NCBI RefSeq assembly: GCF_003330725.1
Contig: NZ_CP030840.1
Coordinates: 2,232,001 to 2,296,000, forward strand
Length of the DNA: 64,000 nucleotides
DNA from: Acidisarcina polymorpha
Lineage (GTDB): Bacteria > Acidobacteriota > Terriglobia > Terriglobales > Acidobacteriaceae
Reading direction: 5' to 3'
Part shown: piece by piece, positions 1 to 64,000 of the stretch
Layout of the letters: each line of letters opens with the position of its first letter
Numbering within the stretch: position 1 is the first letter of the stretch
Translations under genes and position numbers: made by a program
The notes under the pieces: generated by a model
What the model was told of the DNA's origin: nothing
Databases searched by the model: none
The model's input: only the letters and a program-made list of their open reading frames with translations

Positions 1-288
1 AACCCCGTAATGGTTAGCGCCAAGTGAATTCCCCTTTATGGATCTCGTGCTGATACGCTGCAACAATGTCCTGGGCCGAAGGTGCAACCAGCTTACAACG
101 AAGTGGGTCGACGAGCTTCTAAAACTGTCGAGTTGCAGCGCTCCTGATTCCGGGCAGTACGTGAAACCGTGGGCACCAGTTCCAGGCGGAACGAGCACGA
201 ACCGAAACTGCCTATTCTCGGAGAACGATTGCTTTGCCTCTCGACTTGCTCTGCGGGTAGAAGCCTCGTATCATCCGGCGAGAGAGCT
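1..288. other. non-coding lead-in before pyrR
   Basis: No convincing gene, RNA or repeat is seen here. Short open frames lack a ribosome site and family motifs. The stretch may contain the pyrR promoter and leader, but I could not identify hexamers or a PyrR-binding RNA structure with confidence. Confidence 0.4.
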
Positions 289-864
289 ATGACAGAGAAA
301 ACCCCAGACACCAAACCCATTCTGCGCGAAAAGTGCAGGTTGATGTCGGCATCCGAGATCGAGCGGACCCTGGTTCGGCTCGCCCACGAGATTATCGAGA
401 AGAACAATGGCGGCCACAATGTCGGTCTGGTAGGCATTAAGCGGCGCGGCGTCCCGATTGCTGAGCGCTTGGCGAAAATCATCAGCGCCATTGAAAGAAC
501 ACCCGCACAAAGCGGCATCCTGGATATCCGCTTCTACCGCGACGATCTCTCCACTCACGATCTCCGCCCGGTCGTGAGCCCTGGGGCTATCGGCTTTGAT
601 GTCAACGGTCGCGACATCGTCCTGGTCGACGATGTGCTTTACACTGGCCGGACCATCCGCGCTGCACTCGATGCGCTCTTCGATCATGGCCGTCCCCGGC
701 GCGTCCAGCTGCTGGTCCTGATCGACCGCGGCCACCGCGAATTGCCCATCGAAGCTACCTTCGTCGGGCGCACCGTCCAGACCACGCAACGCGAAATCGT
801 CGAAGTCAAACTGCAGGAAATCGACCAGGACGAACAGGTCTTGCTGGTCGAACGAACAGATTGA
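289..864 (+). CDS. pyrR: bifunctional pyr operon regulator / uracil phosphoribosyltransferase PyrR
   Basis: PyrR-family protein of 191 aa. In this family the protein binds pyr mRNA in response to uridine nucleotides and has weak uracil phosphoribosyltransferase activity. The PRPP-binding loop is clear (VLVDDVLYTGRTIRAAL), as is the GIKRRGVPIAERLA segment typical of PyrR. I chose the ATG at 289, preceded by GAGAG, over an upstream in-frame ATG at 169, because the residues before it do not resemble the family and the resulting length is normal. It leads a pyrR-pyrB-pyrC cluster, which fits a role in pyrimidine control. Whether this copy regulates by attenuation in this organism is not shown by the sequence. 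Confidence 0.93.
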   Translation: MTEKTPDTKPILREKCRLMSASEIERTLVRLAHEIIEKNNGGHNVGLVGIKRRGVPIAERLAKIISAIERTPAQSGILDIRFYRDDLSTHDLRPVVSPGAIGFDVNGRDIVLVDDVLYTGRTIRAALDALFDHGRPRRVQLLVLIDRGHRELPIEATFVGRTVQTTQREIVEVKLQEIDQDEQVLLVERTD

Positions 865-878
865 GCTTATAAGTTGAA

Positions 879-905
879 GGGGCCTCCCCTAACGAGGAAG
901 GCCCC
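879..905 (+). promoter_or_regulatory. stem-loop between pyrR and pyrB (possible attenuator)
   Basis: A 7-bp inverted repeat (GGGGCCT at 879-885, AGGCCCC at 899-905) lies in the 112-bp gap between pyrR and pyrB. There is no T-run after it, so it is not a standard intrinsic terminator. Given the PyrR gene just upstream it could be part of an RNA control element, but I see no recognisable PyrR anti-antiterminator consensus. The role is inference only. Confidence 0.3.
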
Positions 906-976
906 GGAGTTTGCCCCGACACAAACCGACCCTTGCGCAGTTGAACCACTACTGCTTTGCCGAAGTGTGACTTCGT

Positions 977-2131
977 ATGCCAACGAGACAAGCCGCTCAA
1001 TCGACCTCCTCGCCAGCCCCGCGCCGGAATCTCGCGCTGGACGAAATAGCGCCCCCAAGAATCCCTCGTCCGAAGGGCTCTGTGATCTCCGTCCTCGATC
1101 TCTCCCTCGATGAAATCAGCTCCGTCCTGCAAATGGCCACGCTGCTCGAGAACGAAGATCCGCTGCTGCGCATGAAGCGCCTGCTGAAACGGCGGGTCGC
1201 GCTGCTTTTCTACGAGTCGAGCACTCGCACCCGGACCTCTTTCGAACTAGCGGCCAAGAGCCTGGGCGCGGATACCGCCCTCATCAGCTCGCAATCCTCG
1301 AGCATCGAAAAAGGCGAATCGCTCAAAGACACCGGCATCACCCTGAAGGCGCTCGGCGCGGAGTGCATCATCCTGCGCCACCTCTCCTCGGGCGCACCCT
1401 ATCTGCTCGAGGCTGCCACCGGATTACCCATCCTCAACGGCGGCGATGGCACCCATGAGCACCCTTCGCAAGCGCTGCTCGACCTCCGCACTCTGCTCGC
1501 CCACTTTAAAAAAGGACCAAGCAACAGCGGCCAAAGCGCCCTTACGGAAACGACCCTCGACGGAGTGACGGTCGCCATCGTCGGCGACATCCTGCATAGC
1601 CGCGTGGCGCGCTCGAACGCCCTCCTGCTTCCCAGGCTAGGAGCTCAGGTCGTCCTCTGCGGTCCACCCGCCCTGCTTCCCGAAGTAGCCGCGAACCTTG
1701 GCCCCGGCATCACTATAGAGCGCGACTTCGATAAAGCTCTCGCAGCTTCGCAAGCCGTCATGATGCTTCGGATCCAGGCCGAACGCCTCTCCGGCCTCCA
1801 TCTCGATCTCGAAGATTACAAGGGCCGCTACCAGGCCAACCAGCCGAGAATGGCCGCTTTTGCCCCGAACGCGCTTCTTCTACACCCCGGTCCAATCATC
1901 CGCGGCCTTGAAATCACCAGCGAAGTTGCCGACGGGCCGCAATCCTTGATCGCCGAGCAAGTACGTCACGGAGTCGCCATCCGCATGGCCCTCCTCGCCA
2001 GAGCACTCGGCGCCTCGGCGCCCGAATCGATTACGAACGCCGCATCCGCCAAGATCTCTAGCGAACCGGTAAAAAACGGCGCCAAGAAGCCTGTCCCCAG
2101 CAAGCCGGCAAAGAAGGCGAGGCCCGCATGA
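977..2131 (+). CDS. pyrB: aspartate carbamoyltransferase catalytic subunit
   Basis: Transfers the carbamoyl group from carbamoyl phosphate to aspartate, the committed step of pyrimidine synthesis. The carbamoyl-phosphate motif STRTRTSFE is present around residue 76, and the HPSQALLDL segment and the C-terminal HPGPIIRGLEI block are typical. At 384 aa it is longer than the usual ~310 aa. The extra length is an N-terminal extension of ~35 residues and a C-terminal Lys/Pro/Ala-rich tail (KKPVPSKPAKKARPA), both probably disordered. No pyrI-type regulatory subunit gene is present nearby. The stop overlaps the pyrC start (ATGA), so the two genes are translationally coupled. The ribosome site before 977 is weak, so the exact start is less certain. 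Confidence 0.94.
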   Translation: MPTRQAAQSTSSPAPRRNLALDEIAPPRIPRPKGSVISVLDLSLDEISSVLQMATLLENEDPLLRMKRLLKRRVALLFYESSTRTRTSFELAAKSLGADTALISSQSSSIEKGESLKDTGITLKALGAECIILRHLSSGAPYLLEAATGLPILNGGDGTHEHPSQALLDLRTLLAHFKKGPSNSGQSALTETTLDGVTVAIVGDILHSRVARSNALLLPRLGAQVVLCGPPALLPEVAANLGPGITIERDFDKALAASQAVMMLRIQAERLSGLHLDLEDYKGRYQANQPRMAAFAPNALLLHPGPIIRGLEITSEVADGPQSLIAEQVRHGVAIRMALLARALGASAPESITNAASAKISSEPVKNGAKKPVPSKPAKKARPA

Positions 2132-3444
2132 GCTCCACTCTGATCCGCGGCGGGCGTCTCGTCGATCCCGCATCCGGCATCGATGCCGAACGCGACCTGC
2201 TCCTGCGTGATGGCCGCGTCGCCGCCGTCGAAGCCCCAGGGAAACTCAAGACCGCCGCCAAGCAAGAGGCTGCCGAAGTCATTGATGCCACAGGCCTGGT
2301 CGTCGCTCCGGGACTGGTCGATATTCACGTCCATCTCCGCGAACCCGGTCAAGGCTATAAGGAGACCATCGCCACCGGGACCGCCGCGGCAGCAGCAGGT
2401 GGGTTCACCAGCGTCTGCGCCATGCCCAACACCATCCCCGTCAATGACTCGCCCGAGACCACCCGCTGGATGCAGAGTCCCGAGCGCGGGGCAAAGATTC
2501 GCGTCTTTCCCATTGCCGCCGCCACCCGCGGTAGCATGGGCGAGAAGCTGACCGAATACGGCTCTCTCAAAGCGGCAGGCGCGGTGGCCGTCACCGACGA
2601 CGGCAAGCCCATCCTTGGCGAGGCCATCATGCATCAGGCGCTCACCGTGGCTTCCCGCGCTGGGCTGCCCGTCATTCAACATGCCGAGGATACCCGGCTT
2701 ACTGGCGGCTGTTCGATGAATGCCGGTGCGCTCGCCTTTCGCATGGGACTGCGTGGTATGCCGGTCGAGGCCGAATCTTCGCTCGTCGAGCGTGACCTCC
2801 GCCTGCTTGCTAACTTAAATGGCGCCCGCGGGCACCTCCATGTCGCCCATCTTTCCACCGCCGCTGCTCTCGAAGCTGTCCGCAAAGCCCGCCGGAATGG
2901 CCTCCACGTCACCTGCGAGGTCGCGCCGCATCACTTTCTGCTCACCGAGCAGGAAGTGGGAAACTACAACACCAATGCCAAGATGAATCCCCCACTGCGC
3001 GCTCCGGCCGATCGCGACGCCATGCTGCAAGGCATTCTCGATGGTGTGGTCGACTGCATTGCCACCGACCACGCTCCCCACGCCGCCCATGAGAAGGAGC
3101 AGGAATTCGAGCGCGCTCCGAACGGCATCACTGGTCTCGAGACCGCACTAGGTTTGTCACTGCAGCTGTTACATAAGGCAAACCGGCTTCCCATCGGCCG
3201 GGTCATCAACCTGCTCAGCACCCAACCGGCGGCTGTATTGGCACTCAAAGGGCGCGGGACGCTCGCTGTCGGCGCCTTCGCCGACGTGGTGATCTTCGAT
3301 GCCAGGAAAGAATGGGTCTTCCACGCCGCCCTCTCCAAATCGAAGTCGAAGAACACTCCCTTCGACGGCTGGACAATGCTGGGAGAGGTCCGCTGGACGA
3401 TCAGCGAAGGACGAATCGCCTACCAAAGCGGACCGGCAACGTAG
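2128..3444 (+). CDS. pyrC: dihydroorotase
   Basis: Amidohydrolase that cyclises carbamoyl aspartate to dihydroorotate, the step after PyrB. The metal-binding DIHVHLREPG motif is near residue 60, and the ATDHAPH motif late in the protein supplies the catalytic Asp and a His. This places it in the class I (PyrC/hydantoinase-like) group of 420-440 aa, and its 438 aa matches. It starts inside the last codons of pyrB (ATGA overlap). Class I dihydroorotases often associate with aspartate carbamoyltransferase; that is family knowledge, not something seen here. Confidence 0.95.
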   Translation: MSSTLIRGGRLVDPASGIDAERDLLLRDGRVAAVEAPGKLKTAAKQEAAEVIDATGLVVAPGLVDIHVHLREPGQGYKETIATGTAAAAAGGFTSVCAMPNTIPVNDSPETTRWMQSPERGAKIRVFPIAAATRGSMGEKLTEYGSLKAAGAVAVTDDGKPILGEAIMHQALTVASRAGLPVIQHAEDTRLTGGCSMNAGALAFRMGLRGMPVEAESSLVERDLRLLANLNGARGHLHVAHLSTAAALEAVRKARRNGLHVTCEVAPHHFLLTEQEVGNYNTNAKMNPPLRAPADRDAMLQGILDGVVDCIATDHAPHAAHEKEQEFERAPNGITGLETALGLSLQLLHKANRLPIGRVINLLSTQPAAVLALKGRGTLAVGAFADVVIFDARKEWVFHAALSKSKSKNTPFDGWTMLGEVRWTISEGRIAYQSGPAT

Positions 3445-3491
3445 CCAGAAGACAGGGTGTCCGATTAAGTGTGGGGGATTCAGGCGATGTC

Positions 3492-3516
3492 CCATTCAAG
3501 CCATCGGCTTGAATGG
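3492..3516. terminator. strong hairpin between convergent pyrC and the DUF2085 gene
   Basis: An 11-bp perfect inverted repeat (CCATTCAAGCC / GGCTTGAATGG) with a 3-nt loop sits in the ~100-bp gap between two converging genes. No T-tract follows on either strand, so it is a terminator-like structure rather than a textbook intrinsic terminator. It could act in both directions. Confidence 0.5.
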
Positions 3517-3545
3517 AATAGCAAGGGAGTTAGACCCCCATTCCT

Positions 3546-3977
3546 TCACGCCAGCACAGTAGATCTCTCGGCGTCTCGCTCCGCCGACAACATCGCTCCC
3601 ACGGCAACGCCAAACCCTGCGCCTATTAGTAACCGAGGCAGTGGCAAATTACCGTGGAGACCCAAAGACTCCGCCGCTACGTCAGCGCAGTTCGCCGCCA
3701 AGCCCCATGCCAGCGCTCGGATCGCTACCCCGTACTTCAACCGAAGCAGGCTCCCGACTGCTGTTCCCGAGTAAATGCCCAGGCAGCGGACGCACACTGC
3801 CATTCGCGCCCCGAAGAATGAGAAGCTACGGTCCGCATGTTGGTGACAGAGCTTGCTGAAAAAGGCAAAAATCGCCAGCCGCAGGACGCCCGTACCGCCC
3901 GCCCAAGGCCACGCCGCGGCAATAGCCAGAGCGACGAGCGCGGAGGCGGCAAAGAAGATCACCCAGCGAGCTGACAT
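3546..3977 (-). CDS. DUF2085 family membrane protein
   Basis: Small integral membrane protein of 143 aa with about four hydrophobic stretches. The family signature is clear: LCHQ followed by DRSF and then RMAVCVRCLGIYSG, giving conserved Cys and His residues that may bind a metal. No function is established for this family. I started it at the ATG at 3977 rather than an upstream in-frame Met, because the upstream residues would overlap glyA and are not hydrophobic. It lies 16 bp downstream of glyA on the same strand and is probably co-transcribed with it. Confidence 0.8.
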   Translation of the reverse strand: MSARWVIFFAASALVALAIAAAWPWAGGTGVLRLAIFAFFSKLCHQHADRSFSFFGARMAVCVRCLGIYSGTAVGSLLRLKYGVAIRALAWGLAANCADVAAESLGLHGNLPLPRLLIGAGFGVAVGAMLSAERDAERSTVLA

Positions 3978-3993
3978 TGGATTGAGTTCAGTT

Positions 3994-5289
3994 TTATCGC
4001 GCCCCGACGGTCTGCGGTTCCCGCAGCCAGCCGTAAAGCGGGAACTGTTCTGCCAGTTCCAGCACCTGGCCGCGAATCCTGCGCAGTGCCTGGGCATCTT
4101 CGTGATGCGCCAGCGCCTCGGCAATCCACCTGCCAACGATCCGCATCTCCGCTTCCTTCATGCCGCGCGTCGTCAACGCCGGCGTCCCAATGCGGATGCC
4201 GCTCGGCTTCATCGGCGGGTTCGTATCGAACGGAATCGCGTTCTTGTTCACCGTGATCCCGGCTTCATGCAGCGCCGTCTCCGCCTGGCTGCCGAACATC
4301 TGTCCCCCACCCGGCCGGCCAAAGACGTCGATCAGCATGAGGTGAGTGTCGGTTCCGCCGCTCACCACCCGGAAGCCCTCACTCGCCAGCGTCTCTGCCA
4401 GCACTTTGGCATTGGCCACAACCTGCCGCGCGTATTCCCGGAACTCCGGCCGCAGCGCCTCGCGGAAGGCAACTGCCTTTGCCGCAATCACATGCACCAG
4501 CGGGCCGCCCTGCTGCCCGGGAAAGACACACTTGTCGATGGCCGCGGCGAACTGCTGCTGCGAAAGAATCATACCCGAACGTGGTCCGCGGAGGGTTTTG
4601 TGGGTCGTTGTCGTCACGATATGCGCATGCGGCACCGGCGAAGGATGCGCGCCGCCGGCGACCAACCCGGCAAAGTGCGCCATATCGATCAATAGGAGCG
4701 CCCCAACCTTGTCGGCGATCTGCCGCATCCGCGCAAAGTCAAAGATCCGCGGATAAGCGCTGCCGCCGCCAATGATCAGCTTCGGACGCTCGCGCTCGGC
4801 GAGCGCTTCCAGTTCGTCGTAATCGATCACTTCACTCTCGCGCTGGACACCATAGGAGACCACGCGATAAAGCTTCCCTGAAAAATTCAGCTTATGGCCA
4901 TGCGTCAAGTGGCCGCCGTGCGCTAAATCCAGCCCCAGGATCGTGTCGCCAGGACTCAGAACTGCCATGAACGCCGCGGCATTGGCCTGCGATCCGGAAT
5001 GCGGCTGCACATTCGCGTGGTCGGCGCCAAACAGCTCCTTAGCCCGGTCACGCGCCAGGTTCTCGACCACATCGGCGTATTCACAACCGCCATAGTAGCG
5101 TTTGCCCGGGTAGCCCTCGGCATACTTGTTGGTGAATACCGAACCAGCCGCCTCCAGCACTGCCTGGCTGACAAAATTCTCCGAAGCAATCATCTCCAGC
5201 CCTTCATGCTGGCGGCGGATCTCGTGATCGATGGCGGTCGCAATGGCGGGGTCGGATTCGGCGAGAGTGAGGCTCAGGCGGTCGGTCAT
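3994..5289 (-). CDS. glyA: serine hydroxymethyltransferase
   Basis: PLP enzyme that converts serine and tetrahydrofolate to glycine and methylene-tetrahydrofolate, the main source of one-carbon units. It has the standard bacterial length (431 aa). The PLP-lysine motif [12 protein letters not shown] is present with the Schiff-base lysine near residue 231. The N-terminal IASENFVS and [13 protein letters not shown] blocks and the [15 protein letters not shown] block are all intact. The gene starts with ATG, followed 16 bp after its stop by the DUF2085 gene. Confidence 0.97.
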
Positions 5290-5603
5290 AGGATTAGTTT
5301 AGCTGTTTTAAATGCTTTTTCTGAACCCCTTTTTCACCCTGCACATCTTTCGATCGGCCCCTCCTCGCCAGAATTTCCGGCATAAAAGCAATCGAAATGA
5401 AATTCCGTTGCCGGAATAGCAGAAAAGTGCGCCCTGGTTACCTCCTATGGCCTTGCCTCCACGATTCTTCTCAATCCGATAGACATGCCGAGCTTGATTG
5501 TGCAAGACTCGTGAACCTGAGACAGCAGTAATCGAGAACGTGCTGCTTCAGACAATCCCGTGGTACATGAGGTGGGTTACCCCTCATCGGAGGTCAGGCC
5601 CTT
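5290..5603. other. intergenic region between divergent glyA and the Ig-domain lipoprotein
   Basis: This gap should hold both promoters. An 8-bp inverted repeat (TTCCGGCA at 5375-5382, TGCCGGAA at 5409-5416) is present. I could not match it to a known riboswitch class. GGAGG at about 5589 is the ribosome site for the gene at 5604. Confidence 0.4.
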
Positions 5604-7904
5604 ATGTTGTTACCTACGTTCCGTTTTGTGTGCGGTGTTTTCCTCTCAGCGCTAGTCGTCGGTTGCGGCGGCGGCGGCAGCAAAAGCAATCCCACCCCCC
5701 CACCTGTCGCCACCCTCGCCATTACCACCGCCGCAACCCTGACCGCCGGAACGGTCGGCACCGCGTATACCGCTACCCTGGCCGCAAGCGGCGGCACCGC
5801 TCCATATACCTGGACAATCAGTGCCGGCACGCCGCCTGCAGGCCTCACCTTGAGCAGCGCCGGCGCCCTGACCGGGACCCCGACCACTGCCGGCTCCAGT
5901 TCCTTCACCATCAAAGTGACTGATTCGGAAGCTACACCCCAGACCGCGACCCTGGCCGCGACCCTGGTGATCAATGCGGCCCCGCCACCGCCGATCACCA
6001 TCACCCCGACCACGCTTACAGCTGGAATTCTCGGCACTCCCTACGTCGCGAACTTGACGGCGACCGGCGGCACCGCGCCCTATACGTGGTCAGTCGCCAG
6101 CGGATCTCTACCGGCAGGCTTGACCCTGGCCCCCACGACCGGCATCATCTCCGGTACACCTACGGCCGCTGGACAGAGTTCCTTTACGGTGCAGGTGACC
6201 GACTCGTCCGCAACACCGCTAACCGGCACCCAGGCGCTGACCCTGCAAATTAACACCGCGACATTGGCGATCTTGTCTACTTCGCTGCCTGCGGGCAATG
6301 TGGGTAGCCCCTACACCGATCAGCTGGCCGCCACTGGCGGAGTAGCCCCCTACACCTGGACCGCGGCCGGCGCACTGCCGACCGGTCTTTCTCTCAGTGC
6401 GGCAGGGCTGCTCAGCGGCACTCCGGGAACCGCCGGAACCACGACCGTCGCCCTGACCGTGACCGACGCAGCGAATAACACCGCCACGGCCAACCTCACC
6501 TTGACCATCAACGCAGCCACTGGCACCGTCCCCGACGGTCATTATGTCTTCGTCTTTGCGGGAACCGCTCCGCAAGGTACGCCGCCTACTTCCAACGGGG
6601 TCGCCATCAACGGAACGTTCACCATCCAATCGGGCGCTATCCAGAATGGCTACTTCGACGAGAATACGAACACCAACCCGGCAGTGACCGAGCAAGCTAT
6701 CACCGGCGGCACGCTAACCAGCGGCGCCAATGGGCTAGGTCAGCTCGTGCTCACGACCTCTACCTTGACCATGACCTTTGAGCTGGCTATCCCCGCTTCG
6801 GTCTCCGCCGGCGGTTCCAGCCCGATACGCATGATCGAGTTCGACGATGCTACCGGTACCGGGATGCGTGGTTCTGGCACGTTGCTCCCGGCCCTGGCCA
6901 GCCCGACCGCCGCCGCCATCACCGGCAACTATGCATTCCTCTTCAGCGGGGCCGATATCGATCAGAACCAGCAAGCCCTGATCTGCTCCTTCCAGACGGA
7001 TGGAGCCGGGAACATCACCAACGGGAAGGCGGACGCCAATCAGTACGGCGGTACGCTCGCCAGTTGGAGCACGCTGACCGGAACTTACGCCGTGGATGGC
7101 AATGGCCGCGGCACCCTGCAAATCGTCCTGGGAGGCACCGCCTTCCACTTCAGCTTCTATCAGGTATCGCCCACCGAATGGGTGGTCATCTCGCTCGATC
7201 CAGCCACCCTGAACTCGCCACTCGTTAGCGGTACCGTCCTGCAGCAAACCGGCGGTCCGTTCAGCACGGCCTCCATTCCAACGACCTCCGTCCTTGAGAT
7301 CGAAGGCCTGGCGCCGGTCTCCTCCGGCACCACTCCCGACATCACTCTCGGCATCGCCACCTCCAACGGCAGCGGCGCCGTGACCTTTAACTTCGACGAA
7401 TACGCAGGCAGCCTGTCGCCCGGCGGAACTTTCTCGGTGAACTACGCCGTCGACCCAACCACTGGGCGTGCGGCCTCCACCGGGACTACCGCTCAGCCCA
7501 TCCTCTACATCATCAACAGCACATCGGCGTTCCTTCTCGGACCGGACAGATCGGCCAGCTCCGGCATCATCGAGGCGCAGACCGGAGCGCCGTTCACCAC
7601 CGCCTCCTTCAACGGGAACTACCTCGGCGGCAGCCTGCCCTTGGTCAATACTTCGGTATTGAACGAAGCGGGTCTGGTGGCGACAGATGGCGCCGGCAAC
7701 ATCACGTTCACCACCAACCGCAGCAGCAGTACCGGGTTAACCTCCTACCAGAGCGTCGCCGGCACCTATGCCGTCGGCACCAATGGCCGCGTGGTTGTAA
7801 CCACCCCGGATAACCTAACCCGTATCTTCTACATCGTGTCGCCAACCAAGGTCGCCTATGTCACCAGCGATGGAGGAGGCTATTTGGGCACCTTCCAGCA
7901 GTAG
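5604..7904 (+). CDS. secreted lipoprotein with putative Ig (He_PIG-type) repeats
   Basis: A 766-aa exported protein. A short signal peptide ends in a lipobox (LVVGC), so the mature protein should be lipidated at Cys21 and then runs into a Gly/Ser/Pro-rich linker. Three Ig-like repeats of about 85-90 residues follow (roughly 38-125, 126-215 and 216-305), each with the pattern G-TAPYTW--ASG-LP-GL-L---G-ISGTPT-AG. These match the putative Ig domain family. The remaining ~460 residues hold four or five copies of another beta-rich unit (GNYAFLFSG, DGAGNIT, GTYAVDGNGRG). Similar proteins are common and uncharacterised in acidobacteria. Adhesion or surface display is an inference. Confidence 0.82.
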   Translation: MLLPTFRFVCGVFLSALVVGCGGGGSKSNPTPPPVATLAITTAATLTAGTVGTAYTATLAASGGTAPYTWTISAGTPPAGLTLSSAGALTGTPTTAGSSSFTIKVTDSEATPQTATLAATLVINAAPPPPITITPTTLTAGILGTPYVANLTATGGTAPYTWSVASGSLPAGLTLAPTTGIISGTPTAAGQSSFTVQVTDSSATPLTGTQALTLQINTATLAILSTSLPAGNVGSPYTDQLAATGGVAPYTWTAAGALPTGLSLSAAGLLSGTPGTAGTTTVALTVTDAANNTATANLTLTINAATGTVPDGHYVFVFAGTAPQGTPPTSNGVAINGTFTIQSGAIQNGYFDENTNTNPAVTEQAITGGTLTSGANGLGQLVLTTSTLTMTFELAIPASVSAGGSSPIRMIEFDDATGTGMRGSGTLLPALASPTAAAITGNYAFLFSGADIDQNQQALICSFQTDGAGNITNGKADANQYGGTLASWSTLTGTYAVDGNGRGTLQIVLGGTAFHFSFYQVSPTEWVVISLDPATLNSPLVSGTVLQQTGGPFSTASIPTTSVLEIEGLAPVSSGTTPDITLGIATSNGSGAVTFNFDEYAGSLSPGGTFSVNYAVDPTTGRAASTGTTAQPILYIINSTSAFLLGPDRSASSGIIEAQTGAPFTTASFNGNYLGGSLPLVNTSVLNEAGLVATDGAGNITFTTNRSSSTGLTSYQSVAGTYAVGTNGRVVVTTPDNLTRIFYIVSPTKVAYVTSDGGGYLGTFQQ

Positions 7905-7922
7905 CGAATGACTTGTTAGTTG

Positions 7923-7959
7923 GGTTGGCCCCTGTTCCATACTGGACCAGGGGCCAACC
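7923..7959. terminator. 12-bp stem hairpin after the Ig-domain lipoprotein
   Basis: GGTTGGCCCCTG at 7923-7934 pairs perfectly with CAGGGGCCAACC at 7948-7959 around a 13-nt loop. It lies just after the stop at 7904 and between converging genes. There is no T-tract, so it is likely a structure that stabilises 3' ends or a bidirectional terminator of a weak type. Confidence 0.5.
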
Positions 7960-8190
7960 TGACGTAGCTGCCGTGTGCAATTCTCCAAAAGTGTTTCAGG
8001 AAAAGCCGAGCAGAAAGGCCAGTTTTAGTGGCTGTGCCGCGCTTAAAACTGTTGGGTCGTCGGGAACAAAAGTGCAGGATCCGCGTGGCCAGCGACTTGC
8101 ACGCGGGCCACACTGCTCAATTCTTCTTCCATGGAATCAAGGGTTCGCAAGCTACCGGACCTTGCTCCGAAGCCGTCTCTCTGGCTTGCT

Positions 8191-9450
8191 CTAATCGACA
8201 GCCATCTCGTGCAGGTGCTCGTTGTGTCGCGCTCCCGCAGTTGGCTGCGCTTCCCGAATCGACCTGAACGCCGAGTAAACAAAGGATCCCAGATACCACC
8301 CGTCGATGAACTTATACGGCGTCTCGCCAGTCGTATAGTGGCCGCACGGAAGCACCTTCGAGACGAAGTCCAGACCAGCAGCGCGAAACCTCTCCAGCAC
8401 CTGCAGCGAGAACTCTGCGCGAAATGTCAGATCGTAGGTGGCATGCACCACCAGCACCTTCTTCGTGGCCGCGGCGAACTTTTCCAGGTAGGAAATCGGG
8501 CTGATGCACCGCCATAACTCCGCCAAACCGGCTTGCGTCATCACCGGCTCGAGCGCCTCGCGAATATGGCGCGTGCTCTGCCCGGTCCACACCACGTCGC
8601 CGAAATTCATCGCCGCATGGTTGAATGCATTCACCCGCAGCCGGGCGTCATGCGCGCTGGCGATGAAGGCATAGCACGAACCCAGGCTCGTGCCCAGCAC
8701 GCCGAACTGCTCGTATCCTTCCGACTCGAGCCAATCGAGGCAGCAGCGGATATCGATCACCGCCTGGCGGCACGCCGAGATCGTGCGTCCGATGTTGGCG
8801 CTCACCGCATAGTCGGACCGCTCCAACTCCGCCGGCCGTCGGATGTCATGGTAAGGCTTGCTCAACCGGAGCGCCGAGATGCCGAACCGGTTGAACAACG
8901 CACAGAGGGCGTTATGGCTGAAGGCGTCCGCGTTCCACTGCGGCATCACGATGATCGCCTGCTTGGGCTTTCCTGCCTGTTTCTCAGCAGTTGCCGGGTA
9001 CCACCGCGCGTTGACCTGATCGTTCTCCGGGTGCATCGTTCGCACCGGCGAGGTAAATCGCAGGAACTGCGCCTTGGCCAGCTTTCCCGCCGCTGCTCGC
9101 TGCCGCAGCGTGGCGTCTTTCTGCAGCGTCTCCGGCCGCACATTGGTCGGAAATAGCTGCGGATGCCGCTCCTCTAACCGGAAATCGTCAGGCGTCCGGT
9201 AGCCGAAGAAGGTGTCGCTGTTCTCGACAATATCCGCGCCCAGGCGCAGCATGGCTTGTTGTGCGGCGCTATCAGTCGGCGATGGCAATTGGCTCGGCCC
9301 AAACAGCTTTGACCGAAGATTACGCCGGTCGATATAGTCGTCGAGCCAGTCGAACCCCCATTCCAAGGGGCGAACGATCCGGTTTTCGTCCCGGGTCGTC
9401 AGCGCCGTCTCCCAGCGGTACATCCAGTCTGCGTAAACCTTGCGAAGCAT
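8191..9450 (-). CDS. alpha/beta hydrolase family protein
   Basis: A 419-aa predicted cytoplasmic hydrolase. The nucleophile elbow GTSLGSCYAF lies near residue 250. A candidate acid (HATYDLTF) and a candidate His (CGHYTTGETPYK) follow in the right order for a catalytic triad. The N-terminal ~130 residues are an extension that does not resemble the hydrolase core. The substrate is unknown. It lies 9 bp downstream of alr on the same strand, so the two are very probably one operon. This does not by itself suggest a role in D-alanine metabolism. Start: ATG preceded by GAGAG. Confidence 0.75.
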   Translation of the reverse strand: MLRKVYADWMYRWETALTTRDENRIVRPLEWGFDWLDDYIDRRNLRSKLFGPSQLPSPTDSAAQQAMLRLGADIVENSDTFFGYRTPDDFRLEERHPQLFPTNVRPETLQKDATLRQRAAAGKLAKAQFLRFTSPVRTMHPENDQVNARWYPATAEKQAGKPKQAIIVMPQWNADAFSHNALCALFNRFGISALRLSKPYHDIRRPAELERSDYAVSANIGRTISACRQAVIDIRCCLDWLESEGYEQFGVLGTSLGSCYAFIASAHDARLRVNAFNHAAMNFGDVVWTGQSTRHIREALEPVMTQAGLAELWRCISPISYLEKFAAATKKVLVVHATYDLTFRAEFSLQVLERFRAAGLDFVSKVLPCGHYTTGETPYKFIDGWYLGSFVYSAFRSIREAQPTAGARHNEHLHEMAVD

Positions 9451-9459
9451 ACTCTCAGT

Positions 9460-10680
9460 TTAGTCGACCGGCACCCGCGGCACGCGTTCGGCGATGTCGC
9501 AGAGCACCTCGTAAGGAATGGTGCCCATGAGGTCGGCAAGCTCGTATGCGTCAATGGCCACGCCTCCTTGCTTGCCCAGGACGACCACTTCATCGCCGAT
9601 CTCTACTCCGGGAATGTCCGTCACATCGACGATCGTCTGATCCATCGAAATCCGCCCTGCGATCGGCGCCCGGCGGCCGTGAACCAGCACGCTGCCGCGA
9701 TTCGAAAGCAAACGGCTCAATCCATCCGCATAGCCCAACGGCAAGAGCGCCAGCCTCGTCGCACGCTCTGCACGGAAGGTCGCGTTATAGCCTGCTCCCT
9801 CACCCGGCCCAATCGTGCGCAGCGAAGTCACTCGCGTCTTCCAAGCAAGCACGGGAAAGAGTCCGCTCCCGGCCATCCGACCATCCGCTTCCAGTTCTCC
9901 CGCTCCACTGAAGCGCGGGGCATAGCCATACAGCGAGAGCCCAGGACGCAGCATCAGCTGCGCTCCAATCCGCGCCGCCAATTGCCGCAGCGGCTCGATC
10001 TGTTCCCCCTCGAGTAGCGTCGCCGAGTTGCCCGCATGAATCCACCGCGGCCGAAGCCCCGATGCGGCAATCAACTCGATCGCCATTTCGAGACAAGACC
10101 TCTGCCGCTTCGTATCCTCGCCGTCTATAACTTCGGGCGCGCTGAAATGAGTCGCAACGCCCTCCAACCGCAGCGCCGGACTGGCACGCAGTCTCTCCAG
10201 AATCGCGCCCACTTCCTTCCCCTGCGGATCCGGGATGGGAACGCCCTGCCGCGACATCCCGGTATCGATCTCCAGATGCACGGCGATCGAACCATCCGGT
10301 ATAGAACGCTGTTGTGTGGCGTTCTCCAGTAGGTCCAGATGAAAACGCTCCCAGATCAGCGGGGTAAGGCGATGCTCGAGGATCGCGTCTGCCTCGCCAT
10401 GCCAGAGGCCTGACATCACCAGGATGCTCGACTCCGGACACACTGCCCGCGCACGTACACCCTCCTCGACCGAGGTCACACCAAGCCAGTCCGCACCGGC
10501 GCCGGCGAGCAGCGGAGAGCACACCCGCAGCCCGTGCCCATAGGCGTCTGCTTTCACGACGGCCAGGACCTCAACACTCGCTCCAGCAGAAACATGCTCC
10601 CTCGCAAGCCGGCGAAGCTCCAGATAGTTCGCAATCAAGTTGTGACGGGAGATTTCAGCCCAGACAGGACGAGTGTGCAT
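9460..10680 (-). CDS. alr: alanine racemase
   Basis: PLP enzyme that interconverts L- and D-alanine and supplies D-Ala for peptidoglycan. The PLP-lysine motif VVKADAYGHG is near residue 43 and the second catalytic residue, Tyr, is in GAGYNATF about 270 residues in. IHAGNSAT and RPGLSLYGY blocks are also present. Its 406 aa is slightly longer than the common ~370 aa. It is followed closely by the alpha/beta hydrolase gene. Confidence 0.95.
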   Translation of the reverse strand: MHTRPVWAEISRHNLIANYLELRRLAREHVSAGASVEVLAVVKADAYGHGLRVCSPLLAGAGADWLGVTSVEEGVRARAVCPESSILVMSGLWHGEADAILEHRLTPLIWERFHLDLLENATQQRSIPDGSIAVHLEIDTGMSRQGVPIPDPQGKEVGAILERLRASPALRLEGVATHFSAPEVIDGEDTKRQRSCLEMAIELIAASGLRPRWIHAGNSATLLEGEQIEPLRQLAARIGAQLMLRPGLSLYGYAPRFSGAGELEADGRMAGSGLFPVLAWKTRVTSLRTIGPGEGAGYNATFRAERATRLALLPLGYADGLSRLLSNRGSVLVHGRRAPIAGRISMDQTIVDVTDIPGVEIGDEVVVLGKQGGVAIDAYELADLMGTIPYEVLCDIAERVPRVPVD

Positions 10681-10790
10681 GAGAAGTTTGCAATGAAGAC
10701 TGTTTCATCCTATCGCGGGCGCGCAACCGAAAGCTGGGTGCCGTTCCCGAACCGGGCACGGAATGCCCCACGCGGCGCGAAAATACCTCG

Positions 10791-10830
10791 AAAAAGAAAG
10801 GGGGAGATGGCTGCAAGTCCCTCTCCCCTT
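10791..10830 (-). terminator. intrinsic terminator of the HU gene
   Basis: Read on the minus strand, AAGGGGAGA pairs with TCTCCCCCTT (one bulge) around a short loop and is followed by TTTCTTTTTC. It lies about 95 bp past the stop of the HU gene, the distance and form expected of a Rho-independent terminator. Confidence 0.65.
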
Positions 10831-10924
10831 AGACGCTTCTAACCTGCCGCTTTCCGATCTTCCGTCGGTACGCGGTGCCTCCGTTGTTGCAACTCGATCC
10901 CCAAACTAATTCTTCGAGGAGGAA

Positions 10925-11221
<297 letters not shown>

Positions 11222-11503
11222 GGTCTTAAATTCCTCCTGTGTCGTACATTCTGCGATTCTGAATAAACTCTGCGTCACGATCCTACCTTGGTGACGGTGA
11301 CTTGGTCCTGCGGAAGCCCTGTATTTACGCTGCTCCGAGAGAACCCTCGGGGTTAACGATGCGATTTTGCAAAACATTTGTCAATGGGAAAACCCCGCTT
11401 TCCACAGGTTTTCGTTGGTTTTTTTAGGTTTTTCTGGAATTTACACGTATTTAGGGTCATTTTCCCGATTTGGGCTCGATCGTGCATGTCGTCGAAGGCC
11501 GCG

Positions 11504-12337
11504 TCAATACAGGCCAAACAACAGCGGCCGATTCTCTTTCGGGGCCGCGATGAGCGGGCGATTCAGCCACTCGACCAGCGGCGCGGCCGTACGGAAATAT
11601 GTCACGATCCTCTTCACCAGACCCGGTTTGAGTGCCTCTTCCACTGGAAGCTTCGCCATCAGCGCCCACTGCCGGCACTTCAACAGGTCCATCGCCGGAT
11701 GGTCCTTCGGAAATCCCTTGGGAGGCCGCGACAGCAACTCGCCATAATCCGGCGTAAATAGCTGCCGCAGTTTCTTCCCTGCAAGCAGGCCGCGTAACTC
11801 TTCATGATGGTCGAGCAGAAATCCTCGTATCGCCATCAGCTGCTCGCGTTCCGGCATATAAACGCCCGCGGCAACCATCAACTCTTCCGCCGACAAATGC
11901 AAGTAGAATCCGCCGCCTGAGGTCTTCTCCAAGCCATGCCGCGACCACCACGCCGCTACATTCTTCTTGTAAGGAGTCTTGTCGTTCGAGAATCGCGTGT
12001 CGCGATAGATCCGCATCATGCACATCTGCGCCGGCCTGACATGGTCGGGAGCGAACTCCACCATCGCTCCGGTTACCTCCTCGATCACCTTCAGCATCGG
12101 CGCCTTCAATACCGTCTCGAACAACGGCTTGCGCGGATCGAACCAGTCGCGGCGGTTATTGCGCTTCAGACCACGGAGGAACTTCAGAGACTCTTCATTG
12201 AAGTAGGCGTTCGCCGCACTCGGCATTGGCTTCGCCGCACTCGGCCTGTCGGCCTTCTTCACGGTTGCTTTCCTGGCGTTCACGATTGCTGTCTTTGCGG
12301 CCGGCACTCCTGAATTGTAAAGGCCCCGCCAGCTCAA
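11504..12337 (-). CDS. DUF2461 domain-containing protein
   Basis: A 277-aa protein of a widespread uncharacterised family. The core runs from about residue 44 (FNEESLKFLRGLKRNNRRDWF) through RIYRDTRFSNDKTPYK to GFYLHLS, all hallmark positions of DUF2461. The first ~40 residues are Ala/Lys-rich and may not be translated: the frame opens with TTG at 12337, and an ATG at 12226 (Met38) is a reasonable alternative start. No clear operon partner. Confidence 0.75.
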   Translation of the reverse strand: MSWRGLYNSGVPAAKTAIVNARKATVKKADRPSAAKPMPSAANAYFNEESLKFLRGLKRNNRRDWFDPRKPLFETVLKAPMLKVIEEVTGAMVEFAPDHVRPAQMCMMRIYRDTRFSNDKTPYKKNVAAWWSRHGLEKTSGGGFYLHLSAEELMVAAGVYMPEREQLMAIRGFLLDHHEELRGLLAGKKLRQLFTPDYGELLSRPPKGFPKDHPAMDLLKCRQWALMAKLPVEEALKPGLVKRIVTYFRTAAPLVEWLNRPLIAAPKENRPLLFGLY

Positions 12338-12415
12338 GCCTCAACCCTGCGAAACATGACCGCGAAAGTTCACGTGCGGCCTAGAGAGTCACATCCTGAA
12401 ATGCTCTAATGAGTC

Positions 12416-14168
12416 ATGATTTTAAGAAAGTCCAGCGTCGCGACCGGCTTGTTGCTGCTTCTTCCATGGCTCTTCGCGCTGGGTTGCCATTCGGAGGCGA
12501 CCTCCCCGCAGGTCACCCATGCTTCTCAAGGCCCAGATGGAAATTCTCGCAGTGGCAGCGCCGACACCAGCGCCGCCTCGCAGCGGATTCAAGCGATCGC
12601 CTCCAGCGGAAGCCTGGCCACTCTGCACGCGCCTAACTTCTCGGACTACCAGAAGCTGGTGCAGACCTTCTATCAGTCAGCGAATTTCGCACCAGCATGG
12701 CTGCACAACGGCCAGCCTGCAGCGCCAGCGCTTGCGGTCATCGCCGCTCTCGAGAACAGCCGGCAGAAAGGGCCTGAATCCTGACGACTACGATGCTTCG
12801 CTCTGGCCGCAGCGGCTGGAGGCGTTGAAAACTTCGTCCGGCGACCCTGGCGCGCTCGCAGAATTCGATGTGGCGCTCACCGTCGGCGCGATGCGCTACA
12901 TCTCCGATTTGCATATCGGGCGGATCAATCCTAAACATTTCAAGTTCGGCATCGATGTTCAGCAGAAGCTCTACGACCTGCCCTCCTTTCTCGCGCAAAA
13001 CATCATCAATTCCACGGATGTGCCCGGCGCGCTGAGCAAGGTTGAACCGCAGTACGACGGCTATCGGCGCACCGCAGCGGCCCTGCAGACCTATCTTCAG
13101 CTTGCCTCCATCTATCCCGCTGGCGCGTTGCCGGAAGCGGCCAAAACGGTTGCGCCGGGGGACAACTATACGGGAGTCGAGCAGCTAATTCAGCGCCTGC
13201 AATTGTTGGGCGACATGCCGCGCGACGCGGGCGCCTCCAACCAGCCGGATTCGGAAAACTCTGCCATCTATACCGGACCGGTGGTCGACGGTGTGAAACA
13301 TTTCCAGATCCGCCACGGCATCACTCCTGACGGCAAGCTGGGCAGCGAGACCATGCGCCAGCTGAACACGCCGATTTCGACCCGAATCACTCAACTTAGC
13401 GATTCGCTGGAGCGCTGGCGCTGGCTGCCCGAGAGCTTCTCGCCGCTGCCGGTCGCCGTCAATATCCCGGAGTTCGTGCTGCGCGTCTTCAACCCCGATC
13501 ACAAGATCGCCTTGCGCATGAATGTGGTCGTCGGTCGCGCGCTCCGCACCGAGACCCCGGTCTTTGCCGAGGAGATGAAATACATCGTCTTCCGTCCCTA
13601 CTGGAACGTGCCGCCTAGCATCGCGCGCGGTGAGACCATTCCCTCCATCCAGAAGAATCCTCACTACCTCGCTCAGAAGGGCTTTGAGATCACCGATCAA
13701 AGTGGCCGCGTCATTACCAGCGATGCAGTCAGCGCCGAAGTCCTCGCTCAGCTGCGCGCCGGCAAACTCATGGTGCGGCAGAGACCAGGGCCGGCGAACG
13801 CCCTCGGTCTCATCAAGTTCATCTTCCCCAACACCAACAATGTCTACCTGCACAGCACCCCGGCGCCCCAGCTCTTTTCGCAGTCTCGCCGGGACTTCAG
13901 TCATGGATGCATCCGCGTCCAAGAGCCCGCCGAGCTCGCCGCCTTCCTGCTCAAGGGCCAACCCAACTGGACCCTCGACGCGGTCAACGCCGCCATGCAG
14001 TCCGGTCCCGACAATCGGCAAGTCAACCTGCCTACTCCGGTTCCCGTCGTGATCGGCTACTTCACTGCCTTCGTCGAAGAGGATGGACAAGTCCACTTCT
14101 TCAGCGACATCTACGGGCATGACAAGTCGCTGAATGCCGTGCTAGCCAAGGGACCGCCCTATCCCTAG
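12416..14168 (+). pseudogene. L,D-transpeptidase (YcbB/ErfK type) with a one-base frameshift
   Basis: The frame opening at 12416 codes a signal peptide with lipobox (LFALGC) and the N-terminal part of a murein L,D-transpeptidase, then stops at 12784. The rest of the protein continues in the +1 frame to 14168. It holds a peptidoglycan-binding-like segment (VKHFQIRHGITPDGKLG), a conserved RWRWLPE block, and the catalytic SHGCIRV motif with the active Cys. The break is at GGG 12770-12772 after AAA: removing one G would join ENSRQK to GLNPDDYD. In an intact form it would crosslink peptidoglycan (3-3 links) in the periplasm at about 580 aa. It is either a recent inactivation, an assembly error, or a programmed shift; the first two are likelier. 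Confidence 0.82.
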
Positions 14169-14184
14169 CGCTGGTGTCGGCTGT

Positions 14185-14449
14185 TCATGAGACGGTCTCT
14201 GAGCTTGTCGGATTTGGTTCTCTCACGCCATCCATAAACTCTGAGAATGTAAGCGGGCTTACCTTCCAAGCTCTCAACTCAGCAGCAGCTTCCTGAATGG
14301 TCTGCTCGGCTAGATGCTTACATAGCCCATTCGAGATGTAGGCACGGAGAAGAGCCTTGTAGCCGCTGAAGCCGAGAGACGGGGCGATCTCCTTTAAACG
14401 CCCGAGAACATGCTTGGGCAGGCGGAGGGAGTCAGTGACATAGGCTCAT
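14185..14449 (-). pseudogene. remnant of a small ribbon-helix-helix-like (antitoxin-type) gene
   Basis: On the minus strand an open frame of 86 codons runs from 14445 to the stop at 14185. It contains DSLRLPKHVLGRLKEIAP followed by GFSGYKALLRAYISNGL, a pattern like small CopG/ribbon-helix-helix antitoxins. The frame has no start of its own: a stop codon directly precedes it. An ATG at 14449 in another frame (MSL) would join it if one T were removed. So it looks like a small gene broken at codon 3 or 4. No toxin gene lies beside it. Family assignment is tentative. Confidence 0.4.
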
Positions 14450-14671
14450 CGATTTGCCTGTTTCGCTGCATGCGTTCACAAACATTCCTAGCGTCTCAGA
14501 AACGCGACCCATATAGCTGTCATTGTCGATTTGCCATGGTAACTCTGCTCCGGACCATGTGCCGGCACAATTACCATGGTACTAACCAGTCCTCTTAGTG
14601 GCTTTACTCAGCCAAAACCATAGGCGAGTATCGTCCCTGGCTCTCGCCATGAGAGACCAGGAGATCCACTT

Positions 14672-16435
14672 ATGATGAACCCCAATTTTCAGGTGCTTAG
14701 TTGTAGACGTTTGTCTCTCACGATCGCGGCGGCCGGAGTCTTCGGAGCGTTTCTTGTTTCTTCCTCCTTTCTCACAGCGTCCGCGCAGGTCGCCCCATCG
14801 CTAGGGTATGCAGGCAAGTTTGCGGTCCTGGGCGGTTCGGCAGTGACTAATACGGGTGCGACCGTCCTCACCGGAGACCTTGGTATCAGCCCGGGTACGA
14901 CGATTACGGGATTTCCTCCGGGTAAGATCGTGAGGGGACTTACGCATACAGGGGATGCCATGGCGCTTCGCGCTCAGACTGACGCCGCGACCGCCTATAG
15001 CTAGCTGGCGACGGAGACGTGCAATACGTCCTATAGCGTGCCGACCGAGCTTGGCAGCATGACGCTGCTGCCCGGGGTTTACTGCTTCGCATCTTCAGCG
15101 CAGATCACGGGAGCGCTCACTCTCGATGGAGGCGGAAATCCGAACGCGGTGTGGGTCTTCGAAATAGGAAGCACACTCACGACTGCGGCAAATTCGTCAG
15201 TGCTGTTCATCAATAGCGGCCAGCACCGCAATGTGTTTTGGCAGATCGGCAGCTCCGCAACGGTGGGGACGGGCTCGGCATTCCAAGGTAACATGCTGGC
15301 TTCGGCAAGCATTACGCTGACGACGAATGCGACGGTGGCCGGGAGTGTCCTGGCGCTGAACGGCGCAGTGACCCTGGATACAAACATTGTTTCTACCTGC
15401 GTGTGCACTCTGCCTTATGCGCCGGTTAGCGCGACCGTGGTTAAGACGATCACCGTTGCTCCGGCGAGTGATTCAATTGCCGGTACGGCGATCGGCGCGA
15501 CATTGTCGCCTGATGGGAAGTCAGTTTGGGTGGCCGGGTATAACGGCACGGCAACTCCCGGCTTTGTGTCACTGGTCGATGTAGCGAGCGAGTCCGTTGG
15601 ACAGTCGATCGCGGTTGGCGCCGGTCCTTCGGATATCGCGTTTACCAATCCGGGTGGACGGGCCTTTGTGACGAACCGGTATGGCGCGAGCGTTTCGGTC
15701 GTCGATGTTGCGAACCTGACGGTGAAACAAACGATTGACCTTAGTTCCATTCCGCTACAGGCTCCTTTTGGAGTTGTTTATAAGGGCGGACATGTACTGA
15801 TTACAACTCAAGGGAGTGACAATCTGGCCCCGGAGTATGACATTGAACAAAACCCGATCACACTTCACCAGGCGATCGCGCTGCCAGGCACCAGTGGCCG
15901 GCCAACTTCGATTCCGACTGGAATGGGGCGGTTTGGCAACAAGCTTCTCGTACCGGTATTTGTGGTCACGAATACGGCGACGGGAGCCGGCTATCCTGAG
16001 TTAGACGTCGTGAATCCCACAACTGCCAAGGTGGTAGGCAAGGCTTCAATGAAACGCAGCGGTTCGGTGCCGGAAGCAGTCGTGGTCAGCCCGGATGGAA
16101 AGTACGCCTATGTTTCGCTGTTCAATTCCACGGGCGGAACTGGCGGCGTCTGGGTGATTTCGCTCGATACACTGTCGACCAAGACAGTGATCCTTACTTG
16201 CGATACCGCCAACTACGGAGAGGCCATCTCAGCGGATGGAAAATATCTGCTGGTCACCGGCTTTCTTGAGGACCAGGTGGCCCTTATCGACACGGCGACC
16301 GATACCGTGGACGTGATCATCAAGGGCGGACACCAGCCCAATGCGATCGCATTGACCAACGATAATTCTCAGGCCTTTTTCACCAACCAGACGGATGGTA
16401 CAGTGACGGTGGTTTCCTTTAGCCCTAGCTTGTAG
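14672..16435 (+). pseudogene. ice-binding-like (DUF3494) / YVTN beta-propeller fusion with in-frame TAG
   Basis: A signal peptide (hydrophobic stretch ending ASAQ) is followed by a DUF3494 ice-binding-like domain: FAVLGGSAVTNTGATVLTGD, GDAMALRAQ, then LLPGVYCFASSAQ, NPNAVWVFEIGSTL and NGAVTLDTN. From about residue 255 a second module has YVTN/lactonase-like propeller blades (GRAFVTNRYGASVSVVDV, SPDGKYAYVS, SADGKYLLVTG). The reading frame is continuous except for one TAG at 15002-15004, in AYS*LATETC, where the family normally reads through. The upstream half is 110 aa; the downstream half has a Met at 15038. A single substitution such as CAG to TAG would explain it. AGGAG precedes the start and a terminator follows the end. 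Confidence 0.8.
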
Positions 16436-16469
16436 ACGCGCTGTTGGAGCGGGGTTGAAACAACCGAAG

Positions 16470-16504
16470 TGGCCCGCGAAGCAGCTTCGCGGGCCATTTC
16501 TTTT
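16470..16504 (+). terminator. intrinsic terminator after the ice-binding/propeller gene
   Basis: TGGCCCGCGAAG at 16470-16481 pairs perfectly with CTTCGCGGGCCA at 16485-16496 across a 3-nt loop, followed by TTTCTTTT. A 12-bp GC-rich stem with a T-tract is a textbook Rho-independent terminator. Confidence 0.9.
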
Positions 16505-16584
16505 GGTCCTGGTTCGGTGGTGACGGGGAAATTCAACCCTTCGGATATTGCTGGGTTGGACGGTGGGTCGCTAGACTCGTCTCT

Positions 16585-17649
16585 ATGACGATTCGAACTG
16601 AAGCCATTGGCAGTATTCCTCGTCCGCAGGAGTTGATTGACACGATCATCGGGCATCAGGCTGGCCGGCTGGGGCGTGAGGCGCTGGATGCGGCCTATGC
16701 CGAGGCATTGCGCGATACGATTGAGCGGTTGGAAGAGACGGGCTCTCCGGTGCTGACGGATGGAGAACAGACCAAGCCCAGTTTCGCCACGTATCCGCTT
16801 AGCGGACTCAAGAACCTTGCTCCCGACGGGGTGGCAATCCCTTTTGCAGATGGGCATGTGCGCCGGCTTCCGAGATTGACCGCGGGACCGTTTCGCTATG
16901 GCGTGCATGCGGCGGAATACCTGGCGGCGGCGCAGAAGTATACGAAGCGGCCAGTGAAACAGGCGGTGATTTCGGCGTCGGCGTTGAGCTTGCTTTATCC
17001 CGAAGATGGAGTGCCGGGGTATTCGCGGGAGTTGTTTCTGGCTGATTTGATCCATGAGGCGGAGACTGACATTCGCGGAGCTTTGGAACAGGGCGCAGCG
17101 GCGGTGCAGATCGACTTCACCGAGGGGCGGCTGTCGCTGAAGCTCGATCCGACGGGTGGGCTGCTGCGGAGTTTTGTCGAGCTTAATAACCAGGTGCTGG
17201 ACCGGTTTTCGGCAGAGGAGCGGCTGAAGATCGGGGTGCATGTGTGCCCGGGCGGCGATCAGGACTCGACCCATAGCGCCGATGTGGACTACTCGGAGCT
17301 GCTGCCGCTGTTGTTCGAGATGCGGGTAGGGCGATTCTATCTGCAGATGGCGAGCGAACCGGACAAGAAGCGAATCTTGCGGCTGATCAGTCAATTGGCG
17401 AGGCCGGAACACTTGATATTCATTGGGGTGATCGATCCGATTGATCCGGTGGTGGAGACGGCGCAGCAGGTGCGCGACCGGGTGGTCGAGGCTGCATTCT
17501 TTATCCCGGGGAAGCAGTTGGGCACGACCGACGACTGCGGCTTCGCTCCCTTTGGGGACGATGTTTCCACCTCGCGCGAAAAGGCCTTCGCGAAGATCAA
17601 GGCGCGGGTGGCGGGTACGGAGCTGGCGGCGCGGGAGCTCGGATTCTGA
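16585..17649 (+). CDS. MetE C-terminal-domain-like (cobalamin-independent methionine synthase family) protein
   Basis: A 354-aa single-domain protein matching the catalytic C-terminal half of MetE. The zinc ligands are in place: His and Cys in GVHVCPGGD near residue 215-220 and Cys in TTDDCGFAPF near residue 315. QIDFTEGRL takes the place of the QIDEPA block. The N-terminal MetE half and folate-binding region are absent, as in the short core-MetE and related methyltransferases. The methyl donor is therefore uncertain: it may use a corrinoid protein, a small methyl donor, or metabolise a methylated thiol. It sits alone downstream of a terminator. Confidence 0.8.
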   Translation: MTIRTEAIGSIPRPQELIDTIIGHQAGRLGREALDAAYAEALRDTIERLEETGSPVLTDGEQTKPSFATYPLSGLKNLAPDGVAIPFADGHVRRLPRLTAGPFRYGVHAAEYLAAAQKYTKRPVKQAVISASALSLLYPEDGVPGYSRELFLADLIHEAETDIRGALEQGAAAVQIDFTEGRLSLKLDPTGGLLRSFVELNNQVLDRFSAEERLKIGVHVCPGGDQDSTHSADVDYSELLPLLFEMRVGRFYLQMASEPDKKRILRLISQLARPEHLIFIGVIDPIDPVVETAQQVRDRVVEAAFFIPGKQLGTTDDCGFAPFGDDVSTSREKAFAKIKARVAGTELAARELGF

Positions 17650-17684
17650 AGGGGGAGCGCGGCCTGCGGAGGAACTTTCTTCGA

Positions 17685-18677
17685 CTAAGACCGGTCGAGT
17701 GATTGTGAGTTGGCACGCTTCAACCGGGTAATGCGGTAGGCATCGAAGGCGACGACGATCGCACCAAGAGTGACGACAAGCGGCAGGCTTCGAGCCGCCC
17801 AGGTATTGATAGCGGCAGCTACTTGCGTCGTCGTTTGATAGCGGAGATTCGGGAGACGGATGTCCGCGAGGATGTTGGCCTTGCACAACCACGCAGCCAG
17901 CGCCCATCCGAGAGCGTCACTCACCAGCCGCACGCCGGCGCGGAATCGAGTCCAGTAGGGATGAAAGAGATTGACGGCAGAAAGAACCAAACTGCCGGCG
18001 AGCAACAATCCAAAGCCCCAGAAGAAATATCCCCACGCTGGAGCTAACGTGATCTGGGCTTGAGCGTTGTTCACGATCGCCGGAGACGACATGGCTGCCA
18101 TCCACCAAAGACCGACGACGATCAAGGCCACGACTTCGGCGATCGAAGAGGACCGCTTGATCCGGTTGAAGTCGTAGAGCGGAGGTAGTTTGCGCGGATC
18201 CCATTCTTCGAGAAAGTGCGACCTGAGATGATATTGCTCGATAATTGCAAAAAACACCGTGACCGCCGCGAAGGTGTATACGGTTGTCAGCCAGATGGTG
18301 CGCAGCGTCTCGGCAATGAGCGTCCCGAGACTCATCGGGTGATGAGACGGAGCAAAGGTGAAGATACAAATGGCGGCAAGTAGCCAGCCGAGGAAATAAA
18401 AGATCCAAGCCATCTTCAGGACCCGTGAATACATCGGGAAGATAAGGGGTCCGATCAAGTGCCGTTGGGGAAGATAGCGGCTAGCCACTAAAATCGGGTT
18501 TCCGCGTTCGAGAAGGATGGCTTGAAGTTCGAGCTCTGTCAGTGGGTGGCCGAGCTGCGCGGTTTGCTCCTCGATCTGTGAATCGATGGCCTCCGATAGT
18601 TCCGCGATAATGTCCTGCTTTTGAGCCTTGGGCAGCCAAAATCGAACGGCCTGTAAATAACGATCGATGATTTCCAT
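17685..18677 (-). CDS. HAAS-domain multi-pass membrane protein partnered with PadR
   Basis: A 330-aa membrane protein. Residues 1-75 are a HAAS-type helical domain (RYLQAVRFWLPKAQKQDIIAELSEAI), which in many bacteria sits in membrane proteins encoded beside PadR regulators. About six hydrophobic segments follow. I chose ATG 18677, because the residues encoded upstream are not family-like and GGAAAAG precedes this ATG. The gene lies 121 bp downstream of the PadR gene on the same strand. In this arrangement the HAAS protein is thought to act with PadR in membrane-stress or transport signalling. The partner transporter is not known. Confidence 0.75.
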   Translation of the reverse strand: MEIIDRYLQAVRFWLPKAQKQDIIAELSEAIDSQIEEQTAQLGHPLTELELQAILLERGNPILVASRYLPQRHLIGPLIFPMYSRVLKMAWIFYFLGWLLAAICIFTFAPSHHPMSLGTLIAETLRTIWLTTVYTFAAVTVFFAIIEQYHLRSHFLEEWDPRKLPPLYDFNRIKRSSSIAEVVALIVVGLWWMAAMSSPAIVNNAQAQITLAPAWGYFFWGFGLLLAGSLVLSAVNLFHPYWTRFRAGVRLVSDALGWALAAWLCKANILADIRLPNLRYQTTTQVAAAINTWAARSLPLVVTLGAIVVAFDAYRITRLKRANSQSLDRS

Positions 18678-18798
18678 GACTTTTCCTTTTGAATTCGAGA
18701 AGATGCTGTTGCTCCAATTGCGCCAATGAAGTGTTCTGCGAGCTTGTCGAAGACTCTCACCTAGCTCGGTCGTGAAGTGGTGGCTGGTTTTCAGGTGC

Positions 18799-19158
18799 CT
18801 ATTCCTCGCCGACAATCTTGCCTAACGACGCGTTGATTGCTCGCCACTCTTTGAGCAGCAGTTTTAAAACTTGCCTGCCGTCATCCGATAACTGATAGAA
18901 ACGCTTATTGCGTTTGCCTTCTTCCCGCCACTGGCTGCTGAGCAGGCCTTGAGTCTCCAGCCTCCTGAGCAAGGGGTAGAGCGTGCTCTCGTCGATATCC
19001 AGGCCATCTTCGGCGAGAGCTTTGCGCAAGGTGTACCCATAGCGCTCTGTCCTTAGCTGGGCCAGCACGGCGAGAATCAAGGATCCCCGGCGCAGTTCGA
19101 ACCGCAGGTTTTCGTAGATTTCCGTAATCTTGTCGCTGCCGCCTTCACTGTTTTCCAT
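18799..19158 (-). CDS. PadR family transcriptional regulator
   Basis: A 119-aa winged-helix regulator of the short PadR type. The signature ELRRGSLILAVLAQL, YGYTLRKAL and DESTLYPLLRRLETQGLL are all present, as is the YQLSDDGRQVL wing. The ATG at 19158 gives the family's standard N-terminus; upstream in-frame residues overlap the promoter. A strong TTGACA promoter with an overlapping palindrome lies directly upstream, so it is probably autorepressed. The transcript would have a leader of only ~10 nt and no Shine-Dalgarno. Confidence 0.88.
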   Translation of the reverse strand: MENSEGGSDKITEIYENLRFELRRGSLILAVLAQLRTERYGYTLRKALAEDGLDIDESTLYPLLRRLETQGLLSSQWREEGKRNKRFYQLSDDGRQVLKLLLKEWRAINASLGKIVGEE

Positions 19159-19172
19159 ATGGTGTACTTTAC

Positions 19173-19203
19173 ACACTGTATATAGAACAGTGTACGATGT
19201 CAA
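19173..19203 (-). promoter_or_regulatory. padR promoter with overlapping PadR-type operator
   Basis: On the minus strand TTGACA (19198-19203) and TACAGT (19175-19180) are 17 bp apart. A perfect 7-bp inverted repeat, ACACTGT at 19173-19179 and ACAGTGT at 19187-19193 with a 7-bp spacer, covers the spacer and the -10. PadR regulators usually bind such AT-centred dyads and repress their own gene. Binding by this PadR is inference. Confidence 0.7.
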
Positions 19204-19401
19204 GTCTTTCCTCCTGCTGGACAGACGCCAGGCTCTACTCTGAGGCTGAAGCCGACCTTGTCTTGCTGGCTTAGGAAAGGTTGAAGCGGTGCCCTTTCAA
19301 GCGCTGGACTGATTCGGGGCTTCTTTCAGTCAGTTGAAGGCATGACCCAGACTGAGTTAGCACTCCGCCACTCATCACCCACTCGCCTCGTATGCGCACA
19401 T

Positions 19402-19415
19402 ATGACATTTGTCAT
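19402..19415. promoter_or_regulatory. perfect ATGACA-TT-TGTCAT palindrome upstream of the ABC/DesKR block
   Basis: A 14-bp dyad (two 6-bp arms around TT) lies 79 bp before the ABC ATPase start. Dyads with ATGAC/GTCAT arms are plausible sites for NarL/DesR-type response regulators, and one is encoded at the end of this gene block. That link is inference. Confidence 0.5.
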
Positions 19416-19494
19416 CTTTTCCCTGTGACCTTCTGCACTACCTTCTTGGTTTGTGTTGCTGCATTGTTGTAGCTGTCAATCGGAGGCGTGAGTG

Positions 19495-20436
19495 ATGGCG
19501 ACGGCGATAGAGATTGCTGGCGGATTCCAAAGCAGGGTTCCCAATCGAAGCTTTGCCGGCGGCGCGGCGGTTGCGCGCGTGGCTGGGGTGAGCAAGAGCT
19601 ATGGGAGCGTTCAGGCGCTGCGCGAAGTGGAGCTCTCGATCCACGCAGGTGAAGTCGTGGCGCTGCTGGGGCCGAATGGCGCTGGCAAGTCGACGCTGGT
19701 GAAGCTGCTGCTGGGACTCGCTTCTCCAACGCTGGGACGGGTCTCGGTCTTTGGTGGAGATCCGAAAGATACGGTGACGCGAGAGCGCGTCGGCTCGATG
19801 ATGCAAGTCGGTGGAGTGCCCGCGACGATGAAAGTCCGGGAGCATATCGACTTATTCTCAAGTTACTATCCGAAGCCTCTTTTGATGACGGATGTTATCG
19901 AGTTAGCCGGGTTGCAGGGGATCGAGCAACGGCAGTTCGGCGAGCTGTCGGGTGGACAAAAGCAGCGGGTCTTGTTCGCACTCGCGCTGTGTGGCGATCC
20001 CGATCTGCTTTTCCTCGACGAACCTACAGTGGGCCTGGATGTGGAGGCGCGGCGTGGTTTCTGGGACCAGATTCGCCGCCTGGCGGCGCGCGGCAAGACG
20101 GTGCTGCTGACGACCCATTACCTCGAAGAGGCCGATGCGCTGGCCGACCGGGTGGTGGTGATCAACAAGGGTTCTATCGTCGCTGAGGGTACGCCCGCGA
20201 GCATCAAGGCGAGCACGGCGGGGAAGAAGATCCGCGTGGTCACGCGGATGACGCTGAGCTCGATCGAGCGCATGGCTGGCGTGGTGAGCGTGAGCTACGA
20301 TCGGGAGGCAGTCGAGATACAGACGTCGGCGGCGGAGGCGACCTTGCGGGAGTTACTGGCTGCCGATGGTGAGGTATCCGGTTTGGAGGTAAGCAATGCC
20401 GGGATTGAAGAGGCTTTTCTGGCGTTGACGAAGTAG
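19495..20436 (+). CDS. ABC transporter ATP-binding protein
   Basis: ATPase subunit of an ABC-2-type exporter, 313 aa. Walker A GPNGAGKST is near residue 60, the signature LSGGQKQR near 148, Walker B LLFLDEPT near 167 and the switch His in TTHYLEE near 202. About 80 residues after the ATPase core form the C-terminal domain typical of drug/antibiotic exporters. The cognate permease is not adjacent: it is encoded 2.4 kb downstream, after a coiled-coil gene and an OmpA-like gene. Start chosen at ATG 19495 with GGAGG 8 bp upstream; GTG at 19492 is an alternative. Confidence 0.9.
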   Translation: MATAIEIAGGFQSRVPNRSFAGGAAVARVAGVSKSYGSVQALREVELSIHAGEVVALLGPNGAGKSTLVKLLLGLASPTLGRVSVFGGDPKDTVTRERVGSMMQVGGVPATMKVREHIDLFSSYYPKPLLMTDVIELAGLQGIEQRQFGELSGGQKQRVLFALALCGDPDLLFLDEPTVGLDVEARRGFWDQIRRLAARGKTVLLTTHYLEEADALADRVVVINKGSIVAEGTPASIKASTAGKKIRVVTRMTLSSIERMAGVVSVSYDREAVEIQTSAAEATLRELLAADGEVSGLEVSNAGIEEAFLALTK

Positions 20437-20581
20437 GGCGTCTGCGAGCAGCGATCCCGACATCGCCAAAATGGGACAGCTCGCGAATAAATCCCGAAAG
20501 GGGACGCTACCCGAGAAAACCGTTGCCCTCTCTATAGAGTTGCAGCGCCATCTGAGAGCAGGATTTCTTAGAGGGAAATTC

Positions 20582-21379
20582 ATGAGCGACTTCGAGGCGA
20601 CTTATAGCAATCGCAGGGAAGTAGAAGTCGCTGGTCCGGAAGCCGGCGCCAGCGTGGAGAAGGTCCGGGACATACTCTTCGGATCGCAGATCAAGCAGTT
20701 CGAAACCCGCTTCAACCGGTTGGAAGAGAATCTACGGCGAGAGACGGTGGAACTGAAGGAGACGATGCGCCGCCGTTTCGAGTCCGTCGAAGGTTTTTTC
20801 AAGAGCGAGACCGAAGCACTGGCTACGCGTTTGCGAGCGGAGCGGGACGAACGGGCCAGCGCTTGCCAGACGATCGATCAGGATCTCAAAGCTACACACG
20901 ATGCGATTGGTCGCCAGATCCATGCACTGGATGCGGCGACGGCCGAAGCGCAAAGCGGGCTGCGGCTGGAGTTGATGGCGGAGTCGCGAAAGCTGCTCGA
21001 TGAAATCGCGGAAAGAAACGAAAGCGTTCGCACCTTGATCGAACACCGAATCGCCGAGCTGCGCTACCAGAAGGCGGACCGTGCGCTGCTCTCGACTTTA
21101 TTGACGGACCTCGGAGCTCAGTTGAGCGACGATAGCCAGATCGCCAGAGCAGTGGCGGAGCTCGCAACTGGAGAGAATTTCTCGACGGCCTCGGCCAGGA
21201 GCGAAACAGAAGGCGCGTCGCTGGCGTCGACCCAGCGGGCACTTGCCGCTGCTTCGATTCCCCCGCATATCGCCGCCAAGGTGACCTCCAGAAAAGAGCC
21301 TAGAGAGATGGCGGAGGGCAAAGGACGTTCGGCCCCCCGGGTTGCGGCGAATCGGGCCACGAATGGACAGTTGCACTAA
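20582..21379 (+). CDS. coiled-coil protein with RDILFG motif, paired with OmpA-like gene
   Basis: A 265-aa soluble protein of unknown function. A short N-terminal region ends in VEKVRDILFGSQIKQFETRF, followed by ~130 residues of heptad-like sequence (RLEENLRRETVELKETMRRR and so on) predicted to be a long coiled coil. The segment RYQKADRALLSTLLTDLGAQL comes next, then a Ser/Ala-rich basic tail. From memory, proteins with the RDxLFG start and this layout occur next to OmpA-like proteins in cyanobacteria and other phyla, without a known role; the following gene here fits that pairing. ATG 20582 gives the motif a normal N-terminus. It splits the ABC ATPase from its permease. Confidence 0.65.
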   Translation: MSDFEATYSNRREVEVAGPEAGASVEKVRDILFGSQIKQFETRFNRLEENLRRETVELKETMRRRFESVEGFFKSETEALATRLRAERDERASACQTIDQDLKATHDAIGRQIHALDAATAEAQSGLRLELMAESRKLLDEIAERNESVRTLIEHRIAELRYQKADRALLSTLLTDLGAQLSDDSQIARAVAELATGENFSTASARSETEGASLASTQRALAAASIPPHIAAKVTSRKEPREMAEGKGRSAPRVAANRATNGQLH

Positions 21380-21391
21380 CCGGATCGTTTC

Positions 21392-21443
21392 AGCAGAAGT
21401 ACAGCTACTGTATACGGCACATGGAACCAACTGTACTTCTGCT
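21392..21443. repeat. 13-bp perfect inverted repeat between coiled-coil and OmpA-like genes
   Basis: AGCAGAAGTACAG at 21392-21404 pairs exactly with CTGTACTTCTGCT at 21431-21443 around a 26-nt loop. No T-tract follows. It begins 12 bp after the coiled-coil gene and may be an mRNA processing or attenuation structure, or a protein-binding site. Confidence 0.6.
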
Positions 21444-21585
21444 TGAGAGGCCGGGATGAGATCGAAGAGGTTTCAGGTCGTCCGAACCTGAGGTAGATCT
21501 CATGCGCTGATTCGCTCCCGAACGTGAGAGCAAGCAGCAGTCTTTTCATACGCACGACTGGAAGTTGGCGAAGGGAGCCGGAGTG

Positions 21586-22888
21586 ATGAGCAGCCCAACA
21601 GAAGAGCCGGGACTGGCGTATCCAGAGGGGGATCTTCGGGTGGATCTTGCTCGAGAAACGCCGGAAGTAAACGCCGGCTATGGAGCGGACGAGAATCTCG
21701 ACCAGCTCCGATGGCTGTTACTCGCGCCGGAGCAGGAGCAGATCGAAGCCCTTCGTCACCGGCTCGACGATCCCAATCAAAAGACGGAGGAGCTAAGCAA
21801 ATGTCTCGCTGAAGCCCTGACTCTCCGCCTCGCACGAGACCGCCAGTTGCACGTCATATTGCAGTCGCTGATCGAGGATGCGGTGGGCATAGCTGCGGTG
21901 CGCGACCCGCAGCGCGCGGTGGAGTGGCTCGCCCCAATCCTGGGGCGAGGGCTGCGGAAGGCGTTAACCGGTTCCCTTCGACGTAAACTCGGCTCCCTCA
22001 ACCGATTACTGACGAGCACGCTTACGCTCGAAGGTTGGAGGTGGAGGTTGATTGCACGGCGCAGCGGCGATCCCTGCAGCGTGGTGGCGTTGACTCGAAG
22101 CCGCCATTATCGGGTCGATCAGGTCTTTCTGATTCACCGTAAGACAGGCCGGCTGCTAGGAGAGGCGGACGAGCCTGTCGCCCGTCAAGTGGAGCTGCTT
22201 TCGGCGATTCAGACGTCGAGCCGTGACTCAGCGCGTTCTTACGCGGGAGAGACCAGCGGCGACCCGGACTCGACGGAAGTACTGAAGATTGGCGAGCAAA
22301 AGCTGTGGCTACGTCATGGCCCTCTGGCGACGCTCGCAGTAATGGTTAGCGGAAATCCCCCGGCGGCGTTTGGAGAGTTGCTGGAGAGCGAGAGCAGGGT
22401 GATTCACCAAGCCTATGGCCCCGAGTTGGAAGAGTTCGATGGCGACCCGGAACCGGTATCCGGGGCAACGGCGCACTTGCGGGGATGGCTGACGCTCGGA
22501 CGGCGAAGAGTCGATGCCCGAACCTCCTACACCGCGCTATGGGCCCTCACGCTGATGATCGCGGCGGCGGCCGGAGCGTTGACAATAGGGCGAATTCGCA
22601 GCGATCTGCGTTGGGAACATTATGTCGCCCAGTTGCGAAAATGAAACGGGGATCGTGGTGATTGAGGCAGACCGAAATTGGTTGAGCTACTCGATTCACG
22701 GCTTGCGCGATCCGATGGCGGCCGATCCGCGGTCATTGTTGTCGGCGTCCGGAATCTCTGAGCGCGATGTATCCGAGAAGTGGGAGCCCTACTTGTCCCT
22801 CGATCCACGCTTTGCATCAGCACGACGACTCGCAATCCAGGAAAGCCAGTCGCAACCAGGGATTCAAGATATACGCATTCAGAGGTGA
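21586..22888 (+). pseudogene. OmpA-family N-terminal region-like protein, frameshifted and lacking the OmpA domain
   Basis: The frame from 21586 (start set by GGAGCCGGAG) to 22644 codes 352 aa. It has a conserved leader (LLAPEQEQIEALRHRLDDP), the blocks DPQRAVEWLAPILGRGLRKA and YRVDQVFLIHRKTGRLL, and one membrane helix near the end (ALTLMIAAAAGALTI). It ends at AQLRK-stop. The continuation NETGIVVIEADRNW..GLRDPMA..WEPYLSLDP is in the +1 frame up to 22888; removing one A from AAAA at 22638-22641 restores it. Homologues I recall carry a periplasmic OmpA domain after this point, but here the frame stops 12 bp before the ABC permease. So the gene is frameshifted and also appears truncated. Family recall is from memory. 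Confidence 0.62.
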
Positions 22889-22900
22889 AAAGGAGAAAGC

Positions 22901-23713
22901 ATGTCGAGCTCGGTTGTGATTGCGCCGCGGGAAGGAAAGCGTTCGTTTGACAAGGTGGTTGGGATTTACTGGAAGGAAGCCAAATACGAGTTCCTCAAGT
23001 ATTGGCGGATGCCGGTTTATTCGCTCTCGGTCATCTTGTTTCCTGCCATGTTCTATACACTCTTTGGACTGATCCTGAACCGCGACTTATCCGGCGGACA
23101 TAAAGAGGCTGCGACCTATCTGCTGGCTACTATGGGCTGCTATGGGGTGATCGGCGTTGCGCTGTTTGGATTTGGAGTGGGAGTGGCGATGGAGCGAGGC
23201 CAGGGATGGCTCCAGGTCAAGCGGGCCAGCCCGATGCCGGTAGCCGCTTATTTCACCGGCCGCGTGGCGATGTGCCTGATCTTCAGCCTTATTGTGTTCT
23301 TGATGCTCTTCACACTGGGAAGCTTGTTCGGCGGGGTCCACCTCACCGGCTTGCAAGTCATGGCATTGATGGCGACGCTGGTGCTGGGATCGATTCCTTT
23401 TTGCTCCTTCGGTCTGGCCATCGGCTACTTTGCCAGGCCCAATTCGGCGCCATCTATTGTCAACATGCTATATCTTCCGCTTTCTTTCTTTTCGGGACTT
23501 TGGATGCCAATCGGCGTGTTCCCCACCGTACTGCAGAAGGTGGCAGTGGCGCTTCCGCCTTATCATCTCGGACAGCTGGCATTGCACATGGTTGGTTTTC
23601 CTGGCCGTGGGGATGTTCATACTCACATCAATGTATTGATTGGGTTCGCTTTGATTTGCCTTGGTGCGGCGATGCTTGGCTTCCGGAGGGATGAAGGGAA
23701 GCTATATGGCTGA
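22901..23713 (+). CDS. ABC-2 type transporter permease
   Basis: A 270-aa membrane protein with six predicted helices in the ABC-2 exporter layout. The first helix follows FLKYWRMPVYSLSVILFPAMFY; a long conserved stretch reads SFFSGLWMPIGVFP, typical of these permeases. The C-terminus is short (RRDEGKLYG). It is the likely partner of the ATPase at 19495. An AAAGGAG site lies just before the ATG. Substrate unknown; location beside a DesK/DesR-type system suggests a lipid, drug or envelope-stress export role, which is inference. Confidence 0.88.
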   Translation: MSSSVVIAPREGKRSFDKVVGIYWKEAKYEFLKYWRMPVYSLSVILFPAMFYTLFGLILNRDLSGGHKEAATYLLATMGCYGVIGVALFGFGVGVAMERGQGWLQVKRASPMPVAAYFTGRVAMCLIFSLIVFLMLFTLGSLFGGVHLTGLQVMALMATLVLGSIPFCSFGLAIGYFARPNSAPSIVNMLYLPLSFFSGLWMPIGVFPTVLQKVAVALPPYHLGQLALHMVGFPGRGDVHTHINVLIGFALICLGAAMLGFRRDEGKLYG

Positions 23714-23785
23714 GTAAGTGCTTTTTCCGCAGAACAATTGCAAGAACGGGATGGTTCAGAAATAAAAGACGCAATTGGGTTCAGT

Positions 23786-23814
23786 CAGTTCAGCTTGCTT
23801 AACGGAGTGAACTG
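23786..23814. promoter_or_regulatory. inverted repeat upstream of the histidine kinase gene
   Basis: CAGTTCA at 23786-23792 and TGAACTG at 23808-23814 are a perfect 7-bp inverted repeat with a 15-bp spacer, in the 164-bp gap before the kinase. It may be an operator or an RNA hairpin. It does not match the 14-bp dyad at 19402. Confidence 0.3.
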
Positions 23815-23877
23815 CAGTTTTGTAGGAGAAAGGCAATGACCCTGGGGTTATCCTAAAGCGGACAGGAGTATGCAGAG

Positions 23878-24960
23878 ATGAGGTTAGTGCCCAAAAACAA
23901 CGGCATGGGGTGGGCGACCTACGCGTTACTCGGCTACCTGGGGTTCTTCCTCATCGATCCGATCTTAGACCATGCTGGAGCGGTCACCTGGGTGTGGACC
24001 GGATTAGGTTTGCTGCTCTTCCTGGTGCTCTATTTCACGCTCTTTTGGCTCTGCGGATGGAAATCTGTGGTTTGCGCCTTTGCAGTGGCGCTATTAGGCG
24101 TCGCCTATCTGCCCTCGAACGGCGGGGCTTCGTGCTTTTTCATCTATGCCGCTTCATTCCTTGCTTTTGAAGAGAAGGCAGCTACATCGTTCAAATATAT
24201 CGGCGGGATCGCCGCCCTGCTTGCCGTCGAGCTCTACATCCTCCATCGTCCGCCCGTGGCATGGTTTGTCGATATCGGGTTAGTGATAATGATCGGGCTG
24301 CTGAACGTTTATTTTTCTCAGCACGGCCGGGCCCAGAAAAAGCTGATTCGCGCTCAGGAGGAGATTGAGCATCTCGCGAAGATCGCAGAGCGGGAGCGAA
24401 TTGCCCGCGATTTGCATGATGTTCTGGGTCATACGCTGTCGGTCATCGTGCTGAAGTCGGAATTGGCCTCGAAGCTGCTGGAGGTGGATCCGGGCAGAGC
24501 AAAGGCTGAGATGGTGGACGTTGAGCAGACGGCCCGGCACGCGCTGGCAGAGGTCCGGCAAGCAATCGGCGGATACCGTTCAAATGGATTGACGGCAGAG
24601 TTGGCGCAGGCGCGAGCAACTCTGGAAACGGCGGGGATCAAGGTTGAGTGTGAACAGACTCCGGTAACTCTGCCTGCGACGCAGGAGAGTGTCCTATCGC
24701 TGGCGGTACGTGAAGCGGTCACCAACGTGGTGCGCCACGCAGACGCAGCGCGATGCCGCCTGGAGTTGCGAGCCGCGGACGGGGTCTGCCGATTATCCAT
24801 TCAGGACGACGGCCGTGGAGGCTCGCAGCAGGAAGGCAATGGACTAACGGGCATGCGTGAGCGGGTCGAGGCGTTAGGGGGAACGCTGCGCCGCGAAACG
24901 AAAGGTGGCACCCGGCTCCACATTACCGTGCCTTTAGGAACCGAGGCCGGCCACGCGTGA
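23878..24960 (+). CDS. sensor histidine kinase, DesK/NarX type
   Basis: A 360-aa membrane sensor. Residues 1-145 hold four or five transmembrane helices with no large outside domain, as in DesK-like thermo/membrane sensors. A short coiled linker leads to the HisKA_3 dimerisation motif ERERIARDLHDVLGH with the phosphoacceptor at His180. The ATPase domain has the N box (REAVTNVVRHADA) and G boxes (DDGRGG, GLTGMRERV). The gene overlaps the response regulator start (TGATG), so the two are translationally coupled. It likely controls the ABC exporter upstream. Confidence 0.92.
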   Translation: MRLVPKNNGMGWATYALLGYLGFFLIDPILDHAGAVTWVWTGLGLLLFLVLYFTLFWLCGWKSVVCAFAVALLGVAYLPSNGGASCFFIYAASFLAFEEKAATSFKYIGGIAALLAVELYILHRPPVAWFVDIGLVIMIGLLNVYFSQHGRAQKKLIRAQEEIEHLAKIAERERIARDLHDVLGHTLSVIVLKSELASKLLEVDPGRAKAEMVDVEQTARHALAEVRQAIGGYRSNGLTAELAQARATLETAGIKVECEQTPVTLPATQESVLSLAVREAVTNVVRHADAARCRLELRAADGVCRLSIQDDGRGGSQQEGNGLTGMRERVEALGGTLRRETKGGTRLHITVPLGTEAGHA

Positions 24961-25592
24961 TGACGAGTGAGAGTGGCGGCAGGTCGGCTGGCATTCGGGT
25001 GGTGCTTGCCGAAGACCAGGCAATGGTGCTCGGTGCTCTCGCCGCGCTGCTCGAGATGGCCGGCGGGATCTCGGTGGTGGGAAGGGCACAAAATGGGAGC
25101 GATGCCCTGACTAAGGTCCTGTCGTTAAAGCCGGATGTTTTTATAACCGACATAGAGATGCCGGAGATGTCGGGACTTGACGTCGCGGCGGAGTTACAGC
25201 GTAGAAAAATTCGAACCAAAGTGATCATCGTGACTACGTTCGCCCGCAGCGGTTATCTGCGCCGGGCGCTCGATGCCGGGGCGGCCGGTTACCTACTGAA
25301 GGACAAACCCGCGGAGAAATTGGCAGAGGCTGTGCGCCAGGTGCATCGCGGTCTACGGGTCATCGATCCGGAGTTAGCCGCGGAGTCGTGGGGGATGGCC
25401 GATCCGCTGACCGATCGCGAACGCCAGACGCTGCGAATGGCAGCCGAGGGTGCGACCAGCGGGGATATTGCAGCGAAGCTGAATCTCTCTGAGGGTACGG
25501 TGCGCAATTACTTATCCGAGGCGATCAATAAACTAGGAGCTTCGAATCGGATCGAGGCAGCCAGGATCGCCAGAGCCCAAGGCTGGCTGTGA
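24960..25592 (+). CDS. response regulator, NarL/DesR type
   Basis: A 210-aa two-domain regulator. The receiver has the acidic pair in LAEDQ and phosphoacceptor Asp64 (ITDIEMPEMSG), the Thr/Ser switch (IVTTF) and the Lys in YLLKDK. A LuxR-type helix-turn-helix follows (LTDRERQTLRMAAEGATSGDIA ending in GTVRNYLS). The ATG at 24960 shares a base with the kinase stop; a GTG at 24957 is possible. Its probable target is the ABC transporter block just upstream, where a NarL-like dyad lies at 19402. Confidence 0.92.
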   Translation: MTSESGGRSAGIRVVLAEDQAMVLGALAALLEMAGGISVVGRAQNGSDALTKVLSLKPDVFITDIEMPEMSGLDVAAELQRRKIRTKVIIVTTFARSGYLRRALDAGAAGYLLKDKPAEKLAEAVRQVHRGLRVIDPELAAESWGMADPLTDRERQTLRMAAEGATSGDIAAKLNLSEGTVRNYLSEAINKLGASNRIEAARIARAQGWL

Positions 25593-25695
25593 AGGAACCG
25601 ATGGTCGGCCGATGGCTGGCAGGGTCATCATTAAGCAATTTGTTTAGACAACCAATCAATATAGATTTTCCTGCCTTAGTACATGAGGGCGCCAC

Positions 25696-25990
25696 GCCGA
25701 GCGCCGGTTCACTGCCAAGTTGAGAACTATCTTTGAGGATTCCTTGCTTGCCTTGAAAAGGGATATCATGCCTTAGGACATCAGCGGTGCGGAGAATGGT
25801 GTTAGCTCCCGCGAACTTGCCCCACTCTTGACATCACGCGGCGGTCCGCATGTTCATGCTTCACCGCTTGCGCAAGGCGATGCAGAACGGCTCCATCATG
25901 AGCTGGCTGGCCACCTCAGCGATGGTGTTGAAGCTGACGAAATCATTGGCGGTAAGGCACCTAACATGTCCGAACTAATTTCGCCTGGCC
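25696..25990 (+). mobile_element. decayed IS1595-family (ISXO2-like) transposase fragment
   Basis: Pieces of an IS1595-type transposase occur in order but in different frames: RFTAKLRTIFEDSLLALK (from 25705), ENGVSSRELAPLL after a TAG at 25774, TRRSA then MFMLHRLRKAMQNGSI (from about 25849), and VEADEIIGGKAPNM (to about 25970). These match the family blocks RFTVKTGTIFEDS, SSRELA, WFMLHRIR and GEVEADETFIGGKARNMH. The N- and C-terminal ends are missing and no terminal repeats were found, so it is an old, inactive remnant. Confidence 0.7.
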
Positions 25991-26488
25991 GCGTTACGGA
26001 AGCCAGACGATCCTAGCTCGATCTGAAGCGCATATGTACGAGACTTTCTTTGGCCCATTTGTCGTCGCTGCAGGCACGTCGTCACAGAAAAACGATGTCG
26101 GCTCCAGTGTGCAAGGTTGTGAAATGCACTCGTCACAGCATAAGGTTATGGCAGTCGCTCAAGCCTGTTAATTTGTTTTTTTATGTGCGAGTTATGGAAT
26201 GCGACCGTGTTGCGGGATCGGCAGCGCCCGCCGCGTACACCCCCATCGTATTGACCACCGGTAATGTAGCGCCTTGGATTGTAACTAAGTGAGTGGAAGT
26301 ATTCCTGGATAACTGCGCCGACTATCGCCTTTTGCCATCCGGAGGAGTCTTTTAGAGAGATGCTTAGGAATAAAAGTGACGCCTCTGCATTGTTGAGTGT
26401 AGGTCACAGCGCTTCGTGGGGCCGGTCTAAATATCTTGCGTCGGACCGAACGTCAAGAAGCGACGGTGTGAACGAAAGGGGAGGAACT
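25991..26488. other. gene-poor region between IS remnant and glycosyltransferase
   Basis: Open frames here (for example 26050-26292) have no recognisable motif, ribosome site or codon pattern like neighbouring genes. It is probably degraded accessory DNA plus the promoter of the gene at 26489. Confidence 0.4.
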
Positions 26489-27793
26489 ATGAAAATAGGC
26501 TTTGTGAGTATGCCTCTATCGGGACACTTAAATCCTATGACTGCGCTTGCACGCAAACTGCAGTCGCGTGGGAATGAAGTGGTGATGATTGGCGTTCCGG
26601 ATGTCGAACCGTTCGCCCGCGCGGCCGGGATCGAGTTCGTTCCTTTCTGCGAAGCCGAGTATCCCTTGGGGTCCACTGCTGTGGCCTGGGGCGAGGTGGC
26701 AAAGCGGCATGGGTTCGACGTCGTTGAATACACTACTCGCCATTTAAATCCTGGCCTCATTAGTGCCGGGTTGAAGCACCTGCCTGGAAAACTCGTGGAG
26801 ACGGGCGTCGAGGCGATGATATTCGACACCGTTTGCTTTTACATGGAGTTTGTCCCGATGAGCATGAACATCCCTTATGTGCACATTTGGAATATCCTTC
26901 ACGTCGACTTCTCCGCGACTACCCCACCGTGCTTTTTCAGTTCACCGTATGAGACTGGCGGGAAAGCTATCGCCAAGAACGCGGAGGCCTTGCAATCGGT
27001 GGGCGGAATTTGGGAGCCGATGGTGCAGGCGGCCATGCCCTACGCGGAGAGGTGGGCACTGGAGGTCGACTGGCATGTTCCCGGTGCAACGATGTCGAAA
27101 CTCGCTGTGGTGACACAAACTCCCGCGGAGTTCGACTTTCCCGGAATCCCGTGGCCTGCCCAGTTCCATTATGCAGGCCCCTTTCATGACGACCAGGGGC
27201 GGGAGCCGATCTCGTTTCCATGGGAAAGGCTCACTGGTGCGCCGCTCATTTATGCTTCGCTGGGAACGCTGGTGAATGGTCTCGACCAGGTGTACATTGC
27301 CATCCTGAAAGCGGCTGAGAAACTAACAGATTTCCAGGTTGTGCTTTCGATCGGAAAGAATGTCAGTATCGAGAATCTGGGAGAGATTCCTTCGAATGTG
27401 ATTGTCGTTCGGGTGGCCCCGCAGATCGAGTTGCTGAAGCGGGCAGCACTTTGCATCACCCATGCAGGGCTGAATACGGCGCTTGAGTCGCTTGGACAGG
27501 GAGTGCCGATGGTGGCGATCCCGATCGGCTATGACCAGCCTGGTGTCGCGAGCCGAATTGCATACCACGGCGTAGGTGAATTTCTTGAGATAGAAGATCT
27601 GACGGTAGAAAATCTGCTGGAGTTAAGCCGAAGGGTGATGGGAAATCCCAGCTATCGTGAGAAGGCCGCGTATTTCCAATCGGTCATCGCAGAGACACAT
27701 GGCTTGGATGTGGCAGCCAGCGTGATCGAACAAGCGCTGCGAAGCAACCAGACAGAATCATCAGAAGACAAGCAAGTATTGTCGATGGCCTGA
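26489..27793 (+). CDS. glycosyltransferase, MGT/CrtX-like GT1 family
   Basis: A 434-aa nucleotide-sugar glycosyltransferase with the GT-B fold. The N-terminus reads MKIGFVSMPLSGHLNPMTALA, typical of macrolide and UDP-dependent transferases. The C-terminal donor-binding region has ITHAGLNTALESLGQGVPMVAIP followed by DQPGVASRI, close to zeaxanthin glucosyltransferase (CrtX) and the MGT group. The acceptor is unknown: a carotenoid, sterol-like lipid or macrolide are all possible. AAAGGGGAGG sets the start at 26489, so the longer frame from 26360 is not used. No carotenoid genes lie nearby. It adjoins an IS remnant, which fits acquisition by transfer. Confidence 0.85.
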   Translation: MKIGFVSMPLSGHLNPMTALARKLQSRGNEVVMIGVPDVEPFARAAGIEFVPFCEAEYPLGSTAVAWGEVAKRHGFDVVEYTTRHLNPGLISAGLKHLPGKLVETGVEAMIFDTVCFYMEFVPMSMNIPYVHIWNILHVDFSATTPPCFFSSPYETGGKAIAKNAEALQSVGGIWEPMVQAAMPYAERWALEVDWHVPGATMSKLAVVTQTPAEFDFPGIPWPAQFHYAGPFHDDQGREPISFPWERLTGAPLIYASLGTLVNGLDQVYIAILKAAEKLTDFQVVLSIGKNVSIENLGEIPSNVIVVRVAPQIELLKRAALCITHAGLNTALESLGQGVPMVAIPIGYDQPGVASRIAYHGVGEFLEIEDLTVENLLELSRRVMGNPSYREKAAYFQSVIAETHGLDVAASVIEQALRSNQTESSEDKQVLSMA

Positions 27794-27939
27794 GGTGCTG
27801 GTGCTGGGCAAAGGCAGCCACAAACCGAAGCGAGCAGGGGAGATCGGCAAGCTGACCGGGTGGTTGAGGATGCCCAGCATGTCGTTGGAACCGTATCATG
27901 GGAACCGTACCATCGCATCATCCATTCATGGGGTTCGCG

Positions 27940-28374
27940 TCACACGGCCGGAGTAGGAATCCGTGACTCGAGCTTTTGGATCAGCGCCATGAGATCGCTG
28001 GGGGCCCGGCTTTCGGCCGCCAAGAACAGGATTTCGAAGCCGACTCCAACCCCGGCCCGGATTACTTTCACCTCAGCGACTGCTTTGAAGCTGCGATCGT
28101 TGATGGTGAAGCAGAGTTCTGCGGCGCATCCAACATCGAGGCGAAGGCGGGCACGGGTTTCGATGTAGCAGCCGGTCTGGCTCAAGTCCTTGATGCGGCC
28201 GCGGAACATCAAGCTGGCATTGTCGATGACGACTTCGGCAAACCCATCGCATTCGGCGCGCTCATGTTTCCTCCGGTCCTTGCCCCGCGGTTCGGCAGGG
28301 GGCACGATGACTGGCGCTGCTTCCGGCTTTTTCTTGGAGGGCTTCTTCGTCTTTGCTTTCTTCGCCTCACTCAT
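27940..28374 (-). CDS. PilZ domain protein (first of a tandem pair)
   Basis: A 144-aa protein with a Lys-rich N-terminal ~30 residues and a PilZ domain from about residue 33. The c-di-GMP-binding pattern is present as RKHER followed later by RIKDLSQTGCYIET, close to RxxxR and D/NxSxxG. The end FEILFLAAESRAPSDLMALIQKLE repeats a motif of the next gene. It probably binds cyclic di-GMP and controls an envelope or motility function. GTG at 28380 is an alternative start to the ATG at 28374. It is 55 bp downstream of the second PilZ gene. Confidence 0.82.
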   Translation of the reverse strand: MSEAKKAKTKKPSKKKPEAAPVIVPPAEPRGKDRRKHERAECDGFAEVVIDNASLMFRGRIKDLSQTGCYIETRARLRLDVGCAAELCFTINDRSFKAVAEVKVIRAGVGVGFEILFLAAESRAPSDLMALIQKLESRIPTPAV

Positions 28375-28429
28375 GGGCACATCCCCTTTCCTGGCATCGG
28401 CATTTCATTCGGCGCTCTCGACAAGTGGT

Positions 28430-29092
28430 CTATCGGCAAATGGGAGCCCAGCGCGAATTTGTGGTTAGGAACGGACCCTGCTTACGGAAGACGCCAGGAG
28501 GCGTGGTTGCCGACTCTTCCCGGCACGTACGGCTGCTCTGACTCCTTGAGCCCGGTTCTTTGTGCCAGGCCTTTGTGCCCCGCCTTCGTGATGTGGGTCG
28601 CCGTACCCTGGCTCTTTGCGTCTGGGCTCTACGGAAACCCGTCCTTTCGTGCGCGGCCTCTCGATTGCATCGGCTAAGAATAGAGGCGCGAGGTCCCATG
28701 GTGTGCCTTGCATCGCCGGGGCTTGGCGTGGCAGCAACCTTCTGGATCAACGCCAGGTGGGCACTTCGTATCTCCGGACCGCTGGCCAGGAATTCAAAAG
28801 CCACCCCAGATTCAGGGCGCACGAGCATCACTCGCGCAGCGGTGGTGAAAGAGTCGCCGTCTACGGAGAGGCAGAGCCGTACCGCCGCGTTACGCTCGAG
28901 GGCGGGCACCGCCGAGCCTATGGCGATGTAGCATCCGTTTAGGCTAAGATCCTCCATTTTCCCGAGATAGCGGTAGCCTGAAGGCGAGACGATCATTTCG
29001 GCGACGACGGCACAGGGGAAACGCCGGTATTTTCTTCGTTCGTAACTGCTCTTTGCAATGGCGATTGGTTCAATTCTGCTGGCCTGGCCCAT
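28430..29092 (-). CDS. PilZ domain protein with unusual basic C-terminal tail
   Basis: A 220-aa protein. A PilZ domain covers residues ~15-125 with RRKYRR and GKMEDLSLNGCYIAI, and ends in AHLALIQKV like the neighbouring PilZ protein. The remaining ~95 residues are rich in Arg, Ser, Thr and Pro and show no domain. The first protein stops at the equivalent place. The tail may be read-through into DNA that was once non-coding, for example after loss of a stop codon by mutation. This gene is upstream of the other PilZ gene and the two probably arose by duplication. Confidence 0.72.
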   Translation of the reverse strand: MGQASRIEPIAIAKSSYERRKYRRFPCAVVAEMIVSPSGYRYLGKMEDLSLNGCYIAIGSAVPALERNAAVRLCLSVDGDSFTTAARVMLVRPESGVAFEFLASGPEIRSAHLALIQKVAATPSPGDARHTMGPRASILSRCNREAAHERTGFRRAQTQRARVRRPTSRRRGTKAWHKEPGSRSQSSRTCREESATTPPGVFRKQGPFLTTNSRWAPICR

Positions 29093-29268
29093 GACCTGCC
29101 TCGTTGTCTCAGTGAAACTCCAGAATTGGCTTCGCCTGTATCAGGGTGGCCCATGCCCGGTTTATCGGCCTTTCACCCTGGAGCGCGAGGCGCCTTGGAA
29201 ATTCGGCCTCGGCCCCGCTGGTAGAATCAGGAATTGGCGTCTACCCCGAATTTACACTCAGGAAAGTC

Positions 29269-30354
29269 ATGAAAACCGGCATCATCGGCCTGCCCCAGGT
29301 CGGCAAAACATCTCTGTTCAAGATCCTCACCAAAGCCAAGCTCGACGAGCGCGCCTATTCGAATCCGCGCGAGGCCCATTTGGGCGTGGCCAAGGTGCCC
29401 GATGAGCGATTAGACCAATTGTCGGCGCTGTACGACCCGAAGCGGATCATGTACGCCTCGGTCGAGTACGCCGACGTGGCGGCGATTGGCCAGGAGGCCC
29501 TGAGAGAATCGGCCTTCTTGAGCAGCCTGCGCAATGTAGACGCATTGATCCATGTATTGCGGGCCTTTGATGAAGACTCGATTCCGCATGTGGGGCCCAT
29601 CGATCCGCTGCGGGACATTAAGAACGTCGATTTCGACTTGATTATCTCCGACCTTTCGCAGGTGGAGAAGAGGGTCGAGCGGCTCGAAAAAGATTTGAAG
29701 AGCAAGCGCACTCCGGAGATCGAGAAGGAGCATGCTCTGCTGCTGCGAGCGAAGGAGTTTCTGGAATCGGAGAAGCCGCTGCGTGAGTTGGAGATGACCG
29801 CAGATGAGAAGAAGCTAATCCGCGGGTTTACATTCCTTTCCCAAAAACCGATTTTGTACGTGCTCAATATCTCCGAGAGCACCACGCTGGGCGTAGACCT
29901 CGATGCGGCGGTGGCGAAGTACAAGCTCGAAGAGGTCGCGTCGCGGCCAAATGCCGGGGCCACTGCGATCTGCGGCAAGGTCGAAGCAGAGCTCGCGGAG
30001 ATGGACGATGACGAGGCTGCGGAGTTCCTCGGATCTTATGGTTTGACGGAGAGCGGGCTGCGAAGGCTGATTCGGAAATCCTACGAGCTGCTGGGGTTGA
30101 TCAGCTTTTTCACGGTGGGCGAGGATGAGTGCCGTGCCTGGACGGTGCCCGTGAATAGCCGCGCGCAGGAAGCGGCGGGGGCGATCCATTCTGATCTCGA
30201 AAAGCATTTCATCCGGGCCGAGACAATCCATTGGGACACGCTGCTGGCTGCGGGCTCAGAAGCGGTGGCGCGAAGCCAGGGGACGCTTCGTCTCGAGGGC
30301 AAGGATTATCGCGTACAGGACGGAGATGTCATGCATATTCGTCATAGTGGTTAG
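29269..30354 (+). CDS. ychF: ribosome-binding ATPase YchF (Obg-family)
   Basis: A 361-aa OBG-family P-loop protein that prefers ATP and binds ribosomes. The G1 motif is GLPQVGKTSLF at residues 6-16. The guanine-specificity motif is replaced by NISES, as expected for YchF. A coiled-coil insertion lies near residues 128-175 (VEKRVERLEKDLKSKRTP), and a TGS domain ends the protein (GTLRLEGKDYRVQDGDVMHIRH). The start at 29269 (ATG after GGAAAG) gives the normal family length. Confidence 0.95.
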   Translation: MKTGIIGLPQVGKTSLFKILTKAKLDERAYSNPREAHLGVAKVPDERLDQLSALYDPKRIMYASVEYADVAAIGQEALRESAFLSSLRNVDALIHVLRAFDEDSIPHVGPIDPLRDIKNVDFDLIISDLSQVEKRVERLEKDLKSKRTPEIEKEHALLLRAKEFLESEKPLRELEMTADEKKLIRGFTFLSQKPILYVLNISESTTLGVDLDAAVAKYKLEEVASRPNAGATAICGKVEAELAEMDDDEAAEFLGSYGLTESGLRRLIRKSYELLGLISFFTVGEDECRAWTVPVNSRAQEAAGAIHSDLEKHFIRAETIHWDTLLAAGSEAVARSQGTLRLEGKDYRVQDGDVMHIRHSG

Positions 30355-30438
30355 GGACACATCGGATTTACTCCAACTCGCGATGACAGTTGCACCTGGA
30401 CGTTGCAATCAAAGGTTTAGGTCAGGAGAGCGCGAAAG

Positions 30439-31554
30439 ATGATTATCGGCGTACCCAAGGAAGTCAAAGACCATGAATCGCGGGTGGGAGTTACGCCCGC
30501 CGGCGTGAAGGCACTGGTCGAAACCGGCCACACTGTTCTGGTTGAGACCCAGGCGGGAGAGCTCTCGGCCTTCCCCGACGATGATTACCAGGGGGCTGGC
30601 GCCGAAATCGTCGGATCCGCCCACAATGTATGGGGACTTGCGGAGATGATCGTCAAGGTCAAGGAACCCATCCAAAAGGAATATGTCTTCTTCCGCGAAG
30701 GGCTGGTGCTTTTCACCTACCTTCACCTCGCTCCGTTGCAGGAGTTGACGCAGAATTTGCTGGACAAGAAGGTGATCGGGATCGCCTATGAGACGATCCG
30801 CGATAAGGCCGGCACCCTGCCTCTGCTGACGCCGATGTCGGAGGTGGCGGGCCGGATGTCGGTGCAGGTGGGTGCGACTTTTCTGCAGAAGGAGTATGGC
30901 GGACGCGGCGCATTGCTGGGAGGAGTCCCGGGTGTTCCGCCGGCGGATGTATGCATCATCGGCGGCGGCATCGTTGGCACAAACGCAGCAAAGATAGCTT
31001 TGGGCATGGGGGCGAAGGTCACCATCGTCGATGTGAATCTCAACCGGCTGCGAGATCTGGATGACATCTTCAATGGGCGGCTGTATACGCTGGCGTCGAA
31101 TTCGTACAACGTGGCGAGAGCGGTGCAGCAGGCCGATCTCGTGATCGGCGGGGTGTTGATTCCAGGCGCAGCGGCGCCGAAGATCGTGACCGCAGAGATG
31201 GTCGCGAAGATGAAGAAGGGCGCAGTGATCGTCGACGTGGCGATCGACCAGGGTGGATGCATTGAGACGGCACGGCCGACGACGCATAGTGATCCCTCGT
31301 ACCTGGTGAATGGCGTGGTGCACTACTGCGTGACCAACATGCCGGCAGCGGTGCCGAATACGTCGACGCTGGCATTGACTAACGCGACCTTCCCGTACGT
31401 CTTGAAATTGGCCCAGAATGGCGCGCGAGCCGCGATCGCACAGGACGGCGGCATCGCCGAAGGAGTCAATACGTGGCTGGGATCATTGACTTATGAGGGC
31501 GTCGCACGTTCGCAAGAGCGGGAGTTTACACCGGTGCGAGAGCTGATCTACTAA
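30439..31554 (+). CDS. ald: alanine dehydrogenase
   Basis: NAD-dependent enzyme that interconverts L-alanine and pyruvate plus ammonia; 371 aa, the standard length. N-terminal [20 protein letters not shown] and the catalytic KVKEP and YLHLAP segments are present, as is the Rossmann motif [20 protein letters not shown] with the NAD-selecting Asp in VTIVDVN. It follows ychF by 84 bp, with a GGAGAGCG site before the ATG. The role in alanine catabolism or nitrogen release is family knowledge. Confidence 0.96.
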
Positions 31555-32197
31555 CTCGGCCCTGTTAACAGATCTAGCCGGTTCGCTGCAACGTTTATCT
31601 GCGATCTCATGATGCCAAGCACTTACTTTGTTTGTTGCTTACTTTGTTTGTTGAGTGCTTAGTTGCCGGTCTTCTTTTGGAAACGAAATCAAAGACCGCG
31701 GCCGGTGGCTCTCAAGTCACGCGATAGATTCAGTTGAAGATTCCGAAGTTAATCGAACTGACGTTGGCTAGCCTGGAGGCTTAGGCCATTCCCGGGCGAG
31801 CGGAATAGCAGGGACGACATCCCTCGGTTACCCCCCTTAAGGTCTTTGAAAGTTGATCAACGGTAACATTCAGGTGAAGTACCATCTGTCGGATACCCGA
31901 CATACAGTGAAAGATTGTCGAAAAACTTCCTGCACCACACTCCTGCTTTTAGCGTCATCGATTACTTAACCGCAAATCATCTCAGGCACCGCGTTTGCTC
32001 CCAGCGTACTGAAGACGGGGAATGTTAGCGACTAGTTTCAGGATTTACCGAAAGTAGTAACTGTTAGTCACCGGTTTATGATGTCCGCCTCCGAGTGGGG
32101 AAATCTGGTACTATGTGCTGCAACCAAAATAAGATTACCGAAGTGCGCACGAGTGGCAAGAACTGAATTCTTAAAGGACCGGGAACCGTGTCTGCTC
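31555..32197. other. long intergenic region before the Crp/Fnr gene
   Basis: No gene or RNA is recognisable. A 16-bp sequence, CTTACTTTGTTTGTTG, is repeated in tandem at 31622-31637 and 31638-31653. The stretch is AT-richer than its surroundings and may hold a complex promoter for the downstream regulator. Confidence 0.45.
31622..31653. repeat. 16-bp tandem duplication
   Basis: Two exact back-to-back copies of CTTACTTTGTTTGTTG. Only two units occur. It could be a recent slippage event or part of a regulatory region. Confidence 0.85.
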
Positions 32198-32905
32198 ATG
32201 GCAAGGCCTATTTGTAACCTGCTCATCAAGTGTTTGCCTCTACCATATCGAGATCATCTTTTCTCGCGGCTGGAATCTGTCTCCTTGCCCGCGGGAACTA
32301 CGCTGTACGAACCGGAGGTGGCGCCGGAATACGTACACTTCATGACCTCTGGCCTCACTTCGATAGTTGCCTATATGTCGAATGGCAGCGGGACGGAGGT
32401 CGGGATCGTGGGCAGCGAAGGAGTTGTCGAGAGCTTCCATCTGCTCTCTTCCCCGAGTGTGCAGAACGTGCAGACGCGCGGCTGGGTCCAGATTGCAGGG
32501 ACGGCGATGAGGATGAGGTTCTCCGATGCCTATAAGGAATTCCTAAGCAGCGAAGTCTTGCGGACCCCGGTGCTTGGCTTTGTGCAGTGTCAAGGTTCGA
32601 TATTGGGTCAGTTGGCGGCGTGTAATCGCCTTCATGATGTCGAAGAGCGGCTGGCGCGGTGGCTGTTGATGGTCCAGGACCGGGTAGGCGGCGAGGTACT
32701 TCCACTGACTCAGGAGTTGTTGGCGATTATGCTGGGGGCGCGGCGGAGTTCGGTGACGCTCGCGGCGAGCGACCTTCAGCGACGCGGCCTCATTGAATAC
32801 CATCGTGGCCAAGTGAAGATCATGCAGCGGGACTTGCTAGAGAATGCGGCCTGCGAGTGTTATTCAGTTACCCGAAGGCTGTTTGCCAATTTATATCTCC
32901 AGTAG
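32198..32905 (+). CDS. Crp/Fnr family transcriptional regulator
   Basis: A 235-aa regulator with an N-terminal cyclic-nucleotide-type beta-roll (LESVSLPAGTTLYEPE, then VGIVGSEGVVESF) and a C-terminal winged helix-turn-helix (LTQELLAIMLGARRSSVTLAASDLQRRGLI). No FNR-type Cys cluster is seen, and the arginine expected for cAMP binding is not evident, so the ligand is unknown. I placed the start at the ATG 32198, where similarity begins; a Met in frame at 32078 would add 40 non-family residues. No strong Shine-Dalgarno precedes either. Confidence 0.82.
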   Translation: MARPICNLLIKCLPLPYRDHLFSRLESVSLPAGTTLYEPEVAPEYVHFMTSGLTSIVAYMSNGSGTEVGIVGSEGVVESFHLLSSPSVQNVQTRGWVQIAGTAMRMRFSDAYKEFLSSEVLRTPVLGFVQCQGSILGQLAACNRLHDVEERLARWLLMVQDRVGGEVLPLTQELLAIMLGARRSSVTLAASDLQRRGLIEYHRGQVKIMQRDLLENAACECYSVTRRLFANLYLQ

Positions 32906-33148
32906 GCCACGCCTTCTTGGTTCCAGCAAGCCGGAGCTAGCAGCGATGGAAGCTTCTTTCCAAGAGACAGCGAGTCAAAGCGGAGTTCGCGCACGACGGG
33001 CTCTCTCTTGAGCGGAGACCAACTTTCCTACATCAAAAACCTGAGCGAGGATGCTCTACGGCTTGCTGAATCGCTGCGCGGACCACTCCGCCTGTGAGCA
33101 CGCTTAAGGGGCCGCCAATTATACTGGAGAGATTCAGCCGGGAGCAGG

Positions 33149-35566
33149 ATGGCGCCAGAACCTAAACACCGCAAGATCGTAGTCGGCGGCCTTGCTGCAG
33201 GGCTGTTGCTCCTGCTGCTGCTCTTCAGCGCTCTGCAGGGATTGAATCTGTCGTTCCTTGAGCCGCGGAGCGCGGGCCTGGTCTTGCTGTTTACCGGCCT
33301 CTCGGTCGTCGCTTTTCTGATCTTTGTCGTTCTTCTAGTCTTACTCTCGCGCAATATTCTCAAGCTTTATGCGGACCAGCGCAGCCGCGTGCTGGGTTCG
33401 CGATTGCGTTCGCGCATGTTGATCGGGGCGCTCCTGCTCTCGCTGGCGCCGGCGATGTTCATGTTTTTCTATAGCTACTTTCTGCTGAACCGATCGATCG
33501 ACCGGTGGTTCTCGCAGCCCGTGGGACAGCTGCGGGAAGATTCAACCCGGGTGGCGCTGGAGCTCTCCCATTATGCGACCAACAATGCCCGGGTAGAAGC
33601 CGAGGCGCTGGCCAGCTCTCCGACGCTCGCCAGGGCGCTGGACACCGATGACGATCCAGTGGTCATCGCGCCTACCGGGGTGAACCTGGCATTGATCGAG
33701 GTGCTGCGGTCCCGTCGAATCACCTTGCAGGGTGGGTTTGCCATTGTGTATCACGAAGGGCAACCGGTGGCGCAGTTTCAGATGCCTGCGCAAAACGGCA
33801 GAGTGGTGGTGCGCCCTTGGATGGACGAGAGCGAATCGACAATGAACACCTCCGAGCCTGCGACGACGACGATTCTGAAGGCGGCGCAGCGCAGCGACGA
33901 GCCGGTGGTGCAGTTTGCGGGAGGCGAATTCGCGCTCGGAGCCGCGACCGTCGGTCCGTCCGACTCGGAGAACAATGTGGTGGTCATTGGCTTGCCGATG
34001 CCGGCCGGTCTGAGTGTCACGGTTGCCCGCATCCGCCACGGAGCGGAAGGCACCTATCGAATTAGGAACGGCTTTCGACGCCTGGCGTTCTCGATTCTCT
34101 TGTTGTTGACGGCGCTGATTCTATTTACCAGCAGCTGGCTGGCGTTGTTTCTTTCAAAGCAGATCACGCGCCCGGTGGAAGCGCTGGCGGATGCTATGGA
34201 TGAGATCGCCGCCGGCCACTACAAGCACCGGGTCGCGGTCGAGGCAACCGAGGAGCTGGGCGAGCTGGTTCGCTCGTTCAACCATATGGCCGGTGACCTT
34301 GAAGAGAGCCGCGCCATTGCGGAGACATCGACCCTGCAGCTGTCGGCCGCCAACCTTACTTCCGAAGAACGCCGCCGCGAACTGGAAACCGTTCTAGAGA
34401 CGATTCCGAGCGGAGTGGTGACGCTGGACTCGTCCATGCGGGTGCTTCAAGCCAACCGGGCATTTCTCGACCTGCTGGAGCCGGCACAGCAGGCGATTGC
34501 GGTCGGTTCGTCAATTCAATCGCTCTTCCCTGCTGATCTCGCCGACGATCTGACCCGTCTCTTGCGGCGCAGCCAACGCATGGGGATCGCGGCGATGGAG
34601 TTCGAGTTTCGCAGCCCCAAAGGAATGCTGAACCTCTCGACGACGATGGCTGCTCTCGAACTGGAGGGCAGTCAACGAGGCTGCATTCTGGTGGTTGAAG
34701 ATGTCACCGAGTTTCTTCGCGCGCAAAGGCAGGTCGCGTGGAAAGAAGTGGCGCAGCGAGTGGCGCATGAAATCAAGAATCCGTTGACGCCGATCAGCCT
34801 TTCGGCGGAGCGGATCCGCAAGCACGTCGATCGTCCGACGCCGGAATCAGCGGGCATCATTCGCAAGTGCAGCGAAGTCATCTTGGGATCGGTCGATACC
34901 ATGCGTACGCTGGTCGACCAGTTCGCCGCGCTGGCCCAGTTTCCTACGGCCCAACCGAAGCCCAATGATCTTAACCTCATCGTGGAGAGCGCCTTGATGC
35001 TCTTTGCCGGCCGACTTGGCGGCATCACGATTCATCGGCGGCTTGCCCCCGATATTCCTCCCGTGATGGCGGATGCGGAGGCACTGAAGCGGGCCTTTGC
35101 CAACTTGATCGATAACGCGGCCGAGGCGATGCAAGGAAGCCTGTTGCGTCAACTGACGATCGAGACTTGTCTGAACGACAACAACATGGCCGAAATCGTA
35201 GTGGCCGATACCGGGCACGGGCTGACAGCAGAGACTCGGGAAAGGCTTTTTCTCCCGTATTTTTCAACCAAGCAACGGGGAACTGGATTAGGCCTGTCGA
35301 TCGCCGCCAAGATTGTTCAGGAGCATGAAGGAGCGATCCGCGCAGAGCAAAACACGCCGAAAGGCGCCCGCTTTGTCATGGAGCTGCCACTGGCGGAGAT
35401 CCCCACAATCGATGGCGGCCGAAATGAGTCATCTTTGGCGGTGCATGGAAACGGAGATGGAGAGATTAGCGGAAACCTTGGCCGCAATGGCGCGCCGCAC
35501 AAAAATGGAAACGGCAATGGGGTGGGTCCGATGATGACCGGCATCGAAGCCAAGCCTTCAAGATGA
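33149..35566 (+). CDS. sensor histidine kinase, NtrY type
   Basis: An 805-aa membrane kinase. Two or three helices open the protein, then an outside sensor region of ~200 residues, another helix near residue 315 and a HAMP domain (KQITRPVEALADAMDEIAAG). A PAS-like segment follows around residues 405-525. The phosphoacceptor is in VAHEIKNPLTPI. The ATPase domain shows the N box (NLIDNAAEAMQ), DTGHGL and GTGLGLSIAAKI. The last ~60 residues are a Gly/Asn-rich tail (GNGDGE, NGNGNG). The stop overlaps the next start. Its ligand is unknown; an NtrY-like role in nitrogen or redox sensing is only by analogy. Confidence 0.9.
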   Translation: MAPEPKHRKIVVGGLAAGLLLLLLLFSALQGLNLSFLEPRSAGLVLLFTGLSVVAFLIFVVLLVLLSRNILKLYADQRSRVLGSRLRSRMLIGALLLSLAPAMFMFFYSYFLLNRSIDRWFSQPVGQLREDSTRVALELSHYATNNARVEAEALASSPTLARALDTDDDPVVIAPTGVNLALIEVLRSRRITLQGGFAIVYHEGQPVAQFQMPAQNGRVVVRPWMDESESTMNTSEPATTTILKAAQRSDEPVVQFAGGEFALGAATVGPSDSENNVVVIGLPMPAGLSVTVARIRHGAEGTYRIRNGFRRLAFSILLLLTALILFTSSWLALFLSKQITRPVEALADAMDEIAAGHYKHRVAVEATEELGELVRSFNHMAGDLEESRAIAETSTLQLSAANLTSEERRRELETVLETIPSGVVTLDSSMRVLQANRAFLDLLEPAQQAIAVGSSIQSLFPADLADDLTRLLRRSQRMGIAAMEFEFRSPKGMLNLSTTMAALELEGSQRGCILVVEDVTEFLRAQRQVAWKEVAQRVAHEIKNPLTPISLSAERIRKHVDRPTPESAGIIRKCSEVILGSVDTMRTLVDQFAALAQFPTAQPKPNDLNLIVESALMLFAGRLGGITIHRRLAPDIPPVMADAEALKRAFANLIDNAAEAMQGSLLRQLTIETCLNDNNMAEIVVADTGHGLTAETRERLFLPYFSTKQRGTGLGLSIAAKIVQEHEGAIRAEQNTPKGARFVMELPLAEIPTIDGGRNESSLAVHGNGDGEISGNLGRNGAPHKNGNGNGVGPMMTGIEAKPSR

Positions 35567-36912
35567 ATCACATCCTTATCGTCGATGATGAAACCGAGAT
35601 CCGGGAAGCCTTAGAAGAAATTCTGCGTGAAGAGGGCTATGCGGTGACGACCGCTGCTACTGGCGAAGAGGCGGTGACCCTGATCGCGGATGCTGCCTAC
35701 GACGTTGTGCTCCTGGATATCTGGCTGCCGGACCGCGATGGTCTGGAGGTGCTGAAAGACATTTACGCCTTGGAAGGCAAGCCGGAGGTCATCATCATCT
35801 CCGGTCATGGGACGATCGAGACGGCGGTGCGCGCGACCAAGCTCGGCGCCTTCGATTTTCTGGAGAAGCCGCTTTCAATGGACCGGACGCTCATCCTGGT
35901 GAAGAATGCCATCGACGCCCGGCGGCTGCGTCATGAAAATCAGGAATATCACCGGCAGTTGAACGCTACCACCCCCATTACCGGTGAAAGCGTCCCGGTG
36001 AAGGCGCTGCGCCAGCAGATCAAGCTGATGGCGCCGACCAATGGCCGGGTGCTGATCTTTGGCGAGTCGGGCTGCGGAAAAGAGCTCATCGCTCGGGCAA
36101 TTCATGCGGGCAGTCCGCGCCGGGACCGTGTCTTCATTGAGCTGAATTGCGCGGCGATTCCGGAGGATTTCATTGAAAGCGAATTGTTCGGGTACCGGCA
36201 TGGTGCGGTCTCCGGGGAGGCTCCAGAAAAACGGGGGACCTTTGAGCGTGCGGATGGAGGCACGCTCTTTCTGGATGAAGTCGGCGACATGAGCTTGAAG
36301 ATGCAAGCCAAGGTGCTGCGGGCGCTCGACGAAGGCCGCTTCACACCGGTCGGCGCGACCAGCCCGGTGCAGGTCGATGTTCGGGTGGTTGCGGCGACCA
36401 ACAAGGACCTGGAAGAGGAGATTGCGCGCGGGAATTTTCGCGAGGACTTTTTTTACCGGCTGAATGTCATTCCTTTTTTTGTGCCGCCGCTGCGCGAGCG
36501 GAAGGAAGATATACCTCTGCTGGCGCGCGAATTTCTTCGCGAATTTGGGCGCGAATACGGACGGCCGCGGATCGAGATTGCGGACGAGGCAGTTGCCGTG
36601 CTGAAGCAGTATCATTGGCCGGGAAATGTTCGCGAGCTCAAGAATGTGATCGAGCGGGTGCTGATTCTGAACCCCCAGGCGCTGCGCATTGAGCGCCGCC
36701 ATCTGCCGATGCTGATTTATCGCGGCAGTGGGAAAAAAGGTGAGGAGTTCTCGACTTTGCATCAGGCGCGAGAGGCTTACGAACGCGACTACATTCTCAA
36801 GAAAATCGACGACTGCCATGGAAATGTAAGCCGCGCCGCCGAGGCGCTTGGGCTGGAGCGGAGCCATCTTTATCGCAAGATGAAGAGTCTGGGGATTAGC
36901 GTGCGGGAGTAG
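35563..36912 (+). CDS. NtrC/NtrX-family response regulator with altered GAFTGA loop
   Basis: A 449-aa three-domain regulator: a receiver with Asp52 (LLDIWLPDRDG), an AAA+ domain with Walker A GESGCGKE (residues 167-174) and Walker B GGTLFLDEVGD, and a Fis-type helix-turn-helix at the end (GNVSRAAEALGLERSHLYRKM). The loop that contacts sigma-54, normally GAFTGA, reads GAVSGE here (residues 214-219). Changes in this loop usually weaken or abolish sigma-54 activation, and some NtrX proteins act without sigma-54. Coupled by overlap to the upstream kinase. Confidence 0.9.
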   Translation: MNHILIVDDETEIREALEEILREEGYAVTTAATGEEAVTLIADAAYDVVLLDIWLPDRDGLEVLKDIYALEGKPEVIIISGHGTIETAVRATKLGAFDFLEKPLSMDRTLILVKNAIDARRLRHENQEYHRQLNATTPITGESVPVKALRQQIKLMAPTNGRVLIFGESGCGKELIARAIHAGSPRRDRVFIELNCAAIPEDFIESELFGYRHGAVSGEAPEKRGTFERADGGTLFLDEVGDMSLKMQAKVLRALDEGRFTPVGATSPVQVDVRVVAATNKDLEEEIARGNFREDFFYRLNVIPFFVPPLRERKEDIPLLAREFLREFGREYGRPRIEIADEAVAVLKQYHWPGNVRELKNVIERVLILNPQALRIERRHLPMLIYRGSGKKGEEFSTLHQAREAYERDYILKKIDDCHGNVSRAAEALGLERSHLYRKMKSLGISVRE

Positions 36913-36971
36913 CGAGGCTGATCGCTGAGGTGAGCTGGGCGGAGGTCAGGTGCCTGATATGGTCTTGAGGT

Positions 36972-37949
36972 TCAATTGACTTCTAGATCGTTCTCGATCG
37001 CGGTGACGAGGCGGATCGCCTCCGCTTGAGTGCCGGCTTCGTCACCGAAGCTGTTGAGCCAGTGGACTTCGGGTTCGCGGCGGAACCAGGTGAGTTGGCG
37101 TTTGGCGTAGTTGCGGTGGCCTTGCTGGGCGGACTTGATGGCCTCTTCGTTTGACATATCTCCATGGATCACGGCGAGCGCTTGTTTGTAGCCGAGGGAG
37201 GTTAGTGGGCGAACATCTGGTCCGTACTTCTCGACTAAGTAGCGGGTCTCTTCGACTAGCCCATCTTGAAACATGGCGGCGGCCCTGGCGTTGATCCGCG
37301 AGTAGAGAGCTTGGCGGCCGGGGTTAAGTCCAATACGAATGATCTTGTAGCCTCGAAGCCCGTCCCGGCCGCTTTGCCAAGCCTGGGTCATAGGTTGACG
37401 TGAGGTGAGGCAGACCTCGATGGCGCGGACCAGCTTCGGCGTGTCGTTGGCATGGATCAGGCGGGAAGCCGCGGGATCGAGGCGGGCGAGGATGCGATGC
37501 AACCAGCCGGCTCCGCGAGCGGCTTCGGCGCGGCGAAGGCGCTGACGGATGTCTTCAGAGCGGGGTGGGGCTTCGAAGAGTCCGTCGATGAGGGCGCGAA
37601 GATAGAGCCCGGTTCCTCCGGTAACGATGGGGAGCTTGCCATGTGCGGTGATAGCGGCGAGGGCGGCGCGGGCGAGCCGGCTATAGTCGCCGGCGGTGAA
37701 AGCTTCGGAGGGATCGGCAACATCGATGAGGTGGTGGGGAATTTGGCTGCGTTCGGCACGGGAGGGTTTGGCGGTGCCGATCTCCAAGTCACGGTAGACG
37801 GCGACGGAATCGCAGCTGACGATCTCTCCTGAGAAGTGTTGCGCGAGGTGGAGGGAGAGCGCGGTTTTGCCGCTGGCGGTGGGACCGAGGAGGACGATGA
37901 GCGGGTGGTTTGACCCTGCTCTTTGTATGCTGATATCAAAATCACTCAT
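36972..37949 (-). CDS. miaA: tRNA dimethylallyltransferase
   Basis: Adds a dimethylallyl group to A37 of tRNAs reading UNN codons. The P-loop GPTASGKT is near residue 21; the conserved DSVAVYRDLEIGTAKP block and the HHLIDVADP and GGTGLYLRAL blocks follow. At 325 aa it is the usual size. I set the start at ATG 37949 because upstream residues are not conserved. The C-terminal HRNYAKRQLTWFRRE motif confirms the family. Confidence 0.94.
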   Translation of the reverse strand: MSDFDISIQRAGSNHPLIVLLGPTASGKTALSLHLAQHFSGEIVSCDSVAVYRDLEIGTAKPSRAERSQIPHHLIDVADPSEAFTAGDYSRLARAALAAITAHGKLPIVTGGTGLYLRALIDGLFEAPPRSEDIRQRLRRAEAARGAGWLHRILARLDPAASRLIHANDTPKLVRAIEVCLTSRQPMTQAWQSGRDGLRGYKIIRIGLNPGRQALYSRINARAAAMFQDGLVEETRYLVEKYGPDVRPLTSLGYKQALAVIHGDMSNEEAIKSAQQGHRNYAKRQLTWFRREPEVHWLNSFGDEAGTQAEAIRLVTAIENDLEVN

Positions 37950-38106
37950 CGAATGCTGTATAGCCCGGATAGAAGGCTGTGGTTCGCGACAACTACAGAG
38001 CTGCACAAGTAACAGCTTACCGACAGACGGCGGTAGCGCGGGCAATCTCTCGCTGAATGGAGGTGGGACGAGCCACGTCCGGCGGTTAGGACCAGATCAT
38101 CTGGGA

Positions 38107-38547
38107 CTAGCTAGGTTGAGGAGATAGGTTGTGTTCCTGGATCAGCTGATAGATGTCCTGGTGGGTGAGATAGGCGAGGATCTTTGGATCGGAACTGCCC
38201 ATGTCGATGAGGAATGCGGAACCTACAGTGAGGGTGATCTCGGGTTTGTCCGTGGGGGCAAAGTCCATCTTCCATTGAGTGTCGACGAGGACATAACGTT
38301 CCCCGATTTGCATGTCGTGGCGGGCGATGAGTTGGCTGGCGCGCAAACCAGCCTTTTCGAAGTACTGTCTGCGACTGGGGAGCATTTGCGCGAAAGTCGC
38401 GGCTGGAACGAGGGTCGAGCCGGCAGGGCCGGCGGCAAGAAATGTTTCGGCGAACTGCGCGATAACAACTGCAGGATCACTGCTGGTCGTGTTGCGTTCA
38501 AAGGTCGACAAAAAAGAGTCAAGAGCTTCCTGGGTGAAAGATGACAT
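38107..38547 (-). CDS. hypothetical protein, possible NTF2-like fold
   Basis: A 146-aa acidic protein not assigned with confidence. The order of an N-terminal helix, the segment VIAQFAETFLAAGP, and beta-rich blocks (ERYVLVDTQWKMDF, EITLTVGSAFLIDM) suggests an NTF2-like or SnoaL-like domain, without catalytic residues I can name. A well-formed promoter and an AGGAGG site precede the ATG at 38547, so it is surely expressed as a separate gene. It lies upstream of miaA on the same strand. Confidence 0.65.
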   Translation of the reverse strand: MSSFTQEALDSFLSTFERNTTSSDPAVVIAQFAETFLAAGPAGSTLVPAATFAQMLPSRRQYFEKAGLRASQLIARHDMQIGERYVLVDTQWKMDFAPTDKPEITLTVGSAFLIDMGSSDPKILAYLTHQDIYQLIQEHNLSPQPS

Positions 38548-38592
38548 AAACAAACCTCCTAAGTTATCCGTATCAAGATAAAGTCCTTTAGT

Positions 38593-38621
38593 ATTATACC
38601 ACATTTAGATACATTAAGCAA
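38593..38621 (-). promoter_or_regulatory. sigma-70-type promoter of the gene at 38547
   Basis: On the minus strand TTGCTT (38616-38621) and TATAAT (38593-38598) are exactly 17 bp apart. The start codon lies 45 bp beyond the -10, with AGGAGG just before it. Confidence 0.75.
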
Positions 38622-38961
38622 TAATTACATCGATAGTCGGCTAGCCGGACTTATCCGACTCATCCAAGTTATCCATGCTGGGCATCGACACTTACCCCCT
38701 GCGGAATTTTTTCTCCTACTCAGCTAAAGGGCAGCTTGAAGGGGGCGCCTATGGCGTGGGGACGAGGAGGCCGTCACTGGATTAGCGGTGCCGAAGATTC
38801 AACTTTGAGCGGCTGGGTTCAGGATGACAGGCTTTGTTGCGCGCTTCGTTAGGCTTGCCTCCGCGGCTGAGCCGGCCTCATTGGTTAAGCCATGGCCCGG
38901 CAGAAGCAAGGCTCCTTGGATTCGCGCAATGCTTCCTTAGGGGCAATGGGGTATGCGGGTT
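38622..38961. other. intergenic region, nothing recognised
   Basis: No gene, repeat or RNA stands out. A partial match to the dispersed repeat core (CAGGATGACA) occurs near 38820. Confidence 0.4.
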
Positions 38962-39105
38962 CTACCAGACATGCCACCAGCCTTGGGGAAAGACCTGGGC
39001 AAGTCCTGCGTGGAAGATGCTCGCCGTCACAAGAATGGCGAGGAGGATGAGGAGTCCCGCGATCTGGCGTTTACGGAGTTCTTCAGCGATGGTTGGTTTT
39101 GCCAT
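38962..39105 (-). CDS. small single-pass membrane protein (47 aa)
   Basis: A short frame codes a 47-residue protein: a charged start (MAKPTIAEELRKRQ), one clear transmembrane helix (IAGLLILLAILVTAS), then GLAQVFPQGWWHVW. Such composition is unlikely by chance, and the orientation matches the TonB gene 183 bp upstream of it. No strong Shine-Dalgarno is visible before ATG 39105, which lowers confidence. Function unknown. Confidence 0.45.
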   Translation of the reverse strand: MAKPTIAEELRKRQIAGLLILLAILVTASIFHAGLAQVFPQGWWHVW

Positions 39106-39288
39106 TTTGGCTTGAGAAGGAGTCTATTCCCCTGCTTCCCTTCCATGAAAGAGAGAAGTCCCACGGAGAACGCGCTGGTGTCGGTGTTGCTTCCATCCAG
39201 CCTCCCACTCTAGCCCCACTCGAGCTGAAGGACGGCTAGAATGGCTTACCCTGGCGGTTTAAAGGGGAACCCTCACGATCCCTAGTGG

Positions 39289-40338
39289 CTACTCTTTGCC
39301 GGGCTTGATGTTGTAGAGGAAGTAGAACCGCAGCTCGAGATAGGGTCCCTTGAAATCCTTGGGCAGCTGGGGGAAGGGGGCTGCTCCGAGGATGCCTCCC
39401 CAGGCGGCGCGGTCGAGGGAGACGTCGCCCGAAGGGCCTTCGAGCTGCATTTCCTTGACGCTGCCATCCTTCATGATTTTGAAGCGGACCAGCACCCGGC
39501 CTTGTTTGTTGAGCGGCGGCCGCGCGACCTCGGGGATGATGGGCCACCAGGCGCGTTCGGTGTCATAGATGATGCGCTTCATGTAGGGGCCGAAGTCGAC
39601 GCCCATGGTGTCGGAGAGGATCTCCGCGCCACCGGCCGAGCCGGGTTGGGCATTGGGCGCGGAGGCGCCGGAATCGCCTCCAAAGACCGGCGGCCCGCTG
39701 GCGGCGGCGCGGGCCGCCTGGCGAATCGCCTCTCCGGGAGTCGACGGACCGGTATTGAAGCTTGGCGTCGTGGGCGCCGGGGCCGGGGTCGGCTTAGGTG
39801 ATTCGAGCTGAGACTGCTGATCGGGCGGGAGCGGCTGCGGCTGCGGCGGCTGGATCTTGGGCTGCTCCTGGGCTACTTGCGGCGGAGGGGGCGGCTGGCG
39901 CTGCGGGGCTGGCGCTTGCTCGAGCTTCCGCTGGGCGCGCAGCTGGTCGAGGGTCTTGCGGTCGATGGTCGGCTTTTTCGGTTCGGGAGCAGACTTCAAA
40001 TCTTTCGACTTGAGGTGTTTGAGCGCGTCGGAGAGTTCGACGGAGGTGATCTCCTTCTCGCGCTGCTTGAGTATGTCGGAGGGGTTCACGACCCGGACGT
40101 GCTGGAAGTAGCGGGGCCCGTAGGCGAGATACCAGAAGACCAGCATGTGGGCGATGATCGAAATCCAGATGAACTCGCGGATGCGACCGCGGTTTTTGCT
40201 GCCTTCGAGATCATCGATGACGTGGAAGAGTTCTTCGGGTTCAAGCTCTTCGTACCGGGCCCGGCGCCTGCGGAAAGGGAGATCGGGCGGCGGGGTAGAA
40301 GGACTAGGCGGGCTGGGCGGAACTTCTGTAGTCGGCAT
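39289..40338 (-). CDS. energy transducer TonB
   Basis: A 349-aa TonB-like protein. A cytoplasmic N-terminus is followed by one transmembrane helix (IREFIWISIIAHMLVFWYL) near residue 60. A long Pro/Gln/Lys-rich periplasmic spacer (residues ~125-210) and a C-terminal TonB domain follow (YMKRIIYDTERAWWPIIPE, GRVLVRFKIMKDGSVKEM). It would pass proton-motive energy from ExbB/ExbD to outer-membrane receptors; those genes are not in the window. ATG 40338 was preferred to TTG 40344. Confidence 0.85.
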   Translation of the reverse strand: MPTTEVPPSPPSPSTPPPDLPFRRRRARYEELEPEELFHVIDDLEGSKNRGRIREFIWISIIAHMLVFWYLAYGPRYFQHVRVVNPSDILKQREKEITSVELSDALKHLKSKDLKSAPEPKKPTIDRKTLDQLRAQRKLEQAPAPQRQPPPPPQVAQEQPKIQPPQPQPLPPDQQSQLESPKPTPAPAPTTPSFNTGPSTPGEAIRQAARAAASGPPVFGGDSGASAPNAQPGSAGGAEILSDTMGVDFGPYMKRIIYDTERAWWPIIPEVARPPLNKQGRVLVRFKIMKDGSVKEMQLEGPSGDVSLDRAAWGGILGAAPFPQLPKDFKGPYLELRFYFLYNIKPGKE

Positions 40339-40646
40339 CGGCAAAGCGAGTCAGGAACACGAATCTGAGAATCTTTGTCCCGGGCTGGCGCAGGCCCTAG
40401 CCGAAGGGAATTGGTGCTCTGATTATTCTCTCATTTCCCAGGAAATACATCGAAGCTGGCGCAACTTACAATAGAGACGGACGGAAGACGACTTTAGGTT
40501 GCAGGGTGGCGCGGGTTTGCGACCGTAGAGAGTTGAAGGGTCGTTTCCTGCGGAACCAACGCGTTCCTGTCAGTTGATCACAGTTACTTTGGCGGCCCGC
40601 GCTTAATGTTCATCCCACGAGTGGAGAAGTGTGGCAAGAGGGAACA

Positions 40647-40674
40647 CAGATCCTTCGCTTCACTCAGGATGACA
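40647..40674 (-). repeat. copy of the dispersed 28-bp repeat
   Basis: On the minus strand the sequence begins TGTCATCCTGAGTGAAGCGA and ends AGGATCTG. It matches the copies inside nrdJ (57402, 57534) and lies in a gene-free gap between TonB and DedA. Confidence 0.85.
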
Positions 40675-40807
40675 TGGTTTTTGGGGCGGCGGAGCTGTTT
40701 CAGGTGACGGCGTTTTCCTGTTTCAGATGGACGGGGGCGCTTCAGGGATTTGTTCAGGTGATGGACTTTGAACACACTTCAGATTCACGACCACTAGCGG
40801 GAGTACC

Positions 40808-41431
40808 TTGAAGCAGCTGGCTGCACTTTTCCTGAAATACAAATTGATTCTGCTCACCGCTTTAAAGCCTCTGGGCTACTGGGGCCTGGGGGCTATTGCC
40901 ATCCTGGATTCCTCGAGCATTCCGGTCCCGATGGATCTGATTGTCGCGGGATACGCCTGGAACGACCGGCGGCGGGTTGTGCTCTATGTCCTGATGGCCT
41001 CGCTCGGCTCGGCGATCGGCGGCCTGGTGCCTTTCTTTCTCGGGCGGGCCGGCGGCGAACTGTTCCTGCTAAAGCGGATCGACCGGGCGCGCTACGAGCA
41101 GCTGCGGGACCGCTTCGAACAGCAGGAGTTCCTGGCACTGCTGATTCCGTCGATGCTGCCGCCACCGACGCCGTGGAAGCTGTTTGTCTTCGGTGCAGGC
41201 GTCTTCGAGATGAAGACGAGGGATTTTGTGGCCGCAGTCCTGCTCGGACGACTGGTGCGATTTTCGGTGCTGGCGTTTCTGACGATTCGGTATGGGCCGG
41301 AGATGGTGCATGTGATCTCGGATGTGGCGCGACGCCATTTAGCGGTGTTGATGGCAGCGTTGGGCGTCGGGTTGATGGTGCTGCTGGTGTTCGCGGTAAG
41401 GAAAGGGATGAAGAAGCGGGCGGTTGTTTAG
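40808..41431 (+). CDS. DedA/VTT-domain membrane protein
   Basis: A 207-aa integral membrane protein of the DedA/SNARE-associated type, with about five hydrophobic segments. The family region reads ILDSSSIPVPMDLIVAGYA and later RLVRFSVLAFLTIRYG. DedA proteins are linked to lipid flipping and membrane energetics; the substrate here is unknown. It starts with TTG at 40808 after GGGAG; no other good start fits. Confidence 0.8.
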   Translation: MKQLAALFLKYKLILLTALKPLGYWGLGAIAILDSSSIPVPMDLIVAGYAWNDRRRVVLYVLMASLGSAIGGLVPFFLGRAGGELFLLKRIDRARYEQLRDRFEQQEFLALLIPSMLPPPTPWKLFVFGAGVFEMKTRDFVAAVLLGRLVRFSVLAFLTIRYGPEMVHVISDVARRHLAVLMAALGVGLMVLLVFAVRKGMKKRAVV

Positions 41432-41567
41432 GACATCGCCTGATCCTTGCCGAGAGGAACTCGAGGTAATTTTCGCGGAACCCGGTATCCGAATTGGCGA
41501 GCTTCAGGGGTTCTCTGGTTGAGCAGACCAGGGCCTAATCAGAGATTCCGTAGCTCTCCGGAGAACA

Positions 41568-42107
41568 TTACCACTGCCGTACCCGCCCCACATCGACATG
41601 CACAAAGTCGGATTGCGCGTAGTACCCCACGCCTCCACGCTGTAGCGAGAGCGCCGCGTCGCGGACTACGGCCGACGACACGCCAGGAATGCGAATATCG
41701 ATCGCCTTCGCCTCCATATGCTGGCTGTGCTCCGCAACCCCATGACCGTGTTGGCGGAGATAGTTGTTGCTCCACGGCGTCCGATACCCGCAGACGATAT
41801 CGATCTCACCGTCTGGGCGACCCAGCTTCACCAGCAAATCGTGCAGCAGGTCGAACTCCTTCAGGTCATAGTCCTTGATATCGCCAGTCCGGTGGTCGCG
41901 AAGAAAGTGGTCCAGCTCAGCGACTGGCTCGGGAAGATAGCGGTCGCCGACCCGGTAAATTACGTCGATCCGCTCTCCGGTATGCAGGTGATAGAGCCGC
42001 AGCCGGTAGGCCGCGGAAGCACTCTCATCCGCTGCCCGAACCGGGCAAACCGCAGCCAACACGGAAAGCGAAACCAGACCGGCCCGTAAGACTCGCTTCA
42101 CTCTCAT
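41568..42107 (-). CDS. DUF882 / YcbK-like M15-type peptidase domain protein
   Basis: A 179-aa exported protein with an N-terminal signal peptide (about residues 1-25, ending VRA). It carries the metal-site pattern of the YcbK/DUF882 group: SQHMEAKAIDIRIPG and, at the end, FVHVDVGRVRQW, with FDLLHDLLVKLGRPDG and VCGYRTPWSN between. These proteins resemble M15 D,D-carboxypeptidases of peptidoglycan. Likely works in the periplasm on cell-wall peptides. No neighbour suggests a specific partner. Confidence 0.85.
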   Translation of the reverse strand: MRVKRVLRAGLVSLSVLAAVCPVRAADESASAAYRLRLYHLHTGERIDVIYRVGDRYLPEPVAELDHFLRDHRTGDIKDYDLKEFDLLHDLLVKLGRPDGEIDIVCGYRTPWSNNYLRQHGHGVAEHSQHMEAKAIDIRIPGVSSAVVRDAALSLQRGGVGYYAQSDFVHVDVGRVRQW

Positions 42108-42163
42108 CGCTCCACAACCTCAACTTCCATTCTAGTCTCAGGGTGGGGCCAGGGGTTGCGCTG

Positions 42164-42604
42164 TCAGTGCGGCTTGAACGTCTTTCCTGTTTCGATCAGG
42201 GTTTTGAGGCGGGAGAGGATACGTGGCCAGCCGTCCGCCGAGGAGGCATAGGCGTCATCATCCTCCGCCCACTGGTCATGCGTCACCGAGACCCGGGTGG
42301 CTTCAGTCTCTGGGACGAGTTCTACGGTGACGCGAGAGATTTTGCTCGAAGAGCCAAGAGCAAAAGTGTACTGCAACCGCTTTGGCGGCTCAGACTGAAG
42401 CACCTCACCGCGGACATAAGTGACTCGCTTGCCGTCCGCCCCCGGGCCCACCCAGTTCATCGAGCCGCCCGGCTTCAAATCGACTTCGAGCTCGGCCCCC
42501 ATAAAGAGGATCCGGTTAGATTCAGCAGAGACGAAGCCCTCCCAGACCCTCTCCGGAGGTGCGGCGATGTAAAAGACGAAATGCAGCGGAGTTTTCTCGG
42601 CCAT
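42164..42604 (-). CDS. SRPBCC / AHSA1-type protein
   Basis: A 146-aa START-like protein. It has the AHSA1 pattern: YIAAPPERVWEGFVS near the start, LKPGGSMNWVG in the middle and WPRILSRLKTLIETG at the end, forming a hydrophobic cavity in this family. Function is unknown: it may bind a small lipid or polyketide or act as an Hsp90 co-factor-like protein. GGAGGAGAG sets the start at 42604. Confidence 0.78.
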   Translation of the reverse strand: MAEKTPLHFVFYIAAPPERVWEGFVSAESNRILFMGAELEVDLKPGGSMNWVGPGADGKRVTYVRGEVLQSEPPKRLQYTFALGSSSKISRVTVELVPETEATRVSVTHDQWAEDDDAYASSADGWPRILSRLKTLIETGKTFKPH

Positions 42605-42741
42605 CTGCTCTCCTCCAGGTTGGTAGTCGGCTTGCAATCAGAGCCAACATACTCACCCCTTTATTATTTGGTCAAGCATCCTGCGGCCCGCATTTGCGAC
42701 GCTGGGATCCCAGGTTTGTTCCCCATCAGGACTCCGAACCT

Positions 42742-43065
42742 CTAAGAATGTGTGCTCCCGCCTGCCACCGCTCCAATGATCAGAAACGGCTCCTTGCCCG
42801 ATACGACCGCATCCGGCAGCCCAGCGTCGGGAGAAGCAAAGGACAGGTCTTCTTCACACGCAAAGAACCGCAAGAAAGGCCGCCGCTGCAAGGTCACATG
42901 GTCACGGATCGTCCCTCGCAGCATGGGGTAGCGCGATTCCAGGGCATCGAGAATGGATCGTTGCGTAACCTCCCCGTGGACCTCGACGGCCACTTCCGCA
43001 TTCACTTTGGCCAGCGTTCGCAAGTGAGCGGGCAGCTCAACCCGTACCGTTGTTGAAGATTTCAC
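42742..43065 (-). CDS. MoaD/ThiS-like beta-grasp protein with masked C-terminal Gly-Gly
   Basis: A 107-aa ubiquitin-like (beta-grasp) protein of the MoaD/ThiS superfamily, starting with GTG at 43065 and coupled by GTGA overlap to the BNR-repeat gene. Family features are [15 protein letters not shown], the [14 protein letters not shown] helix, and the end [14 protein letters not shown]. In sulfur-carrier and protein-modifier members the C-terminal Gly-Gly must be free. Here Gly102-Gly103 is followed by STHS. It would need processing, or it is not a carrier. No adenylating enzyme or JAMM protease is encoded nearby. Confidence 0.72.
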
Positions 43066-44177
43066 GCCAGCGTCTGCACCTCGACGGAAAGCACCGCCGG
43101 AAGGTCCCGCACGATCGGAGCCCAGCTGTCCCCCGCATTCGACGAGGCATAGACCTGTCCGCCCGTCGTGCCGAAGTACACGCCACACGAATCGAGTGAA
43201 TCCACCGCCATCGCATCACGCAGCACGTTGACATAGCAGTCGCTCTGCGGCAACCCATTCGTCAGCGGCTCCCATTCATGGCCGCCCGAGCGGCTACGAT
43301 AGACGCGCAGCTTGCCGTCAGGCACGTAATGTTCCGAGTCGCTCTTGATCGGGACCACGTAAATCGTCTCCGGCTCATGCGCGTGCACATCGATGGCAAA
43401 GCCGAAATCCGTTGGCAGATTGCCGCTCACTTCCTGCCACGAATCCCCCGCATCATCGCTCCGCATCACATCCCAATGCTTCTGCATAAAGAGCACTCCA
43501 GGCCGTTGCGGGTGCATCGCAATGTGGTGAACGCAGTGGCCCACCTCCGCCACGGGGTCGGGGATATGCAGCGAACGCAATCCGCGATTGATCGGCTTCC
43601 ACGTCTGGCCTCCGTCGTCGGAACGAAAGGCGCCCGCTGCCGAAATGGCAATAAAGATCCGCTGCGGATCGCTCGGATCGAGAAGGATGGTGTGCAGACA
43701 CATCCCGCCGGCTCCCGGCATCCAGCCCGGGCCTGAACCATGGCCGCGAAGCCCCGACAATTCGATCCAGGTTGCTCCTCCATCGGTCGATTTAAAGAGT
43801 GCGGCGTCTTCGACCCCCGCAAAGACGGTGTCGGGGTCGTTCAACGATGGCTCCAGATGCCACACCCGCTTGAATTCCCACGGGTGCGGCGTCCCGTCAT
43901 ACCATTGATGCGTTCCCGGAACTCCGTCATAAGTGAACTGGTTCCCGACTGGATTCCACGTCGCCCCGCCGTCGTCAGAGCGCTGGATGACCTGCCCAAA
44001 CCAGCCGCTCGACTGTGAGGCATAAAGCCGATTGGGATCCGCTGGCGATCCCTTCAGATGATAGATGTCCCATCCCGCAAAGTGCGGTCCACTCACTTCC
44101 CACTTATCCCGCTTGCCATCGGAATTAAGGACAAACGCACCCTTGTGGGTTCCTACCAGCACCCGTACCTTGCTCAT
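43062..44177 (-). CDS. BNR/sialidase-like repeat protein
   Basis: A 371-aa beta-propeller protein without a signal peptide. Asp-box-type repeats recur: [54 protein letters not shown]. These resemble exo-alpha-sialidase and photosystem II assembly-like proteins, but no sialidase catalytic Arg triad is evident, so sialidase activity is doubtful. Its stop overlaps the start of the MoaD/ThiS-like gene (GTGA), indicating coupled translation. The start at ATG 44177 has AAGGAGAG before it. Confidence 0.78.
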
Positions 44178-44291
44178 CGCCTCTCCTTGGGTGAAATGCA
44201 CGACGGCGGCCGCAGGATTCGAGCCAACCGAAATGGATGTCAAGCATTCTAGCGAGTAGGGCTTCCTCTAGTCTTTAGAAAAGAAGAAGGC

Positions 44292-44912
44292 ATGCTTATG
44301 AATTCCGAAATTCATTCCTGGCGGACCGCCGTCATGCAATACATCCGTCGCGAAGCCCAGCCCGTCGACAAATACGGCCATCAGCCGCGGCTCTACGCGC
44401 TCGCTCGTCAGATCGGGGCGGGATTAAGCTACGACGATGACGTCGTCTTTGCCGCCGCCTGGATGCACGACCTCGGCGTCTTTATCGGTCATCGCCCCGA
44501 TGATCCCGCTGAGCTGAAAACCTGGGACAATGTCATCTACGCCATCGAACGAACACCCGAACTGCTGCTGCAGTTCGGCTTCCCTCCGGGAAAGGTTCCC
44601 GAAGTGATCGAGGCCATCCGCACCCACCAGCCACATCGAGATCCGCAGTCGATCGAGGCCACCGTCCTCCGGAACGCCGATATTCTAGAGCAGCTAGGAG
44701 CAATGGGCATTCTGCGCGCCGTCTCGAAGGTTGGCCGCGACACCCGTTACCCAACGTTCTCGGCGGTCCTGCCGGTTCTCGAGACAGCTTTAAGCACACT
44801 ACCGGCGCTCCTCCGGCTGCCATCCGCCAAGGAACTCGCCGAGTCACGCATCGAAGTGCTGGAGCGGTTCCTCGCGTCGGTCAAAGTAGAGGCGAACGGC
44901 CAACTCAATTGA
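44292..44912 (+). CDS. HD domain-containing protein
   Basis: A 206-aa HD-fold phosphohydrolase. The metal-binding HD is at residues 59-60 (AAAWMHDLG) with a first His in DKYGHQPRL and a later RNADILEQ block supplying the last Asp. Such proteins hydrolyse nucleotides or phosphate esters; the substrate is unknown. AGAAGAAGG before the ATG supports the start at 44292. It stands alone between genes on the other strand. Confidence 0.78.
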   Translation: MLMNSEIHSWRTAVMQYIRREAQPVDKYGHQPRLYALARQIGAGLSYDDDVVFAAAWMHDLGVFIGHRPDDPAELKTWDNVIYAIERTPELLLQFGFPPGKVPEVIEAIRTHQPHRDPQSIEATVLRNADILEQLGAMGILRAVSKVGRDTRYPTFSAVLPVLETALSTLPALLRLPSAKELAESRIEVLERFLASVKVEANGQLN

Positions 44913-44982
44913 GCGGAAGGTTTTGTCACCCGAAACATCCGTTGCGGTTCAGGAGCCCGCTACCGTCGCCAGCCCCCGTCGC

Positions 44983-45420
44983 TTAAGGCACTCGCTTCAA
45001 CGTCAAGTCGACACTTGCAGGAGCATCGATCGGCATCATCTTCCGATCCAACTGGGTCAGCCCTGCTCCGTCTGGCTGTAACAACAGATACTGCACCTGG
45101 GCCGGCCGGTCTGGGTCGAGCGCATAGACAGTCGCGTTCGGATCGACGGCGTCACCCTTAAGCACCGCCCATTGTCCTCGGTCGGTGAAACTCTGGTCCT
45201 CGCCCAAACCGCGCAGGTAGGTCCGTGTGCTCACATAGATTGCGTCGGTAAAATCAAATCTTCCCTTTGCGTAAAGTCGCAGTTCGGTTCGCAATCCAGA
45301 GCAATCCGCGCACGGTAATGTTCCCTTGTAGATGCCGGTCAACACCATCGATTTGGGCTCCCCGGAATTGATCGAAACGTCGACGAAAAAGACCTCCACA
45401 GGCCCTTGCGGCGCGGTCAT
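44983..45420 (-). CDS. NlpE-like N-terminal domain protein
   Basis: A 145-aa protein with the NlpE domain pattern: GIYKGTLPCADCSGLRTELRL with the CxxC pair near residue 37, then a beta-strand-rich remainder. NlpE is an outer-membrane lipoprotein that senses copper and surface contact, but here no lipobox is visible and the N-terminus is not a clear signal peptide. It overlaps the upstream chagasin-like gene by 4 bp (ATGA), so the pair is coupled. A fused or split precursor is possible. Confidence 0.7.
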   Translation of the reverse strand: MTAPQGPVEVFFVDVSINSGEPKSMVLTGIYKGTLPCADCSGLRTELRLYAKGRFDFTDAIYVSTRTYLRGLGEDQSFTDRGQWAVLKGDAVDPNATVYALDPDRPAQVQYLLLQPDGAGLTQLDRKMMPIDAPASVDLTLKRVP

Positions 45421-45764
45421 CGCAGCAATGGCTCCAATCGGAAGGCTAAGGTAGCTTTCCCGACGGCAGCCGCGTTCAGATGAAAGGTCTGCAGACCTTC
45501 ATTCTTTGTCTGCTTGGGAACCTTAAATTCACGGACCGCCGTCAACGGCGATGGCGTCGTCAGATGCTCTCGCCAGCTATAGCTACCGGGTTCAGTCGAG
45601 GGCAATGTGACGATAAGGGTGTCTCCCTCGACCAGGCTGATCGGTGATCGGTTGTCTATCGACGTCAGCGTGACCGTCTTGGCGAAGAGGGGCCGCGTAA
45701 GCACCACAACAACGACCACAGCAAAACGCCAACGACGCCAGCCGGAGGAAGACGTATCCATCAT
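45417..45764 (-). CDS. chagasin-like (I42) protease inhibitor, probable
   Basis: A 115-aa exported protein. A hydrophobic signal segment (RRWRFAVVVVVVLTRPLFA) is followed by a small beta domain with VEGDTLIVTLPSTEPGSYSWRE, resembling the chagasin-type inhibitor motif (GxxW-type loop), though the NPTTG loop is not exact. I42 inhibitors block papain-like proteases; activity here is not certain. The start may be ATG 45764, ATG 45761 or an upstream GTG. It overlaps the NlpE-like gene, suggesting both act in the periplasm. Confidence 0.55.
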   Translation of the reverse strand: MMDTSSSGWRRWRFAVVVVVVLTRPLFAKTVTLTSIDNRSPISLVEGDTLIVTLPSTEPGSYSWREHLTTPSPLTAVREFKVPKQTKNEGLQTFHLNAAAVGKATLAFRLEPLLR

Positions 45765-45929
45765 GATCCACCCCACACGAAGTGCACTCCCCTACACGAA
45801 GTGCACTCCTCGTTGACGGCAGGCAAAACGTGCCCTGCCGTCTTTAGAGCAATTCGACGGAGACGGCAGGCTGTAGTCTCCACCTCTTGCGTCCGAGAAG
45901 ATCGTCTCGTCGAAGACCCGATAGTAGCG

Positions 45930-48194
45930 CTACCGCAATGTCACCACCTGCTTCAGTGGCAGATCCGCCGATGATCCTCCAACCATAAACGTGTAGTCGC
46001 CAGGAACCAGAGACCAGTCATTCTTCTTAACGTCGAAGATGGAGAGATATTTCGGATCGACCTCGACCGTTACCGTCCGCTTTTCCCCGGTCTGGAGCTT
46101 CACCTTAGTAAAGCCGACCAGGCGCTTCGGCGGCTCATCCGCGCTCGCCGGCAAGGCCGCATACACCTCCGCTACCTCTGAGCCATTGCGGCCGCCGGTG
46201 TTGGCAACCGTGAAGGTCACCTCAACACTCTGCCCCGGCGTCACCGTCAGCCCGGTGTAGTCATAGGTCGTGTAAGAGAGTCCATAGCCGAAGGGGAAGA
46301 GCACCGGCTTGTTCTCGGCGTCATACCACTTATAGCCGACCTTCAATCCCTCGTCATAGGTTGCTTGAAACGCCGGCAGCCCAGCGGCCCGCACCGCAGG
46401 CGCGACTGGCCCAGTGAAATTCTCCGAAGCCGGCGGCGGCTTCACGATCGTCGGATGAGGCAAATCCGCTTCGCTCTTAGGGAAGGTATTCGGCAGCTTG
46501 CCGCTCGGATTCACTGATCCAAACAAAACGTTGCCCAGCGCATTTGCCCCGTCGCTTCCCGCATACCACGCCTCGAGGATCGCCGCCGGAGAATCCACCC
46601 ACGGCATGGTCACCGGACTCCCCGTCTCCAGCACTACGATCGTCTTCGGATTGGCCGCCGCCACTGCCGCTACCACTGCGTCCTGGTTGCCGGTGAGCGA
46701 GAGGTTCGGCAGGTCCATTCCCTCGCTCTCCCACACATACGCGAAGACAACGGCGACATCCGCCCCCTTCGCGGCCTCAGCAGCCGCCGCCGGATCAGTG
46801 CCCGGGTCATACTTCACGCTGGCCTCTGGCGCTCTCGCCTGGATTGCCTTGAGCGGCGAGGTCGGAAACCAGATCTGCTCCTGCCAGTGGGTCGCGCCCT
46901 GCCCAGGAGGCATAATGGCGTTGCCCCCCGGAGGGTCTACCTGCGCCGACCCGCCGCCCGAAATCATGCCAACATCGGCATGGGCGCCGATCACCGCAAT
47001 GCTTCGCACCTTTGCCGGGTCCAGCGGCAGCACCGACTTGGTGTTCTTCAGCAGAACGATCGAGCCTTCCTCGATCCGCCGCGCCACATCGAGATCGCCG
47101 AGCACGTCGATCACGCTCCGTTCCCGCGGGAAATCAACGACTCCGGCAGCAAACATCGAGCGCAGAATTCGTTGTACGTGGTCGTCCAGCTCGGCGGTTG
47201 AAATCTTCCCCGACTGCACTGCGGTCTTGTAAGCGTCGCCATAGAAGAACTCGCCGGGCTCCTCGTTATCGAGCCCCGCCGCCGAAGCCTTCTCGGTGCT
47301 ATGGGTCCCGCCCCAGTCCGACAAGACAAACCCAGGAAATTTCCAGTCTTTTTTCAGCAGCGTGGTCAGCAGGTATTTGTTTTCGCAAGCGAAGTCGCCG
47401 TTGATGCGGTTATAAGAGCACATCGTCGCGGCCGGGTGTCCGGTCGCCACGCCAATCTCAAAGGCCAGCAGATCGCTCTCCCGGCCGGCTCGTTCGTCGA
47501 TGTGGATGTTAACCGAGTTCCGTCCGCTCTCCTGGTCATTGAACGCGTAGTGTTTGATGTCGCCGATCACGTGCTGCGACTGGGTTCCCTGGATGAGCTT
47601 GCCCACCAGCGTCCCGGCCAGCACCGGGTCTTCGCCCAGATATTCGAAGGTGCGTCCGTTGCGCGACTCGCGCGTCAAGTTTGTTCCTCCGCCCAGCGAC
47701 ATGTTGAACCCCTGCGCCCGCAGCTCGCGCCCGATCACCGCGCCATACTCATACGCCGCGTCCACGTCCCAGCTCGCCGCGGCCCCGACATTGGCGGGCA
47801 GCGCCGTTGAATATCTCCCGTTCTCGCCACTCGACCTCACTCCATACGCCGCATCGCTCATGTCAATGCCGGGAATACCCAGCCGCGGAATTCCCATCAC
47901 GAACCCCACGCCGCCGTTCGAGTTGATACGCGTGGGGCTTATCGGCGTCATACCTTCCAAGCCCGCGCCATGAATCAGCAGGATCTTCTCGTCCAGCGTC
48001 AGCTCTTTGAGCACCAGCGCTGCCCGGTCATCCGGCGAAAGGCTGGTGTTCATCCATGGTCCGGTCGGCTTGGCTGCCTGCTTGCCATGCGCATGACCGG
48101 CGCCTTGCCCGAAGCTTGGAGCTGTGAATGAAGCAAAAGACAAGAGCATCAGTGCACAAATTCTGAGCGCAGCAGTGCGGGCAGAGAAATTCAT
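45930..48194 (-). CDS. beta-glucosidase, glycoside hydrolase family 3
   Basis: A 754-aa exported GH3 enzyme that removes terminal beta-linked glucose or related sugars. A signal peptide covers residues 1-29. The catalytic nucleophile is in GFVLSDWGGTHS near residue 292. The substrate-site region LGGGTNLTRESRNGRTFEYLGEDP and the C-terminal GH3 domain are present, followed by a fibronectin-III-like domain (YGLSYTTYDYTGLTV). It likely degrades plant or microbial oligosaccharides in the periplasm or outside. It has no carbohydrate-utilisation partners beside it. Confidence 0.92.
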   Translation of the reverse strand: MNFSARTAALRICALMLLSFASFTAPSFGQGAGHAHGKQAAKPTGPWMNTSLSPDDRAALVLKELTLDEKILLIHGAGLEGMTPISPTRINSNGGVGFVMGIPRLGIPGIDMSDAAYGVRSSGENGRYSTALPANVGAAASWDVDAAYEYGAVIGRELRAQGFNMSLGGGTNLTRESRNGRTFEYLGEDPVLAGTLVGKLIQGTQSQHVIGDIKHYAFNDQESGRNSVNIHIDERAGRESDLLAFEIGVATGHPAATMCSYNRINGDFACENKYLLTTLLKKDWKFPGFVLSDWGGTHSTEKASAAGLDNEEPGEFFYGDAYKTAVQSGKISTAELDDHVQRILRSMFAAGVVDFPRERSVIDVLGDLDVARRIEEGSIVLLKNTKSVLPLDPAKVRSIAVIGAHADVGMISGGGSAQVDPPGGNAIMPPGQGATHWQEQIWFPTSPLKAIQARAPEASVKYDPGTDPAAAAEAAKGADVAVVFAYVWESEGMDLPNLSLTGNQDAVVAAVAAANPKTIVVLETGSPVTMPWVDSPAAILEAWYAGSDGANALGNVLFGSVNPSGKLPNTFPKSEADLPHPTIVKPPPASENFTGPVAPAVRAAGLPAFQATYDEGLKVGYKWYDAENKPVLFPFGYGLSYTTYDYTGLTVTPGQSVEVTFTVANTGGRNGSEVAEVYAALPASADEPPKRLVGFTKVKLQTGEKRTVTVEVDPKYLSIFDVKKNDWSLVPGDYTFMVGGSSADLPLKQVVTLR

Positions 48195-48328
48195 GAGGGT
48201 CCCTTCAAATGGAAGCTTCGCTAAACGGATTTAATACTATCAACCGGCAGCCGCCGCCGGAGCAGGGCGCGCATCTTTCGGCAAAGTTGTAGCAACGAGG
48301 TGAGATCCGTGGGGATAACAGACGAAAC

Positions 48329-49309
48329 CTAATCGTCCTCTTCCTGGATGGTGATGTCAGCGTCGAGGGCCACCGCGTCCGGACTCGATCCCTCGAGCAG
48401 TTCTGGCAGTTCCCGCTGCACCGCCGCCTGAAGATCGCTCTCTTTGGCGAATGGGAAGCGGATGTTGAGGTTAAGGATTTGATCGGCAGGAACGTAGAAA
48501 TTCGTCCCTGGAATCGTCGTCCAAAAGTCTTCCCGGCTGATGCTTTCAGTCTCGTCTATGACGCGGGCGCCTCTGTTTTTCTGCTCCGCCCGATCGCGCT
48601 CGAGCGATGCTTCGTAGTCTCCCTTGCGAAATCGTCGCACCTGCTCCATTTGAAGTCCGGAAAGCCTTCCGCTCAAATCAAGAAAGAAGTTCGCCACCCG
48701 CCCCTGGTAGAGACCGGCTTCTTTGGTGAGTACGTCGACATACACGGAACGCTTTGGCGTCTTGGGCCAGGTGAAGTCGGTCAGCAGAGTTTGCCATTCC
48801 GAGATATTCGGGACGATGACCTTGCGGGTGAAAAGGTCGTAGAGCCCGCTCTTCCCACGCCAATCGCCATACCTTACGGCCATCAGGCCGAAAGCCGTCC
48901 CCTCCGCTACCGCGAACAGGTAGAACCAGCATAAGAAGCGGCCCTGGTGACGGACGACCGCATTCACTGCCTGCAAGTAGCCAGGCGCCAGGCTTTTCTG
49001 ATCTTTGCCGAAGAGCTTTGAGGCGTCAGGAGTCAGCACCACCGCCGCTGCCAGCTGATAGTCGCTGCTGCGCTCGGGCGCGGACCATTCGCTTCCATAG
49101 ACGAATCGATCGATTGCCGGAACATACCAGACCAGCGCCAAAGCAACCAGGAATGGCACAATCCCGACAAACACCGCGAAGGTCGCCTCCTGGGTGCGAG
49201 TCAGCTGAAAGATTTTGAGCTTGAGGAACCACGAAGCAGGAAACCGGAACAGCACTCCCGGAATGAGTACATAAAAAATCAGCAGATACGTCGCGAGAAG
49301 TGCGATCAC
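48329..49309 (-). CDS. membrane protein of unknown function
   Basis: A 326-aa protein. Three hydrophobic segments are seen (residues ~3-24, ~42-65, ~118-142), after which a hydrophilic cytoplasmic region follows (IPNISEWQTLLTDFTWPK, KRSVYVDVLTKEAGLYQGRV) ending in an acidic tail (ITIQEEDD). I do not recognise the family. It starts with GTG at 49309 with a weak ribosome site. The 71-aa gene at 49323 lies 13 bp upstream on the same strand and is probably its operon partner. Confidence 0.6.
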   Translation of the reverse strand: MIALLATYLLIFYVLIPGVLFRFPASWFLKLKIFQLTRTQEATFAVFVGIVPFLVALALVWYVPAIDRFVYGSEWSAPERSSDYQLAAAVVLTPDASKLFGKDQKSLAPGYLQAVNAVVRHQGRFLCWFYLFAVAEGTAFGLMAVRYGDWRGKSGLYDLFTRKVIVPNISEWQTLLTDFTWPKTPKRSVYVDVLTKEAGLYQGRVANFFLDLSGRLSGLQMEQVRRFRKGDYEASLERDRAEQKNRGARVIDETESISREDFWTTIPGTNFYVPADQILNLNIRFPFAKESDLQAAVQRELPELLEGSSPDAVALDADITIQEEDD

Positions 49310-49322
49310 CGGAAGCTGCCGC

Positions 49323-49538
49323 CTAGGCCGGCTGTTTTTCCGGGAAAGTCTCCGGGACTAACGTCGCCTTTGGCGAGATACGAATGGTCCTGCCGCGGAA
49401 ATCTTTCATCTCGTACGATTTTCCCTGTTTCAGCAGGTCGAGGATCTCTCCTCGGCGCTTCCGGATTTCATCTTTCAGCACCTGCTCAGGGGGATCGCGA
49501 TGCAAGGCGCTGATGAGTTGATCGATATCGCTAACCAA
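49323..49538 (-). CDS. small hypothetical protein (71 aa)
   Basis: A short, charged, soluble protein (KDEIRKRRGEILDLLKQGKSYE, FRGRTIRISPK). It starts with TTG at 49538 after GGAAGGTGAG. Thirteen base pairs separate it from the membrane protein gene downstream, so they are likely co-transcribed. Function unknown. Confidence 0.6.
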   Translation of the reverse strand: MVSDIDQLISALHRDPPEQVLKDEIRKRRGEILDLLKQGKSYEMKDFRGRTIRISPKATLVPETFPEKQPA

Positions 49539-49753
49539 TGCTCACCTTCCACAATTTTCTAATCGTTCTGTTAGATCGCTTAGAGCTCAGCTAAGTCGCA
49601 CTAACTGCCCTATTAGCAGCCTAGACTCAACCATACGCATTCACAAGCAATATCGGCCGCGAGGACCCTTTCTGATAACCGGTGTCCCAATTAACCGATG
49701 TCGGAATGGCCGCTGTGCGCCGGACTTTAATTGGCCGGCCCTACAATACCACC

Positions 49754-50608
49754 ATGATTCTTCGCGCCGTCTCCCTGGCACTCATCTTCCTTTCCTGTCT
49801 TACTGGGCGCGCTCAGGCCGTTCCCGCAACCGCAACTTCTTCCGCGGGAGACTGTGGCCTTAGCGCCCTGCAAATCTGCGCTCTCCACGTGCTTCGGGAT
49901 GAAGGCCTGATCGTCACCAGCCCGCTGCGGATTCAAACGTTGGATCTGCTCTGGCTCGCTCCTTTCGCCGCCGGCACCGGCTATACCCTCACCAAAGATA
50001 ATTCGATCATGCAAGACCTCGGTTCGAATCCCTCCCGGGAAAAAAACTTCAATGACGTCTCGAATGTTCTCGGCATCTATGCTCCCGTCGCGTACTCCGG
50101 CATCGGCTACATCGCCAGTTCGATCCGCCATGACGAGCATCTGCGCGAAACCAGCATTCTTGCCGGGGAGGCACAAGTCGATGCCCTGATCCTCAACAAG
50201 GCCCTCGAGTATGCAGTCAACCGGCAGGACCCAAAGCAAGGCGATCGGACTGGCCGATTCTGGCCGCATGGCCTCAAGTCGTGGCCCGACGGCACATCCA
50301 TGCCTTCCGAGCACGCCATGAACGTATGGGCTTTTGCCAGGGTCGTCGCCGGCGAGTATCCCGGCTGGCGCACCCAGGCAATCGTCTATTCCATGGCCAC
50401 CACCGTCTCCTTCTCCCGCGTCCTCGCCCGCCAGCATTTTCCCTCCGATGTGATCGTTGGCAGCACCATGGGTTACCTCATCGGAGGACTCGTCGTCCAT
50501 CATCGCGCCGCCGGCTTGAGCGGTCTTTCCCTTGCATCGATTCAAACCGCCAATGGCCGCGGCTTTGAGATCTCCTATAACTTCGGTGGTCAGCATTCCT
50601 CCAATTGA
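49754..50608 (+). CDS. PAP2 superfamily phosphatase-like protein
   Basis: A 284-aa exported protein with a signal peptide (residues 1-24, ending AQA). The PAP2/acid-phosphatase signature is present though variant: SMPSEHAMNVWAFA in place of PSGH, then SRVLARQHFPSDVIVGS supplying the catalytic His and Asp. Such enzymes dephosphorylate lipid phosphates such as undecaprenyl pyrophosphate or phosphatidic acid. The Met at 49754 fits the signal peptide; the frame open from 49682 does not. Confidence 0.8.
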   Translation: MILRAVSLALIFLSCLTGRAQAVPATATSSAGDCGLSALQICALHVLRDEGLIVTSPLRIQTLDLLWLAPFAAGTGYTLTKDNSIMQDLGSNPSREKNFNDVSNVLGIYAPVAYSGIGYIASSIRHDEHLRETSILAGEAQVDALILNKALEYAVNRQDPKQGDRTGRFWPHGLKSWPDGTSMPSEHAMNVWAFARVVAGEYPGWRTQAIVYSMATTVSFSRVLARQHFPSDVIVGSTMGYLIGGLVVHHRAAGLSGLSLASIQTANGRGFEISYNFGGQHSSN

Positions 50609-50829
50609 CCCAAACCAAAATCGAAGAACCGCGAAAGCCTTAGCGCCGCTTCCTCGAAACAGCACTGTTCGACCGTTCGTCACCGGCAGCAACTCGCCTG
50701 TCATCGGATGAGATTGAATGACTTAGGCGCTGGTCTCGGGACGCCCAATCTTGCAACTGCTTCAATCAGCACGTACCATCGCGACAAGGCTGTAAGCACT
50801 GTCTGTGATGGAAGAACAGAGACACTTCG

Positions 50830-53121
50830 ATGGCCGATGGGAAGAGCACGCCTTCTATAGGAGAGTTGGTTGCCGCCAACTATCAGATCCTCGGCACGGC
50901 CGGGGCTGGTGGGATGGGCGTCGTCTATCGTGCTCTGGATCTCAAGCTGCAACGGACCGTCGCGCTCAAGTTCCTTCCCCCCGATCTCAACGCCAGCGAA
51001 CGCGATAAGGCGCGTTTTCTCCGCGAAGCCCGCACCGCCTCCTCGCTTGATCATCCCAACATCGGCGTGATCTACGGCATTGAGGATACTGCTGACGACC
51101 GCAGCTTCATCGCCATGGCCTTCTACGAAGGCAAGTCGCTTGCGCAGAGAATTCGCTCCGGTCCACTCTCCCCGCTCGAAGCCACCGACATCACCATACA
51201 GATGCTCAAAGGCCTCGAACATGCCCACTCTCAAGGCATCGAACATCGTGACGTCAAGCCCTCGAACATCATGATCACCCAGCAGGGGGCAACCTCTCGG
51301 CCGGTCGTCAAGATCGTTGACTTCGGCCTCGCGCATGTCAGCCAGCAGACCGCCAGCAAAACCCACGGCATCTCTGGAACCGTCGCTTATATGTCGCCCG
51401 AACAGACCCTTGGCCGTCCCATCGACAGCAAGACCGATATATGGGCGGTCGGCATCGTCTTCATGGAAATGCTCACCGGACAAAATCCCTTTTTCCGCGA
51501 GAGCATCCCGGGAACCGTCTTCGCGATTCTGAATGAGCCCCCTACGCTCCCTGAAGGCGTACCCGCCGAATTGCAGCAGGTAATCTACCGGTCTCTCTCC
51601 AAAGACCCCCAGCGCCGTTATCCGAACTGCACCGAGATGCTCCGCGACCTGGAGGCATTGCGCGATAAACTGCCCGACACGCCGGCCGCCGCCAACCCCG
51701 CGAATCCCAGTCTGGAGACGAAGTCCGCTCGCCGCAGCAAGGAGTCTGCCGACCTTCGCCGCTCTCGCGAATACGCCTCCGCCTCAACCTGGATGACGCC
51801 CCCGCCGAAGACCAGTTCGAAGCCGTGGTTGATCGCTCTTGCCGCGATCGTGGTTCTTAGCGGAGTGGCGCTCTTCGTTCCTCCCGTTCGGCAGAAGCTT
51901 GGCAGCTTCCTCGTCCCTCCCGACAGCGAAAATCGCAGACCGAGACAGGCCGCTTACGAAGGCTACCTCGCCGCCCTCGGCTATCTCGACCGCTATGACA
52001 AACCCGGCAATCTCGACCGCGCCGTTGACGCTCTGCAGGGTTCGCTTAAGGCGGACCCGCTCTTCGCCCTCGGCTACGCCGAACTCGGGGAAGCCTACCG
52101 GATGAAGTACCAAACCGACCGCAATCCAGAGTGGCTCGACCTCGCGCTCTCCAATTGCCAGCGTGCCGAGGAACTCGACAACCGGATTCCTACGGCCTAT
52201 ACCACGCTCGCAAACATTCACAACAGCCAGGGCAAACACGACCTCGCCGTGCAGGAAATCCAACAGGCTCTGGATATCAACCCCCGGGATGTCGCCGCCG
52301 TCACCGCTATGGCCCACTCCGAGGAAGCAGCCGGGCATCTGCCCGAAGCCGAAGAGGGCTTCAAAAAGGCCATTGCCCTACGCCCCGACGATTGGTCTGG
52401 ACCGACCGACCTCGGCTCGTTCTACACGCGTAACGGCCGGTACAAAGAGGCTGCGGATGCCTACAAACAAGCCGTTGCGCTCTCTCCGGGCAATGCCTTT
52501 GCTCTCAATAATCTCGCCGCCAATTACCTGTCGCTCGGCGATCCCCAATCGCTGCGGCTGGCCGAAGAGGCGCTCAAGAGTTCGCTTGCCATCCAGCCCA
52601 GTTACTTGGCTTACAGCAACCTCGGTGTCATCTATCTCGAGCAAAAACGCTACGCGGAATCTGCCGCCATGTCCGCCAAGGCCACCGGGATGAATGCCGA
52701 AGACTATCTCGTCTGGGACAATCTCCGCACCGCCTACGAATGGCTTCATGACCAGAGTCGAGCGGACGCAGCCACCGCCAAAGAACTGCCTCTGGTTGAA
52801 AAAGTCGTTCAAGCGAAGTCGCAGGATGGCCTGTCTCACGCGGTCCTCGCAACCTTGTATGCCAAGCGGGGAGAGACCAGCAAAGCGGAGCTTCAAATCC
52901 AGTCAGCCCTGGCTTTCGCGCCAGACTCGCCCGAAACCCTGCAAACCGTCGCCGACGCATATGAGAGCCTGGGAGACCGGCAGCGCGCCAAGCAATACCT
53001 GAAACAGGCAATTGCAAAGGGCGCGGCCGCCGACTCGATCGGAGGAGATGCCGACATCCAGGAGATCGCCAACGACCCCGACCTTCAGACCCACGGCCGG
53101 GCCGCAGCGCCGAAGGACTGA
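50830..53121 (+). CDS. Ser/Thr protein kinase with transmembrane segment and TPR repeats
   Basis: A 763-aa signalling protein. Residues ~15-290 form a Hanks-type kinase: glycine loop GTAGAGGMGVVYR (22-34), Lys47 in VALKF, catalytic HRDVKPSN (139-146) and DFG (164-166). One transmembrane helix (WLIALAAIVVLSGVALFV) lies near residues 335-355. The outer part to the C-terminus carries about eight TPR units (DRAVDALQGSLKADPLFALG and similar). The layout is kinase inside, TPR outside, typical of acidobacterial kinases. Substrates and ligand are unknown. Confidence 0.92.
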   Translation: MADGKSTPSIGELVAANYQILGTAGAGGMGVVYRALDLKLQRTVALKFLPPDLNASERDKARFLREARTASSLDHPNIGVIYGIEDTADDRSFIAMAFYEGKSLAQRIRSGPLSPLEATDITIQMLKGLEHAHSQGIEHRDVKPSNIMITQQGATSRPVVKIVDFGLAHVSQQTASKTHGISGTVAYMSPEQTLGRPIDSKTDIWAVGIVFMEMLTGQNPFFRESIPGTVFAILNEPPTLPEGVPAELQQVIYRSLSKDPQRRYPNCTEMLRDLEALRDKLPDTPAAANPANPSLETKSARRSKESADLRRSREYASASTWMTPPPKTSSKPWLIALAAIVVLSGVALFVPPVRQKLGSFLVPPDSENRRPRQAAYEGYLAALGYLDRYDKPGNLDRAVDALQGSLKADPLFALGYAELGEAYRMKYQTDRNPEWLDLALSNCQRAEELDNRIPTAYTTLANIHNSQGKHDLAVQEIQQALDINPRDVAAVTAMAHSEEAAGHLPEAEEGFKKAIALRPDDWSGPTDLGSFYTRNGRYKEAADAYKQAVALSPGNAFALNNLAANYLSLGDPQSLRLAEEALKSSLAIQPSYLAYSNLGVIYLEQKRYAESAAMSAKATGMNAEDYLVWDNLRTAYEWLHDQSRADAATAKELPLVEKVVQAKSQDGLSHAVLATLYAKRGETSKAELQIQSALAFAPDSPETLQTVADAYESLGDRQRAKQYLKQAIAKGAAADSIGGDADIQEIANDPDLQTHGRAAAPKD

Positions 53122-53309
53122 GTTCCCCCATTATTTCTAGTGACACAGCACCCAACTCGACTTATGCTCGCGTTGCGTCCATTTACGGTCGCGTCCCTTC
53201 GCTATCGATTTGCCACGAGAGACGCCACGCCAGGGCAGAGTGCCCAGCGATAAGGCTTCCACAAGGCACCTCCGGCTGATTTCAATTCAACACTTCGAGG
53301 AAAATCTCC

Positions 53310-53645
53310 ATGGCTGTATTTGCCACTGTCTCCTGCAATGGAACCCAATACGACATTCAATTCGACCCGCCGAGCCCTCCCCCCGCCATCCCTCTCCAGG
53401 GGGAAATCAGCATCACCCTCGATCAAAGCATCGTGAGTGACTGCTTTGTCCAGTTCGATCAGCCGGTGCTTCAGGGAACTCAGCCTCTCTCTGCGCACAC
53501 GCCAGTCAAGCTCTCTCGCGGCCAAACCATCCCCAAGTTCTATGTGACCCAACCACCGTCTCCGCCATACACGGTCAACATGAAAGCCGGATCCGATTCC
53601 ATCGGACCATGGTGTACCCCACACCCAATTACCGTCAGTCGCTAG
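53310..53645 (+). CDS. small hypothetical protein (111 aa)
   Basis: A Pro-rich, beta-strand-like protein (AVFATVSCNGTQYDIQFDPP, GEISITLDQSIV). No signal peptide, membrane helix or known motif is seen. GAGGAAA lies before the ATG. It may be co-transcribed with the kinase gene 188 bp upstream, but the gap is large. Function unknown. Confidence 0.5.
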   Translation: MAVFATVSCNGTQYDIQFDPPSPPPAIPLQGEISITLDQSIVSDCFVQFDQPVLQGTQPLSAHTPVKLSRGQTIPKFYVTQPPSPPYTVNMKAGSDSIGPWCTPHPITVSR

Positions 53646-54204
53646 GATTCGGCAATCCGCTTAATTAACGGCTCACGGCTCCCCTTTGGGGCCGGTGCGC
53701 CCTTCCGCCTCAGCCCCTCCCTGATCCAATGTCTCTTCTGCTCGACGAGAGGTATCTTTGAGCCACGCACGGCCCGTCCAGCACCTGTCCGCGTTATCCA
53801 CCCCTTCCACACCCCTCCACAGCATCTGCACCATTCCTGCGCCTTGCCGTCACCCATCCGCAGGCCTAGTCTCGGGAGATGGCTTTGCCATACCTTCTTC
53901 CTTTGAGGCAACGTCCTTTCCGCGCCCCGAAAGGCGGCTTCGAATTCTCCACAGACGTTCCCCAAGAAATAAGAACTCTCTGGATGCCTTTTCCTAGTAA
54001 AATACAAGATGTAGTGGTTGACGCTTGACTTGCACTATAGAGAGCGCATACTAAGCATCTGTCAACAAGATTTGGACGCGCTCCCAAGTTGCGCCCGACA
54101 CCCAGACGATCCCGAAATCCGAAGAACGACATAGGCCCGATCGACGCAACCACCGTCCGGTAATCCCGGCATCCCATTTTTGTAGCACCGATAAAGGAGC
54201 ACGC
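53646..54204. other. intergenic region upstream of nrdJ
   Basis: Open frames on the minus strand here are spurious (high Arg/Gly/Lys, no start signal). A GC-rich hairpin (GGCTCCCC / GGGGCC, about 53676-53692) lies after the preceding gene. A possible promoter is listed separately. No B12 riboswitch was recognised, although the enzyme is B12-dependent. Confidence 0.4.
54025..54052 (+). promoter_or_regulatory. possible nrdJ promoter
   Basis: TTGACT at 54025-54030 and CATACT at 54047-54052 are 16 bp apart, 152 bp before the start codon. The match to the consensus is moderate. TTGAC is repeated just before (TTGACGCTTGAC), so the exact element is uncertain. Confidence 0.3.
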
Positions 54205-57200
54205 ATGGCCGAGGCCACCACCCGCACAAATCCAACGAACGGCGCAACCGCGATAGCCGAACAGCCGACCCGGCAGCCCGCCGCGAAAAAGGCCGAGGGC
54301 CTCCGCTTCCACCGCGTCTTCTCCAAACCCGGCGTTTCGCCCTACGGTGAAGTTCAATGGGAGCGTCGCACCGCTTCGATCACCGACGCCACCGGCAAAT
54401 CCATCTTTGAGCAGAAGGACGTTGAGGTGCCGGTCGATTGGTCGATGACCGCGACCAACATCGTCGCCAGCAAGTATCTCCACGGCCAACTCGGCACCCC
54501 CGAGCGCGAGAGCGGCGTCCGCGCCCTGGTTTCGCGCGTCGCTGAAACCATTCGCGATTGGGGCATGAATGACGGTTATTTCGCCACCCCCGAAGACGCC
54601 GCGCTCTTCCATGACGAGCTCGTTCACCTGCTCGTAAATCAGAAAGTGGCCTTCAACTCCCCGGTCTGGTTCAACGTTGGCTGCGACCGCTTGGAACCCA
54701 ATTCCGATGCCCAGAATTGGCACTACAATCCCCACACTTGCGCGGTCGAGTTCTCCGTCACCGGCTATCGCAATCCGCAATGCTCGGCCTGCTTCATCAA
54801 CGCCGTCGATGATTCGCTCGATTCGATCCTGACCTTGGCCAAGACCGAAGGCATGCTCTTCAAGTGGGGCTCGGGCACCGGCTCGAACCTCTCGCCCATC
54901 CGCGGATCCATGGAATTGCTCTCCGGCGGCGGCACCGCCTCCGGCCCGCTCAGCTTCATGCGCGGCTTCGACGCCTTTGCCGGCGTCATCAAGTCCGGCG
55001 GCAAGACCCGCCGCGCCGCCAAGATGGTCATCCTCAACGTCGATCATCCCGACATCATTGAATTCATCGAGTGCAAGTCGAAAGAAGAAGCGAAGGCGTG
55101 GGCACTGATGCAGGCCGGCTACGATGGTTCCTCTGGTCCGGACTCCGAGGCCTACTCGTCGATCTTCTTCCAGAACGCCAACAACTCCGTGCGGGTCACC
55201 GACGAGTTCATGCAGGCCGTCGAACGCGATGGCGACTTCACCGTCTACACCGTCAAGGACCACCTGCCCGTCAAGACCTACAAAGCCCGCGACATCATGA
55301 AGAAGATCGCCGAGGCCACCTGGCAGTGCGGCGATCCCGGCATGCAGTACGACACCACCATCAACAAGTGGCACACCTCGAAGAACTCCGGCCGGATCAA
55401 CGCCTCCAATCCCTGCTCCGAGTACATGTTCCTCGACAACTCGGCCTGCAACCTGGCGTCATTCAATCTGCTGAAGTTCGTCGACCACGCCGGCAACTTC
55501 GACATCGCTTCTTACCGCCACGCCATCGGCATCATGATCACTGCGATGGACATCCTGGTCGACAACTCCGGCTACCCGACTGAATGGATCGGCCGCAACT
55601 CCCACGATTACCGTCCGCTTGGCCTCGGCTACGCTAACCTGGGCGCACTGCTGATGAGCTTCGGTCTGCCGTATGACTCTGATGCCGGACGCGACTTCGC
55701 CGCCACCCTGACCTCCATCATGTGCGGCGAGGCCTATCTGCAATCTTCGAAGATCGCAGAATCCTGCCCGCCGCTCGCCTCGACGACTCCGCTGACTGCG
55801 AACGCCGAGCGCACTGGTGGCGCCTGCCCCGGCTTCTACGTCAACCGTGAACCCTTCCTCGATGTCATCCGCATGCATCGCGCCGAGGTCAACAACATCG
55901 GCAAGACCAACAAGGCGGTCATCATGAGCGGCAATCGCGGCAGCGCCGAGTCGCGCGACCTCAACGGCCGCGTCGCCACCGAGACCTTCGTCGTCCCCCA
56001 GCTCGACGCGCTCATCGATGCCTCCCGCGATTGCTGGGACAAGGCGCTCGCCCACGGCGAGAAGCACGGCTACCGCAACTCCCAGGTCACCGTGCTTGCC
56101 CCCACCGGCACCATCGGCTTCATGATGGATTGCGATACCACCGGCATCGAGCCCGATCTCGCCCTGGTCAAGTACAAGAAGCTGGTCGGCGGCGGCATGA
56201 TCAAGATCGTCAACAATACCGTGCCCGCCGCGCTCTTCAAGCTCGGCTACACCAACGACCAGGTCGACGCCATCGTTAGCTACATCGACGCCACCGGAAC
56301 CATCGAAGGCGCTCCCGGAGTCAAGCCCGAACACCTGGCCGTCTTCGATTGCTCCTTCAAGCCGTCCAAGGGGACCCGCTCGATCCACTACACCGGCCAC
56401 GTCAAGATGATGGCTGCCACCCAGCCCTTCCTCTCTGGAGCCATCTCGAAGACCGTCAACCTGCCCCACGACTGCACCCTCGAAGACATTGCCGAGGCAT
56501 ATCTCGATTCCTGGCGACTCGGCCTCAAGGCCGTCGCCGTCTATCGCGACGGATCGAAGGGCGCTCAACCGCTCAACGTCTCCGATGGCAAGGGCGCGAA
56601 AGAGATCAAGACCTCAAAGGACAGTTCAGGCAAGGATTCGCCAATCGACGTGCTGAATCAGGCCGCCGACCGGGTACTCGCCTCGCTGGTGCAAGGCAAG
56701 CCCGGCTCCGAATCCGACTTGAAGACCCTCGAAGCCAAAGTCTCCGACAAACTCGAAGTCACCTCGCGCAGCATCCTCGCCGCCGCGAGCGCCTTCACTG
56801 AAGCCTTACAGAAGGTTGTCACTCTGAGCGAAGCGGAACGTAGTGGAGCGCAGTCGAAGGATCTGGATGGTCGAAACGCCACCAACTTATTCGGCGCGCA
56901 GGGCCAGGACCCCAACTCTCCGCCGCGCGCCGTGCGTCACCGCCTGCCTGCGGAACGCGCCTCGCTCACCCACAAATTCTCCCTCGGCGGCCACGAAGGC
57001 TACATCACCGTCGGCCTCTACCCCTCGGGCGAACCCGGTGAAATCTTCATCAAGATGGCCAAAGAAGGCTCGACCGTCTCCGGCCTGATGGACAGCTTCG
57101 CCACTGCCATCTCGCTCTCGCTCCAGCACGGAGTGCCGTTGAAGGTCCTGTGCGAAAAGTTCGCCCACACCCGCTTCGAGCCCTCCGGCTGGACCGGCAA

Positions 57201-57729
57201 CGAACACATCGGCTACGCCAAGTCGATCATGGACTACATCTTCCGCTGGCTCCAGCTAAGGTTCCTCTCCGGCCAGCAGCTAAGCCTCTTCACCGGATTA
57301 GGCGCAGCTGCAACGGCCCCCCTCGCACCGCTGTCGCTCGCCGACGAAGGTGGCCCATCGCAAGACAAGGTCACCCTGAATGAAGGCGGTGAAAGCAGGA
57401 ATGTCATCCTGAGCGAAGCGAAGGACCTGCAGTTCAGCGGTTCCGGCGCTGGCCTAACTCCCGACCAACACCAACCCACCCGCGGCATGGGAGCCACCAA
57501 CGCACCTCAAGGCGGAATCGCCCCCAGCGCAGATGTCATCCTGAGCGAAGCAAAGGACCTGCGGTTTAGCGCGATTGAAGATCGCGGCATCCACCACGCG
57601 GCGGACGCCATGCGCAGCATGTACGACATGGGAGACGCCCCCAGCTGCCACACCTGCGGAGCCATTATGGTCCGCAACGGAAGCTGCTACCGCTGCATGA
57701 GCTGCGGCAGTACCAGCGGCTGCTCCTAG
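54205..57729 (+). CDS. nrdJ: vitamin B12-dependent ribonucleotide reductase (class II)
   Basis: A 1174-aa class II reductase that makes deoxyribonucleotides using adenosylcobalamin. Conserved blocks: [61 protein letters not shown] near residue 402 (catalytic Cys and Glu), and [21 protein letters not shown]. A TSCPD domain follows ([17 protein letters not shown]). The C-terminus holds a Cys pair cluster (CHTCG, [13 protein letters not shown]), probably a thiol relay. Three stretches derived from the genome's dispersed repeat lie in-frame near residues 872, 1067 and 1111 ([38 protein letters not shown]). AAAGGAG sets the start; an intrinsic terminator follows. Confidence 0.94.
   Translation: [1174 protein letters not shown]
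56817..56865 (+). repeat. long form of the dispersed repeat inside nrdJ
   Basis: A 49-bp copy with an internal extension (AGCGGAACGTAGTGGAGCGC) relative to the 28-bp form. It adds a multiple-of-three segment to the reading frame, coding [16 protein letters not shown]. Confidence 0.75.
57402..57429 (+). repeat. dispersed 28-bp repeat inside nrdJ, copy 2
   Basis: TGTCATCCTGAGCGAAGCGA followed by AGGACCTG, coding VILSEAKDL in the C-terminal linker. It differs from the intergenic copy at 40647 at two positions. Confidence 0.85.
57534..57561 (+). repeat. dispersed 28-bp repeat inside nrdJ, copy 3
   Basis: TGTCATCCTGAGCGAAGCAA followed by AGGACCTG. It is one base different from copy 2 and again codes VILSEAKDL in frame. 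Confidence 0.85.
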
Positions 57730-57766
57730 CCGGAGGGGCACACGCGGCTTTGCCGCAACAACAAGC

Positions 57767-57795
57767 AAGCCCCGCCTCGTGCGGGGCTTTTCTTT
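57767..57795 (+). terminator. intrinsic terminator of nrdJ
   Basis: AAGCCCCGC (57767-57775) pairs with GCGGGGCTT (57781-57789) across a 5-nt loop and is followed by TTCTTT. Standard Rho-independent form, 38 bp after the stop codon. Confidence 0.88.
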
Positions 57796-57867
57796 ATCTG
57801 TTCAGCAATCAAGAAATCCCACCTTCTTTCCAAGCCCAACCTGAGCCGGTAATATTTATGACCGGGA

Positions 57868-58185
57868 TTGAGTCGGAGACAAAGTGGAGACTGTAGAGAA
57901 TTCTCTTCAACAGGATACGGTTTAACACCATACTATGAGCTTCCGCTGGATGTGCCGACCTATCCCAAAGAAAGGGAAGAAGAACAACACTTGAAACAGG
58001 GAGCGAGATCGAGCTTTGATTATTCCTCCCAAGCGCTTCCTAGCGGCCCACCCATGATCGACAAAATAGTGATCGGCCCTTCAGCAAACAAACAAGCTGC
58101 TGAAGACGCATTGCTGCGTGCGCTGGAAGCTTTTAAGTGTGAGAGCGTCGAGATTGAAAGTTCTGAAATTCCGTTCAGGGCTTAA
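57868..58185 (+). pseudogene. probable 3' fragment of a DUF2971-like gene
   Basis: The frame codes 105 aa. Residues ~12-28 (FSSTGYGLTPYYELPLD) and the end (IDKIVIGPSANKQAAEDALLRAL, then IESSEIPFRA) resemble the C-terminal part of DUF2971 proteins; the N-terminal two-thirds is missing. Its nominal start is TTG with no Shine-Dalgarno. It lies just after the nrdJ terminator and runs toward the Uma2 gene. Most likely a truncated remnant; a small real protein cannot be excluded. Confidence 0.45.
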
Positions 58186-58210
58186 GCCATTGAGATCGCA
58201 GGATATCTCG

Positions 58211-58732
58211 CTAATTTGCCTCATCCTCATCCAACTCCGCAAACAACTCCGTCAGCGACAAATAAATCGGGCTCCCCGCCAACTCAAACCGCTCCTTGCG
58301 CAACCAGTTGCCATCCGAGCAATCCCAGCCCGTCCGTGTCGCCGGATCGACCACCCACACATGTCGCACGCCGAAGTCGATGTAATTCCGAATCTTCTTG
58401 TCCATCCTGGAATGACGGTCTTCCGGCGACAGCACTTCGATGGCAATCAACTGCGGCTGGGTGAACACCCGCTCCACTGGTAGCTCGCGAGGGAAGACGC
58501 TGACATCGGGAATTCGTACGCGAGAGGGAGTCAGCCGCGTCCGCTGCTCTTGCACGGAACGCGTCCGCCATTCCTTATCGTGCTGGCGAAACCAGTTGAG
58601 AACCGCCCACTGAGCGATGTTGTGCTCATACTCGCCCACATTGCGCTCCTCCAACTGGCCGTCGACATAGTCCATGTCCGGCTCGTAGGCCGTAGAGAGA
58701 TACTCTTCGATCGAGACTGCCGTTGTGGCCAT
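58211..58732 (-). CDS. Uma2 family (DUF820) endonuclease-fold protein
   Basis: A 173-aa protein with a restriction-endonuclease-like (PD-(D/E)XK) fold. Family blocks are present: DYVDGQLEERNVGE, RIPDVSVF, LIAIEVLSPEDR, and HVWVVDPATRT. The Asp in RIPDVSV and the Glu in AIEVLSP are the usual metal ligands. Uma2 genes are very common and of unknown function. GAGAGG precedes the ATG. It follows the MazF-like toxin by 32 bp on the same strand, making a three-gene unit. Confidence 0.85.
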   Translation of the reverse strand: MATTAVSIEEYLSTAYEPDMDYVDGQLEERNVGEYEHNIAQWAVLNWFRQHDKEWRTRSVQEQRTRLTPSRVRIPDVSVFPRELPVERVFTQPQLIAIEVLSPEDRHSRMDKKIRNYIDFGVRHVWVVDPATRTGWDCSDGNWLRKERFELAGSPIYLSLTELFAELDEDEAN

Positions 58733-58764
58733 CGGAATCCTCTCAAATACATGGTACGCCCGAC

Positions 58765-59118
58765 CTATAAACCCAGACTCACTCGCAGCGCCTGATCGAC
58801 GGCACTCATATTTGCCGGCGCAAGCGTGCCGTACACGCCGCGAAATCTTTGCTGATCCACGACGCGAACCTGGTCGCAGAGCGCGTAGCTGTCTTTCTTC
58901 AAACCTCCATCACCCTTGCGGATGAGGACGTAAACGGGAAATGGCTTCTTGATGTGGCTGGCGTCGGTGAGCGGCACGACGATCGTCGTCGAAGAAAACC
59001 GATTCCCGATATCGTTCTGAACCACAATACAGGGCCGCGACTTGCCTTGTTCATGGCCGACAACCGGATCGAAACCGACCTCGACGACCACTCCACGGAA
59101 CGGTTTGCCTACCGTCAA
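58765..59118 (-). CDS. MazF/PemK-type toxin
   Basis: A 117-aa mRNA-interferase-type toxin. The family pattern is present: RGVVVEVGFDP near the start, GHEQGKSRPCIVVQND, SSTTIVVPLT and a middle strand GGLKKDSYALCDQVRVVD. It starts with TTG at 59118, overlapping the antitoxin stop (TTGA), which would limit toxin output relative to antitoxin. It would cleave mRNA at a short motif; the sequence specificity is unknown. Confidence 0.88.
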   Translation of the reverse strand: MTVGKPFRGVVVEVGFDPVVGHEQGKSRPCIVVQNDIGNRFSSTTIVVPLTDASHIKKPFPVYVLIRKGDGGLKKDSYALCDQVRVVDQQRFRGVYGTLAPANMSAVDQALRVSLGL

Positions 59119-59429
59119 AAGCCCTCGCGATCGACCTGGGCGAACTCGTCCAACAGGCTAAGGTTCATCGCGGAGTTGGCGATATAGCCCTCGGCCATCT
59201 CCTGCTCAAACTTTTCTTTTTCGATGCCTTCGAGCAGCTTCTCTACCGCCGTGCGGATCAGTTCGCTGCGACTCTTCTCCAGCCGCGCCGCCGCCTCGTC
59301 GGCCCTCTCAAGCAAGCTCGACGGAAACTCGACCAGCACGCGCTGCTTCACCGGCGAAGACGCACGACGAGTATCCGGCGTGGTTTCGATAGAGTCGGAC
59401 TGGTTCCGTTTTCTATCGACTGTCTTCAC
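59115..59429 (-). CDS. ribbon-helix-helix antitoxin
   Basis: A 104-aa protein. The first ~27 residues are Lys/Ser/Thr-rich; a ribbon-helix-helix domain follows (QRVLVEFPSSLLERADEAAARLEKSRSELIRTAVEKLLE). The C-terminal part (NSAMNLSLLDEF) probably wraps the toxin. It starts with GTG at 59429 after TGAGG and overlaps the MazF-type gene. RHH antitoxins usually bind their own promoter; a palindrome lies upstream. Confidence 0.85.
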   Translation of the reverse strand: MKTVDRKRNQSDSIETTPDTRRASSPVKQRVLVEFPSSLLERADEAAARLEKSRSELIRTAVEKLLEGIEKEKFEQEMAEGYIANSAMNLSLLDEFAQVDREGF

Positions 59430-59455
59430 AGTAAACCTCAGGATGCAGCGGTTTT

Positions 59456-59488
59456 ATTATAGCAATATGTATATAGAGACGTATATAC
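59456..59488 (-). promoter_or_regulatory. toxin-antitoxin promoter and operator-like palindrome
   Basis: On the minus strand a perfect TATAAT lies at 59456-59461. A 7-bp inverted repeat, GTATATA (59469-59475) and TATATAC (59482-59488), covers the -35 region. No good -35 hexamer exists at 17 bp. Antitoxin binding there would repress the operon; this is inference from family behaviour. Confidence 0.6.
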
Positions 59489-59504
59489 AGCGCCATATGG
59501 ACGC

Positions 59505-60434
59505 TTAAACCAGCTCAACCCCAGCCATCGTCTCCAATACCCGTAACGGCGAAGCCTCTGGCCTTACCATCGCCTCCGGAGCGACCAGGAAGGTCTGTTC
59601 CAGCGCGTACTGCCCCGTCAACACCGCGTGGGGCACGGTGTCGGTATAGACCATCCAGCTCGACCCGGGCGGGAACTGGATCGCCTGCTTGTCGCAGTTC
59701 GCCTGATACGCCGCGTTTTCCTTGAGGAAGTTGTGAAAACGCATCATGAAATCATCGTACGGCGACCGTTTCAACGAAGGAATGGCCGCCGCTAACCCTA
59801 CTCCCCGCGCCAGCGATTTCGCCGCCCGCGACGCTCCACTCTCAGCCGCAGGCAAGGCAATGTCTCTCGGCGCAAATTGCTTCACCAGCGATGGAAAAGG
59901 CTCGCCCACCACCCAGGCTCGCGTCCGCGTCGGGTTGATGTTGTTGAAGAAGCGCAAGATGCGAGCGCCATGCGTCGGCCGCGTGGGAAACGCGTCGGTA
60001 TGCAGCAGATCGTTGCGTTTGCGCAGCGCCAGATCGCGTCCCTGTTCTTCCTGCGGGCGAAAGCTTGCGTAGTCGAGCTTCCATCGCCGGGCATACGGCG
60101 TCAGAAAGTCACCCAGGAACTCCGCGGCTGCGTGGGAATAGAACCGCATAACGCCCTGCAGCCTCGCCACCGCCGCGGCGTTCGCGGTCTTGGTATCGAC
60201 TCCGCTCAGCGCGTCGATTGCTGGCTTGTAAGCAATGTTCTTGTGCAGGGAACTGTCCGTCTGCTGCTGGCCGAGCAGGAAATCAATATCTCCAGGAGCA
60301 AAGACGATCGGGCTTTGAGGAAAGAACAGAATTTCGCCGGCCTCTAGCCGCGAACACCAATCGAGCGCCTGCGCCTCCGAAGAAGGACGCCTGCCATCAA
60401 CTAAACTCTCAACCGGAATGGTAACCAGCCCCAT
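59505..60434 (-). CDS. Kdo hydroxylase family protein (Fe/2-oxoglutarate type)
   Basis: A 309-aa protein of the KdoO-like family that hydroxylates 3-deoxy-manno-octulosonic acid in the LPS core. The iron-binding region LLHTDAFPTRPTHGARILRFF and the following NINP segment are characteristic. SSWMVYTDTVPHAVLTGQYA supplies the second His. The N-terminal EILFFPQSP strand is also typical. It implies a Kdo-containing LPS. It lies 6 bp downstream of a small membrane protein gene; no Kdo-transferase is close by. Confidence 0.75.
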   Translation of the reverse strand: MGLVTIPVESLVDGRRPSSEAQALDWCSRLEAGEILFFPQSPIVFAPGDIDFLLGQQQTDSSLHKNIAYKPAIDALSGVDTKTANAAAVARLQGVMRFYSHAAAEFLGDFLTPYARRWKLDYASFRPQEEQGRDLALRKRNDLLHTDAFPTRPTHGARILRFFNNINPTRTRAWVVGEPFPSLVKQFAPRDIALPAAESGASRAAKSLARGVGLAAAIPSLKRSPYDDFMMRFHNFLKENAAYQANCDKQAIQFPPGSSWMVYTDTVPHAVLTGQYALEQTFLVAPEAMVRPEASPLRVLETMAGVELV

Positions 60435-60440
60435 CGTCGG

Positions 60441-60737
60441 CTAGCGACCAGCAACCTTCCGCCGGACCCATAGGAAGCCGAAGAGGATCAGACTGAGCAG
60501 AAGGACGCCGATGCCTACCGGAAGCCCGATCAGCCTGTAGCTGTCAGCATAGTTCACGGTATGGTGGCCGCCCTGGTTATAGATCAGCAGCCCGAAAATT
60601 CCCAGAAAAGTAGCGCCAAAGAAGGACGCAAATCCCAGCGAGAACGAAAGCAGCAGACTCGCAAACCAGCCGAAATCGCCAATCGGTATCCCGAAGAGTC
60701 GACCGGTACTGGAAGCTGGATTGGCAGTAGTCGACAT
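60441..60737 (-). CDS. small two-helix membrane protein (98 aa)
   Basis: A short protein with two predicted transmembrane helices (WFASLLLSFSLGFASFFGATFLG and IGLPVGIGVLLLSLILFGFLW) joined by a polar loop (YNQGGHHTVNYADSY). Function unknown. It ends 6 bp before the Kdo hydroxylase gene, so the two form an operon. ATG 60737 was preferred over TTG 60746. It diverges from the gene at 60783. Confidence 0.65.
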   Translation of the reverse strand: MSTTANPASSTGRLFGIPIGDFGWFASLLLSFSLGFASFFGATFLGIFGLLIYNQGGHHTVNYADSYRLIGLPVGIGVLLLSLILFGFLWVRRKVAGR

Positions 60738-60782
60738 GCTGGTCAAACTCGAGGCCCCGTCCCTCAGCTAGAATACAACCTT

Positions 60783-61634
60783 ATGACCGATGTAGCCCAG
60801 ACCGGACTGTTGCCCGCCTCGCAGATCGCGCAGCAGACCGCCGTAATCGAATCTTCAAACGGTATCTTCTACGGGACTTTTGGCGATACCCATCTCACCG
60901 AATCCGATCTTCTGCGCACCGTGCAGGCCGTGCCCTCCGCCATCGCCAAAGCGCTCAAGAAGCATGCCTACTACTTCGTTCCGTTGACCATCGCTGATGA
61001 AGAGGAGGTGCTGATCGCGCCCACCTACACCGTCGATCTCGGCGACCGGGCTGTCTGCCACCGCAACGTCGAGTTCGAGGCCGCCGAGATCACCTTTGTC
61101 TCGACCCGTCTCATGCAGGATCGCTTCGCCCTTGCTTTTGAGTTCTTCATCAACGCCAGCCACCACTTCGTCGACGCTGCAGGAGTTCCAGAGAGCTTCG
61201 GCAACCTGGTCTGGTCACAAGCCGTTGCGCAGGTTCGCGGCGAAACCAGCCAGGATGCGTGGGAAAGCCGCCGCCGGGCACTCGATCGAAACAAGAGCGG
61301 CGACCGCATCAACGAGAAGAGTTCCGAATCGCGCACCGACCGCGTCTCCGGCCGCAAGCGTGATCATGCCTCGCTGCGTGAGATCAGCGCTGTGCCTGCC
61401 GAAGCTGCCGTCGATGAAAAGGCCAAGACCAGCTATTTCGAATCCGCATTCTCCGATGCCATCGCGATTTACCTGCTCTCGCTTACCATCGACTTCGACT
61501 ATGCCGACCTCCGCGAGCGGGAATATCCGTTGATTGCCCCGCCAGCATTGGCCGAGCGGCTCCGCCACATCGCCGAGCTCTTCCCCGCGAATGCCGGCTA
61601 CGAGTTCCAGATCCTCTATCGCCGGAGGGGCTGA
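60783..61634 (+). CDS. conserved protein of unknown function, partner of ruvA
   Basis: A 283-aa soluble protein. Motifs seen are ESSNGIFYGTFGDTHLTESDLLR near the start, a block EVLIAPTYTVDLGDRAVCHRNVEFE, and a C-terminal part (YEFQILYRRRG). I do not recognise a named domain. It lies 9 bp upstream of ruvA and is clearly co-transcribed. A link to DNA repair is therefore possible but not shown. The ATG at 60783 was chosen; the longer open frame before it reads through the divergent gene region. Confidence 0.65.
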   Translation: MTDVAQTGLLPASQIAQQTAVIESSNGIFYGTFGDTHLTESDLLRTVQAVPSAIAKALKKHAYYFVPLTIADEEEVLIAPTYTVDLGDRAVCHRNVEFEAAEITFVSTRLMQDRFALAFEFFINASHHFVDAAGVPESFGNLVWSQAVAQVRGETSQDAWESRRRALDRNKSGDRINEKSSESRTDRVSGRKRDHASLREISAVPAEAAVDEKAKTSYFESAFSDAIAIYLLSLTIDFDYADLREREYPLIAPPALAERLRHIAELFPANAGYEFQILYRRRG

Positions 61635-61643
61635 CGCCGCAGC

Positions 61644-62234
61644 ATGATCGCTCATCTGCGCGGACGCATCCTGTCGAAACAGCCCGGCCAGGTCATCGTC
61701 GAGGCTGGCGGCGTCGGCTATGACGTCACCATCAGCGTCCCCACCTTCACCGCGCTCGCCGCCGAAGGTGCGGAGACTGCTCTCCACATCCACACTCAGG
61801 TGCGCGAAGACCTGCTGGCGCTCTTTGGCTTCATCTCCCTCGGAGAAAAACGGCTCTTTGAGCGGCTGATCACGGTGAGCGGAGTCGGTCCCAAGCTCGC
61901 TGTCACCATCCTCAGCGGGCTCAATCCGGAAATGACCGTGACCGCCATCCGCGGTCAGGACCATGCCATGCTGACTCGCATACCCGGCGTCGGCAAGAAA
62001 CTCGCCGAACGCCTCGTTGTCGAGCTCAAAGACAAACTCGAAGACCTGGCCACGGCTCCGGCAGCTGCGGCTGCAGCGGGTCCAGCCGCCGACGATGTTC
62101 TTTCGGCACTGGTGAATCTCGGCTACCAGCGGCCGGCCGCGCTGAAAGCCATCGAAGCCGCGGTTGCCAAGAACAAAGCTCTCGGAGCAAACTTCGATGA
62201 ACTCTTCAGGGCTGCGTTGCAGCTCATTCGCTGA
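61644..62234 (+). CDS. ruvA: Holliday junction branch migration protein RuvA
   Basis: A 196-aa RuvA. The N-terminal OB-like region starts MIAHLRGRIL. Two helix-hairpin-helix motifs follow (LITVSGVGPKLAVTIL and LTRIPGVGKKLAERLV), and a C-terminal domain after an Ala-rich linker contacts RuvB (DVLSALVNLGYQRPAALKAIE). RuvA tetramers bind Holliday junctions and load the RuvB motor. ruvB and ruvC are not in the window. Its 3' end overlaps the converging oxidoreductase gene by 11 bp. Confidence 0.95.
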   Translation: MIAHLRGRILSKQPGQVIVEAGGVGYDVTISVPTFTALAAEGAETALHIHTQVREDLLALFGFISLGEKRLFERLITVSGVGPKLAVTILSGLNPEMTVTAIRGQDHAMLTRIPGVGKKLAERLVVELKDKLEDLATAPAAAAAAGPAADDVLSALVNLGYQRPAALKAIEAAVAKNKALGANFDELFRAALQLIR

Positions 62235-63525
62235 GCGTCTGCTTTGCCAGGCCCATATCAGCAAGCACCGCCTCGGCGGCTCTCCGTCCCGAAGCAAGTG
62301 CCCCCTGAATGGATGCGGTTTCGAGAATATCTCCAGCGCGATATACACCCGGTACGCTCGTCCGCGGGTCTCCTGTCTCCCACTCCGCGGTCTTTTGAAG
62401 AGGCACTGCCTGCGGAATTGAGTAGCAACGCAGGACTTGCCAGTCTCGAACTTCCGTCCCGAACCATACTTGAAGGTGGGCGCGAACATCGTGCTCCAGC
62501 CGATCTGTTTCGGCTTGGTCCGTCGGCGACTGCCCCACCACGCTGGCAGAAATCAGGTGCCGCTTAGGTGGCGCATACGAGGCTGAAACGTTGCTCATCA
62601 CGACTGCATTATTGACCGGTCCAGCCTGCTCTCCCTCACCGTTCAGTACGAGAATCGCTTCACTGACAGGCGCCTGTGAGGCAGAAAAATAGAACGTCGT
62701 CGTGCGGTTCCAACGGCCATCCAATCTCCCCGTTTTCTTAAGCGCTGGCAATAAGTCCCCGCCCTGAGATTTTGGAACCGCAATGACGATTCTTTCGGCT
62801 TGGTAGCGGCCGTCGCTGGCAAGAGCGGAAAAGCCTTGGGCTTCCTGACGGACCTCTTTCACCAGGCAGTTCGTTAGGAGCCCTCCCGGTTTGATTTGCC
62901 GGGCAAGCTGCGCAGGCAGCGCTTGCATCCCGGCGGAGGGCACTGCAACCGAACCTTGCGAGAACATCCTGAACAGGAAATCAAAGTAGCGGCTCGACGT
63001 CACTAACTCTCTCTCCGAGAAGACGCCGCCGAAGAAAGGCCGAAAGAATCGCTCGATGATCTTCGACGAGAAACCAAAGTTCTCCAGACGACCTTGTGTC
63101 GTTGTCTCCTCACCAGAAAAAAGATCGGCGGAATGGCCTTGCGTTACTCGCTGGCGAAGCCCGCCGACTCGAAGCTTGTCTCCCAAAGTCACCACCGGGT
63201 CGAATGCCAGCCGCAAGGCCGCGAACGGTTCGCGAAAGGGATCCGCAAAGCGATGGAAGCGGCCGCCGTGCCACACCAGCGCTCCCGGCCTCAACGCCTT
63301 CAGGTCTAAGGCGGAATAGTCGAAGACGCGTTCGGCCTCTGGATAAGCCGTCAGCAGCACCTGAAAACCGCGGTCGAGCAGGAAGCCATCGATAGCGTCG
63401 GTAAGAACACGGCCGCCGGGTATGTCCGATGCCTCGAGCAGGAGCACGTCGAGCCCGGCACGCTCCAGGGTCAACGCGCAATGAAGACCCGCAAGCCCCG
63501 CCCCAATGATGACAACATCCTTCAT
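62224..63525 (-). CDS. NAD(P)/FAD-dependent oxidoreductase, phytoene-desaturase-like
   Basis: A 433-aa flavin amine-oxidase/phytoene desaturase-like protein. The N-terminal dinucleotide-binding motif is VVIIGAGLAGLHCALTLERAG, with the acidic residue after the second strand (LLEAS) and GGRV following. The C-terminal FAD-binding signature VPGVYRAGDILETASIQGALASGRRAAE is intact. The substrate is unknown. It overlaps the upstream photolyase-related gene by 4 bp (ATGA), so the two are coupled; a flavin enzyme and a FAD/Fe-S protein side by side is suggestive. Confidence 0.85.
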   Translation of the reverse strand: MKDVVIIGAGLAGLHCALTLERAGLDVLLLEASDIPGGRVLTDAIDGFLLDRGFQVLLTAYPEAERVFDYSALDLKALRPGALVWHGGRFHRFADPFREPFAALRLAFDPVVTLGDKLRVGGLRQRVTQGHSADLFSGEETTTQGRLENFGFSSKIIERFFRPFFGGVFSERELVTSSRYFDFLFRMFSQGSVAVPSAGMQALPAQLARQIKPGGLLTNCLVKEVRQEAQGFSALASDGRYQAERIVIAVPKSQGGDLLPALKKTGRLDGRWNRTTTFYFSASQAPVSEAILVLNGEGEQAGPVNNAVVMSNVSASYAPPKRHLISASVVGQSPTDQAETDRLEHDVRAHLQVWFGTEVRDWQVLRCYSIPQAVPLQKTAEWETGDPRTSVPGVYRAGDILETASIQGALASGRRAAEAVLADMGLAKQTLSE

Positions 63526-64000
63526 CCGCCGCTGCTCTCCGGCTCAGTGTTTGACTCAGCACTTTCAGGATACCTGGCGCTCCCCAGCTCCTGGATCGCC
63601 TGTTCGGCGCGTGCCCGCAGCTGCCTCCGTTCGAGAGCAGATTTCTTCCGCAGCGTGGCATATGGCATCGCCAACCGGATGTTGCCGCTCAATCGTTCGC
63701 TGTTGCGCTCCAGAAAGGTCCAATATAGCGCGGTGAAGGGGCAGGAGCCTTCACCCGATGCCTTTCTGGGATCAAAGGCGCACCCCTTGCAATAGTCGCT
63801 CATGCGGTCGATATAGGCGGCGCCGCTCACGTATGGCTTCGTTGCAGTGACGCCGCCATCGCCGTACGTCCCCATGCCGAGCACGTTCGTCTCGACAACC
63901 CAGTCATAGGCGTCGATATAGGCGATCCAAAACCAGTCGGCTAGCTCGCGCGGAGAATACCCGCATAACGTTGCCAGGTTGCTGAGCACCATCAGCCGCG
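63522..64000 (-). CDS. photolyase-related (cryptochrome/FeS-BCP type) protein, partial
   Basis: The C-terminal ~159 residues of a gene that continues beyond the right edge. The visible part has NVLGMGTYGDGGVTATKPYV, then YCKGCAF and GSCPFTALYWTFLERN, which carry Cys ligands expected for the Fe-S cluster in FeS-containing bacterial cryptochromes and photolyases. The tail (SNTEPESSGG) is not conserved. It would bind FAD and repair UV damage or act as a photoreceptor. Only the end is visible, so type and activity cannot be separated. Confidence 0.8.
   Translation of the reverse strand, partial: RLMVLSNLATLCGYSPRELADWFWIAYIDAYDWVVETNVLGMGTYGDGGVTATKPYVSGAAYIDRMSDYCKGCAFDPRKASGEGSCPFTALYWTFLERNSERLSGNIRLAMPYATLRKKSALERRQLRARAEQAIQELGSARYPESAESNTEPESSGG

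Follow-up and report, generated by a model that had tools for sequence, protein, structure and literature searches.

An overlapping gene pair encoding an Asp-box propeller and a ubiquitin-like protein with a conserved Gly-Gly: a candidate sulfur carrier and its partner in acidobacteria

The window, i.e. the whole stretch of 64,000 nucleotides of Acidisarcina polymorpha analyzed here (G000:C1:2232001-2296000), contains two overlapping genes on the reverse strand. The first (43062..44177) encodes a 371-aa Asp-box β-propeller, which has a seven-bladed fold by homology to the solved structure 3b7f and no visible signal stretch. The second (42742..43065) has a GTG start and encodes a ubiquitin-like (UbL) protein of 107 aa that resembles MoaD, SAMP1, and CysO, and ends with Gly-Gly (GG) followed by the four residues STHS. 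The STHS codons are found 3' of the Gly-Gly at 42745..42756 (reverse strand) and precede the stop TAG at 42742-42744. The pair of a propeller and a MoaD/ThiS-like gene with its GTG over the propeller stop, as described in the initial annotation, is confirmed. The propeller TGA and the UbL GTG share the 4 nt GTGA (43062..43065, reverse strand), which suggests translational coupling. For the pair, dN/dS values are 0.04-0.17 in the comparisons with eight relatives that were computable (14 of 16), although these ratios are rough because dS exceeds 1 in all comparisons. An AHSA1-type protein is encoded 119 bp downstream of the UbL (window 42164-42622, reverse strand), and no RNA family reaches its gathering score in the window. 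A reading as a defense system was rejected, PADLOC returning nothing for the propeller or the UbL. No description of the propeller-UbL pair was found in the literature searched.

Homology between the propeller and 3b7f (Reut_B4987 of Ralstonia eutropha JMP134) extends over 363 residues (E 4.7e-69), a whole-length match, and the model of a relative's propeller matches the same structure in Foldseek (E 1.3e-33). With this homology and its five Asp boxes, the window protein has the features of a 3b7f-type Asp-box propeller and belongs to the same family as Reut_B4987, whose structure was solved alone. The 3b7f row of a table in PMC2716378 gives 7 and 5, taken here as blades and Asp boxes, and lists the function as "Not known." Fold similarity of the relative's model was also detected to YCF48, DAIP, and the Vps10 domain, which are Asp-box propellers binding proteins or peptides. 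These belong to other families, however, and fold likeness to them is no sign of function. In public records, relatives of the propeller are automatically named "exo-alpha-sialidase." A hallmark of GH33 sialidases is the RIP motif with the catalytic Arg. In agreement with the earlier remark that obvious sialidase residues are lacking, the propeller contains no [FY]R[IL]P or R[IL]P motif. In addition, its first 50 aa lack a strongly hydrophobic stretch, and its match to Pfam BNR_3 falls below the cut-off. A sialidase identity was ruled out on these three grounds. The missing motif and the missing hydrophobic N-terminal stretch indicate that the propeller is probably cytoplasmic rather than a sialidase. 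In an alignment of 11 distant propellers, invariant residues include W106, H162, H217, Q232, H234, F260, and R320. Five of these (W106, H162, H217, F260, and R320) occupy equivalent positions in successive repeats, which would fit a central funnel.

The UbL was modeled using AlphaFold2 (pLDDT 80.9, pTM 0.74), with residues 101-107, corresponding to the GG and the tail, scoring below 50. The nearest fold is SAMP1 of Haloferax volcanii (Z 12.9, rmsd 1.6, 88 aligned residues), along with the MoaD-related 1v8c from Thermus (Z 11.7, rmsd 1.7, 84 aligned) and CysO (Z 11.1, rmsd 2.0, 87 aligned; Z 10.9-11.1 for the proteins of M. tuberculosis and Amycolatopsis). Foldseek returns the same nearest UbL folds. 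At the sequence level, the window UbL scores 14.2 bits against Pfam ThiS (cut-off 22.5) and 17.9 bits against NCBIfam SAMP1 (curated cut-off 60), both below threshold. Among 59 UbLs of the family at E 0.01, ThiS matches 3 and SAMP1 weakly matches 21. Searching PDB sequences with the UbL or its profile returned nothing below E 0.1, whereas profile comparison with an acidobacterial CysO-type UbL gave 92.6 percent probability, with an alignment ending in a common AGG. The UbL belongs to the MoaD/SAMP1/CysO fold family, within which it is divergent, in support of its earlier assignment as a β-grasp, MoaD/ThiS-like protein. It shares the AGG end (followed here by STHS) and the availability of a MoeZ-type E1 with the CysO system, in which CysO acts with MoeZ, CysM, or BexX. 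On the other hand, its partner is a propeller, its locus contains no JAMM or cysteine synthase, and its family is barely recognized by Pfam ThiS. Similarly, although relatives of the UbL have the C-terminal GG of SAMP1, the UbL is bacterial and paired with a propeller, and a role as a conjugated tag is only putative.

Co-inheritance of the two genes was assessed in 150 genomes of the family (including the one under study), counting UbL matches with E 1e-10 or better and close propellers at ≥70 percent identity. The UbL is present in 111 genomes and a close propeller in 108. Both occur together in 108 genomes, the UbL alone in 3, the close propeller alone in 0, and neither in 39 (Fisher p 7e-33, with kinship not corrected for). 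The pairing is far beyond chance, in support of the propeller being a dedicated partner, as had been proposed. In two of the three genomes with only the UbL (G065, G090, and G136), the match is near a contig start (G065 and G136). In another genome (G027), the UbL is ∼55 kb from the propeller, and both genes are kept though unlinked. Overlap of start and stop is seen in 68 of 76 named relatives. When neighbors were clustered at 80 named loci in search of a third constant gene, only the pair was widely recurrent. Among 135 nearest neighbors of relatives' pairs scanned (of 210 selected from mechanical ORF calls), there are 13 matches to 3-dmu-9_3-mt, 10 to glyoxalase, 7 to DoxX_2, 5 each to YCII and HxlR, and 3 to ThiF. 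The read-through propeller-UbL chain of one relative was folded (pLDDT 77.3, pTM 0.70), a result that says nothing on contact.

How general is the Gly-Gly, and how general is the tail masking it? GG is the very end of the protein in 93 of 101 UbL homologues from the same bacterial family (100 loci) and is followed by 1 to 42 residues in the other 8; none lacks it. This set is part of the 111 strong-match genomes and comprises only matches reaching query residue 95, omitting two loci without a row (L055 and L122) and two duplicates (L125 and L126). The 80 named loci from GTDB genomes rank highest among at least 590 and are hence a window-like sample. The UbL is present in 76 of them, with 72 proteins ending at GG, 4 with tails, and none without GG; the two sets overlap in assemblies, and their counts are not additive. 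At three of the four named loci without a UbL the contigs stop 14 to 186 bases past the propeller, and at the fourth (L197) no UbL was found within 6 kb. The Gly-Gly of homologous pairs is thus conserved and overwhelmingly terminal, an exception being a UbL of Nonomuraea that adjoins its propeller and ends with LPALA, and the carrier or modifier function put forward in the initial annotation is rated likely.

The tails are a different matter. Those found are dissimilar (STHS, QGP, C, C, SL, D, I, G, and CD, plus longer ones). Two propeller-linked UbLs (L133 and L091) have tails of 14 and 42 residues after GG, for which stop loss is likely. Considering that the tails are sporadic and have no common sequence, STHS in the window appears to be a derived, local extension. 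The masked GG is, by this comparison, a local trait of the window lineage; loss of a single base after GGCGGG would be one guess at its origin. QbsE exemplifies a type of precursor in which the GG is masked. In the UbL family, tails present in only 8 of 101 and 4 of 76 proteins, and mutually unrelated, are not kept across homologues as in a QbsE-like precursor, and the earlier suggestion that masking is a feature of the system finds no support. In the window UbL, the tail would have to be trimmed by a protease, unless the gene is impaired or the sequence contains an error.

There is no E1 and no JAMM in the window: the genome has four ThiF-family matches (E 0.01) and three Prok-JAB matches (E 1), and every one of them is elsewhere. 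The statement that neither enzyme is nearby is therefore correct for the window and, for E1, incorrect for some relatives (see below), and the genome search proposed at the time does find both enzymes outside the window. One cluster (L114:4278-7285; G000:C1:1714277-1717284) encodes a cysteine synthase, a JAMM, a UbL ending with AGGK, and an E1-rhodanese (C1:1716166). A CysM plus JAMM operon is thus found in this genome with another UbL, and not at the window UbL. A table in PMC1779556 lists operons with a cysteine synthase/JAMM/UbL/E1 make-up in Solibacter and others. Both domains of the E1 are covered by matches to MoeB/MoeZ models, and a UbaA model also matches, below its cut-off. At another locus of the same genome (L115:5071-6742, reverse strand; G000:C1 about 1048070-1049741), a threonine synthase gene overlaps one for a UbL with a 28-residue Cys-rich tail after AGG.

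In 20 JAMM or E1 regions of relatives, a JAMM-linked UbL was found in 12, and all 12 have residues beyond GG: 10 have variable tails (1 to ∼12 residues), 1 is fused to an E1, and 1 to a cupin-like domain. The same UbL-AGG-linker-E1 fusion occurs in five further genomes, chosen for long open frames. A tail after GG thus appears to be the rule for UbLs with a JAMM nearby, and by analogy the JAMM of the other cluster might trim the STHS of the window UbL. The in-frame fusions (L226, L233, L234, L235, L236, and L237 in G100, G039, G137, G113, G031, and G052) join a CysO-type UbL via SIAGG and a linker to an E1-rhodanese, which buries the GG inside one polypeptide, from which the UbL could be freed by a protease such as JAMM. 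In the cupin-like case (L222; G061:C64:22572-28600, from 2602 on), seen by eye, a CysO-type UbL is likewise joined via SIAGG. Elsewhere (L238; G012:C55:20000-22800), a JAMM-like protease and an E1-rhodanese are in one open frame.

In at least 5 of the 111 UbL-bearing genomes (G021, G030, G010, G095, and G032), spanning four genera (g11, g22, g31, and g33), the propeller-linked UbL is followed on its own strand by an E1-rhodanese gene, with places compared by eye and flanks searched over 1.5 to 4 kb. These E1 are 69-74 percent identical to that of the genome under study. In four of the five there is no ORF between the two genes (the E1 is 30 bp past the UbL in G021), and a 127-aa ORF intervenes in G032. 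About 0.2 such adjacencies would be expected by chance, as estimated from 111 genomes, two E1 genes, 4 kb, and 4.5 Mb. Moreover, a CysO-type UbL is missing in all five of these genomes (E 1e-8) vs 20 of the 106 others (E 1e-25), with Fisher p 4e-4 (four genera, kinship not corrected for). At two further loci, E1 pieces in two frames plus a JAMM-like frame are convergent after the UbL (L154), and an E1 is upstream and divergent (L208). It is adjacency that counts as evidence, and not presence alone, because E1 is found in 145 of 150 family genomes, i.e. in 109 of 111 with the UbL and likewise in 36 of the 39 that lack it; it is present in all 16 tested named genomes carrying the pair. E1 could also be kept for MoaD alone. 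In mycobacteria, MoeZR thiocarboxylates both MoaD and CysO (PMC3227635), which implies that one E1 may serve several UbLs.

The association is not confined to the window's subfamily. In seven family genomes, the sole propeller is a distant one (40-49 percent identical), and the window UbL has no strong match. We examined these loci together with four from genomes that also hold a close pair. Of these 11 distant propellers, 7 (3 from the first group and all 4 from the second) are followed by a different, more CysO-like UbL. In six cases the spacing is ≤3 nt or the genes overlap, and in the seventh the aligned start is 70 nt away. All seven UbLs contain PAVSGG, where four end, two carry tails (RL, and 13 residues), and one continues. 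In the last (L249; G004:C20:127392-133453, 3685 on), AVSGG of this second-type UbL runs into a ∼115-residue domain, FMN-binding PPOX-like by eye. No UbL match was found in the stretch examined at the other four loci (G003, G019, G060, and G124). A GG-bearing UbL at 7 of 11 distant propellers indicates a link older than the window's subfamily, yet not a universal one.

Propeller matches are also present in 25 records of a plasmid collection. In 10 of these, from β- and γ-proteobacteria (H7-H16, 29-34 percent identity), the UbL is directly upstream, which is the reverse order, and the two that were read, from P. aeruginosa and C. metallidurans, end with QALSGG. The UbL is downstream in an Arthrobacter record, bringing UbL matches to 11 of 25 propellers, and in the Nonomuraea record, where it was found by eye. 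No UbL matched in the remaining 13 records, which include all nine of the weakest propeller matches (24-30 percent identity) as well as those from Streptomyces, Fuscovulum, Marivivens, and Rhodobacter. The Streptomyces propeller was among those scanned, and no UbL gene is annotated within 4 kb of the propeller in Fuscovulum or Marivivens. The scan used an acidobacterial model, supplemented by other queries, ORFs ending near GG, and frames inspected by eye; negatives from the model are weak, given that the UbLs known at L128 and L132 also escaped it. The UbL-less matches may be other propellers, or their distant UbLs may have been missed by the query. The titles of the 80 named loci are from many phyla, at a propeller identity of 78-86 percent, and this identity suggests gene transfer between phyla. 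Most are metagenome bins, in which binning may err; Hyphomicrobium facile DSM 1565 (L181) and Pseudonocardia acidicola (L195) are isolates.

What, then, might the pair do? Considering what is observed (homology, fold model, conservation, co-inheritance, gene overlap, and E1 adjacency), the best explanation, to which we give an even chance, is that the UbL is thiocarboxylated by an E1 and passes sulfur to or through the propeller. The UbL would probably be a sulfur carrier serving the propeller and, less likely, a protein tag. From the genomics, we infer that activation would involve a MoeZ/MoeB-like E1-rhodanese, which adenylates and then thiocarboxylates the C-terminal Gly. In the window strain, trimming of STHS would come first, with the JAMM encoded at C1:1715321 as a plausible protease. 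The UbL would then dock on the propeller, its tail delivering sulfur at the site of W106, H162, H217, Q232, H234, and R320, by analogy with the carrier-partner pairs MoaD-MoaE, ThiS-ThiG, CysO-CysM, and CysO-BexX. We infer that sulfur would be transferred to a substrate in this putative reaction, with the propeller as acceptor enzyme or scaffold and not as a sialidase. In favor of the sulfur-carrier reading are the bare GG, the co-occurrence, the overlap, the distant and reversed pairs, the E1 adjacency, the fold, and the MoeZR-CysO precedent. Against it are the Nonomuraea UbL without GG, the 4 of 11 distant loci without a UbL match, the 13 of 25 plasmid records in which no UbL matched, an E1 adjacency confined to four genera, and the blocked GG in the window.

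Several of the same observations can be read otherwise. Were the UbL a SAMP1/Urm1-like tag conjugated to lysines, with the propeller as receptor, ligase-like adaptor, or main target, SAMP1 as closest solved fold, the weak SAMP1 matches in the family, and a JAMM protein in 107 of the 111 UbL-bearing genomes would all be in keeping. However, JAMM is also present in 33 of the 39 UbL-less genomes and belongs to another UbL's cluster, the SAMP1 score of the window UbL is far under the curated cut-off, and the 25 most frequent neighbor families (of 92, from the 135 of 210 selected ORFs scanned) include nothing E2-like, leaving conjugation rather unlikely in our view. Strict co-inheritance and gene overlap are also what would be seen if the UbL were a structural or regulatory subunit, or a folding partner, of the propeller, the GG being used by contact and not activated. 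Such a role would accommodate the Nonomuraea protein and the tolerated tails (8 of 101 and 4 of 76 in the overlapping sets, 3 of 7 distant pairs). On the other hand, >90 percent of close-family UbLs stop exactly at GG, and in five genomes the E1 is beside the UbL while no CysO-type UbL is present, so that a subunit is also a fairly unlikely answer.

The remaining two readings fare worse. STHS might be a built-in control, removed by a protease to gate activation of a masked-GG precursor. Two other UbLs of the genome are masked (AGGK in the CysM-JAMM-E1 cluster, and AGG plus 28 aa in the ThrC-linked protein), as are 12 of 12 readable JAMM-linked UbLs of relatives. Just 8 of 101 propeller-linked UbLs have tails, though, these are unrelated to one another, and JAMM is absent from the locus, and we consider this very improbable. 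That the propeller is a glycosidase (a sialidase or GH74-like), the UbL being incidental, is hardly credible: the automatic "exo-alpha-sialidase" names and the structural similarity of the relative's model to GH74 have to be set against the missing R[IL]P motif and signal stretch, the Pfam BNR_3 score under its cut-off, and a propeller inherited 108 to 0 with the UbL.

Sulfur transfer from the UbL to the propeller is directly testable because both proteins are small, a relative of the propeller has been solved, and a candidate E1 is known. The pair occurs across many phyla of soil bacteria and also, with the gene order reversed, in Burkholderia, Cupriavidus, and Pseudomonas. It may represent a new class of thiocarboxylate-dependent sulfur transfer, a possibility we hold tentatively and put somewhat short of an even chance, in which a cytoplasmic Asp-box propeller is the acceptor enzyme of a dedicated UbL carrier. 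Pairs of this class, two or more of them paralogous in acidobacteria and others in further phyla, would so far have been annotated as "sialidase" plus "MoaD." To our knowledge, the known partners of sulfur carriers are PLP, ThiG-type, or MoaE-type enzymes. If the proposal is true, the "exo-alpha-sialidase" annotation would be corrected, and the propeller would be a new kind of client for a SAMP1/CysO-like protein.
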